Source: an uncultured Clostridia bacterium | Lineage (GTDB): Bacteria > Bacillota > Clostridia > Christensenellales > CAG-1252 | Assembly: GCA_945482995.1 (NCBI GenBank) | Contig: CALYRM010000001.1 | Location: forward strand, 65,413 to 105,295 | Length of the DNA stretch: 39,883 bases | Reading direction: 5' to 3' | Shown here: piece after piece, positions 1 through 39,883 of the stretch | How positions within the stretch are numbered: the first letter of the stretch is position 1 | Layout: the number at the start of each line of letters is the position of its first letter | Notes under the pieces: generated by a model | Seen by the model: only the letters and a program-made list of their open reading frames with translations | Databases searched by the model: none | What the model was told of the DNA's origin: nothing | Position numbers and translations under genes: made by a program

Positions 1-1
1 G

Positions 2-259
2 ATGTTTGGCGGTGAACTGAAAAAGGTGTCAATTCAGTTTGACAAAGAACTACTCAACGACATTTACGATAAATTCGGCACGGATATACGCATAAGCAGT
101 GTTAAAACTTGCAATGAGTTACGTACTACTCTTGAAGTCCAAGTAAGCAAAACATTCTTTATATGGGTGGTTGGTACGTTGGGAAAAGTAAAAATATTAA
201 CTCCCGAAGTAAAGAAAGAGTTCGACGAGTTTATGGATAAAATAAAAAATATTTATTAA
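2..259 (+). CDS. WYL-domain transcriptional regulator, C-terminal end only (5' truncated by window edge)
   Basis: The 85 residues read as the C-terminal extension (WCX part) of a WYL-family regulator: a strand with the pattern 'VSIQFDKELLNDIYDKFG', a middle beta section, then the 'F.IWVVGTLGKVKILTPEVKKEF' end that closes most WYL proteins. WYL proteins are HTH regulators that bind a ligand, often a nucleic acid or nucleotide, and commonly control mobile or defence genes. The HTH and the WYL core would lie upstream of base 1, so the ATG at base 2 is almost certainly an internal methionine. The next gene starts 9 bases downstream on the same strand, so the two are probably co-transcribed. The family call rests on pattern recognition of the tail only. 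Confidence 0.6.
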   Translation: MFGGELKKVSIQFDKELLNDIYDKFGTDIRISSVKTCNELRTTLEVQVSKTFFIWVVGTLGKVKILTPEVKKEFDEFMDKIKNIY

Positions 260-267
260 GTAGAAGT

Positions 268-735
268 ATGAAAGACGTCAAAAACCATGTTAGACAACAT
301 TATATTCCACAATTTATATTAAGAAACTTTGCTTTTGACGGCACAAGAGTTCATTTTTTTGACGTAAAGGAAGATTGCTGGAATATTCAGTATGTGGCGA
401 ACACATTTATGGAAAACTATATGTATTCTGAAGGATGTGGGAATGGAACTTCGTTAGAAGTTGAAAACAGTTTAACCAAATTTGAAACGGAAATTGCAAG
501 TATATTCAAAAAATTAAATTGTGAGCAATAAGTAAACTTGACAATAGAAGAAGATAACAGGTTAAGATTGTTTTTGTCTTTGTTAGCTTTTCGGTCTGTT
601 AATACACGAGATCAGTTTAGAAATGGAATATCGGAAGCATCAAAAAAGATATATGCCGAAAATCAAGAAAATTTTAATTTTGAAAAGATGTGGCTGAATA
701 ATGTTTTGCAAATTAGCAAATATAGAGACATATGA
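268..735 (+). pseudogene. DUF4238 family protein, interrupted by an in-frame stop and 3' truncated
   Basis: Two ORFs in the same frame (268-531 and 538-735) are separated only by a TAA at 529-531. The first begins with 'HYIPQFILRNFA', the hallmark N-terminus of DUF4238 proteins. The second continues with the helical segment around 'RLRLFLSLLAFRSVNTRDQF', which normally follows directly in that family. Reading through the stop gives one continuous DUF4238 N-terminal half. The C-terminal half, normally with a 'SDNPV'-like motif, is missing, and the sequence after 735 is closed in all frames. The function of DUF4238 is not known; members are frequent in accessory islands. It lies 9 bases after the WYL gene with only a weak ribosome-binding site. 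This is an inactivated gene unless the stop is a sequencing error. Confidence 0.6.
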
Positions 736-1212
736 TTTATTGCTTAGGTCGGACATTATTAATATTGTCAACACGTAATAGTTTGGCTATACTAATATCT
801 TGCCTTATGATTAATATGGGGACATATTGAGCAGCAGTATTCATCAGTTTATATAGAGAAAATTGGAGTGAAATGAAAAGAATTGGTAAATTAGCTCTTT
901 TTCTTTTTGGATAATAAGGTCTGAAAAGCGCTATCAGGAAAATTGACTCGAGGCGAAGATATCTGTAATTATTTAGCTCAAAAAATACGTGCGTATAATA
1001 TTGAGATTATAGAAGTTTGTGCATTAGTAATTATCCACAAGAGGTTCTCATCTGGAGGGTTGTGCCAATTAGAGGCTTCCCATGAGACTCTAAAGTATGC
1101 CCAATTATAGATTGAGAATGATACTCGGTATCTAAATTTTCTCGGTAACATAAATTGGCATATATTTCATATGTTATATTGAAAAGTTTTTGTATAAATT
1201 ATGTCAAAACGG
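736..1212. other. Gene-free, decayed stretch
   Basis: All six frames are closed at short intervals. A shifted-frame continuation from base 734 is open for about 15 codons past the DUF4238 remnant, and another short open segment lies around 940-1100, but neither has a start, a ribosome-binding site or a recognisable family. It is best read as eroded coding sequence following the broken DUF4238 gene. Confidence 0.4.
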
Positions 1213-1241
1213 TTGACACTAGAATTGGGATGTGGTAAAAT
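1213..1241 (+). promoter_or_regulatory. Sigma-A type promoter of the candidate small RNA
   Basis: A perfect TTGACA (-35, 1213-1218) is followed after exactly 17 bases by TAAAAT (-10, 1236-1241). No ORF follows on this strand. Instead a structured sequence ending in a poly-T run starts about 7 bases downstream, which suggests that the promoter drives a short non-coding transcript. Confidence 0.6.
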
Positions 1242-1247
1242 AAACAA

Positions 1248-1336
1248 GTTCAAATCTAATAGAAATCTTGCTCCGCAGGCGTTTGAAAATAATATTTCAG
1301 TGTTTGAAATACTTCTTGCGCAACCGGAGCTTTTTT
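1248..1336 (+). ncRNA. Candidate small RNA (about 90 nt) ending in an intrinsic terminator
   Basis: Downstream of the consensus promoter, the sequence can fold into an outer stem GCTCCG (1270-1275) with CGGAGC (1325-1330), extended inward by a partial GCG/CGC pairing. It encloses a perfect 7 bp hairpin TATTTCA/TGAAATA (1293-1311, 5-base loop). The outer stem is followed at once by TTTTTT (1331-1336). There is no start codon with a ribosome-binding site inside. The transcript would end at the last bases of the convergent dGTPase gene, so it could act as an independent sRNA, as an antisense RNA touching the dgt 3' end, or be only the terminator of a longer read-through transcript. The poly-T run is on the plus strand, so it is not a terminator for dgt. 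No known RNA family was recognised. Confidence 0.45.
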
Positions 1337-3203
1337 ATTTTATTCCTTTAAGAACTTGATATACCTCTTTCGCGTAACTATCAGTCATTCCTGAAACATA
1401 ATCTACTACCAACCGAAATCTATAATAAATGTGTTTCATACTATTAATTTCAATTCCTTGGGTATCTTCCTTGAATTGTTCTACAAAATTTCTGGAAATT
1501 AATCTGAAGATTTTTTCAAATTGCTTGTATTCTTTTTTATTATTTTGGGGTAATAAAGCTAATTCTCCAACAGCATCTACATTAAAGTTAAGATGCAAAA
1601 CAGCCTTGCATAATGTTTCAAGGAGATAAGTTAGCACTTCATGCCCGACAATTTCATCTGTAATTATTGATTTGCACGGATAGACATATTTAACAAATAC
1701 ATTAGTTCTTAACCATTCAATTAAATTTGCGGAAGGTATGATGTTCAATAGCTCAATGGTTTCCGCTCCAGATTTGCTAGTGAGTTTTTGTTTATTATTA
1801 TTTAAAATACTAATACCTTGCATTATCTTTGAATAATTTTCGTCGTTGCAAAAAGCATCAATTACTTCGGAAATTAACTTTAATTTCAGGTCGTTTGTAA
1901 TGCGTCGTATTGTTAATTCAAAAGGAGAATTAACGGATAGTTCTCTGTTTTCCGCATAGAATTTTTCGAAATCTCTTTTGAAACGTAATATTTGCTCATC
2001 GGTGGTCGTTATTCTATTTAGCTCGAAAAGGAAGTCTTCGTAGGAAAGAATATTTTTCTTTACAACATCGTCAAAGTCTGACGTGACATAGCAAATATCA
2101 TCGGCGGCTTCCAATAATAAGGCCAACGGATTCCTGATTCCATATCTAAAAACTCCGAGTGCTGTCAAATCATTTATGACCTTGCTTTCCGAATAGAAAT
2201 AACCTAATTTATCTTTTGTAGATTCTGACGATTTAATAGGATATTTTATTATGGCGCCTAAAACAGCTGCTGTTAATTCTAAAGAGTGTCCTGGTTTGTA
2301 AACTTGTAACGTTGATGCTATTCTCAAACTTTGAGCATTACCATCGTATTTTATAAAGTCCTCCTTATGAAGGTCGTTAGATTCTTCAAATTTGACATCT
2401 TCTTTCTCAATGGTACCATCTTTATTATAAGTGTTGTATGTGAATGAATGCCAATTTTTTATAAAAAAATTCTTTATGATATCTTCTCCATAATGGCCAA
2501 AAGGAGGATTGCCAATGTCGTGTAAAAGTGCAGCGCACGATAGAACCTTTTCTAGTTGAAAAGCTATATTTTTCTTACTTTCTTCTTGTTTACTGGCAAT
2601 TCTTAACGCGCATTGATTCGCTAAGTGTGCAGCTATACTAGAAACTTCAATTGTGTGAGTTAATCTTGTCCGAACATAATCATGTTCTTCCAAAGAAAAC
2701 ACCTGCGCTTTATCTTGCAGTCGTCTAAATGCTGAAGAAAAAACAATGCGATTATAATCACTAAGAAAGGAGTGGGGATAAAGTTTACCATTTTGATGCT
2801 TTTTTGAAAAACTATTGGCTGTACTTTCCAATATGTCTATCTGGCGTAACTTTGTAAAATCGCTATGATCTATATTTTGGAATATACTTTTAGCATTACC
2901 ACAAAATTCTCTAATTCCTTCATCGGTTGACATACTCAAATTTAAGACTATTTCTTTTGATAGAGACAAGCGACTGTCGTGAATAGAACTTGGGTTATAA
3001 CAACAATAGCAAGTTGAAACAACTGCTTTCATTGATCTGATAATTAATTCTTTGTTTTCTTCTATATCAAGTGCATTAATGTTGATTTTTTTCAAATTGG
3101 AATTATATTCCTCTAAATCTTTTCGTTGTGGCAACCGATTCCGTTTTAGTATTCCAGTATTTGTTTTAAATTGCCAACCAGTTTGTCTTTCGTTGTTATC
3201 CAT
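1335..3203 (-). CDS. dgt: dGTPase-like deoxynucleotide triphosphohydrolase (HD superfamily), long form
   Basis: This HD-domain enzyme belongs to the family that cleaves dNTPs, typically dGTP, to deoxynucleoside and triphosphate. Visible family signatures in order: 'SDYNRIVFSSAFRRLQDKAQVF' around residues 148-169, 'RTRLTHTIEVS' with the first metal His (about 183), 'LLHDIGNPPFGHYGE' with the HD pair (about 228-229), 'DGNAQSLRI' (about 287-295), and 'LEAADDICYVTSDFDD' with the last metal Asp (about 368). At 622 residues it is longer than typical dGTPases of about 450-500. The first 140 residues precede the usual start of the family and contain a cluster of cysteines ('CYCCY', about 65-69). The start has a GAGG site 7 bases upstream and a consensus promoter. 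Dgt-type enzymes can serve dNTP homeostasis or starve phages of dNTPs; its place in a degraded accessory region makes a defence role possible but unproven. Confidence 0.85.
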   Translation of the reverse strand: MDNNERQTGWQFKTNTGILKRNRLPQRKDLEEYNSNLKKININALDIEENKELIIRSMKAVVSTCYCCYNPSSIHDSRLSLSKEIVLNLSMSTDEGIREFCGNAKSIFQNIDHSDFTKLRQIDILESTANSFSKKHQNGKLYPHSFLSDYNRIVFSSAFRRLQDKAQVFSLEEHDYVRTRLTHTIEVSSIAAHLANQCALRIASKQEESKKNIAFQLEKVLSCAALLHDIGNPPFGHYGEDIIKNFFIKNWHSFTYNTYNKDGTIEKEDVKFEESNDLHKEDFIKYDGNAQSLRIASTLQVYKPGHSLELTAAVLGAIIKYPIKSSESTKDKLGYFYSESKVINDLTALGVFRYGIRNPLALLLEAADDICYVTSDFDDVVKKNILSYEDFLFELNRITTTDEQILRFKRDFEKFYAENRELSVNSPFELTIRRITNDLKLKLISEVIDAFCNDENYSKIMQGISILNNNKQKLTSKSGAETIELLNIIPSANLIEWLRTNVFVKYVYPCKSIITDEIVGHEVLTYLLETLCKAVLHLNFNVDAVGELALLPQNNKKEYKQFEKIFRLISRNFVEQFKEDTQGIEINSMKHIYYRFRLVVDYVSGMTDSYAKEVYQVLKGIK

Positions 3204-3233
3204 TTTTTTGCCTCAGTTTTATAGGTTTCTAAT

Positions 3234-3262
3234 ATTTTATCATATTTTGTCACAAATATCAA
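3234..3262 (-). promoter_or_regulatory. Promoter of the dGTPase-like gene
   Basis: On the minus strand TTGATA (plus-strand 3257-3262) and TAAAAT (3234-3239) are separated by exactly 17 bases and lie just upstream of the dgt start at 3203. The gene therefore has its own promoter and a short leader. Confidence 0.6.
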
Positions 3263-3389
3263 TAAAACGAAGTCTATATACAAAGAGATTTCTTAATTTA
3301 ATCTATTGAAAATCAATAATATTTAAAAGCATCGTTGCACTTGTTTCAAATCATATAAACGATGTGCCGCCACATACTTCACACCTTGA

Positions 3390-3548
3390 CGTAAAAAAGC
3401 TTTTCAAAGGTCCAACTCGTGCCTCAAAGGTCGAGATTTGCGATTTCCAATTAAAAAGATATATGAAGACGACGTAGATTGGATTAACGAAATGATTATT
3501 AAAAATGCCACAGTTGGATATGTAGTTAAAAATCGGGAAGAAGATTAA
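3390..3548 (+). pseudogene. Short open fragment of unknown gene, no start
   Basis: A 52-codon open stretch ends at a TAA (3546-3548). It translates into a protein-like sequence, for example 'RFPIKKIYEDDVDWINEM' and 'ATVGYVVKNREED', but it has no start codon with a ribosome-binding site and is closed upstream by a TGA. It may be the 3' remnant of a lost gene. The rest of the interval 3263-3673 shows nothing else recognisable. Confidence 0.2.
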
Positions 3549-3673
3549 TAACAGTTAAGTTTTGAAATTTAAATAACTTAATGGAACTCAGTCTATCTGA
3601 ATTATTTTCATTTAGGCTGTTTTTGGTTATATAAAAAAGTTTTACTACTGTCTCTTAATCAGGACACATAAAT

Positions 3674-3702
3674 TTGATATAAATTTCAGCATATGATATA
3701 CT
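3674..3702 (+). promoter_or_regulatory. Promoter upstream of the small mobile-element gene cluster
   Basis: TTGATA (3674-3679), a 17-base spacer and TATACT (3697-3702) match the housekeeping promoter consensus well. The first convincing start codon downstream is at 3898, leaving a leader of about 190 bases. Confidence 0.5.
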
Positions 3703-3897
3703 CAAATACAAAAAGATTTTGTTATAATACGACCAGATTCTCCCTTTGTTTGGTCTATAGATTTCTATGAAAGTCTTTGCCCCGAAGATTTTCATAATGA
3801 GATAGTAAGACGTGGCTTGCTTAGGAATCGGATTTCCCAACCATTCCACAAGCTTGTCAAATTCACTCGTCTACTGTTATGGGAAAAAGGAGATAAA

Positions 3898-4101
3898 ATG
3901 TCGCAAATAAATTTTAATGAAAAGGCAGTCAGAGTTCACGGTCTTAACTGTCATAATGAGGTAGTTGGAATACAAGACGAAACAGGTAAAACAAAGATAC
4001 ATTGTCCGAAGTGTGGCGCCATAACCATTTCAAAAGTTATGGGACGAAGGCACATAAGAGTGGATATATTTGCACCGCAAGGACAAGAAATTATAGTATA
4101 A
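3898..4101 (+). CDS. Small CPxCG-motif protein (67 aa), mobile-element type
   Basis: The protein carries one clear zinc-knuckle motif 'CPKCG' (residues about 39-43) plus an upstream cysteine, and a basic C-terminal stretch 'VMGRRHIRVDIF'. It is probably a small metal-binding or nucleic-acid-binding accessory protein; no defined function is known to me. The start at 3898 was chosen over the longer ORF start at 3817 because AGGAG sits 6 bases before it, while 3817 has no ribosome-binding site. It is the first gene of a run of small same-strand genes of the style seen in integrative elements of Clostridia. Confidence 0.6.
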   Translation: MSQINFNEKAVRVHGLNCHNEVVGIQDETGKTKIHCPKCGAITISKVMGRRHIRVDIFAPQGQEIIV

Positions 4102-4223
4102 AAAAAGAAACAATTAAATATAAGTTTTGCAAAGATTTATGGTCGGTCTGCAACAGGGACATTGTAAAGCCATAGGATAAGCAAATCTTGTCGGCTGGTT
4201 AAACCGGAAATATTACACGAGAG

Positions 4224-4290
4224 GCCACCGATGAACGGTAGATTTCTAACATTTTGGAAGTCAATCGTTTGTCGGTGGCTTTTTATTTTT
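4224..4290 (+). terminator. Hairpin plus T-run after the CPxCG gene
   Basis: GCCACCGA (4224-4231) pairs perfectly with TCGGTGGC (4272-4279), and TTTTTATTTTT follows directly. The loop of 40 bases is long for a simple terminator, so the structure could also be a conditional terminator (attenuator) in front of the HTH gene. Confidence 0.5.
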
Positions 4291-4388
4291 CTCAAAAAAA
4301 TTTTGAAATATTTTTTCAAACTCGCCAAAAACTTGCGACTTTGACTTTTAGAATAACGCCAGAAACAGCGAAAGGAGGTAAAAATCGG

Positions 4389-4718
4389 ATGACTGCAAGC
4401 GAACGCAGGAATGCTATACTTGAAGTTTTATGCTTGCGCAGGCACGAGACAAGAGAAAATATTGCCTTTGAGTTTGGCGTAAGCAAGAGAACTATTGAGT
4501 ACGACATTCTTATGCTTTCCTTAGATTATCCGATTTACACCACGCAAGGCAATGGAGGCGGTATTCATGTAGCAGACGATTACAGATTAGAAAAAACGTA
4601 TTTAAAAACCGAGCAGCAGGAATTATTGGAAAGATTGTTGCCGAAATTGGGCAAAGAGGATGCCGAAGTTATGAAATCTATACTCAAAACTTTCGGGCTG
4701 AAAGGAGTGAAGAAATGA
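4389..4718 (+). CDS. HTH (HTH_11/DeoR-like) transcriptional regulator
   Basis: This 109-residue protein has an N-terminal winged helix-turn-helix: 'RRNAILEVLCLRRHETRENIAFEFGVSKRTIEYDI', with the recognition helix at 'VSKRTIEYDI', and a wing 'IYTTQGNGGGIHV'. The C-terminal part is helical and Lys/Glu rich. It should bind DNA and probably regulates the neighbouring mobile-element genes. The start at 4389 was chosen because AGGAGG (4373-4378) lies 10 bases upstream; the ORF-track start at 4254 falls inside the preceding hairpin. Its stop overlaps the start of the next gene (ATGA at 4715-4718), indicating translational coupling. Confidence 0.7.
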   Translation: MTASERRNAILEVLCLRRHETRENIAFEFGVSKRTIEYDILMLSLDYPIYTTQGNGGGIHVADDYRLEKTYLKTEQQELLERLLPKLGKEDAEVMKSILKTFGLKGVKK

Positions 4719-4855
4719 GAAGTGAAAAGAAAAAAATTAGCATTACCATTATTACAAATGGTAAACCGTGCTTTGAACTTATTCCACAGGAAGTATTTGA
4801 AGCATTATGCAAGAATATTCTTGATGAAATAATTACAAGAACAAAGGAGAATTGA
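4715..4855 (+). CDS. Small hypothetical protein (46 aa)
   Basis: This gene is too short for the ORF track. It starts with an ATG overlapping the stop of the HTH gene by four bases (ATGA) and has AAGGAG about 5-9 bases upstream inside the HTH gene. The product starts 'MRSEKKKISITIITNGKPC' and ends with an amphipathic helix 'VFEALCKNILDEIITRTK'. Function unknown. The tight coupling to an HTH gene and the following 49-residue gene is the ground for calling it real. Confidence 0.6.
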   Translation: MRSEKKKISITIITNGKPCFELIPQEVFEALCKNILDEIITRTKEN

Positions 4856-4858
4856 ATT

Positions 4859-5008
4859 ATGCAAGAAGTAAGAAATAGCATTGGAAAACTTGTCTGTTTG
4901 ATAGACAAGGAAGAACATAAGGTGGAAATAGTAATTAAGGGTTGTAAAACCATTATAAGATTTTCGGAAAACCAAGTAGAAATTATTAACACGCATAAGG
5001 CAGCGTAG
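4859..5008 (+). CDS. Small hypothetical protein (49 aa), element-associated
   Basis: The ATG at 4859 lies 4 bases after the previous stop with AAGGAG about 9 bases upstream. The product reads 'MQEVRNSIGKLVCLIDKEE' followed by 'VEIVIKGCKTIIRFSENQV'. It resembles a short conserved beta-rich peptide that accompanies small sigma factors in Clostridial mobile elements, as far as I can judge from memory. The function is not known. It is followed by a strong terminator. Confidence 0.6.
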   Translation: MQEVRNSIGKLVCLIDKEEHKVEIVIKGCKTIIRFSENQVEIINTHKAA

Positions 5009-5036
5009 CCTAAAACAAAATACTCCGCAGACCGCA

Positions 5037-5084
5037 AGACGGCAAGGAAAGCAAATCTTAAATGCTTTTTGTGCCGTCTTTTTG
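5037..5084 (+). terminator. Intrinsic terminator or attenuator before the sigma-factor gene
   Basis: AGACGGCA (5037-5044) pairs perfectly with TGCCGTCT (5072-5079), followed by TTTTTG. Around it lies a second, outer complementary pair TCCGCAG (5024-5030) and CTGCGGA (5104-5110), so the whole 5024-5110 segment can fold into a nested structure reaching almost to the ribosome-binding site of the sigma gene. This suggests control of sigma expression at the RNA level. Confidence 0.65.
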
Positions 5085-5140
5085 TTTGTGGAAAAGACCG
5101 GCTCTGCGGATTACAAATCTAATTCAAGGAGCAAAAAACA

Positions 5141-5539
5141 ATGAAACCATACACCTATAATTTCCCCGACGGAACTACAAGTGAAGTCGAGGTAACTGAC
5201 GAAATGTACGAAATGCTTATCAATATGGATGAAGAAGAACGAAAACAAATCTACAACTACAACCGTCATAACGTACCCTTATCCGTTTTTACTTATGACG
5301 GTAAAGACTTTGCTGACAAAGGCGCAGATCTAAACGAAAAAGTTATCAAAAAAGAAGACGAAGAAAGAGTTCGGATTGCCATTTCCAAGCTTACGGAAAA
5401 GGAACAAGAGCTTGTTACGTTGGTATATTACGAGCGTGTTCCAATCGTTCAAATAGCGGAAGAACAAGGGGTACATAAGTCTGCGATAAGTCATCGTCTG
5501 CAACGAATCAAGGAAAAATTAAAAAAACTTTTGAGTTAG
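5141..5539 (+). CDS. Small sigma-70-like protein (region 4), mobile-element type
   Basis: The protein has 132 residues. The N-terminal half is acidic ('YNFPDGTTSEVEVTDEMYEML'). The C-terminal half is a sigma-70 region 4 helix-turn-helix: 'ISKLTEKEQELVTLVYYERV' followed by 'IAEEQGVHKSAISHRLQRI', the -35 recognition helix. No region 2 is present, so it may not work as a full sigma factor alone. Such single-region proteins are common in integrative elements, usually next to HTH regulators and recombinases. The AGGAG ribosome-binding site lies about 9 bases upstream. Probably a regulator of the element's own genes. Confidence 0.7.
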   Translation: MKPYTYNFPDGTTSEVEVTDEMYEMLINMDEEERKQIYNYNRHNVPLSVFTYDGKDFADKGADLNEKVIKKEDEERVRIAISKLTEKEQELVTLVYYERVPIVQIAEEQGVHKSAISHRLQRIKEKLKKLLS

Positions 5540-5600
5540 ACCGTCAACTTTGGTCGTTTTCGAGCCTATACAGTGAGGGTTCATGAAAAAGGAGAAAAAA

Positions 5601-5807
5601 ATGCAAAGATTTAGAGTTGAATGTAATTTCGGAAGCAGATATTTTTCCGATTTTGAAAAGGCAAAACACTACTTCAACAAGTGCAAAAACAAACACTTAG
5701 ATGTGGAATTTTGGACTGTACGATACGCAACTTGTCCGACTTCGGGCAAATGCTTTGCAATACAAGTATTAATTGCTTTTTCTGGGACATATCTACCCAA
5801 ATATTAA
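5601..5807 (+). CDS. Small hypothetical protein (68 aa), element-associated
   Basis: The product begins 'MQRFRVECNFGSRYFSDFEKAKHYFN' and looks like a small alpha/beta protein with several aromatic residues and three cysteines. The start at 5601 is preferred to 5583 because AAAGGAG (5587-5594) is ideally placed before it. Function unknown. It follows the sigma gene on the same strand and shares its style. Behind it, 5808-5972 contains only a small palindrome (GGTGGCCACC, 5858-5867) and a CCAC/GTGG hairpin that could be a weak terminator. Confidence 0.55.
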   Translation: MQRFRVECNFGSRYFSDFEKAKHYFNKCKNKHLDVEFWTVRYATCPTSGKCFAIQVLIAFSGTYLPKY

Positions 5808-5972
5808 GGTAATTCTTGAACGGCAAATAATTAACCGATAATAATTCACGGAATTTTGGTGGCCACCGCTGTGGGTTTTATCGCATAAAACGAGATGTTT
5901 TGACCGTCCGTTCAATGGTTATATTCGCAACGGCTCTGCGTTATGAGCTACAAAAAAATTTAAGAGAAAATT

Positions 5973-6230
5973 ATGGCAAACAATGAAAGACGTTGGAGTG
6001 TTCCTTTAAAGCGTGCAAAGAGTTACGCAGAGGAACGCAAGTCAAAAGTTCATCAACATGGACCTAAGGAAGGTAAAGAGCTTACCGATTATGAAGCTGG
6101 TCTTCGTTCGGGATATCTTCAATGCCAATCTGACCATGCCGGCACTTACAAGTACAAGAAGGCACTGAGTGAAGGTAAGTCTAAGGCTGAAGCAAAGAGA
6201 ATCGCCAAAGAAAAAGGTTCAAAAAAATAA
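5973..6230 (+). CDS. Basic hypothetical protein (85 aa)
   Basis: Strongly basic and hydrophilic, with a lysine-rich C-terminus ('SKAEAKRIAKEKGSKK') and a central 'GKELTDYEAGLRSGYLQCQ' segment. It is probably a small DNA-binding or relaxosome-like accessory factor, but no family was recognised. The ribosome-binding site is weak (AAGAG, 7 bases before the ATG). It is followed after 21 bases by the next gene, suggesting co-transcription. Confidence 0.5.
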   Translation: MANNERRWSVPLKRAKSYAEERKSKVHQHGPKEGKELTDYEAGLRSGYLQCQSDHAGTYKYKKALSEGKSKAEAKRIAKEKGSKK

Positions 6231-6251
6231 AAATCGGAGGAGTAAAAAGAA

Positions 6252-6591
6252 ATGAGACAAGAGATTAAAGTTGAGCGTGAAACCTACAGGAAAAACGGCA
6301 AAGAGTTTTACACATATTTCATCAAAGGGAAAATTCGCGGAAAAGAAGTCAAAATTGCGGTTGTTCCGCCCGACGTTGGCGGTTACACGGTGCTTGACAT
6401 CGTATTCGATACCGAAATGGCAGTGGATTTGATTGTAACCCCCCTACGAGATCAAAGACGCAAACGGCGAAATTATTTCCGGAAACACTTACTCGGTGCG
6501 TTCTTTCGATGAAGACGGCGTTATGTACGAATGTAAAGTTAAGCCGTTTCGCCAATCTAACAAGAATATGCTCAATATGCTTGTAAGATAG
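6252..6591 (+). pseudogene. Hypothetical element gene with a +1 frameshift in a C6 run
   Basis: A good GGAGGAG site precedes the ATG. The first 62 or so codons ('MRQEIKVERETYRKNGKEFY' to '..AVDLIVTP') are protein-like. The annotated ORF then turns into an Arg-rich, non-protein-like tail ('LRDQRRKRRNYFRKHLLG'). Removing one C from the CCCCCC run at 6439-6444 restores a sensible C-terminus, 'YEIKDANGEIISGNTYSV' to '..NKNMLNMLVR', ending at a TAG at 6589-6591. The intact protein would have about 112 residues. Either a real mutation or a homopolymer sequencing error. Function unknown. Confidence 0.6.
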
Positions 6592-6654
6592 CAAACAGTT
6601 TTTCGGCGACTTATGGAGTAGTTCTGTAAGCCGCTATTTCAATAAGGAGGCTTT

Positions 6655-7233
6655 ATGAGCAAAACATTAAAAATAATTGTATATGTTGTTCTCGTACTCG
6701 TTCTTATTGCAGGCATTGGGCTTATAGTCAAATTTACCGATGGACTTTCGGGAGATTTCAAAACCTTTTACTTAACAATTAACGGAGAAGACATAATGTC
6801 GAACGGAAAAGATTATGTGTTCGACTACGAAAATCCGTTTGAGGTGGAAGTTCATTATGTTTTCGAGAAAATAACAAACGCAAATAAAGGCTATTTCGTT
6901 AAAGTGGTTCCCACCAAAATTGAGGGTGAGGACTTCGATTTCACAATAAATGGCGAAGCATACTCCTTTCAAGCGGAAGAAGACTTAACTGCCGGTTTTG
7001 ATATAGTTAAGGGTTCAAATTCTTTCAATATTAAGCCCAAAGGTGAAACATTGAGTATTCTTCAAGCCGTTTATTTAGAAAAGGAAGTATCAATAGACGG
7101 ACAACCCAATTACAACAACATGTACACACTTATTGTCACATCGTACAATGGACAAGCTTCGGTTACTATTTGCTTTACATTCAGTGACGGAGTTCAAGAC
7201 ATTGTATTCGACAAAGAAAACATTACTTTTTAA
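6655..7233 (+). CDS. Membrane-anchored extracytoplasmic hypothetical protein (192 aa)
   Basis: A single N-terminal transmembrane helix (about residues 6-26, 'IVYVVLVLVLIAGIGLIV') is followed by a mostly beta-stranded domain of about 160 residues facing outside, with no cysteines of a lipobox. AGGAGG lies 6-7 bases upstream of the ATG. No catalytic motif or known family was recognised. The following truncated lipoprotein start (7249) has its own AGGAGG and lay in the same operon before the rearrangement at about 7300. Confidence 0.6.
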   Translation: MSKTLKIIVYVVLVLVLIAGIGLIVKFTDGLSGDFKTFYLTINGEDIMSNGKDYVFDYENPFEVEVHYVFEKITNANKGYFVKVVPTKIEGEDFDFTINGEAYSFQAEEDLTAGFDIVKGSNSFNIKPKGETLSILQAVYLEKEVSIDGQPNYNNMYTLIVTSYNGQASVTICFTFSDGVQDIVFDKENITF

Positions 7234-7248
7234 TCAAGGAGGAAATCA

Positions 7249-7302
7249 ATGAAAAAACTCATATGTATTTTATGCGTTGTGGTTTTGGTTGCAGTAATCT
7301 GA
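7249..7302 (+). pseudogene. Start of a truncated exported-protein gene (signal peptide only)
   Basis: An excellent ribosome-binding site (AAGGAGG) precedes the ATG, and 17 codons encode a typical signal-peptide start ('MKKLICILCVVVLVAVI'), but a TGA follows at 7300-7302. At the same place the reading frame of the ATP-grasp fragment opens. It is best explained as the 5' end of a deleted exported or lipoprotein gene joined to foreign sequence. Confidence 0.55.
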
Positions 7303-7327
7303 TGTTGTATTTTCAATACGGCACGAT

Positions 7328-8056
7328 ATGGGATTCACTAATAGTGATTTACAAATTGGCTTATTGTGTAATAAATACAAGATAAGTTATATTGGCAATT
7401 CGCCATTTTCTAAGTTTTATGATACTGATAAAATTGTAGGCAAATTACTTTGCCAACGATTAAAGATAATTACGCCGAAATATTGTTTACCATATCAATT
7501 GTCTGAAATCAATTTTGAAGGTCCGTGCATAATTAAACCACGTTTTTCAGCATCATCTAAAAATTTAACAGACTGGAATATTTGTACCAGTTATGAAGAA
7601 TTGATTTTTAAAATACAACAAATTGACTTGCCGCAAGATTATTTTATAGAACAATATATCCAAGGAAAAACCGTTACATTGGGGTGTCTTTTATACGACA
7701 AATCAAATGTACTGGTAAGTACACCGTACACTTTAGAAAGTAAGAATAATCAAATTATTACATTTGAAGATAAAAAAGATGGCGGCTGTATCAAATCCGT
7801 TGACTTAGCATCTAATTTAAAAAAACGACTTTATAAAGCTGCTAAAAAGTATTTTGCTTTTATTCAGCCGTGTCAAATTGCAAGACTTGATTTTATGTTA
7901 GATAAAATGAATCGTCTATATTTTTTGGAAATAAATACAACTCCTAATCTCAGTTTTAGTAACGGGTTTGTTAAGGGACTATTGTGTGAAAAGGTACCAA
8001 CATATGCTGATTTAATTAATCAATTGGTAAGCAATGCAATTTCATTCAATAAATAA
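7328..8056 (+). CDS. ATP-grasp protein, D-alanine-D-alanine ligase-like, N-terminally truncated
   Basis: The 242 residues contain the ATP-grasp order of a Ddl-type ligase: 'LQIGLLCNKYKISYIGNSPF', the DK motif 'YDTDKIVGKLL', 'ITPKYCL', the ATP-binding strand 'CIIKPRFSASSKNL', 'DYFIEQYIQGKTVTLGCLL', and the metal-binding end 'ARLDFMLDKMNRLYFLEINTTPNLS'. Ddl-type ligases join two amino acids using ATP. The N-terminal Rossmann-like domain (about 80-100 residues) is absent. The frame is open back to about 7298 and already matches the family there ('DVVFSI'), exactly where the previous truncated gene stops. No ribosome-binding site precedes the ATG at 7328. It is probably a non-functional remnant, although the catalytic core is intact. 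Its 3' end overlaps the convergent STAND-like gene by 37 bases. Confidence 0.65.
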   Translation: MGFTNSDLQIGLLCNKYKISYIGNSPFSKFYDTDKIVGKLLCQRLKIITPKYCLPYQLSEINFEGPCIIKPRFSASSKNLTDWNICTSYEELIFKIQQIDLPQDYFIEQYIQGKTVTLGCLLYDKSNVLVSTPYTLESKNNQIITFEDKKDGGCIKSVDLASNLKKRLYKAAKKYFAFIQPCQIARLDFMLDKMNRLYFLEINTTPNLSFSNGFVKGLLCEKVPTYADLINQLVSNAISFNK

Positions 8057-10167
8057 TTTAAGTCAAAAACTCTAGAAAAAATGTACCCATACTTTACCAC
8101 ATCACATTTTTTTCTAATTAAAATGTCAGTTTTCACTGTTTGATAGAATTCATAAATTTTCGAGTGCTTAAATTCTTTGGAGTTCATATATTGCAAAGCT
8201 TTCTGCTGATAAATCCTGTTATCTGTTACTAACCCCATTATGTACAGGTTATAATAGAATAAATTTTTCGTAGGTATTCTATTGCATAACAATACATGAG
8301 ACTCTAATTTCAAATAGTTCGAAATATCGTAATTGGGTGAATACGCAAATTGAATAATTTCCGAGTTAATAAGTTTAAACAAATTCCATGTGTCGTTATA
8401 ATCTATATGATTAACTACAAACTCTGATTTATTATTAATGATTGATTTATATAATTGCAAATTTGCATTTAAAAAGTTATTGGATAAAATCTCGGATTTG
8501 CCAGTACATAACATTTCATTATACAAATTATCCAATTCGCCTTTTGTGACACTATTGGTTTTATTTATGTAATTTTTCAGTAAAAAAGCAAACAAGTTGG
8601 ACCGTAAATAAATTTTTTCGCCGTCTTGTGCATTAGAGATAGCGTGTTTATACATGGCTTTTGCAGTTGTAAAGTCATCTATATAAAATGCTACAATACT
8701 TTCTAAAATATAGTAAAAATCAGATCTGAAATAATTTTCAAAATTAAAAATTGTTTTTTTATTAACAAATTGTGATATTTTGTTTCTACAATGATTTATG
8801 CAATAGTCAAAATATAATATTACATTCAAGCAAGCAAAATTAATATTTGTTGTATTAAATTGCTTTATGTTTCTTATGTAAATATTGGGACTTGTTTTCA
8901 AATGCATTTTTTCGCTCTTTAGAATTTTGAGTATATTAAAATAACGATTTTTCATCTCGGGATATTCGGGCAAGATGCTATATATTTTTAAATTATAGAT
9001 ATAATTATAAACACTTAAATAATCTTTTTCAGTGGTCAATTGTATGTGTTTTAAAATTGCTTCTAATTCTGTCTTAGATGTAGTATTAAATAACAAATAT
9101 TTTAGCTGATCTGATGTAAACGCATCAGAATATACAGTGTACATATAATACAACGCATCAATATTAATTTTTTGATACTCATTGAGTGAAAATTTAATAA
9201 ACGCTTTAAATGTATCATCCAAATCCTTTTTAATAAAATTTGGAAAATATAAATTATTATCTTTGGATATAACACCAGAGCTAACCATAGCTGTCAACAA
9301 ATCTTCAAAATCAGAATCATTGTTAATTTTTGCATTATTTATAAAATACCGCTTCACTTGATTCATCAAAAAATTGTTTATTGGACATTCAAAATATGAC
9401 AAAAAATCACAAATAAGTCGTTGTCTATAGTCGACACTTTCGTTATCAATAATGCTTTTTTGGAGATATATTCTTCTAAATTCTTTGAAGGATTTGGCAG
9501 ACTCGTACATTTCTTGTGTGTAATATTTACAATTATATTGCAAATTATCGAATATAATTCGGGCATTTTCAAATGTTGGCTTACAAAAGATTATCTCAAA
9601 ATAATTATCAAAGATTTCTTTAAATTCTGCTTTAATCAGTGGCGAAGCGTAACAAAATATTAGTCTTACATTGTCATAATGTAAAAATTTCTTTACCTTA
9701 CTTAAAAAAACAGTTGTGACATTATCTGCTTTATCAATAATTAGATTTATTGGCTCTTTGCTAATGGTATTAATATAATAATCTAAAAAATCATCGAAGG
9801 ACTGTTGTGCATTATTTAATTTTTTTAATTTAATGTTAATGCTATCAGTGGTCATGTTTCGTAAAAATGTGCCAATCTTATGAAAATATAATAAATTGCA
9901 GGCCCATTTAAGATTTTCTAAAGCTTCTATATTATAATCCAAAAAATCATTGTATGTGTCCTTATTTTTTGACGATTCACTATCACCTAAATCAAAAAGT
10001 ATATTGCCTTTAGCATTTTCTCTAATAAAAATATACTGAGAATTTTGTAGTTTGTTCAATAAAAACGTTGTCATTCCATTTCCTTCCGAACATGTAAAGA
10101 CAATGACACGAGATTGACAGTTTTCAAATTCTTGTGTTTCTCTAGATCTATCATAACAATTAGGCAT
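8020..10167 (-). CDS. STAND-like P-loop ATPase with divergent Walker A and helical C-terminus
   Basis: This 715-residue AT-rich protein starts with a P-loop region 'VIVFTCSEGNGMTTFLLNKL' in which the conserved Lys of GxGK(S/T) is a Met. A Walker B-like strand 'INLIIDKAD' (about residue 144-152) and a sensor-1-like strand 'VRLIFCYAS' follow. Then comes a winged-helix-like part around 'FLMNQVKRYFINNAKI' and a long helical, TPR-like C-terminal half. This layout resembles STAND NTPases, which act as signal-sensing switches in regulation and phage defence. No separate effector domain is evident. The start at 10167 was chosen because GGAG lies 6 bases upstream; the TTG at 10179 overlaps that site. 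There is no partner gene on its strand. Its identity beyond a STAND-like ATPase is uncertain, and the missing Lys raises doubt about ATP hydrolysis. Confidence 0.6.
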   Translation of the reverse strand: MPNCYDRSRETQEFENCQSRVIVFTCSEGNGMTTFLLNKLQNSQYIFIRENAKGNILFDLGDSESSKNKDTYNDFLDYNIEALENLKWACNLLYFHKIGTFLRNMTTDSINIKLKKLNNAQQSFDDFLDYYINTISKEPINLIIDKADNVTTVFLSKVKKFLHYDNVRLIFCYASPLIKAEFKEIFDNYFEIIFCKPTFENARIIFDNLQYNCKYYTQEMYESAKSFKEFRRIYLQKSIIDNESVDYRQRLICDFLSYFECPINNFLMNQVKRYFINNAKINNDSDFEDLLTAMVSSGVISKDNNLYFPNFIKKDLDDTFKAFIKFSLNEYQKINIDALYYMYTVYSDAFTSDQLKYLLFNTTSKTELEAILKHIQLTTEKDYLSVYNYIYNLKIYSILPEYPEMKNRYFNILKILKSEKMHLKTSPNIYIRNIKQFNTTNINFACLNVILYFDYCINHCRNKISQFVNKKTIFNFENYFRSDFYYILESIVAFYIDDFTTAKAMYKHAISNAQDGEKIYLRSNLFAFLLKNYINKTNSVTKGELDNLYNEMLCTGKSEILSNNFLNANLQLYKSIINNKSEFVVNHIDYNDTWNLFKLINSEIIQFAYSPNYDISNYLKLESHVLLCNRIPTKNLFYYNLYIMGLVTDNRIYQQKALQYMNSKEFKHSKIYEFYQTVKTDILIRKKCDVVKYGYIFSRVFDLNYLLNEIALLTN

Positions 10168-10591
10168 GTTTTTCTCCAAATAATCGTTTATTATTTGAAG
10201 ATGAATTTGATTATTTTCCAGTAATTATTTAACTACTATATATCTAAAGTCAACGAAAACAACACATATTGCATTAGCCACTTTCGTCGCTTTTAAAATT
10301 ATACACAAGAGTGAAAGCAGCCATATTTTAAATTGAGTACTCCTGTTCTTGCGTTTAATATTTTAAGCAATAATTTTTTCCGTTGGTTTGCCGTTATTAT
10401 CTGCGGTGCAACGACACCTCGAATGGCAAAATAAATATAATAGGATAGATATATTATATAAAATAATATGATATAAACGCTAATAATTTCTTTGGTTCAG
10501 TTGGGCTCTCAGCGTTTCCGCCATTTAGGAATAATCCAAACTTTAGAATATTTGTTCGTACAGATTATTTTGGCGTTTGGGTTAATTAAAG

Positions 10592-10622
10592 AAAAAGATA
10601 GGACATTTGCCCTATCTTTTTT
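10592..10622. terminator. Symmetric (bidirectional) intrinsic terminator
   Basis: AAAAAGATAGG (10592-10602) and CCTATCTTTTT (10611-10621) are perfectly complementary over 11 bp with an 8-base loop, giving a T-run on both strands. No intact gene reads into it from either side, so it may be left over from a deleted gene. Confidence 0.65.
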
Positions 10623-10804
10623 GTTATAAGTTAGCATATTTAAGGAATGTCTTTTGCTGTTTTCTTGATAAGCCAATGTGGAGTAGTTATTATTGAGATA
10701 AACTTGCTTTACATAACCAGATTTTGTTCGCTTGGTGCCGTATGATGTATAGCCCGCATAACCGAGATCGACTTTCTGTTCGCTTGAAAAGAAAAAGCCA
10801 AAAT

Positions 10805-10834
10805 CGTCATGTCGAACGTAGTCGAGATATTTCA
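10805..10834 (+). repeat. Degenerate copy of the dispersed 40-bp repeat
   Basis: The segment CGTCATGTCGAACGTAGTCG followed by AGATATTTC matches the core of the repeat family seen at 17.6 kb, 18.5-19 kb, 21.3-22.2 kb and 33.1 kb (core GTCATTCCGAGC-TAGTCGAG-AATCTC). Confidence 0.55.
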
Positions 10835-10992
10835 CTATAAGAACAAAATTATTGCGAAAGGCATGGACAGTCGAATTTAACATTTCGTTTCGCCGTGATG
10901 ATATACGCATTATGGTGATAATATAGCAACTATTATATGCTAAAAATAACTAAATATTTATTCATTAAATTTGCTGTGTCAAGGTAAAATAC

Positions 10993-11022
10993 TTGACATA
11001 TGTTAAAGCTTATCGGTATAAT
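10993..11022 (+). promoter_or_regulatory. Strong consensus promoter of the first InlB-repeat lipoprotein
   Basis: A perfect TTGACA (10993-10998) and a perfect TATAAT (11017-11022) are separated by 18 bases. The predicted transcript has a leader of about 75 bases before the ATG at 11103. Confidence 0.75.
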
Positions 11023-11102
11023 CAAATTTCAAACGATTGTTTTATGGTGGCGTTAGATTTAGTAAAAAGCCGCCAATGTAAACCGAGAAAAGGTGGTACT
11101 AG

Positions 11103-14100
11103 ATGAAAATAAATAAAAAAACGATAATAATAATCCTTGCGGTAGCATTGATGTTGACGGTGATATTGTTTGCGGTGTCGTGCGAAGAAAACGCAACTCC
11201 GCCGACTGCGCCGAAGTATACGATTTCTTTCGTTTGCGACGGAGCGACACAAATTGAGCCGATTACTGCAACCGCCGGAAGCAATATAACTCTACCGGAT
11301 GATCCTCAAAAGGTAAATCACGTTTTCCGTGGTTGGTTTGAAACCTCTGATTATTCGGGTAATGCGGTTGAACTTCCAATCGTCATGCCAGAAGCAAACA
11401 AAACTTACTACGCATACTTTGTGAAAGCACGCACTTTAACTTACGACTTTAATCTTAAAGACGTTGGGCACGAATACAATATCAAACCCGACGTAACAGG
11501 CGAGGGCGAGGCGGTCACAATTAAAAACGGCGAGTCTTTCAAAGCTAAGGGGTATTTGTTCATGGGATGGTCTACTGAGAAAAACGGCGTTGTTTATCCA
11601 ACAGGCTCAAAGAACGATAACCAATACAACACAGGCGACTCAATTACTTTGAATGAGGATTTGACTCTATATGCACAATGGGCAAAAGGCTATGACGCAG
11701 GCAATGATGAAAAAGTATACATATATTCTGCGTTGATTGGCAAAGGTCAGGGCGCGGCAATTTACGTTAATGCACAAGCCGAAAAGAAGTTTGGTTTTGT
11801 TGAAGAAACCGAAGACGGCTATGATAAAGTAGAATTTTATTACGGCGACGACATCAAAGAAGGACGCTTGTACCAAGACGGTAGATTCTTGTTCTCAGAC
11901 CGACTGACAGGCAATTATTTCCGCTATGACTATGTGCTAGAAGTAAACGAACCAAATATCTTAGCTCTCGACGGTTATGGTAGCGCAACCTACTCGACAA
12001 TGGTTGGCAGCCAAACTCGTGTGGATATGTTCGGTAAGTACTCATATGATACACAGTACGGCGACTACGCTTTTATTGCTATCGACCCACAAACAGGCGA
12101 AGAAAACGGTAGCGGATTCCATTTTTTACTTCAAGATAACGGAGTGGAAGGATCTATCGGAAACTTTATCGTTCAGGGCGTAGAGAGTGGCTCGTACATG
12201 CTTTATGAGAACGGCGAATTATTATCTGATCGTCTTGATTTGAATGGATACGGCGTTGCAAAGCGTTATTCCTACGATATTGAAACAAATTCTTTTACTT
12301 TGGTTTCGGAAGGTGCTTACAAGGGAAGTGAAAATTACACCGATTATCTCGGCGAATGGGAAGTGAAATTCGAACAATCAATACGGTTTATTTTGAACGT
12401 AGTTTCTGATTCTGAAGGCAACATACCGGTATTTATCGAGTTTGACTCGTCGCACGAAGGCACATTGAGCGGTGACAACGGCGATACCCTTGTGTTGGAC
12501 GGATATGGTAGCGCACGCTACACACAGAGCTCGGGCGCAGTCTTTGACGGCGTATGTGCATACAAAAACGCACTCATTACCTTTATTCCTTATATAGAAG
12601 ACGGAGACGGTGTGCATGCGGGCGGTAAATTGTATTTTAACGTTGACTGGGAAAATAGAACTTTTACCGTGAACAATACCGGATACATTACCGATGGTAG
12701 CGTGCTTGTTGCTTATGAGGGTGACGTTTCAGTTGTTGTCGTTCCGGACGGTATCACCGAAATTGCTGCCGACGTATTCAAAAACAAGGAAATCGTATCG
12801 GTTACCATTCCTGAGTCTGTTCAATCAATCGGCGCACGTGCGTTTGAAAACCAATATACGCTTACACGTGCATTATTCCTTTCGAAAACACCTATCACAA
12901 TAGATTGGTCGAAAGAAAACTGTCCTTTCCGTTGGCCGTCAAACAGCTTTATTATCGTCGTTCCTGACGAGAGCGTTGAAGCGTATAAGACAGCCTGGAA
13001 GGATTGTCCATATACAATTAAGGGGAGTGAAGAAGTGTCAACCCTACCCGAATTTGAGGTTGTGGACGGTGTTTTAGTTAGATACAATAAGCCTAGCGAC
13101 GCATCTGACGCTTATGCAATCACCATTCCTACCGACGTAACCGAAATTGCGGACTACGTATTCCGTGGATTTACGTTTATTACGGCTGTTGATTTCGCTA
13201 ACGTGACGAAAATAGGCGAAGGCGCGTTTTCCTATTGCGAAAACCTACAAACGGTTACTGCGCCAAAAGTCAAAGAGATTGGAATTGGCGCATTCGATTA
13301 TTGTGTGTCGCTTGGGTTGACCGAGGGTACATTGGAACTTCCAAACATTGTGAGCATTGGTGCAAATGCATTCCAAGGCTGCGAAAAACTTAAACTCGTT
13401 CGTTTGGGCGCGACTCTTGCGAATATAGACGATAAGGCTTTCACCGAGTGTCATATTTATGAGAATGAATCTGCGCTCGTTATTGAGCTTTTGGGTGAAA
13501 CTGCACCAATTATGGGTGAAAAGGTGTTTATTGGCAACATTTCCATTCGTATCAAGATTGCAAACATAGACGTTGCGCTTAGTTGCTTCGATGAGCCAAC
13601 TTTCAACGCTTACTGCAGACACCTATATATAGAATCAGGTAGCGAAAAAGGATTGTATATAGACGGCGCCGACACTCTCGAACTTGACGGAAGAGCGGTG
13701 CTTATGAAAACCTATATAATGCTTTATTATATAAACGAAAGTGAAAACAGCATAACCTTCTACGAGCACGACTATGAAACAGCAACCTATAATATCTACA
13801 CCGGTGTGTACAAGGACGAAAAAATAACCATTAATATTAGCGACAAGGAATCGATTACATTCATTAAGGCTGGCGAAACGATTACCTACACATCGACCGA
13901 CGGATTGTATACGCTTGTGTGTCGTCCTGCCGACATCGACCCCGAAACGTATGCCGATACAGGCTACACCGGGTATGCAACAGTTACCTTGAACGGTGTG
14001 GAAGTACAAATGAAAGTGGACGGTTTTACAATTAAAACGATTAAGAACTACTTGGATACCGACCAAAAACGCTACGATTTTACAATAACACTTTTGTCGG

Positions 14101-14402
14101 GCAATCAGTTTTCTTACGAGAAGCAAACAGCTGAGGCTTATGTTCGCAACATCACCGCCCCTGACGGTAGCGTGCTCAACTTGCACTATTTAGGGGAAAG
14201 CGTTTACGTATTCGGTACGCTCAAGATTGAAGTGGAAAACGGTGTAGTAATGCCTGAATGGGGCGACTACGGCACGCTTGCCACGTTCACGTCCACAAAC
14301 GAATTTACGATTACACGTATGTATAAAAATACGAAATATCTCATCGTGGTAACGCTCGCAGATAATCTTGAGACGTTCACCTACACTTATGAGATAGTAT
14401 AA
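11103..14402 (+). CDS. Giant surface lipoprotein with InlB-type and LRR_5 (BspA-like) repeats
   Basis: The protein has 1099 residues. A lipoprotein signal peptide ends at the cysteine of 'ILFAVSC' (about residue 27), predicting lipid anchoring on the outer face of the membrane. Two InlB-type (Listeria-Bacteroides) repeats follow, with the typical 'F.GWFE' and 'LYAQWA' ends (about residues 38-195). A beta-rich middle section repeats 'LDGYGSA.Y' motifs at least twice. A leucine-rich LRR_5 block lies around residues 540-800 ('ITEIAADVFKNKEIVSVTIPE', 'IGEGAFSYCENLQTVTAP', 'IGANAFQGCEKL'). The C-terminus is again beta-rich. BspA-like LRRs and InlB repeats usually serve binding to surfaces or host molecules. 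A GGTGG-type ribosome-binding site precedes the ATG. The next gene encodes a related lipoprotein 99 bases downstream. Confidence 0.85.
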   Translation: MKINKKTIIIILAVALMLTVILFAVSCEENATPPTAPKYTISFVCDGATQIEPITATAGSNITLPDDPQKVNHVFRGWFETSDYSGNAVELPIVMPEANKTYYAYFVKARTLTYDFNLKDVGHEYNIKPDVTGEGEAVTIKNGESFKAKGYLFMGWSTEKNGVVYPTGSKNDNQYNTGDSITLNEDLTLYAQWAKGYDAGNDEKVYIYSALIGKGQGAAIYVNAQAEKKFGFVEETEDGYDKVEFYYGDDIKEGRLYQDGRFLFSDRLTGNYFRYDYVLEVNEPNILALDGYGSATYSTMVGSQTRVDMFGKYSYDTQYGDYAFIAIDPQTGEENGSGFHFLLQDNGVEGSIGNFIVQGVESGSYMLYENGELLSDRLDLNGYGVAKRYSYDIETNSFTLVSEGAYKGSENYTDYLGEWEVKFEQSIRFILNVVSDSEGNIPVFIEFDSSHEGTLSGDNGDTLVLDGYGSARYTQSSGAVFDGVCAYKNALITFIPYIEDGDGVHAGGKLYFNVDWENRTFTVNNTGYITDGSVLVAYEGDVSVVVVPDGITEIAADVFKNKEIVSVTIPESVQSIGARAFENQYTLTRALFLSKTPITIDWSKENCPFRWPSNSFIIVVPDESVEAYKTAWKDCPYTIKGSEEVSTLPEFEVVDGVLVRYNKPSDASDAYAITIPTDVTEIADYVFRGFTFITAVDFANVTKIGEGAFSYCENLQTVTAPKVKEIGIGAFDYCVSLGLTEGTLELPNIVSIGANAFQGCEKLKLVRLGATLANIDDKAFTECHIYENESALVIELLGETAPIMGEKVFIGNISIRIKIANIDVALSCFDEPTFNAYCRHLYIESGSEKGLYIDGADTLELDGRAVLMKTYIMLYYINESENSITFYEHDYETATYNIYTGVYKDEKITINISDKESITFIKAGETITYTSTDGLYTLVCRPADIDPETYADTGYTGYATVTLNGVEVQMKVDGFTIKTIKNYLDTDQKRYDFTITLLSGNQFSYEKQTAEAYVRNITAPDGSVLNLHYLGESVYVFGTLKIEVENGVVMPEWGDYGTLATFTSTNEFTITRMYKNTKYLIVVTLADNLETFTYTYEIV

Positions 14403-14501
14403 ATAAACCTATTTATTCTAAAATAAAAATCCTTATATATATATCGTAAACTTCTTACGACAACTTTTTAAATAATAAAATATTTTTTAGGAGGAATTAA
14501 C

Positions 14502-17500
14502 ATGAAAAAGAGAACATTAGGAATTTTGCTATTCGCATTGATGGCAATATTAGTGTTCACATTTGTTGGATGCGTAGAGCCAGCAAAAAGCTACGAAGTA
14601 AAATTCGAGGTTGGTGAAGGCACAGGTACAGCTCCAGCAGGTGCAAGCTATGAGGCAGGCGCAACAGTCACGCTTCCTGATGCTACAGGAATGTCGAAGG
14701 ACGGTTACCACTTCAAGGCATGGAACGATGGTTCTGCTGATTATGCTGCAGGCGCAACATACAAGATGCCGGCAACAGCAGTTACATTTACAGCAGTTTG
14801 GGAAGAAGACGTAGCAGTTACTTACCCTGTTGAGTACAAAGCAGGTGAGGGCTCAGGTACAGCTCCTGCAGGTGGTAACTACGAAGAAGGTGCAACATTC
14901 ACACTTCCTGCTGCAACCGAATTGACAAAACTCGGTAGCCACTTCAAGTGCTGGAATGACGGCACAGCTGATTATGCAGTAGGCGCAACCTACACAATGC
15001 CAGCAAAAGCAGTTACATTTACAGCAATTTGGGAAGCAAACGTAGCAGTTACTTACCCTGTTGAGTACAACAAGGGAATTGTAGATGACGGCACTGAAGA
15101 AGGTAAGGTACCAGAGGGTACAGCTCCAGCAACAACTAAGTATGCAGCAGGTGAAACATTCACTCTTCCGGATGGTGCAGACTTGACCTTAAATGGTTAT
15201 CGTCTCATTGGATGGGACGATGGCTCAGCTAAGTATCCAGTAGGTGCAACCTACAAAATGCCACAAACTGCAGTTTACTTTACAGCAATATGGGTAGAAA
15301 TTCACACCGTTACATTTGAGCCGAATAATGACGGCACACCATGGCAAGAAATCGTAGTGGATGGTGATCCAGTTGCTAAACCCGCTGAAGACCCCACAAT
15401 CGAAAGTGGCAAAATCTTCCGCTATTGGGCTGATGAAAATGGTGAAGAGTATTCATTCGACGCAGCGGTTACAGCGGATATCACATTGTATGCAAAATAT
15501 GCTTACAAACTAACATTCGTTGTTGGCGAAGGTGTCGAAGGCGAAGTTGAACCACGTTGGGTAAGTACATGGATGCCCGCAGGAATCGTTCTTCCTGATG
15601 GAACAGGTTTAACACACAGCGAAGGAAAAATATTCATTGGTTGGACAGACGAATCTAATAATCTTTATAAAGTAGGTGACAGATTTGTAGGCACAGCCAA
15701 TCATACCCTTACAGCAGTTTGGAAAGCACCTGCAGAGAGTGTTACAGTAAGCTTTGAAACTAATCGCTATGCTACAGGTGATTCACCTGCTTCTATAGAA
15801 GCTAAAAAACCGGGCGAGGAAATTACACTTCCACAAAACACATTTACCGCAAATGTTGGTTATGAATTTAATGGTTGGTATGTAAAAGGTCAAAGCAGCT
15901 CAACACTTCTTCAACCAGGCGATAAATATACAATCCCTGCTGATTATCTTGAAGAATCATTAGTGTTTATAGCAAAATTCGACAAGGGCAACTACACCAT
16001 TACATATAAGGCCGGCGATCATGCAACTGGTGCTGACATTGTTGAAAATAAAAAAGGTGGAAATGTATTTTTGCTAGAGCCATCATTTACACCAGAAGAG
16101 GGCTATGTATTTAATGGTTGGAAATTGGAAGGTGGCACAGAAGATGATGTATATGCTGCTAATGATAAATATGAATTGGGTGTAAATACAGTCTTTATTG
16201 CACAATGGTTGCATGTATATGGAACTATGGATAATGCAGGAACTACAGAACTTGGGTTGTATTTAGATTTCAACAACGGATATATCTATGACTATAATGA
16301 AGATCTATTTGTTGACTTAATATTTACGCTTGATGGCACATCAATTTCAATAACTCTTGATAGTTGCGAAGAAGTTAGCGGAACGTTAGAGAACAATGTT
16401 CTAAATATTGCCCTAACCTATAACGGAAAGACCTACACCTTTGGTACTCCTGCACCTGTTGTAACTGAATGTAAAGTTACCTACAAAGCTGGCGATCATG
16501 GAACAGGAGCAAATATCGAAAAAACAATAAACTCCGGCAGTGAAATTACATTGTTGGAATTGTCAGAAATAACCTTTACACCAGATGGATACTATACAGT
16601 TTCAGGTTGGAAAATTGAAGGCGAAACAGACGGCAAAACCTATGAACCCGGTTCTTCCTATACAGTAAGCGTAGACACAGTGTTTGTTGCACAATGGGAA
16701 GCTTACTATGCCGCATATTCTCAAGATTATAATGCGACAATTATTCTATACTTAGATAGAAGTATCGCGTTATTATACGTTGGAGAAGAAATGCCACTTA
16801 CCTTGAATTATGCACTTAATGGAACAGACATTTCTATGTCGATTAACGGTGGTGAAACATTTAATGGAACATATGACAACAACGGCTTAAGCATTACAAT
16901 ATCTTATAATGGAACACATGTTTTTGCACCTGAAGTTGTAGTAGAACCCACCGAACCTACTATTGTATTTGAAGCAGGTGAGGGTACAGGAAATGCTCCA
17001 ACAGCAACCGTAACATACAATTCAAGTGCCGAAATGTACAAGGTTGTACTTCCAGAAAATACTTTTGTAGCGCCTGAAGGAAAAGAATTCAAATGCTGGA
17101 GCATTAATGGCGTTAATTATCAAGCAGGAAAGAGTTACATGGCAGAATCGGGCGAAACTGTTACAGTTATAGCTGTTTGGCAAGACGCAGCTCCTGTTGT
17201 TCCTGCCTTCGAGGGTACTGTATTTGTAGGTAACTGCACAACCCCTGCAAAAGGCGGATTTTTACCGAGTGGTGGCGAAACTTATACTAAATTGATTATA
17301 AGCACCGACAAAACTAAAGTGCAATACACCTTATCTGACGGAACAGAAAAGGAAGTAGCTTTAACTGACGAATGCGATTCAAACTACAAACCACAAAATT
17401 ATGGTTCTGACGCATATTATTATTCAGTAAAAATGGAGAAGGTTTCTTACTACCTACTTGTTAGTGCAGACATGAGCAAATTATATATTTGCAATAGCGA

Positions 17501-17540
17501 TGACGAAGTACTTGATGGTGGTGAGTTTATCGCTGAATAA
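14502..17540 (+). CDS. Giant InlB-repeat lipoprotein (about nine repeats)
   Basis: The protein has 1012 residues. The lipobox 'FTFVGC' ends the signal peptide (about residue 24). About nine InlB-type repeats follow, each with a 'F..W' centre and ending in 'FTAVWE', 'FTAIWE', 'LYAKYA', 'FIAQWL' or similar. The first three, about 75 residues each, are near-copies also at DNA level. Two homologous 75-residue inserts ('LGLYLDFNNGYIYDYNEDL' and 'TIILYLDRSIALLYVGEEM') separate repeats 7, 8 and 9, and a unique C-terminal domain follows the last repeat. It is probably a rod-like surface protein binding a host or polymer ligand. AGGAGG lies 7 bases before the ATG, and a strong terminator follows. Probably co-transcribed with the preceding lipoprotein gene, although a separate weak promoter in the 99-base gap cannot be excluded. 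Confidence 0.85.
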   Translation: MKKRTLGILLFALMAILVFTFVGCVEPAKSYEVKFEVGEGTGTAPAGASYEAGATVTLPDATGMSKDGYHFKAWNDGSADYAAGATYKMPATAVTFTAVWEEDVAVTYPVEYKAGEGSGTAPAGGNYEEGATFTLPAATELTKLGSHFKCWNDGTADYAVGATYTMPAKAVTFTAIWEANVAVTYPVEYNKGIVDDGTEEGKVPEGTAPATTKYAAGETFTLPDGADLTLNGYRLIGWDDGSAKYPVGATYKMPQTAVYFTAIWVEIHTVTFEPNNDGTPWQEIVVDGDPVAKPAEDPTIESGKIFRYWADENGEEYSFDAAVTADITLYAKYAYKLTFVVGEGVEGEVEPRWVSTWMPAGIVLPDGTGLTHSEGKIFIGWTDESNNLYKVGDRFVGTANHTLTAVWKAPAESVTVSFETNRYATGDSPASIEAKKPGEEITLPQNTFTANVGYEFNGWYVKGQSSSTLLQPGDKYTIPADYLEESLVFIAKFDKGNYTITYKAGDHATGADIVENKKGGNVFLLEPSFTPEEGYVFNGWKLEGGTEDDVYAANDKYELGVNTVFIAQWLHVYGTMDNAGTTELGLYLDFNNGYIYDYNEDLFVDLIFTLDGTSISITLDSCEEVSGTLENNVLNIALTYNGKTYTFGTPAPVVTECKVTYKAGDHGTGANIEKTINSGSEITLLELSEITFTPDGYYTVSGWKIEGETDGKTYEPGSSYTVSVDTVFVAQWEAYYAAYSQDYNATIILYLDRSIALLYVGEEMPLTLNYALNGTDISMSINGGETFNGTYDNNGLSITISYNGTHVFAPEVVVEPTEPTIVFEAGEGTGNAPTATVTYNSSAEMYKVVLPENTFVAPEGKEFKCWSINGVNYQAGKSYMAESGETVTVIAVWQDAAPVVPAFEGTVFVGNCTTPAKGGFLPSGGETYTKLIISTDKTKVQYTLSDGTEKEVALTDECDSNYKPQNYGSDAYYYSVKMEKVSYYLLVSADMSKLYICNSDDEVLDGGEFIAE

Positions 17541-17581
17541 TTCACAAATGTAGTTTTGATAATAACAATTTACAAAAAAGG

Positions 17582-17610
17582 ACCTTGTGTAAAAGCAAGG
17601 TTTTTTTTTT
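17582..17610 (+). terminator. Intrinsic terminator of the lipoprotein operon
   Basis: ACCTTG (17582-17587) and CAAGGT (17596-17601) form a perfect stem with an 8-base loop, followed by a run of ten T's. It is placed 42 bases after the stop of the second lipoprotein gene. Confidence 0.85.
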
Positions 17611-17637
17611 ATATTCTTATTGTCACTACGAATTATA

Positions 17638-17757
17638 ATGCCATCCTGAGTGACGTCGCAGAATCTCATCCACTTTTCCGTCATTCCGAGCATAGTCGAG
17701 GAATCTCATCCACTTTTCCGTCATTCCGACCGAAGTGGAGGAATCTTTATCAATGCA
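17638..17757 (+). repeat. Tandem triplet of the dispersed repeat, exact 40 bp period
   Basis: Three units follow each other with the conserved GAATCT(CATC) block at 17661, 17701 and 17741, an exact 40 bp period. The best unit begins CGTCATTCCGAGCATAGTCG and ends GAATCTCATCCACTTTTC. The orientation is opposite to the quintuplet at 18762-18972 on the other side of hsp20. Bases 17758-17911 hold nothing recognisable except an A-rich stretch. Confidence 0.85.
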
Positions 17758-17911
17758 CCGACTTAATGCAAAGCACATGAAAACCACAAAACATACCATT
17801 AAATCACATATTCCAAAATTGCACATTGAACAATAGACTATGACATTCCGCATTTTTGCCTAATATAATCTGTCTTGTTTCAAAAAAAAATAAAAAAAAT
17901 TCAAAATATTT

Positions 17912-17983
17912 TTAGCAATCCTATTGACAGAGTGCTAATTTGGGTATATAATACTATTAGCAATCAGGTGATGAGAGTGCTAA
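17912..17983 (+). promoter_or_regulatory. hsp20 promoter flanked by two CIRCE operators (HrcA sites)
   Basis: Two CIRCE elements, each TTAGCAATC-N9-GAGTGCTAA (17912-17938 and 17957-17983), differ from the classic operator at one base in the left arm. Between them lies a perfect promoter: TTGACA (17924-17929) inside the loop of the first CIRCE, a 17-base spacer, and TATAAT (17947-17952). HrcA bound at either copy would block RNA polymerase, so hsp20 should be tightly repressed and released on heat or protein-folding stress. A third, degenerate half-site (GAGTGCCAA) follows at about 17998-18006. Confidence 0.9.
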
Positions 17984-18108
17984 CGAAGTGGCAACGAGAG
18001 TGCCAAAAATAAATTGTTCGATAGAATAATTTCCTTGGCAGTTGGCAATAATCAATATAGGCTCTTAGGCTTGATTGAAATATTTTAAATTAAAAGGAGA
18101 ATAAAATT

Positions 18109-18534
18109 ATGAGTAACTACTTAATGAATAAAAATAATAATGTATTTGATTGGATTGATCCATTCTTTGACGGATTTTTCTCACACGACACCAACACAAA
18201 CGGTTTAATGCGTACCGATATAATCGACGCAAACGACCATTATGAATTGCATATCGATTTGCCTGCAATTAAAAAGGAAAATATCAAGGTTTCATTGGCA
18301 GACGGATATTTAACCGTTTCGGTAAACTATTCCGAGAACAACGAAGAAAAGAAAGACGGAAAATATTTGCGCCGTGAACGCCAATACGGTAGCTATTCTC
18401 GTACCTATTACGTAGGCGACCAAATCAAGGAAGACGGTATTCATGCTAAGCTTGAAGACGGCGTTTTGACCTTGAATCTTGTTAAACCTGTTGAACCTGA
18501 AAAGAAAGGCAAGAGATACATTGAGATTGAATAA
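18109..18534 (+). CDS. Hsp20/alpha-crystallin small heat-shock protein
   Basis: The protein has 141 residues, the usual length for bacterial Hsp20. The N-terminal arm is aromatic ('FDWIDPFFDGFFS'). The alpha-crystallin domain runs from about residue 36 ('DIIDANDHYELHIDLPAIKKENIKVSL' start) to about 128, with the conserved strand 'GVLTLNLVKP', and a short C-terminal tail 'GKRYIEIE' replaces the usual IxI motif. Hsp20 proteins hold unfolding proteins in an ATP-independent manner until Hsp70/ClpB can refold them. AAAAGGAG lies about 9 bases upstream of the ATG. The gene is monocistronic: a double-CIRCE promoter in front, a terminator behind. Confidence 0.92.
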   Translation: MSNYLMNKNNNVFDWIDPFFDGFFSHDTNTNGLMRTDIIDANDHYELHIDLPAIKKENIKVSLADGYLTVSVNYSENNEEKKDGKYLRRERQYGSYSRTYYVGDQIKEDGIHAKLEDGVLTLNLVKPVEPEKKGKRYIEIE

Positions 18535-18541
18535 ATCTCTA

Positions 18542-18656
18542 ATGACATTTTGAGCGTAGTCGAAGGTGAATTGACAGCTCTGCTGTCATCCTGAAAGCGT
18601 TGTTCGAGGGACCTCATCCTTGTTCGTCATCCCGACCAAAGTGGAGGGATCTCTAT
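18542..18656 (+). repeat. Three degenerate copies of the dispersed repeat behind hsp20
   Basis: The cores TGACATTTTGAGCGTAGTCG, TGTCATCCTGAAAGCGTTG and CGTCATCCCGACCAAAGTGG follow one another, each with the GAGG/GAGGGA(T/C)CTC end typical of the family. Confidence 0.7.
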
Positions 18657-18716
18657 ACAAGCATTGACACTTTGTGAAGGGTACGAAAGCAATAATTAAT
18701 TGGAAAATTTCACATT

Positions 18717-18756
18717 AAAAAACCAACAACAAACAATTGTTTGTGTTGGTTTTTTT
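18717..18756. terminator. Bidirectional intrinsic terminator after hsp20
   Basis: AAAAAACCAAC and GTTGGTTTTTT form an 11 bp stem, continued after one bulged A by ACAAACAA/TTGTTTGT. T-runs are present on both strands. Confidence 0.8.
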
Positions 18757-18761
18757 AATAA

Positions 18762-18972
18762 GGATGAGATTCTTCGACTCCGTTACACTGCGCTCAGAAT
18801 GACATTTTTACATTCGACTCCGTTACACTGCGCTCAGAATGACATTTTACGTTCGACTCCGTTACACTGCGCTTAGAATGACATTTTACGTTCGACTTCG
18901 TTACACTGTGCTCAGAATTACATTTTTACATTCGACTCCGTTACACTGTGCTCAGAATTACATTTTTACATA
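18762..18972 (-). repeat. Tandem quintuplet of the dispersed repeat, 39-40 bp period
   Basis: TTCGACT(C/T)CGTTACACTG starts at 18773, 18813, 18852, 18891 and 18931. Each unit continues with (C/T)GC(T)-AGAAT(G/T)ACATTTT. The orientation is opposite to the triplet at 17638-17757. A further degenerate copy follows to about 19010. The remaining bases to 19158 are AT-rich with no gene. Confidence 0.85.
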
Positions 18973-19158
18973 GGATGACAGCTGGCTGTAACTTCGGGCG
19001 GAATGACGGGAAGCAAATGGTCAAAAAAAGACAGCAAACGAAATTTCAACAAATTATTTTAATGTTAATATAAAAATAATGATGCTTTTCATTTATTTTT
19101 AACTATTTTAGGTTACAATTACCTAAGATTTGTGCTATTATTATATAATGAATACTGT

Positions 19159-19188
19159 TTGACTGTTAGTTAATACTAATTTTATAGT
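19159..19188 (+). promoter_or_regulatory. Probable ftsH promoter
   Basis: TTGACT (19159-19164), an 18-base spacer and TATAGT (19183-19188) fit the housekeeping consensus with one mismatch each. The leader to the TTG start is about 55 bases. Another TATAAT at 19143-19149 lacks a matching -35 box. Confidence 0.45.
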
Positions 19189-19249
19189 CGCAGTTCATCT
19201 ATTAGTTTTCGTTTAGGTTCACGCCTATACACAGTTAAGGAGGCATTTC

Positions 19250-21097
19250 TTGAAAAAGAATACTGTTAAAATTATTATTACCATCGTATTGCTCGCAGTT
19301 GCCGTTGTTGTGATTGCCGCATTGCTTGGTGCGTTCACAGACACCTCGAAGCGAATAAACACCACGGATTTTTACAATAAGCTCGAGGCTGGTGAAATTA
19401 CTCATATTTACGTATCGGGTAATTATAACGTCAAGGTTTTGGTAAAAGATAGCAAAATACAACCAAACCAATTCCCTCGTAAATATGATTATGTCTTAAA
19501 CATTTCAAATAGAGCGGTTTTTGAAGAAACCATCAGAGCATACAATGGAAGTGTTGTCGCCGAAAATCGTGTCCAATTATGGTTTGACGATCCAAGTGAA
19601 GGCAGCTTATTGACTTCGCTATTGCCGATTTTGTTGTCTACCGGTTTGATAATCGTTTTCTTTATTATTATCAGTCGTAGTAGTGCAAACGCTAACAATA
19701 AGGCCATCAACTTCGGTAACACTCGTGCAAACCTTGTTCGTAACTCAAAGGTTCGTTTTTCCGACGTCGCAGGTGCAGAAGAGGAAAAGGAAGAATTAAA
19801 AGAGATTGTCGAATTCCTTTCCAATCCCGCTAAATTCCACGCGGTCGGTGCAAAAACTCCAAAAGGTGTTCTTTTGGTTGGCGCACCGGGTACAGGTAAG
19901 ACATTATTTGCCAAAGCGGTTGCAGGTGAAGCAGGCGTTCCTTTCTTCTCTATAAGCGGTAGTGATTTCGTAGAAATGTTCGTCGGTGTCGGTGCTTCGA
20001 GAGTAAGAGATTTATTCGTACAAGCTAAAAAGGTTATGCCGTGTATCGTATTTATTGACGAAATCGACGCTGTTGGTAGACAACGTGGCGCAGGCTTAGG
20101 CGGTGGCAATGACGAAAGAGAGCAAACCTTAAATCAATTGCTTGTGCAAATGGATGGTTTCGATACCGATGACGGAATTATAGTCATGGCTGCAACAAAC
20201 AGAGTAGACGTTCTAGACCCCGCTTTATTGCGTCCGGGTAGATTTGACCGTCAAATTTATGTCAATACCCCAGACGTTAAGGGAAGAGAAGAAATTTTGA
20301 AAGTTCACGCTCGTAATAAGCCATTATCAGGAGATATCGACTTCCACGTTATTGCAAGGATGACCATTGGCTTTACAGGCGCAGATCTAGCAAACCTACT
20401 TAATGAATCGGCTATTTTAGCAGCAAGAGCAAATAGAAAAACCATTCTTCTTGAGGATATTATGGAAGGTATCAACAAGGTTATTATGGGACCGCAAAAG
20501 AAGAGTAGAGTTGTTACTCCGTCCGACAAGCGTATCACCGCTTATCACGAATCGGGACACGCTATTATCGCCAAGGTTCTTGAAAACTGTGACGACGTAC
20601 AAGAAGTATCGATTATTCCACGTGGCGGCGCAGCAGGATATACTTTGACACGTCCCACCGATGATGACGCTCATATGACAAAGAACAAACTACTTGACAC
20701 CATTACAATGATGTTGGGCGGACGTGCTGCTGAGGAAATCGTTATCAAGGACGTTTCCACAGGAGCAAGCAACGATATTCAACGCGCAAGCGGTTTGGCT
20801 CGTAAAATGGTTACCGATTGGGGTATGAGTTCGTTAGGTAATATCTATTTGGGAAGCGACGAAGAAGTATTTGTCGGTAGAAGTTTCAGCTCACATTCCG
20901 ATATATCCAACGATATGGCAAACAAGATCGATGCCGAAACAAAGAAAATCATTGACGATTGTTATAAGCGTGCATTGGATACACTTAATAGCCATAGAGA
21001 TATTATGGAAAAGATGGTAGATATGTTGTTTGACAAAGAAACTATCTTAAAAGACGAAGTTGATAAATTGTTCGAGCAAACTACAACAATCGCTTAA
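19250..21097 (+). CDS. ftsH: ATP-dependent zinc metalloprotease FtsH
   Basis: FtsH is the membrane-bound hexameric AAA+ protease that degrades misfolded membrane proteins and some regulators. Two transmembrane segments (about residues 7-29 and 119-142) bracket a short outside domain. The AAA module carries Walker A 'GAPGTGKT' (211-218), Walker B 'IVFIDEID' (266-273) and the second region of homology ending 'RPGRFDR'. The protease domain has the zinc motif 'HESGH' (433-437) and the third ligand Asp in 'STGASND' (about 509). Length 615 is normal. The start is TTG at 19250: AAGGAGG sits 6 bases before it and the first residues MKKN... match the family. Monocistronic, with its own promoter and terminator. 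Confidence 0.95.
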
Positions 21098-21120
21098 TTA
21101 CTAAAAAATTGTCTATATAT

Positions 21121-21154
21121 ATAAAAGGGACTTGAAGAGTCAAGCCCCTTTTAT
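21121..21154 (+). terminator. Terminator after ftsH
   Basis: ATAAAAGGG-A-CTTGA pairs with TCAAG-C-CCCTTTTAT (one mismatch, loop AGAG), ending in TTTT. It lies 24 bases after the ftsH stop. Confidence 0.65.
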
Positions 21155-21300
21155 AATAATTTGCAATGCTGTAGCAAAAGTGTAAACCACTACACCATAC
21201 AAATTAACTAATCCTAATTTTCACACTTCATATTGCCAATGCATTACCCGCATTAGCCACGTGTCTTCATAGACATCGTCGATAAATATATACATAATAA

Positions 21301-21343
21301 TCATTCCGACACGGAGTATCCCGACAGAAGTGGAAAAATCTCA
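21301..21343 (+). repeat. Degenerate dispersed repeat between ftsH and the GNAT gene
   Basis: TCATTCCGACACGGAG followed by CCGACAGAAGTGGAAAAATCTC matches the repeat core found elsewhere in the window, with a partial internal duplication. Confidence 0.6.
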
Positions 21344-21412
21344 CTCGAAGCACAATGCTACATACAGCAATCATAAAACTGGGAAAGTGTTTAAGTCAAA
21401 AAGGAGAATATC

Positions 21413-21934
21413 ATGCGACTTGAAAGGTTGAGTGAATCAAATAGTACTTATTTTAATAAAGCCTTTGCTTTATATGAACAAGCCTTTCCCGAAATAGAAA
21501 GGCGAGCAATAGACGAACAAAATCGAATATTGAGTTTATCGGACTATCATTTTGATTTAATATTTGACGATGACGGTTTTGTGGGCATAATGCTATATTG
21601 GGAAACACCTGATTTTATTTTTTTAGAGCATTTTGCAATATTCCCCGAATTTAGAAATCGTCAAAAAGGATTGAAGACTTTAACGTTATTGAAAGCAAAA
21701 GGAAAAAACATTATTCTTGAAATAGAACCGCCGATTGATGAATTGACAACGCGTCGTTACGGATTTTATCGTCGTAACGGATTTGTTATGAATGATTATT
21801 TTCATATACAGGCAAAATATCATTATGGAGATAGCGATATAGAACTTAAACTTTTATCATATCCGTCGGAAATTAGCAAGAGTGAATATAACACGTTTGA
21901 ATGTTTTATTGAAAGATACGTTGGGATTAAATAA
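21413..21934 (+). CDS. GNAT family N-acetyltransferase
   Basis: The protein has 173 residues. The GNAT core is visible: beta strands 'FDLIFDDDGFVGIMLYWE' and 'FIFLEHFAIFPEFRNRQKGLK', the latter being motif A (acetyl-CoA binding; the usual RxxGxG/A is 'RNRQKG'), then 'IILEIEPP' and the C-terminal motif B region 'RRYGFYRRNGFVMN'. It should transfer an acetyl or acyl group from CoA to an amine; the substrate cannot be told. AAGGAG lies 8 bases before the ATG. No operon partner. The C-terminal 30 residues are a family-specific extension. Confidence 0.75.
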   Translation: MRLERLSESNSTYFNKAFALYEQAFPEIERRAIDEQNRILSLSDYHFDLIFDDDGFVGIMLYWETPDFIFLEHFAIFPEFRNRQKGLKTLTLLKAKGKNIILEIEPPIDELTTRRYGFYRRNGFVMNDYFHIQAKYHYGDSDIELKLLSYPSEISKSEYNTFECFIERYVGIK

Positions 21935-21993
21935 CAATCAAAAAATCCACAATTAGCGATAGCGACTTTTTTTTCATTCTTTAATTCTAATAT

Positions 21994-22175
21994 GGATGAG
22001 ATCTTTCGACTCCGCTGCACTACGCTCAAGATGACATTATGGCGAAGGATGACATTCTGTTGGTTCGAGGATGTTAAAGTGGATTAGATCCTCACGACTA
22101 CGCTACGCTCAGCTCAGGATGACATTATAGATAACTTAGAACATAAGTATTTGTTCTACTAGGCTCAAGATGACA
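21994..22175 (-). repeat. Dispersed repeat cluster (two good copies, two fragments)
   Basis: Copies GGATGAGATCTTTCGACTCC (21994-22039) and TTAGATCCTCACGACTACGC (22084-22128), plus the fragments around 22040-22053 and 22150-22175 (AGGCTCAAGATGACACTA), all end in the AAGATGACA/AGGATGACA core. They fill the space between two convergent genes. Confidence 0.75.
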
Positions 22176-23609
22176 CTATATTATGAAATAAACCGCCGCT
22201 ATTGCCGTTGTTATAATGTTTGCCAATAGGTTTACGGTGTTGTTTGTAATGCGCTTATTGCCCTTAATTAGTGTTGTAATGTGCGTGTGGTGAATACGTT
22301 TTTCGATTTGTTTTCCGCATACAGGGCAAATATAAAGAGCTTGAAAATAAGAGCCTAAAAGAGAGTCAATGAGTGTACCGAAAAATCCAATGCCCAAAAC
22401 AAAAGCAATATCGATTGGATTCTTGGTAAAGCCAAAACAAATCAACGCCACAACAAGAGAAGAAACAAGCGCGCTGGTTGAGCCCAATAAACTCATACCG
22501 CCACTTATTCCCGATTGAACCCTTTTGAATCTAAATAGGTCGAAGGGTTCTTTTTTTGATAAACTGCCTATATCGCTTGCCATGCTGTCGGCAAAGGCTT
22601 CGGCTATAGCTACCGCGGCAAGTACGAAAAAGCCTATCATATCGGTTACTTTAAAAATAATAAGACAAATCATTGTAAGTAAACCATTAATTGCAACTTG
22701 AACAAAATTTCTGCCTTTTTTCTCCTTTTCAAATCCTCTCTTTTTTAACACCACGCCACGAATTTTGCCTGCTACTGCAATTATTGCAAAGGGTAGCACG
22801 TATAACAAAAAACCAAAATAACCTGCGCAGTAAGCCGAAACCAAAAGCATAATATAAGCCAAATAAGCGGCTGAAACGGTGAGTGAGCGAGTAATTAAAA
22901 TTGCCAACACAACCACGAACGCTAAGACTACGCAGATATAAAATGCGGTATTAAATAGGTTAAGGGTAATACCTAGCGCAAAAAGGGCAACCGAAAAGGT
23001 TATACCGAAATTATCCAAGCCATTTTGAACAAATAATTCCATAATGGTGGCAACCGAAGCAATAGCTAAAAGCGACTCAATAGGGAAATTAAGTTTGTAG
23101 CACACATTGAATACAATAAGCGCTACAAACGAGAATACCAAGCAAGCGAGCGAGCCTGCAAGAGTCTTGTTGGCAACCAATTTGATATTATGCTTCTTGA
23201 AAATTAAGGCAAATAATGGCGCTATACCGTCCCCAAATGATAGGCACATAACTGCCATACCGAAAGGATAATACATAGGCGGATAAAGGTAGCTGACAAT
23301 AGCCAAAATGAGCATTGCAAGGGCATAATAAACCGTGCCGGGGTGGTCGGAAGAACCTTTCCTTTCAATCCCCGGGAAAATCTCGAATTTGCGTGAAATA
23401 GAATTCACTACAACAAAAATTCCGCACATAATTATTTGGTGGTAGGACACTCCCCAAAAGATATCCATAAACACCCAAGTAAACCCAATAAGAATGTGCA
23501 AAATTTTGCGAGTGATTTCCACGTCAACCTTAAATTTCTTATTAAGGAAGCTGAAAAACAAGATTATTATGGCTAAGTAGCCTACTGAAACGATATAACC
23601 ATATAACAT
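22176..23609 (-). CDS. Fusion of polyprenol/phytol-kinase-like and DUF92 (VTE6-like) membrane domains
   Basis: The protein has 477 residues, almost entirely hydrophobic, with a dozen or so transmembrane segments. The N-terminal half has the CTP-dependent lipid-kinase hallmarks: 'ITRKILHILIGF' (about 33-44) and 'SFGDGIAPLFA' followed by 'NKTLAGSLACLVFSF'. The C-terminal half (about residue 285 to the end) is a DUF92 domain: 'AEAFADSMASDIGSLSK', 'RVQSGISGGMSLLGS', 'GTLIDSLLGSYFQ', then a Cys pair 'CPVCGK' and 'RITNNTVNLLANI'. In plants these two families are VTE5 (phytol kinase) and VTE6 (phytyl-phosphate kinase), acting one after the other. A single protein could convert a prenyl alcohol to its diphosphate. 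It follows the ABC exporter operon after 62 bases. The start has no clear ribosome-binding site. Confidence 0.7.
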   Translation of the reverse strand: MLYGYIVSVGYLAIIILFFSFLNKKFKVDVEITRKILHILIGFTWVFMDIFWGVSYHQIIMCGIFVVVNSISRKFEIFPGIERKGSSDHPGTVYYALAMLILAIVSYLYPPMYYPFGMAVMCLSFGDGIAPLFALIFKKHNIKLVANKTLAGSLACLVFSFVALIVFNVCYKLNFPIESLLAIASVATIMELFVQNGLDNFGITFSVALFALGITLNLFNTAFYICVVLAFVVVLAILITRSLTVSAAYLAYIMLLVSAYCAGYFGFLLYVLPFAIIAVAGKIRGVVLKKRGFEKEKKGRNFVQVAINGLLTMICLIIFKVTDMIGFFVLAAVAIAEAFADSMASDIGSLSKKEPFDLFRFKRVQSGISGGMSLLGSTSALVSSLVVALICFGFTKNPIDIAFVLGIGFFGTLIDSLLGSYFQALYICPVCGKQIEKRIHHTHITTLIKGNKRITNNTVNLLANIITTAIAAVYFII

Positions 23610-23671
23610 AGTTTAATTTTGGTGTTGCAAAATGATTTAATAGCACTTTGCACGTTGAATTAAGCAAAAGC

Positions 23672-25462
23672 TTACTTCGCAAACGCCTTTAAATATAATT
23701 CCTTATAGAACCCATTTTTATCCATAAGCTCTTGATGATTGCCTTGTTCGATAATTTTGCCGTCTTTCATAACAAGAATAATATCCGCATCGACAATGGT
23801 TGATAATCTATGTGCAACAATGAACGATGTTTTGCCCTTGGTGAGTTCGGCAAATGCTCGTTGAATTTTCATTTCGGTACGTGTATCTATACTTGAAGTT
23901 GCCTCGTCAAGTATCAAGATAGGGGGCAATCTTAACATAACTCTCGTAATGCAGAGTAGTTGTCTTTCTCCTTCGGAAAGTCCACCAAATTCTTCAATAT
24001 AGGTGTCGTATCCCTTAGGTAATCTCATGATAAAGCTATGAGCGTTTACAGCTTTCGCGGCGGCGATAATTTCTTCGTCGGTGGCGTCCGGCTTGCCGAA
24101 AGCGATATTTTCTTTAACAGTTCCTGCCTTTAACCAAGTTTCTTGAAGCACCATACCGTAGCCATTGCGTAGCGAGTGTCTTGTAACTTCTTTGATATTT
24201 TGATTGTCAACCCTTATTTCTCCGTCGTCAACTTCGTAAAACCTAAGAAGTAGGTTGATAAGTGTGCTTTTTCCGCAACCTGTCGGACCGACAATAGCGA
24301 CGTGCGTACCTTGTTTAGCGTCAAGATTCAGTCCTTTTATCAATTCTCTATTTTTATCATAAGAGAAAGCCACGTTTTCAAGTTTAACATCGCCCTTTAC
24401 GTTTTCCAAATTACGAGCATTTGTCAAAACAAATTCAGAGGGCAAGTTCAACAATTCGAATACTCTCGAAGCTGAAATTATTGCGTTCTGCATTTCTGTG
24501 ATAACGCCGCTAATTTCATTAAACGGCTTGGTGTATTTATTTGCATAAGCGAGCAACGATGATAGGTTGCCGACGGTAAACGTTGCCAAAAGTCCGATTG
24601 AATTAAATGAACCAAGACAAGCGAATGCACCCGATAGCACAACGGCGGTGTATACGATTGAATTTACAAATCTTGTTGTCGGATTAGTAAGAGATGAAAA
24701 GAAAACCGCCTTAGTTGAGCATTTTTCCAGTCTATTGTTGATTTCGTCAAATTTTGCTATGGTGTTTTCTTCCTGCGAATAAGCCTTAACCGTTTTTTGG
24801 TTAGTTACGATTTCGTTGATAAGCCCTGTGATTTCGCCCGAAACTGTCGCTTGTTCCTTGAACTTTGAGTGAGTCTTTTTGACAATGAATTTCGCTGTAA
24901 ATAGACTTAACGGCGTTAAAACTACTACAATGGTAGCGATAATCGGGTTTACAATATACATGAACACCAATGTTGTTAAAATGGTAACTACACCTGTAAA
25001 AAGTTGTGTAATGCCAAGCAACAAACCGTCTGCAAGCTTTTCTACGTCTGCAATAACTCTGCTTACAATATCGCCGTAGGAATGTGAATCGATATATGAA
25101 AGCGGAAGGGTTTGCAACTTATTGAAAGCGTCCTTGCGAATGTTTTGCACAAGCTTAAACACAATTTTATTGTTTATTAAGTCGGTTAACCATTCAAAAA
25201 CGGCGGCAACGGCTATTATAGCAAGGGTAATTAATGCAAGAATAATAATCTTAGAAATATCGACGTTTCCCACGCCAATCATGAGGTCAATCATTTTACC
25301 GACCATAATAGGCACATAGAGCGAGCCGACAGCAGAAATTCCGCTAAGTAAAAAAGATAAAATGATAAGGGGCGTAAACGGTTTTAGGTAAGCACCTAAT
25401 TGTTTTAGCGTTTGTTTTGTCGAATTATTTTTTTGTTTTAGGGGATTTTCACTCATTGTCAT
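23672..25462 (-). CDS. ABC exporter half-transporter, subunit with consensus ATPase site
   Basis: The protein has 596 residues: an N-terminal six-helix exporter domain (about 30-320) and a C-terminal nucleotide-binding domain with Walker A 'GPTGCGKST', signature 'LSEGERQLL' (canonical LSGGQ replaced), Walker B with catalytic Glu 'ILILDEATS', and the switch His in 'IVAHRLST'. It pairs with the next-upstream gene (25449-27182), which it overlaps by 14 bases, to form a heterodimeric exporter of the BmrCD/TM287-288 type. The substrate is unknown; drugs or lipids are typical. Two ATGs (25462 and 25456) are possible starts. Confidence 0.9.
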   Translation of the reverse strand: MTMSENPLKQKNNSTKQTLKQLGAYLKPFTPLIILSFLLSGISAVGSLYVPIMVGKMIDLMIGVGNVDISKIIILALITLAIIAVAAVFEWLTDLINNKIVFKLVQNIRKDAFNKLQTLPLSYIDSHSYGDIVSRVIADVEKLADGLLLGITQLFTGVVTILTTLVFMYIVNPIIATIVVVLTPLSLFTAKFIVKKTHSKFKEQATVSGEITGLINEIVTNQKTVKAYSQEENTIAKFDEINNRLEKCSTKAVFFSSLTNPTTRFVNSIVYTAVVLSGAFACLGSFNSIGLLATFTVGNLSSLLAYANKYTKPFNEISGVITEMQNAIISASRVFELLNLPSEFVLTNARNLENVKGDVKLENVAFSYDKNRELIKGLNLDAKQGTHVAIVGPTGCGKSTLINLLLRFYEVDDGEIRVDNQNIKEVTRHSLRNGYGMVLQETWLKAGTVKENIAFGKPDATDEEIIAAAKAVNAHSFIMRLPKGYDTYIEEFGGLSEGERQLLCITRVMLRLPPILILDEATSSIDTRTEMKIQRAFAELTKGKTSFIVAHRLSTIVDADIILVMKDGKIIEQGNHQELMDKNGFYKELYLKAFAK

Positions 25463-27182
25463 TACCCCCTTTGCCGAATTGCGAATAATAAATCTCCGAA
25501 TACTCCTTGCAAGAGTTTATTAACTCTTGATGAGTCCCTAAGCCAACCATTTTACCGTCGTCAAGTACGATAATTTTATCTGCATTCAAAACTGCCGAAG
25601 CTCTTTGCGATACGATAAAAGTCGTAGGCTTATTTTCCATTTCGGTTATAGCCTTTCTTAGAGCCGCGTCGGTTGCATAGTCAAGAGCAGATGAACTATC
25701 GTCAAGAATAAGTATATCGGGATTCCCAACCAAACCACGAGCAACGGTGAGCCTTTGTCTTTGACCGCCGGAAAAATTACGTCCGTCTTGCGCAACTACT
25801 GCGTCAAGTCCGCCGTCCTTATTTTCGACAACCTCTTTGCATTGAGCAATTTCCAAGGCTTGCCAAAGCCTGTCGTCAGATTCCAATCCGCCCCACAGTA
25901 GGTTTTCTCTAATTGAACCCGAAAACAAAGTTGCTTTTTGTGGTACTATGTGTATTTTTTTTCTAAGTTCGGCAGGATCTTGCGTCAAAACATTTTTGCC
26001 GTCAATCAAAACTTCGCCGTCCGAACACAAATAAAATCTCGGAATAAGGTTGACCAAACTCGTTTTTCCCGAGCCCGTACCGCCAATTATTCCAACGGTT
26101 TCACCCTTATTTACAGTGAAGCTTATATTTGTAAGTGAGGGAGCGCCTGCGTTATCGTATATTAGCGAAACGTTCTTAAATTCAACAACAGCATTAGAGT
26201 GTGTTTGCTCTATCTCTTCAACAACAGGCTCGCCGGATTCCATATCCAAAACTGATTGTACCCGTTTTCCTGAAGCAATGGATTTTGTGATATTCAAAAT
26301 CAATCTAGCAAGTTTGATAAGCTCAATCAAAATTTGCGACATGTAGTTAAAAAGCGCTACGACCTCGCCTTGAGTAAGTGTGCCGATATTGACTTCAACC
26401 GCTCCGAATCGCATAATCAAAACGATAGCAACGTTAACTACTGCAAATGTGAGCGGATTAAGTAAAGACGCTATCCTTCCGGTTTTTATTTGTTCAGTGG
26501 TAAGCTCTTCGTTTTTTGCGTTAAAAATATTCTTTTCGGCTTCTTCTCTATTGAAAGCCCTAACCACTCTTGAACCCGTAAGGTTGTTTCTAACTCCCAT
26601 CAGCACGCCGTCTAGCTTGCCTTGAATCTTTTTATATAGAGGTATATTTATGAGCATAATTCCACCCACAATCAAGCCCAAAAGCAAAATAGCGACTACG
26701 AAAATTGACGATATTTTTGCGTCTATCGTCATTGCAAAAATGAGCGAACCGAAAACTATAAACGGCGATCTCAATACAAGACGAAGCGTCAAATTTACGC
26801 CCGATTGTATTTGATTGATATCCGATGTGATTCTTGTAATAAGAGTAGGCGCACCTAATTTGTCTAAAGTTGAGTAAGGGAATGATTGAATTTTGACGAA
26901 AAGTTCACGTCTAACTTTTGTACCGAAGCCAACAGAGGCTTTGGCTGCAAAAAACTGTGCGCAAACCGCAAAAGCCAAACCCAACGTGCCAAACAGCAAA
27001 AGAATACCGGAAGCGCTCCAAATAAAACCGTCGTCTTTATTAGGAATACCTTGGTCTATAATTTTGGCAACAACCAAAGGAACAAAAAGCTCCATTGCCG
27101 ATTCCAAGAACTTAAATATAGGCGATAACACACATTCCTTGCGGTAGTCGCCCAAGTATCTTAAAATATTGTTTTTCTTCAC
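25449..27182 (-). CDS. ABC exporter half-transporter, subunit with degenerate ATPase site
   Basis: The protein has 577 residues with a six-helix exporter domain and a nucleotide-binding domain. Walker A 'GGTGSGKTS' and signature 'FSGGQRQRL' are canonical, but the catalytic Glu after Walker B is Asp ('LILDDSSSALD') and the switch His is Gln ('FIVSQRASAV'). In heterodimeric exporters this is the degenerate subunit: it supplies its good signature to the partner's active site. It is first in the operon, starts with GTG (27182), and has a perfect consensus promoter. The product is integral to the cell membrane. Confidence 0.9.
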   Translation of the reverse strand: MKKNNILRYLGDYRKECVLSPIFKFLESAMELFVPLVVAKIIDQGIPNKDDGFIWSASGILLLFGTLGLAFAVCAQFFAAKASVGFGTKVRRELFVKIQSFPYSTLDKLGAPTLITRITSDINQIQSGVNLTLRLVLRSPFIVFGSLIFAMTIDAKISSIFVVAILLLGLIVGGIMLINIPLYKKIQGKLDGVLMGVRNNLTGSRVVRAFNREEAEKNIFNAKNEELTTEQIKTGRIASLLNPLTFAVVNVAIVLIMRFGAVEVNIGTLTQGEVVALFNYMSQILIELIKLARLILNITKSIASGKRVQSVLDMESGEPVVEEIEQTHSNAVVEFKNVSLIYDNAGAPSLTNISFTVNKGETVGIIGGTGSGKTSLVNLIPRFYLCSDGEVLIDGKNVLTQDPAELRKKIHIVPQKATLFSGSIRENLLWGGLESDDRLWQALEIAQCKEVVENKDGGLDAVVAQDGRNFSGGQRQRLTVARGLVGNPDILILDDSSSALDYATDAALRKAITEMENKPTTFIVSQRASAVLNADKIIVLDDGKMVGLGTHQELINSCKEYSEIYYSQFGKGGNDNE

Positions 27183-27219
27183 AAAAAACCGCCATTAAAT
27201 TTTATCTACTTTATTTAAA

Positions 27220-27248
27220 ATTATATCAACTAACCACGCCCATGTCAA
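27220..27248 (-). promoter_or_regulatory. Perfect consensus promoter of the ABC exporter operon
   Basis: On the minus strand TTGACA (plus-strand 27243-27248) and TATAAT (27220-27225) are separated by 17 bases. It lies 38 bases upstream of the GTG start and is divergent from the ileS promoter. Confidence 0.75.
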
Positions 27249-27328
27249 CAGATAAAGAAAATAGTTCGTTATGTTACTTTATAATGATATGCTAGCAACA
27301 TATTTAATAGTAAAATATTTAAAAGTAC

Positions 27329-27358
27329 TTGACTATAAGGCTTTTTTTAGAGCATAAT
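27329..27358 (+). promoter_or_regulatory. Probable promoter of the ileS-leuS operon
   Basis: TTGACT (27329-27334), an 18-base spacer and CATAAT (27353-27358) precede the structured leader. One mismatch in each box. Confidence 0.45.
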
Positions 27359-27371
27359 ATTATTTGGGTTA

Positions 27372-27453
27372 AATAGGCTACGTTTTCTGTTTTTAAACTT
27401 ATAGTTTAAAGGTCTTAGACTTTAAACGTGAAAAAAAATATAAAAAGCCTATT
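27372..27453 (+). promoter_or_regulatory. Structured ileS leader RNA with mutually exclusive hairpins
   Basis: An 8 bp closing stem AATAGGCT (27372-27379)/AGCCTATT (27446-27453) surrounds three related 7-mers. TTTAAAC (27392-27398) can pair with GTTTAAA (27404-27410); alternatively GTTTAAAG (27404-27411) pairs with CTTTAAAC (27420-27427), helped by GTC/GAC in the loop. The two inner hairpins exclude each other. There is no T-run, so it is not a simple terminator, and no T-box consensus is seen although T-boxes usually govern ileS in Firmicutes. The structure ends 13 bases before the TTAGGAG site. Its role in regulation is inferred. Confidence 0.45.
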
Positions 27454-27477
27454 AGAAAATAATCGTTAGGAGTATTT

Positions 27478-30400
27478 ATGAGAAAAGAAACATCTTCCCC
27501 CGATTTTGTGGGTATCGAACATTCTCTGCTTGAAAAATGGAAGTCAACAAACCTATTCGCGAAGATAGTCGCTAAGAACGAAAACGGTCCTCGTTTCCGT
27601 TTTTTGGACGGCCCTGTTACCGCAAACAATCGTTTGGGTATACACCACATTTGGGGTAGAACGTTAAAGGACATTACGATTAAATATAACGCAATGATCG
27701 GCAAGAGTTGTCAATACCAAAACGGATTTGACGCTCAAGGTATGTGGGTAGAAGTAAACGTCGAGAAGGAATTGGGCTTGAACGGTAAGCCGGAAATTGT
27801 CGGCTACGGTTTAGACAAGTTTACCAATAAATGTATGGAAAGGGTTAAGTTTTTTGCAAATGCGATTACCGAACAAAGCATCCGTACGGGACAATTTATG
27901 GATTGGGATAACAGCTACTTTACCAACACAGACGAGAATATCACAAGCATTTGGGCATTTTTGAAGATATGCGACGAAAAGGGATATATCGTTCGAAAGA
28001 AGCGTCCTATGGTATGGTGTCCGCGCTGCGGAACAAGCATTTCCGAACATGAAATGAGCGGTAGCTACAAGGACGTTATTCATACCGCAATACTCTTGAA
28101 ATTGCCGGTTATTGGAAAAGATTTCAAAATGGTTGCTTGGACGACCACACCTTGGACGTTGACCGCAAACGTTGCGCTTGCCGTAAATCCGGACCTTACA
28201 TATGTAAAAGTAAGACAAGCATCGGGCGAATTGTTGGTATTAGGTAAGGATTCACTTTCCATGCTAAAAGGTGACGGCGAAATAATAGAGGAGTTCAAGG
28301 GCTCGGAATTGGTAGGCTTGGAATATGAAACCTGCTTCCCGGAATTGCCTTTACAACAGTTTACACACAAGGTTTTACCTTGGGAAGACGTAGTTGCGGG
28401 AGAAGGTAGCTGTATCGTTCACATTGCCCCGGGCTGTGGTCAAGAAGACTTCGAACTCGGAAAGAGATATGATTTACCGCAAATTTCACCAATCAATGAC
28501 GCAGGTGTCATTTTGGATAATTTCGGCGAATTTTCCGGTATGCTCACCACCGAATACGGCGAAGTTAGCGGTATTCGTAGACCACCGCTTGTCGACAAGG
28601 TTATAAATAGATTGTCCGCAGACGGTAAGTTAGTTTATGCTCATAAGTATAAGCACAGTTATCCATATTGTTGGAGATGTAAAACCGACTTGGTTTACAA
28701 ACTTATCGATACTTGGTATATCGCAATGGATGACTTGCGTCCAAAACTTATCAAAGCGCTAGACGAAGTTGAATTTAAACCTGAATTTGCAAGAAAGAGA
28801 ATGTTAGATTGGCTCAACAATATGGGCGATTGGAATATCAGCCGTAGTCGTTTCTATGGACTACCGTTACCTTTCTATATTTGTCCTAAGTGCGGTAAAC
28901 GTCACGTTATAGGCTCGATTGAAGAGTTAAAGGCAAAGGCTGTTGACGCTAGAAAGGTTGACAAGCTTCCGAATATTCACCGTCCTTGGATTGACGACGT
29001 AACCATTAAGTGCGATAACTGTGGCGAAGAGGTTAAGCGTATTCCCGAGGTTGGCGACTGTTGGTTGGACGCTGGTATTACACCATTCTCTACGAAGAAG
29101 TACTTTACCGACAAGAAATATTTTGAACAAAACTACCCGTCCGATTATGTTTGCGAAATGATAGAGCAAATTAAACTTTGGTTCTACTCTATTTTAGTAA
29201 TGGGCGTTACAATAACAGGAAAAGCACCATTCAAAAAAATATGTACTTACCAATATGTTTTGGACGAGAACGGCGGAGAATTCCACAAGAGCGGTGGCAA
29301 TACCCTTGATTGTACCGACGTTTGCGACAAGTTCGGCGCAGATCCGATCAGATATTTATATGCAGGCGCAAACCCAACTCAAGATATGAGGTTTGGTGAA
29401 ACCTTGATTACCGAAGCTAAGCGTAAACTTATCGCTTTTTGGAATATTTACGGCTTCTTCAACACATATGCAGTTATTGATACCCCCGATTTGGCGCATT
29501 ATAAGCCCGATTACAACAGTTTAAGCTTAGTTGATAAGTGGCTAATCAATAGAGTTAATAAGTTTGTTACACTAAGCAACGAATACTACAAAGCAAACGA
29601 ATATTATAAGGCTGTACAAGAATTCGAGATATTGACGGACGATATAAGTAATTTCTACATTCGTGTAAACCGTCCTCGTTTTTGGAAATCGGGTGGCGAC
29701 GACCAAATGAACGCATATTATTGTTTGTATCACGCAATCAAAAATATGCTGTTGGTTATGGCTCCGATTATTCCGTTCTTAACCGAGTATATCTGGAATA
29801 ATACAGTTGCCGAATTAGAACCGAGCGAGCCACAAAGTATTCATCTTGCAAGTTTCCCCGAGGCAAAGGAAGTAGACGAAACGCTACTTACAATGGTTGA
29901 AGAAGCAAGACAAATCATTTACTTGGGACTTAAAATTCGTAACGAGAACAAAATCAAGATTAAACAACCGCTCAAAACCCTTTATATCAAAGGCGGCAGC
30001 GACTTTATTGCCGCAGGCGAGTTTATGAAAGAGCAAATTATGAGCGAATTAAATGTCAAGGAAATCGAAGCCGTTGAAAGCGACGATAAATTCAATACGC
30101 GTTCACTTGTTTTGAATTTCCGCAAAGCGGGCGCAGTGTTGCGTAAGGACGTAAACACCGTCAAAAACTTGTTGTTATCGGCAACCGAGGAACAATCGAA
30201 TAGATATGTTGAAGAATACCTAAAGGGCGCTGCCGTATCGGTAGACGGATATGGTGAAGTACCAAGTGATATTTTGGAATTAAAGTTTGCGCCACGTGCA
30301 GAGTTTGCAATTGTAGTCGAAGGCAACAACACTGTAGTTTTGGATATCGAAATTGACGAAACGCTTGCCGAAGAGGGAACCTTGAGAGAATTGATTCGTT

Positions 30401-30618
30401 ACGTGCAGGTTGCAAGAAAAGAAGCCGATTTACAAATTGACGATAGAATTTGCCTATCGATTACAGGCAGCGGCGTAGAAGAATTAGTCGATAAATACAA
30501 AGAAACAATCAAGACCGAAACCCTTGCACTTAAACTTAACGAAGGCGGCGAATATACGTTTTCGAAAGAAGTAGACGTCAACGGCGAATGTATTATCAAG
30601 GTTGGCAAGGCAAAATAG
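27478..30618 (+). CDS. ileS: Isoleucyl-tRNA synthetase, eukaryote/archaea-like type with variant KMSKS
   Basis: The protein has 1046 residues and is a class I synthetase that charges tRNA-Ile. The HIGH motif appears as 'GIHH' in 'NNRLGIHHIWGRTLKD' (residues 54-57). The CP1 editing region carries 'AWTTTPWTLTANVALAV' and Cys knuckles ('WCPRCG', 'YCWRC', 'ICPKCGK', 'KCDNCG'). The KMSKS position is 'FHKSGGN' (602-608), so the first Lys-Met is missing. A tRNA-anticodon-binding alpha-helical domain follows and the C-terminus is long. The type-2 layout is of the kind that is often insensitive to mupirocin. It is the first gene of an operon with leuS, 21 bases downstream. TTAGGAG precedes the ATG. 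Confidence 0.9.
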   Translation: MRKETSSPDFVGIEHSLLEKWKSTNLFAKIVAKNENGPRFRFLDGPVTANNRLGIHHIWGRTLKDITIKYNAMIGKSCQYQNGFDAQGMWVEVNVEKELGLNGKPEIVGYGLDKFTNKCMERVKFFANAITEQSIRTGQFMDWDNSYFTNTDENITSIWAFLKICDEKGYIVRKKRPMVWCPRCGTSISEHEMSGSYKDVIHTAILLKLPVIGKDFKMVAWTTTPWTLTANVALAVNPDLTYVKVRQASGELLVLGKDSLSMLKGDGEIIEEFKGSELVGLEYETCFPELPLQQFTHKVLPWEDVVAGEGSCIVHIAPGCGQEDFELGKRYDLPQISPINDAGVILDNFGEFSGMLTTEYGEVSGIRRPPLVDKVINRLSADGKLVYAHKYKHSYPYCWRCKTDLVYKLIDTWYIAMDDLRPKLIKALDEVEFKPEFARKRMLDWLNNMGDWNISRSRFYGLPLPFYICPKCGKRHVIGSIEELKAKAVDARKVDKLPNIHRPWIDDVTIKCDNCGEEVKRIPEVGDCWLDAGITPFSTKKYFTDKKYFEQNYPSDYVCEMIEQIKLWFYSILVMGVTITGKAPFKKICTYQYVLDENGGEFHKSGGNTLDCTDVCDKFGADPIRYLYAGANPTQDMRFGETLITEAKRKLIAFWNIYGFFNTYAVIDTPDLAHYKPDYNSLSLVDKWLINRVNKFVTLSNEYYKANEYYKAVQEFEILTDDISNFYIRVNRPRFWKSGGDDQMNAYYCLYHAIKNMLLVMAPIIPFLTEYIWNNTVAELEPSEPQSIHLASFPEAKEVDETLLTMVEEARQIIYLGLKIRNENKIKIKQPLKTLYIKGGSDFIAAGEFMKEQIMSELNVKEIEAVESDDKFNTRSLVLNFRKAGAVLRKDVNTVKNLLLSATEEQSNRYVEEYLKGAAVSVDGYGEVPSDILELKFAPRAEFAIVVEGNNTVVLDIEIDETLAEEGTLRELIRYVQVARKEADLQIDDRICLSITGSGVEELVDKYKETIKTETLALKLNEGGEYTFSKEVDVNGECIIKVGKAK

Positions 30619-30639
30619 AAAGGTTAAAGGAATACAAAA

Positions 30640-33051
30640 ATGAAAGAATACAATTTTAAAGAAATAGAAAAGAAATGGCAGGACATATGGGAAAAAGAAG
30701 GTAGATACGAAGTCGCCAATCACCAAGAGGGAAAGGAAAATTGCTACATCTTGATAGAGTTCCCATATCCGAGCGGAAAGGGCTTGCATACAGGTCACAT
30801 TCGTTCGTATGCATCAATGGATGCCGTTGCTCGTAAAAAGAGATTGCAGGGCTATAACGTATTATTCCCAATGGGCTGTGACTCTTTTGGACTTGAAGCC
30901 GAAAGAACTGCAATCAGAGAACATAAACTTCCACAAGAAATTGTTGCAAGAAATATCGCTACCTTCAAATCACAATTAAAGACGGTTGGATTGTCCTTTG
31001 ACTGGTCAAGAGAATTAAGCACCGCCGATCCTAAGTATTATAAGTGGACACAATGGCTATTTTTGCAATTCTACAAAAAAGGTCTTGCCGAAAAACGCAC
31101 TACCACAATAAACTGGTGTCCGAACTGTGGAGTTTTGGCAAATGAGGAAATCGAGGACGGTCGTTGCTGTCAATGCGGTCAAGAAACCACTCAAAAGCCC
31201 AAAGCACAATGGGTATTAAAAATGACCGAGTATGCAGATAGACTTGACAAAGATCTCGATCAAACCAACTACATGGAGCATATCAAGCTTGGTCAAAGAA
31301 ATTGGATAGGCAGAAGCGAAGGCGTTCAAGTTAAGTTCAAAATAGTGCAAGGTGGCGAGTTTGAAATATTCACCACTTGTATAGAAACGATATATGGTAT
31401 TACCTTTATGGTACTTGCACCCGAGCATCCATTGGTAGAAGGCTTTTTGAATAAAATTCAAAATAGAGAGGAAGTCGAAAAATACATTGCTGACGCACGC
31501 AAAAAAAGCGATTTTGAACGTACCGAAATGGTTAAAACAAAGACCGGTTGCGAGTTAAAAGGTATAACTTGTATCAACCCGGTAAACGGCAAAGAGGTTC
31601 CGCTATTTATAGGTGACTTCGTATTGGCTAACTACGGTACAGGTGCAGTTATGGCTGTTCCGGCACATGACCAAAGAGACTATGAGTATGCAAAGGCTCA
31701 TAACATAGATATGATTCAAGTAATCGACGGCGCAAGCATTAGCGAAAAGGCTTTTGAAAAACACGATTATTTGGGCGTAGGATGTAAGCTTATGAATAGC
31801 CAAGAATTTACGGGAATGACCGTTGAAGAGGCAAAGGAAGCAATTACACAAAAACTTGAAAAAGCAGGAATCGCAAAGAGAGTATTAAATTTCAGAATGA
31901 GGGATTGGATATTCTCAAGACAACGTTATTGGGGCGAACCGATCCCAATGATTAATTGCCCGAAATGCGGTTGGGTACCCGTTCCCGAAGAAGACTTGCC
32001 CGTAACGCTTCCAATAGTTGATAGCTACGAGCCGACTAAAGACGGCGAATCTCCTTTGTCTGTAATTGACGAATGGGTAAACGTTAAATGTCCTTGTTGC
32101 GGTGGCGCAGCAAAAAGAGAAACCGACACAATGCCGGGTTGGGCAGGTAGTAGCTGGTATTTCCTAAGATATTGCGATGCTCATAACGACAAAGAATTTG
32201 CTAGTCAGGACGCATTGAAAGCTTGGTTACCTGTCAATCTCTATAACGGCGGTAACGAGCACACCAATAGACACCTACTATATGCACGGTTTTGGGTAAA
32301 ATTCCTTTATGATATAGGCTTATCTCCCGTCTCCGAACCGTTTATGTCAAGAGTAAGCCAAGGTATAATTTTAGGTTCAAACGGCGTTAAAATGAGCAAA
32401 TCATTGGGCAACGTAGTCGATCCTAGAGACGTCATCAACGAGTACGGCGCAGATAGTTTGAGACTATGGGAAGCCTTTATCGGCGACTATTTCGCAACCT
32501 GTTCTTGGGACGATAACGGCACAAAGGCTTGTAACAAATTCCTAAACAAGGTATGGGGTTTGCAAGCGGTTTTGACCGATAGCGAAGAAATGACAAAGGA
32601 ACTTGAATATATCCTTCATACGACAATAAAGAAGGTTACCGAGGATATAGACAACTGCAAGTTTAACACAGCCGTTGCTCAACTTATGACCTGCGTAAAC
32701 GAAATGACAAAACTGGGTAAGGTAAGTAGAGAAGATTACCGTACTTTGCTTCTATTGCTCAATCCGTTCGCACCGCACATAACTGAAGAATTGTGGAACG
32801 AATGTGGATTTAAACCTAACTTTATAGATGCAAAATGGCCAACCTATGACGAAAAGAAACTTGTCAAAGCTGAAGTCGAAATTGTAGTTCAAGTCAACAG
32901 CAAGATAAAAGCAAGAATGGTAATTCCGCAAACCGCAACCGAACAAGAAGTTCTTGAAAAATCCCTTGCAGAACTATCCATTCCAAGAGAAAACGTTATC
33001 AAGGTTATCTACATTGCAGGAAGGTTAATGAATTTAATAGTAAAGAAATAA
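30640..33051 (+). CDS. leuS: Leucyl-tRNA synthetase
   Basis: The protein has 803 residues, the normal bacterial length. It charges tRNA-Leu. HIGH is 'HTGH' (residues 50-53, in 'FPYPSGKGLHTGH'). A zinc knuckle 'CPNCG..CCQCG' follows. The editing domain has 'GTGAVMAVPAHDQRDYEYA' with the conserved Asp, but its Thr-rich peptide reads 'TTCIETIYG' where most LeuRS have TTRPDT. KMSKS is perfect ('KMSKSLGN', 584-588). The C-terminal 'IVVQVNSKIKARMVIP' is typical. AAAGGA precedes the ATG by about 9 bases. It is the second gene of the ileS-leuS operon and ends before a perfect terminator. Confidence 0.95.
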   Translation: MKEYNFKEIEKKWQDIWEKEGRYEVANHQEGKENCYILIEFPYPSGKGLHTGHIRSYASMDAVARKKRLQGYNVLFPMGCDSFGLEAERTAIREHKLPQEIVARNIATFKSQLKTVGLSFDWSRELSTADPKYYKWTQWLFLQFYKKGLAEKRTTTINWCPNCGVLANEEIEDGRCCQCGQETTQKPKAQWVLKMTEYADRLDKDLDQTNYMEHIKLGQRNWIGRSEGVQVKFKIVQGGEFEIFTTCIETIYGITFMVLAPEHPLVEGFLNKIQNREEVEKYIADARKKSDFERTEMVKTKTGCELKGITCINPVNGKEVPLFIGDFVLANYGTGAVMAVPAHDQRDYEYAKAHNIDMIQVIDGASISEKAFEKHDYLGVGCKLMNSQEFTGMTVEEAKEAITQKLEKAGIAKRVLNFRMRDWIFSRQRYWGEPIPMINCPKCGWVPVPEEDLPVTLPIVDSYEPTKDGESPLSVIDEWVNVKCPCCGGAAKRETDTMPGWAGSSWYFLRYCDAHNDKEFASQDALKAWLPVNLYNGGNEHTNRHLLYARFWVKFLYDIGLSPVSEPFMSRVSQGIILGSNGVKMSKSLGNVVDPRDVINEYGADSLRLWEAFIGDYFATCSWDDNGTKACNKFLNKVWGLQAVLTDSEEMTKELEYILHTTIKKVTEDIDNCKFNTAVAQLMTCVNEMTKLGKVSREDYRTLLLLLNPFAPHITEELWNECGFKPNFIDAKWPTYDEKKLVKAEVEIVVQVNSKIKARMVIPQTATEQEVLEKSLAELSIPRENVIKVIYIAGRLMNLIVKK

Positions 33052-33087
33052 CAGATTTTATAAAAACTGTTATCCAAACCATTAAAA

Positions 33088-33275
33088 TGTCATCCCGACT
33101 AATAATGTCATTCTCAAGCGTGTTGCAACGAAGTCGAAGTATCTAATCCTTGTTCTAAAAGACATAAGGGAGATTGAAATAAATCAATCTCCCTTTTTCG
33201 TTATTCCGACCGAAGTGTAACGGAGTGGAAAAATCTCTTTCTCTTCGTCATGGCGAGCGTAGTCGAGACATCTCT
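33088..33275 (+). repeat. Dispersed repeat copies around the leuS terminator
   Basis: Cores TGTCATCCCGAC (33088), TGTCATTCTCAAGCG with GAAGTCGAAGTATC (33106-33143), CGTTATTCCGACCGAAG with GGAAAAATCTC (33199-33237) and CGTCATGGCGAGCGTAGTCG with AGACATCTC (33246-33275) belong to the same family as the copies at 17.6-22.2 kb. Confidence 0.75.
33166..33198 (+). terminator. Intrinsic terminator of the ileS-leuS operon
   Basis: AAGGGAGATTGA (33166-33177) and TCAATCTCCCTT (33184-33195) are perfectly complementary over 12 bp with a 6-base loop, followed by TTT. It lies between copies of the dispersed repeat. A weaker hairpin ATAACAG/CTGTTAT sits directly behind the leuS stop. Confidence 0.85.
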
Positions 33276-33425
33276 ATATGAACACTGACTCTTTTCGAAG
33301 CATTAGGAAAGCCTAAATAGCAATTGCACATTTAACATTATTGAAACAAGTACAATCACTAAAATTCTTTAATACGTACTGTAGCAAATACAATAATTAT
33401 GCCATCAAATCACGCAGTCCAAAAC

Positions 33426-33527
33426 TCGCTGAAAAGCGAATTTCATCGCGAAAGCGATTTCAGCCCAAAGGCATTTCACTTGCCCTTTAGGGCAAATTTC
33501 ATTGTTTGATAGCAAACGCTATCAAAC
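33426..33527. repeat. Chain of five perfect mini-hairpins joined by TTTCA linkers
   Basis: In order: TCGCT-GAAA-AGCGA (33426-33439), ATCGC-GAAA-GCGAT (33445-33458), GCC-CAAA-GGC (33463-33472), TTGCCC-TTTA-GGGCAA (33480-33495) and GTTTGATAGC-AAAC-GCTATCAAAC (33504-33527). Every loop has four bases. The spacers all contain TTTCA. Stem sequences differ while loop size and linker are constant, which points to selection or a copying mechanism acting on the structure. The function is unknown. It lies between the leuS terminator and the formate/nitrite channel promoter; a leader role for that gene is unlikely because the promoter is downstream. Confidence 0.75.
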
Positions 33528-33551
33528 CTTGCATTGCACATTGTTAAAGCC

Positions 33552-33580
33552 TTGTTTTCTAATAACAATTGTGGTAGAAT
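33552..33580 (+). promoter_or_regulatory. Promoter of the formate/nitrite channel gene
   Basis: TTGTTT (33552-33557), a 17-base spacer and TAGAAT (33575-33580). A short leader leads into the G8 tract at 33609-33616. Confidence 0.45.
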
Positions 33581-33627
33581 AATAGTATATCACAAAACGA
33601 CACTTCATGGGGGGGGTACTTCTTCTT

Positions 33628-34470
33628 ATGCTTTCACCAAAGGAAATTGTAAATAATTACGCATCAATCGCAAAATATAAAACGTCACTACCCTGGCATA
33701 AAACCTTGATTCTTGCCATTTTGGCAGGTATTTTTATTGGCTTGGGTGCATTAGTTAGCACTATAGCAACAGCAAGCAATGGTTCTCGTTTAATCATGGG
33801 ATTGGTGTTTCCTGTCGGGTTGATTATGGTCACATTGTTTGGAGCAGAGTTATTTACAGGAAACTGCTTGATGATATCGCCGCTTATTTCAAAAGAGATT
33901 AAACCCTCTGGCTTCTTCAAGAATTTATCCATTGTTTATGTTGGTAACTTTATAGGCTCGTTGCTTTTGGCAGTATTGATTGTGTACGGCGGTGTACTAA
34001 ATGCAAGTACAACTGTAAGCGCCATAAGTGTAGCCCAAATGAAAGCGACAATGCCGTTTTTAGATTCCTTCGTCAAGGGTATTTTGTGTAATATCTTGGT
34101 ATGTTTGGCAATTTTGGGGTCAACTGTAAGTAAAACTACGGTTGGCAAGTTTGCGGCGATATTCGTTCCTATCTTTACGTTTGTCGTTGCAGGTTTTGAA
34201 CATAGCGTTGCAAATATGTACTATTTGTCTGTGGGCTTGTTAGCAGGCGTAAAAGTGGGTGAAGCGACTTTTACCGTCGCAGACGCTCTTGTAAACTCTC
34301 TTATCCCATCAACATTAGGCAACGTTATCGGCGGTTTTTCTATTGCGCTTGTTCTTCATTTTGTGTATAAAACAACTCAAAAATCGATTTCTTCTCAAGA
34401 AGTAGAGGCAACGGCAGTTAATGTAGAAGATTCAGAAGTAACTGCGGACGAAACTAATCGCCGTCATTGA
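33628..34470 (+). CDS. Formate/nitrite transporter family channel (FocA/NirC-like)
   Basis: The protein has 280 residues with six membrane segments. Family signatures: 'ILAGIFIGLGALVSTIA' in helix 1, 'GLVFPVGLIMVTLFGAELFTGNC' in helix 2, the central His motif region 'FTFVVAGFEHSVANMYYLSVGLL' in helix 5, and a conserved C-terminal helix 'LGNVIGGFSIALVLHFVY'. FNT proteins are pentameric channels for formate, nitrite, hydrosulfide or similar small acids, driven by the proton gradient. The start at 33628 (MLSPKEIVNNY) fits the family better than the track start at 33607, where the ATG is followed by a G8 run; the G-run then lies 11 bases upstream and could act as ribosome-binding site. No metabolic partner gene is next to it, so the ion is unknown. 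Confidence 0.85.
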   Translation: MLSPKEIVNNYASIAKYKTSLPWHKTLILAILAGIFIGLGALVSTIATASNGSRLIMGLVFPVGLIMVTLFGAELFTGNCLMISPLISKEIKPSGFFKNLSIVYVGNFIGSLLLAVLIVYGGVLNASTTVSAISVAQMKATMPFLDSFVKGILCNILVCLAILGSTVSKTTVGKFAAIFVPIFTFVVAGFEHSVANMYYLSVGLLAGVKVGEATFTVADALVNSLIPSTLGNVIGGFSIALVLHFVYKTTQKSISSQEVEATAVNVEDSEVTADETNRRH

Positions 34471-34478
34471 CCAGCTAG

Positions 34479-34505
34479 CGTCATCCCGAGAATACGAGAT
34501 TGATT
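34479..34505 (+). repeat. Fragment of the dispersed repeat after the channel gene
   Basis: CGTCATCCCGAGAATACGAG matches the first half of the repeat unit. It starts 9 bases after the stop codon. It is followed by a weak imperfect hairpin (GAGAT/ATCTC). Confidence 0.5.
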
Positions 34506-34613
34506 TAATACGATTTATCTCCCGCATAAGCGAACTACCCTTTCGCTACAGCGTTGTACCTACGCTAAAGTGCTTTGTTCTTTAACGGAAATTTTCCAAA
34601 CTATCTATTAAAT

Positions 34614-34647
34614 ATGGGTTGTCAAACCCATTTATTACTAGTATAAT
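34614..34647 (+). promoter_or_regulatory. Promoter with operator-like inverted repeat before the LCAT-like gene
   Basis: TTGTCA (34619-34624), a 17-base spacer and TATAAT (34642-34647) form the promoter. A perfect inverted repeat ATGGGTT-GTCA-AACCCAT (34614-34631) covers the -35 box completely. That position is typical of a repressor operator, but the bound factor is unknown. Confidence 0.5.
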
Positions 34648-34682
34648 TATATTAATATATAATATATTGAAGGCGGATACTT

Positions 34683-36341
34683 ATGAAAATTGCTGCTAAA
34701 ATCTTTTGTTTACTCCTTATCATTGCGATTCTATCAAGCTGTATTGTCTGCTTTATGGGCTGTGATTCCATTAAGGATAGCCTAAAAGTGTTGGTCAACG
34801 GCGAAGAACAATCTATTAATCTGAGTCAAAAAAATGATAATACTTGGTATACCGACATTCAAGTTGCCGACAATTCGAAAGTTACGCTATATGATGCAAA
34901 GGGGAAAAAGTATACTACAACCGTTTCGGAAGGCGGTAAATATACGTTTTTGCTTAACAATGTTGACGGCAAGTATAAAATTGAAGCAAGAAAACAAAAA
35001 AGAGCTGTTTTGTGGGTTACAGCATTGCTTTCAGGTGGACTGTACGATCAAGAAGACGGCACTCAAGTTTGGGATCCACTACCATATGAAGATATTTTAT
35101 TAAAGAATTTCTTAAAACCCGAAGATATGGAAAAGACGATATCCGAATTGGTTGTAAGACTTCTTCTTGGTACCGACCCTTCGTTCACATTGGCAAGCTT
35201 TCTCAATCCAATCGTTTTGGGATATCAAGACAAAACTAACTTTTTATGGAATATGAGTTTCGACCATAACGGCATCCCCAATAATCCGAATATTGTCGCT
35301 GCAAACGGCTATGACGGCAAAATACAATACGGCGTTTTGGGTGCTTATATGGACCACTATAACGAAATAAACGAGCATTTCAAAGACGACGATATCGAGT
35401 TTCACGTTTTCAACTATGATTGGCGTAAAGACTGCTCATTGGCAGCCGACGCATTATCACAGTATATCGAGGACAATAAGTACACCGACGTAATTTTGTT
35501 TAGCCATAGTATGGGCGGTAACGTCGTGGCTTCATATCTTGCGAAAAATGAATATAACCGTTCAAGAGTTGCCGGTTACGTTTCTATGAGCGGTGCATTC
35601 TTAGGCTCGTTTGACGCTCTTTACACGATGGAAGACCTTGAGGGCTACTTCGGTTCTGCTGTAAGCGGATTTGGAATTCAAGATATAATGGATGGCTTGG
35701 GTGACTTGAAAAATTTTATCAATTTCGAGTTGATTTTCTCGTCGCTGCAAGATTTTATTGTAAGTTTGGATACGTTTGTACAGTTGCTTCCGACTTATGA
35801 GTTGATAACAAGCAAACAATACGGAGATGACGGCGATGGTGATGCTTTTACAATTGACGGCGTAGCAATAAACAGCAAGGATGATCTTTACGCATTTTAT
35901 GAATCTCGTCCTTGGGCTTGGAAAAAGGATGAAAACGGCGAATACATAATGGACGGAGAAAAGCACGTATTGAGAGACGTTGTAAAGAATTTAAGAGCAT
36001 TTCACGATTCCTGTTACGTTACAAACGATAAAGGCGAAAGAGTGTTTAGTACGACATTGGTTGATACCTATTACGTCGTTGGCAATGATCAAATTACATT
36101 GTGCGGAGCCGACCTTGACACTCAAACCAACAAAATAACCTTCCGCACGACGAAAAACGGCGATACTCAAGTTTTGCATTATAGTTTATTAGCAAATCTC
36201 GATGAAAACGAACTTCAGGAAAAAGGAAAACTAATTAAATACGACGGACGTAATCATTTCCAAGTCGGTTGTGATTGGGAATTGATTAGAGAACAAGTTT
36301 TGGGCAATATCAAGGATATTTTTAATATAAGCGAGAAATAA
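34683..36341 (+). CDS. LCAT-like alpha/beta-hydrolase lipoprotein (exported lipase or acyltransferase)
   Basis: The protein has 552 residues. The N-terminal signal peptide has two possible lipobox cysteines: 'ILSSC' (about 20) and 'CFMGC' (about 27). A small beta domain (about 33-102) precedes the hydrolase. Hydrolase signatures of the lecithin-cholesterol-acyltransferase family are 'GGLYDQEDGTQVWDP' (118-132), 'FNYDWRKDC' (243-251) and the nucleophile elbow 'FSHSMGGN' (Ser 276). The catalytic His is probably in 'YDGRNHFQVG' near the C-terminus. Such enzymes hydrolyse or transfer acyl chains of lipids, here on the outside of the membrane. The next gene starts one base after the stop, so the two are co-translated. 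Confidence 0.8.
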   Translation: MKIAAKIFCLLLIIAILSSCIVCFMGCDSIKDSLKVLVNGEEQSINLSQKNDNTWYTDIQVADNSKVTLYDAKGKKYTTTVSEGGKYTFLLNNVDGKYKIEARKQKRAVLWVTALLSGGLYDQEDGTQVWDPLPYEDILLKNFLKPEDMEKTISELVVRLLLGTDPSFTLASFLNPIVLGYQDKTNFLWNMSFDHNGIPNNPNIVAANGYDGKIQYGVLGAYMDHYNEINEHFKDDDIEFHVFNYDWRKDCSLAADALSQYIEDNKYTDVILFSHSMGGNVVASYLAKNEYNRSRVAGYVSMSGAFLGSFDALYTMEDLEGYFGSAVSGFGIQDIMDGLGDLKNFINFELIFSSLQDFIVSLDTFVQLLPTYELITSKQYGDDGDGDAFTIDGVAINSKDDLYAFYESRPWAWKKDENGEYIMDGEKHVLRDVVKNLRAFHDSCYVTNDKGERVFSTTLVDTYYVVGNDQITLCGADLDTQTNKITFRTTKNGDTQVLHYSLLANLDENELQEKGKLIKYDGRNHFQVGCDWELIREQVLGNIKDIFNISEK

Positions 36342-36342
36342 T

Positions 36343-36678
36343 ATGTTGTTAGTTTTAAAAATCAAGCACTCGGACGGCAGTGTTGAAGAGGTAACTCTTG
36401 GAAATGACGATTTATTTCAAAAATATGTTGCAGAAGCAGTTGCTAGGCGTGTACTAAAAAATCACACGACCGATGCAGACGCCGTATTAACTCATTTTGC
36501 TATGGGCGAAAGCGTTGAAAAAAAAGATTTTCGCATATTGAAAAGGGCACTTCGCCATTTTGACGAGGTGTATTTGTGTAATGAAATTTTAGAACTGCTC
36601 GAAGAAACCGACGGGGTTATGGTAACAGTCGGCGAGGATTTCTCGATTGTCGCCGATTTTAGCAATTTATCGGTGTAA
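36343..36678 (+). CDS. Hypothetical cytoplasmic protein (111 aa), coupled to the LCAT-like gene
   Basis: Soluble alpha/beta protein without signal peptide, starting 'MLLVLKIKHSDGSVEEVTLG' and ending in beta strands 'VMVTVGEDFSIVADFSN'. No recognised family and no catalytic motif. The ATG lies one base after the previous stop with only a weak purine-rich site upstream, so translation probably depends on the upstream gene. Function unknown. Confidence 0.6.
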   Translation: MLLVLKIKHSDGSVEEVTLGNDDLFQKYVAEAVARRVLKNHTTDADAVLTHFAMGESVEKKDFRILKRALRHFDEVYLCNEILELLEETDGVMVTVGEDFSIVADFSNLSV

Positions 36679-36758
36679 ATAGTTTATCCGCATTTGTACA
36701 TTGCACATTGCATGTTTTGTAAAAGCGGAATACGCTTTTGCAATAAGGAGAAACAGAT

Positions 36759-37964
36759 ATGGCAAAAAGAAAAAATTCAAAGAAAAATAAATTAGGAATT
36801 TTAATGATTTTGACTGTGGTTATTATAGTCTTAATCGTTGCCGTGCTTGCGGTATTATATTTTACTAACGACAACGTAAAAGATACACTAAACGTTGTAT
36901 TCGACAAGATTTCCGCACTTATAGATAGTTCTAACATCAACAACGATAACTTAGGCGGAAATGGTGACCAGCATAATCATCCGTCTAACACCGATTTCCC
37001 CGAGGTTTTAGCTGATTATAACGTTACTGTTCATTTTCTCGAATTGGGCAATAAATACACGGGAGATTGCACCCTTATTAAATGCGGAGACGTCGAAGTT
37101 TTGATTGATGCAGGAAGCAGGACGACTTCTTCAAAGGCAATCAAAGAGTACGTTGAACAATATTGTACCGACGGTATTTTGGAATACGTTATAGCAACCC
37201 ATGCTCATCAAGACCATATTGCAGGCTTTGTCGGATCTAAAGCTAACCCCGGCGTATTTGAAAGTTTCGTTTGCGAAACGATTATCGACTTTCCAATGAC
37301 TAACGCAACTAGTCAGGTTTATGCAAATTACGTTGAAAAAAGAGATGCCGAAATCGCTGCAGGTGCTAAGCATTATACCGCTTTGGAGTGTTACAACAAC
37401 ACAAACGGCGCTAAGCGTACATACACATTGGGCGAAAACGTAACTTTAACTATTTTGTATAACTATTACTACGAGCACGAAACCGATGATGAAAACGATT
37501 ATTCAGTCTGTTGTTTGTTGAATAATAACGGAGTGTATTCGCTTTTCACCGGAGACTTAGAAAAAGAGGGCGAGGAGCATTTGGTTGCGAACAACAATCT
37601 ACCCGAATGTAAGCTATTTAAAGGCGGTCACCATGGTAGTTATACAGCTTCGACCGAAACACTTTTGAGCGTTATTAAGCCTGAAATCGTTTGCGTCTGC
37701 TGTTGTTGTGGTTCAACCGAGTATACAGACAACATGGATAACGTTTTCCCTTCCCAAGCATTTATTGATAGAATAACCAAGTATACCATTGATATTTACG
37801 TAACTACACTAGTTGAGGACTATGATGAGGGAACATTCACTTCATTGAATGGTAATATCGTAGTACTTTTCAACGCAAAAGGCGATGTCGCAATCAGTTG
37901 TTCGAATAATAACACCAAGTTTACAGAAACGGCGTGGTTCAAGCAACACCGAACGCTTCGTTAA
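36759..37964 (+). CDS. Membrane-anchored metallo-beta-lactamase-fold hydrolase (ComEC C-terminal type)
   Basis: The protein has 401 residues. A lysine-rich start and one transmembrane helix (about 12-35) anchor it with the catalytic part outside. After a low-complexity linker the MBL fold begins at 'VTVHFLELGNKYTGDCTLIKCG'. The metal motif is 'THAHQDHIAG' (HxHxDH, 148-153). Further ligands are the Asp in 'LFTGDLEKEGEEHL' and the His in 'KGGHHGSY'. The same order is found in the extracytoplasmic nuclease-like domain of ComEC, so the substrate may be a nucleic acid or another phosphodiester outside the cell. AAGGAG precedes the ATG. A hairpin AAAAGCG/CGCTTTT lies just before the ribosome-binding site. 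Confidence 0.8.
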   Translation: MAKRKNSKKNKLGILMILTVVIIVLIVAVLAVLYFTNDNVKDTLNVVFDKISALIDSSNINNDNLGGNGDQHNHPSNTDFPEVLADYNVTVHFLELGNKYTGDCTLIKCGDVEVLIDAGSRTTSSKAIKEYVEQYCTDGILEYVIATHAHQDHIAGFVGSKANPGVFESFVCETIIDFPMTNATSQVYANYVEKRDAEIAAGAKHYTALECYNNTNGAKRTYTLGENVTLTILYNYYYEHETDDENDYSVCCLLNNNGVYSLFTGDLEKEGEEHLVANNNLPECKLFKGGHHGSYTASTETLLSVIKPEIVCVCCCCGSTEYTDNMDNVFPSQAFIDRITKYTIDIYVTTLVEDYDEGTFTSLNGNIVVLFNAKGDVAISCSNNNTKFTETAWFKQHRTLR

Positions 37965-38236
37965 TCGTCATTCAGTATCAATTGTCATTGCTACCATTCT
38001 CATTAGTCACTCATAAGCGTTATTCAAAAAATCTAATCCATATTAAACCTAATTATTAAGAAATAATGCCCAAGGTTAATTGAAATCACCACTAAAAATC
38101 TATTTGTTATTATAAAAACTTTACAAAAATATCAAACTAAAAATAAAAAACTCACAATTATTTTAAAGACTTTTTAAGTAAAAGTGTTTAAAATAGTAAT
38201 ATACTTAAAACATTTTGAAACGAGGTTAGTATAAAT
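37965..38236. other. Intergenic region with eroded dispersed repeats
   Basis: Fragments such as CGTCATTCAG and TTATTCAAAAAATCTAATCC (37966-38041) are traces of the repeat family. The rest is AT-rich. A promoter for the protease gene must lie here, but no site with good boxes could be fixed. Confidence 0.45.
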
Positions 38237-39709
38237 ATGAATAGATCTGTAAAGGTTATTACAGTATTGTTGATACTGTGTATTATAGCAGGAGTACTTT
38301 GCGCTTGCAATACCCCGACTAACGGTTTGTCCGCATACGAAATTGCAATTAAAAACGGATACGTTGGTACCGAGGCTGAATGGCTTAAATCTTTGAAAGG
38401 CTCGGATACAGGTAAATCTGCATACCAAGTTGCAGTAGAAAACGGATTTACAGGAAGCGAAACCGAATGGTTGGAATCGTTAAAGGGTTCTGATGGCGTT
38501 GATGGAGTTGACGGAAAGGACGCTCCTGAAATAACGATAAACGATATATATAACGCATTGGTCGAAGATGGCTACGAAGGTAGTTTTAAAGATTTTGTAC
38601 TTGAATATTTATCCCAAATGACTCCACCCAGCAGCGATATATTCGTTTCAAGAGCAGTGCTTTCTTGCGTTAGCATTATTAGCGAATTTACCAAAATGGT
38701 TTATAACGGCGGATTTTGGGGAGAAGGTACTACTTCAACTGAACAAACATATAGTTCAGCAGGTTCGGGCGTAATCTACAAGTTAGATAAGGCTAATGGC
38801 AATTGTTATATTATTACCAATTATCACGTAGTATACGATTCTAAAGCAAATACACCAAACGGAATTGCTAAGTCGATTAAGGTATTTTTGTACGGCAATG
38901 AACTTTCTTCCAAAGGAATAGTCGCAAACTATATTGGCGGCTCAATGACCTATGATATCGCCGTATTAAAAATCGAAAATAGCGAAATATTAAAAAATAG
39001 CGATGCGCGTGCCGTTGAAATCCTTGACAGTAACAACGTAGTAATAGGTGAAACCGCAATAGCAATCGGCAATCCGGAAGCAGGCGGAATATCGGTCACT
39101 TCAGGCGTTGTCAGTGTTGATAGCGAAAACATTACAATGAAAGGCGCAGATGATGTTACAACAGTTACTTTTAGAGTTATGCGAGTTGACACCGCTATAA
39201 ATGGCGGCAATTCGGGTGGTGGCTTGTTCAATGCTTATGGTGAATTGATTGGTATAGTAAACGCCAAAATCGTAGATGATTCGGTAGAAAATATCGGCTA
39301 TGCCATCCCTTCCAATATAGCACGATATGTTGCCGATAGCATTATTTATTACTGTGACGGCAAGAATAGCACCTCAATGAAAAAAGGCTTGTTTGGTATA
39401 ACTATTCAAATTATCGACAGTAGGGCATATCTTGATGATTCCACCGGACTAACCAAAGTCGAAGAAACTATTGAAGTCAAGGAAATAACAGCCGGTGGCT
39501 TAGCAGACGGCGTACTACAAGTTGGCGATATCTTAAAGAGCATAACTATAGGCGGCGTTAAGTATGATATAACGAGAAATTTCATTGTAGTTGATATTAT
39601 GCTTACAGTTAGAGTAGGAGACAAAATATCGATAGTATTCGAGCGTAACGGCGAAGCAATGTCAAAAACCGTAACACTCAATGAAAGCAACCTCTTTGAC
39701 GTAAAATAA
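38237..39709 (+). CDS. htrA: HtrA/DegP-like serine protease lipoprotein with N-terminal repeats and PDZ domain
   Basis: The protein has 490 residues. The lipobox 'GVLCAC' ends the signal peptide (Cys about 24). Two close 28-30-residue repeats follow ('SAYEIAIKNGYVGTEAEWL', 'SAYQVAVENGFTGSETEWL'), then a Gly-Asp-rich stretch and a third diverged repeat ('DGYEGSFKDFVLEYL'). The trypsin-like domain shows the triad: His 197 in 'ITNYHVVY', Asp 240 in 'TYDIAVLKI', Ser 326 in 'GGNSGGGLF'. A C-terminal PDZ domain ('EITAGGLADGVLQVGDIL') ends the protein. HtrA proteases degrade or refold damaged exported proteins. Lipid anchoring and the repeats are unusual compared with the membrane-helix-anchored HtrA of Bacillus. 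GAGG is about 11 bases upstream of the ATG. Confidence 0.88.
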   Translation: MNRSVKVITVLLILCIIAGVLCACNTPTNGLSAYEIAIKNGYVGTEAEWLKSLKGSDTGKSAYQVAVENGFTGSETEWLESLKGSDGVDGVDGKDAPEITINDIYNALVEDGYEGSFKDFVLEYLSQMTPPSSDIFVSRAVLSCVSIISEFTKMVYNGGFWGEGTTSTEQTYSSAGSGVIYKLDKANGNCYIITNYHVVYDSKANTPNGIAKSIKVFLYGNELSSKGIVANYIGGSMTYDIAVLKIENSEILKNSDARAVEILDSNNVVIGETAIAIGNPEAGGISVTSGVVSVDSENITMKGADDVTTVTFRVMRVDTAINGGNSGGGLFNAYGELIGIVNAKIVDDSVENIGYAIPSNIARYVADSIIYYCDGKNSTSMKKGLFGITIQIIDSRAYLDDSTGLTKVEETIEVKEITAGGLADGVLQVGDILKSITIGGVKYDITRNFIVVDIMLTVRVGDKISIVFERNGEAMSKTVTLNESNLFDVK

Positions 39710-39760
39710 AGGTTTAGGTGTGATGCACTTAAACAAATGTGCAATGTTCAACTTCTAAAT

Positions 39761-39797
39761 CGTCATTCTTAAGTGTTGTTCGAAAAATCCAATCCTT
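39761..39797 (+). repeat. Degenerate dispersed repeat behind the protease gene
   Basis: CGTCATTCTTAAGTGTTG followed by TTCGAAAAATCCAATCC matches the repeat copies behind leuS and the MBL gene. The last 80 bases of the window contain no gene. Confidence 0.5.
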
Positions 39798-39883
39798 ATA
39801 GAAAAAAGGTATCATTTAATTAACAATGATAGGCAAACATTCTGCCAGCACTAATACTTTGGGACAAATTATAAATAATCCTT

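Follow-up and report, generated by a model that had tools for sequence, protein, structure and literature searches.

Gut-1-type hairpin chains in a Clostridia genome as probable end arrays of small elements carrying a four-helix-bundle gene

What kind of element is a chain of five unlike mini-hairpins, strung together by a recurring linker between two protein-coding genes? The chain lies in a 39,883-nucleotide stretch of DNA that was analysed as a whole (hereafter, the window), part of contig C1 in a 2.12 Mb, 94% complete assembly of an uncultured Clostridia bacterium. It is intergenic, with leuS (30640-33051, plus strand) upstream and a formate/nitrite transporter gene (33607-34470, plus strand) downstream. 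The initial annotation had described five perfect mini-hairpins with TTTCA linkers at 33426-33527, and these are indeed present on the plus strand, with stems of 5, 4, 3, 6 and 10 bp. Hairpin H1 (TCGCT-GAAA-AGCGA, 33426-33439) is joined through the linker ATTTCA (33440-33445) to H2 (TCGC-GAAA-GCGA, 33446-33457), whose loop reads C(GAAA)G; the linker TTTCA (33458-33462) leads to H3 (GCC-CAAA-GGC, 33463-33472), ATTTCAC (33473-33479) to H4 (TTGCCC-TTTA-GGGCAA, 33480-33495), and ATTTCATT (33496-33503) to H5 (GTTTGATAGC-AAAC-GCTATCAAAC, 33504-33527). The description of all loops as four-base loops, two of them GAAA, holds for this copy; in other copies the loop length differs, and H2 there carries C(GAA)G, C(GTA)G or C(GATA)G.

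The predicted fold of the chain is far more stable than that of shuffled sequence (z-score -5.4; 0 of 200 shuffles equally stable), and the only run of at least three TTTCA words at such spacing in the whole window is the chain itself. A window scan for stems of at least 4 bp missed it because the H3 stem measures 3 bp. No T-run follows H5 on its 3' side, and the chain is therefore not a plain terminator. About 120-300 bp upstream of the chain, at 33090-33290, lies a second repeat family made of GTCATCCTGAGCG.. and ..GTGGATGAGATCC.. units; this family forms arrays and is also represented at L039, L040, L041, L042 and L043, and a hairpin-chain subfamily is consistently embedded in it.

We then asked whether the chain belongs to a dispersed family. 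A DNA search of the whole genome with a 151-base query returned 37 matches at 70-100% identity, and the copies have unrelated flanks, as expected of a mobile element. Their comparison places the window copy in a repeat unit of about 136 bp, type A, that runs from AATCACGCAGTCC through the five hairpins to CTTGCATTGCACATTG (approximately 33408-33543, plus strand; limits approximate). The initial annotation had proposed searching elsewhere for the same linker with different stems, and many such loci were found; the segment is not unique, and its linker recurs at many sites. At one locus (L032), an ATATCAT-linked chain is directly continued by one with TTTCA linkers, which looks like the product of recombination between two units.

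To evaluate conservation of the fold, 20 copies from the window's genome were aligned under the five-hairpin structure. Within this alignment 92.2% of stem cells were paired, versus 84.1% in shuffles and 27-41% when the partner strand was slid, and 14 of 27 pairs had changed on both sides, versus 6.7 in shuffles (0 of 500 shuffles reached this level). The H1 helix was paired in 97.5% and the H2 helix in 100% of cases; pairs changed on both sides numbered two in H2, three in H4 and seven in H5, and the H3 of the window copy has its pairing register shifted by one relative to other copies. Since pairing and two-sided changes both exceed the shuffled level, selection has maintained the structure, at least in the past of these copies. 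Selection for structure, one of two origins offered in the initial annotation, is thus supported by the compensatory changes in 14 of 27 pairs; no finding within the copy family, in which stems differ through paired changes, requires the other, a copying mechanism such as templated hairpin synthesis or replication slippage. The retention of structure in diverged copies, together with the intergenic position between two co-directional genes, would also suit a REP/BIME-like repeat with a host function in mRNA stabilisation, transcription termination or chromosome organisation. We consider such a function quite unlikely, given the lack of a T-run after H5, a copy number that varies strongly among relatives, and a coupling between linker and protein clade, described below, that would need a separate explanation.

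The initial annotation knew of no named class with this layout; the Rfam family RF01706 (Gut-1) fits, only just above its threshold. The match covers the complete model (positions 1-77) on the minus strand at 33435-33504 with 50.3 bits against a gathering score of 50, and the assignment of the window copy is accordingly marginal. Three hairpins joined by GUGAAAU are found there on the minus strand, of which stems 2 and 3 are shorter than the consensus. Across the genome the Gut-1 covariance model gives 71 matches with E no higher than 1, of which nine exceed the cut-off, a list that overlaps with the 37 DNA-level matches. Gut-1 was found only in human gut in the original description, which treated it among non-coding RNAs and listed it as probably not cis-regulatory (Weinberg et al. 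2010, PMC2864571), and no report of its function was found in the open-access literature.

We next tested whether hairpin chains of this kind accompany genes for S23-type proteins (PF05635). All four PF05635 genes of this genome (four-helix-bundle, 4HB, S23/IVS-type; also TIGR02436) have a hairpin chain directly upstream, and one of them, on contig C71, is interrupted by a stop codon. Contig C1 has no PF05635 gene. Among 61 genomes, Gut-1 matches and 4HB genes occurred together in 16, either one without the other in 3 + 3, and neither in 39 (p = 4e-9; p = 0.004 outside the window's own family). The association was profiled further in a sample of 164 loci from this genome, relatives of the same order and other gut MAGs, in which many 4HB genes have such chains. 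Hairpin density peaked 100-300 nt upstream of 4HB genes, reaching up to 1.75 per 100 nt versus a background of 0.55 (84 loci), and at least five hairpins were present in the 400 nt upstream of 37 of 73 4HB loci, compared to 59 of 1077 control windows; p-values in these comparisons overstate independence because the loci are mutually related. A scan of public genomes added 80 loci, nearly all from gut or rumen Clostridia and three from Akkermansia MAGs.

Hairpin arrays are absent beside some 4HB genes. Several chain-less genes (L127, L133, L135, L164, L169 and others) lie between plain short tandem repeats (AAGTTGA.., CACAGT..) in inverted order, and no hairpin chains were seen by eye at wider 4HB relatives on plasmids of Treponema and Monoglobus. 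Upstream of the plasmid-borne Treponema gene are simple purine-rich repeats. The Monoglobus gene (L291, 780-1310), unannotated and stop-broken, sits within a type I restriction system, with hsdS on one side and hsdR on the other, and is flanked by inverted TAATTAGGAATGAG-like repeats. In the three MAGs labelled Akkermansia (L260, L262 and L286), the 4HB genes have one-sided chains with TTTCAC or ATATCG linkers; if the bin labels hold, the pattern may extend beyond Bacillota. We know of no catalytic function of 4HB proteins and of no catalytic partner. A sequence relative has a solved structure (2rld), and a Xanthomonas member of the family forms a pentameric ring according to a work cited in PMC4990558.

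Next, we examined the linker itself, the word W that recurs between hairpins and that many 4HB genes have in a version of their own, searching for exact words as a one-mismatch version was too noisy. At least five evenly spaced copies of W were found upstream of the gene in 26 of 83 4HB regions, compared to 6 of 957 controls; hairpins between the words are frequent, not universal. When arrays with at least five W were read in order, 68 of 76 switched exactly once from W to its reverse complement (no switch in 6, two switches in 2). If the array upstream of the gene holds W in one orientation only, or is a simple tandem repeat lacking hairpins, its counterpart is often found downstream of the gene. 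At 32 of 153 loci, and in 0 of 834 control frames, at least three copies of W preceded the 4HB gene and at least three of reverse-W followed it. A 4HB gene accompanied by W arrays in opposing orientations is thus the usual arrangement. Long-range pairing between W and reverse-W was considered as the cause of the mirror halves and rejected, since the loops turn over too, which pairing does not need; in predicted folds W/reverse-W pairing is partial.

The linker word is coupled to the protein. When two 4HB proteins were at least 60% identical, they shared their W in 75-100% of cases, versus 1-4% below 60% identity, and the nearest 4HB relative had the same W at 51 of 76 loci, where about 20 would be expected. 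The window's linker, ATTTCA(C/T), is the W of one such clade, which is also represented within the window's genus (L173, genome G002) and is over-sampled in the public scan because the query contained three of its proteins. No 4HB gene of this TTTCA clade was found in the window's 94% complete assembly, and only the TTTCA orientation occurs near the window copy, with no TGAAA array. With one W orientation and no gene, the kinship of this copy is drawn from its linker, its hairpins and the Gut-1 model. We therefore term it a one-sided derivative, as the inverted second half is missing, and non-autonomous, as contig C1 has no PF05635 gene.

The position of the arrays relative to other genes provided a further line of evidence. 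Enough upstream sequence was available for 66 array loci. In 40 of them a same-strand tRNA gene lay no more than 520 nt upstream, and in none was there one on the opposite strand; these tRNA genes represent 13 isotypes and mostly lie 213-286 nt from the 4HB match. Units of the TTTCA clade typically follow tRNA genes of many isotypes, and in the window's own genome gene-less two-sided arrays stand behind several tRNA genes, all with the same terminator, which therefore seems to be part of the unit. At two loci (L051, 1000-2300, contig C5; L052, 1-1100, contig C140; both minus strand), the 26-nt 3' end of a tRNA-Leu lies between two hairpin units, and since on C140 this end follows a tRNA-Arg gene, the unit seems to have brought a foreign tRNA end with it. 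Across the elements as a whole, an att-like duplication of the tRNA end behind them did not exceed the level in shuffled sequence. Units at three loci (L060, L178 and L199) sit at the end of a gene which, judging from its sequence, we take to be a RumA/TrmA-type methyltransferase. At one of these (L060, 500-2177, contig C128), two units stand in tandem, and the 4HB gene of the first is internally deleted, leaving the start codon fused to its C-terminal portion. An empty-site comparison for the window copy yielded no close relative of focA in the genus, and LeuS relatives only about 40% identical.

These positions bear on the idea that the chains are mRNA leaders through which 4HB proteins control their own synthesis, as ribosomal proteins do, with orphan chains as decayed duplicates. 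In many loci the chain is immediately upstream of the start codon, and the coupling of W to the protein clade also speaks for such autocontrol. Arrays in two mirror halves, the second of them behind the gene in many loci, dozens of copies that have no gene, and the placement behind tRNA genes all argue against a leader, making this explanation improbable.

A related question is whether the chain acts as RNA or as DNA, and here the loops are informative. Read on the ATTTCA strand, most have the sequence GNA or GNNA with a closing C-G pair, and their orientation changes together with that of W: right halves hold 39 GN(N)A versus 9 TN(N)C loops, left halves 4 versus 47. In DNA, mini-hairpins of very high stability contain GNA or GNNA loops in which N is any base (PMC4686876), and the loops observed fit this rule, cGN(N)Ag. 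The third base of GNNA loops is purine or pyrimidine at 21:16, and the purine rule of RNA GNRA loops is missing. The mirror halves imply that both DNA strands are equivalent, and together with the DNA-type loop composition they favour single-stranded DNA. From this composition, over a modest number of hairpins, we favour folded single-stranded DNA as the active form.

Gut-1 may alternatively be the gene of a small non-coding RNA that acts as RNA, encoded on the minus strand of the leuS-transporter intergenic region. An Rfam match above the gathering score, the compensatory changes and the classification among ncRNAs that are probably not cis-regulatory (PMC2864571) speak for this reading. We nevertheless regard it as unlikely: the genome holds tens of scattered copies, whose numbers are very uneven among relatives, arrays that invert half-way with their loops and treat both strands alike are unexpected for one RNA, the 21:16 ratio departs from the GNRA rule, and the model match of the window copy is marginal.

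Together, these data are best accounted for if the chain is an end array of 4HB elements that is one-sided and non-autonomous and folds as single-stranded DNA, an explanation that we consider probable. The elements would be small, bounded by inverted W arrays, usually with mini-hairpins between the words, and would hold a single 4HB gene. The 4HB protein, or a complex containing it, would recognise its own W and the folded hairpins, most likely in single-stranded DNA, and would assist in copying or moving the element, in many cases to the sequence immediately downstream of a tRNA gene. The type-A copies would have kept a single end array, without the gene, and would have come to occupy dozens of intergenic locations; the gene-less units and the internally deleted L060 unit fit such non-autonomous derivatives. 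Binding by the 4HB protein, single-stranded DNA as the active form, and movement and its chemistry are what we infer from this pattern; no movement was seen in the sequence data compared.

Candidates for a different partner fared less well. A Y1/RAYT-type transposase acting on single-stranded hairpins could have mobilised REP sequences with the 4HB protein as a bystander, and the constant word before the hairpins does resemble Y1 substrates. The genome contains one Y1 gene, however, of IS200 type by its context and with no chain seen around it, against four 4HB genes that all have chains, and we judge this explanation very improbable. A reverse transcriptase was rejected as partner, the one RVT_1 gene of the genome being located elsewhere. 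An integron-like cassette array, considered for contigs C58 and C6 where several copies occur, was likewise rejected: ordinary genes surround these copies, no integrase was seen by eye among the ORFs, and the copies sit in another repeat family. Neither a transposase nor an integron integrase was found to accompany the chains in this genome.

A broader proposal, which we advance tentatively and at somewhat less than an even chance, is that these elements constitute a new class of minimal mobile element: a 4HB gene of about 115 residues within inverted, clade-specific W arrays with stable DNA mini-hairpins, moving via folded single-stranded DNA to tRNA 3' ends with no known recombinase. Gut-1 RNA would then correspond to the end array of this class, and 23S rRNA intervening sequences would form a further branch. 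The only earlier accounts found in the open-access literature are the 2010 Gut-1 paper and work on intervening sequences (IVS); within that literature, the kinship of Gut-1-type chains with 4HB elements appears to be new. The orphan Rfam family Gut-1 thereby gains a context and a candidate partner protein, and TIGR02436/S23, a widespread family of unknown function, gains a candidate substrate in an array with a clade-coupled linker word. If true, what has been catalogued as a structured RNA motif may be DNA that folds on the opposite strand, and if 4HB proteins bind the arrays, the mobility of S23-coding intervening sequences, and its mode, would become directly testable.

Several known systems share features with these elements. 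REP/BIME sequences, MITEs and attC sites are dispersed, non-autonomous hairpin repeats that may be recognised as folded single-stranded DNA; the chains described here are likewise dispersed, non-autonomous and hairpin-bearing, but consist of several W-hairpin units in two mirror halves. Group IIC introns are located beside terminator hairpins, whereas 4HB units have no reverse transcriptase. The 23S rRNA intervening sequences of Coxiella and Leptospira carry an S23 gene between complementary borders and have been proposed to be formerly mobile (PMC4990558). Like 4HB units they are small elements with one PF05635 gene, yet they replace loops of 23S rRNA helices, whereas 4HB units are found mainly downstream of tRNA genes or other gene ends, and W arrays are a feature of the 4HB units here; the window copy is intergenic, and Rfam finds no rRNA in the window. 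With Gut-1 the likeness is closest in the linker, as GUGAAAU between its hairpins is the reverse complement of the window's ATTTCAC, and in the model itself, which fits the window plus 70 further places in the same genome. Gut-1 was described as a candidate ncRNA of human gut metagenomes; here it is a dispersed repeat tied to 4HB genes, its loop type favours the opposite strand, and its chains also occur in MAGs from the rumen and other animal guts.
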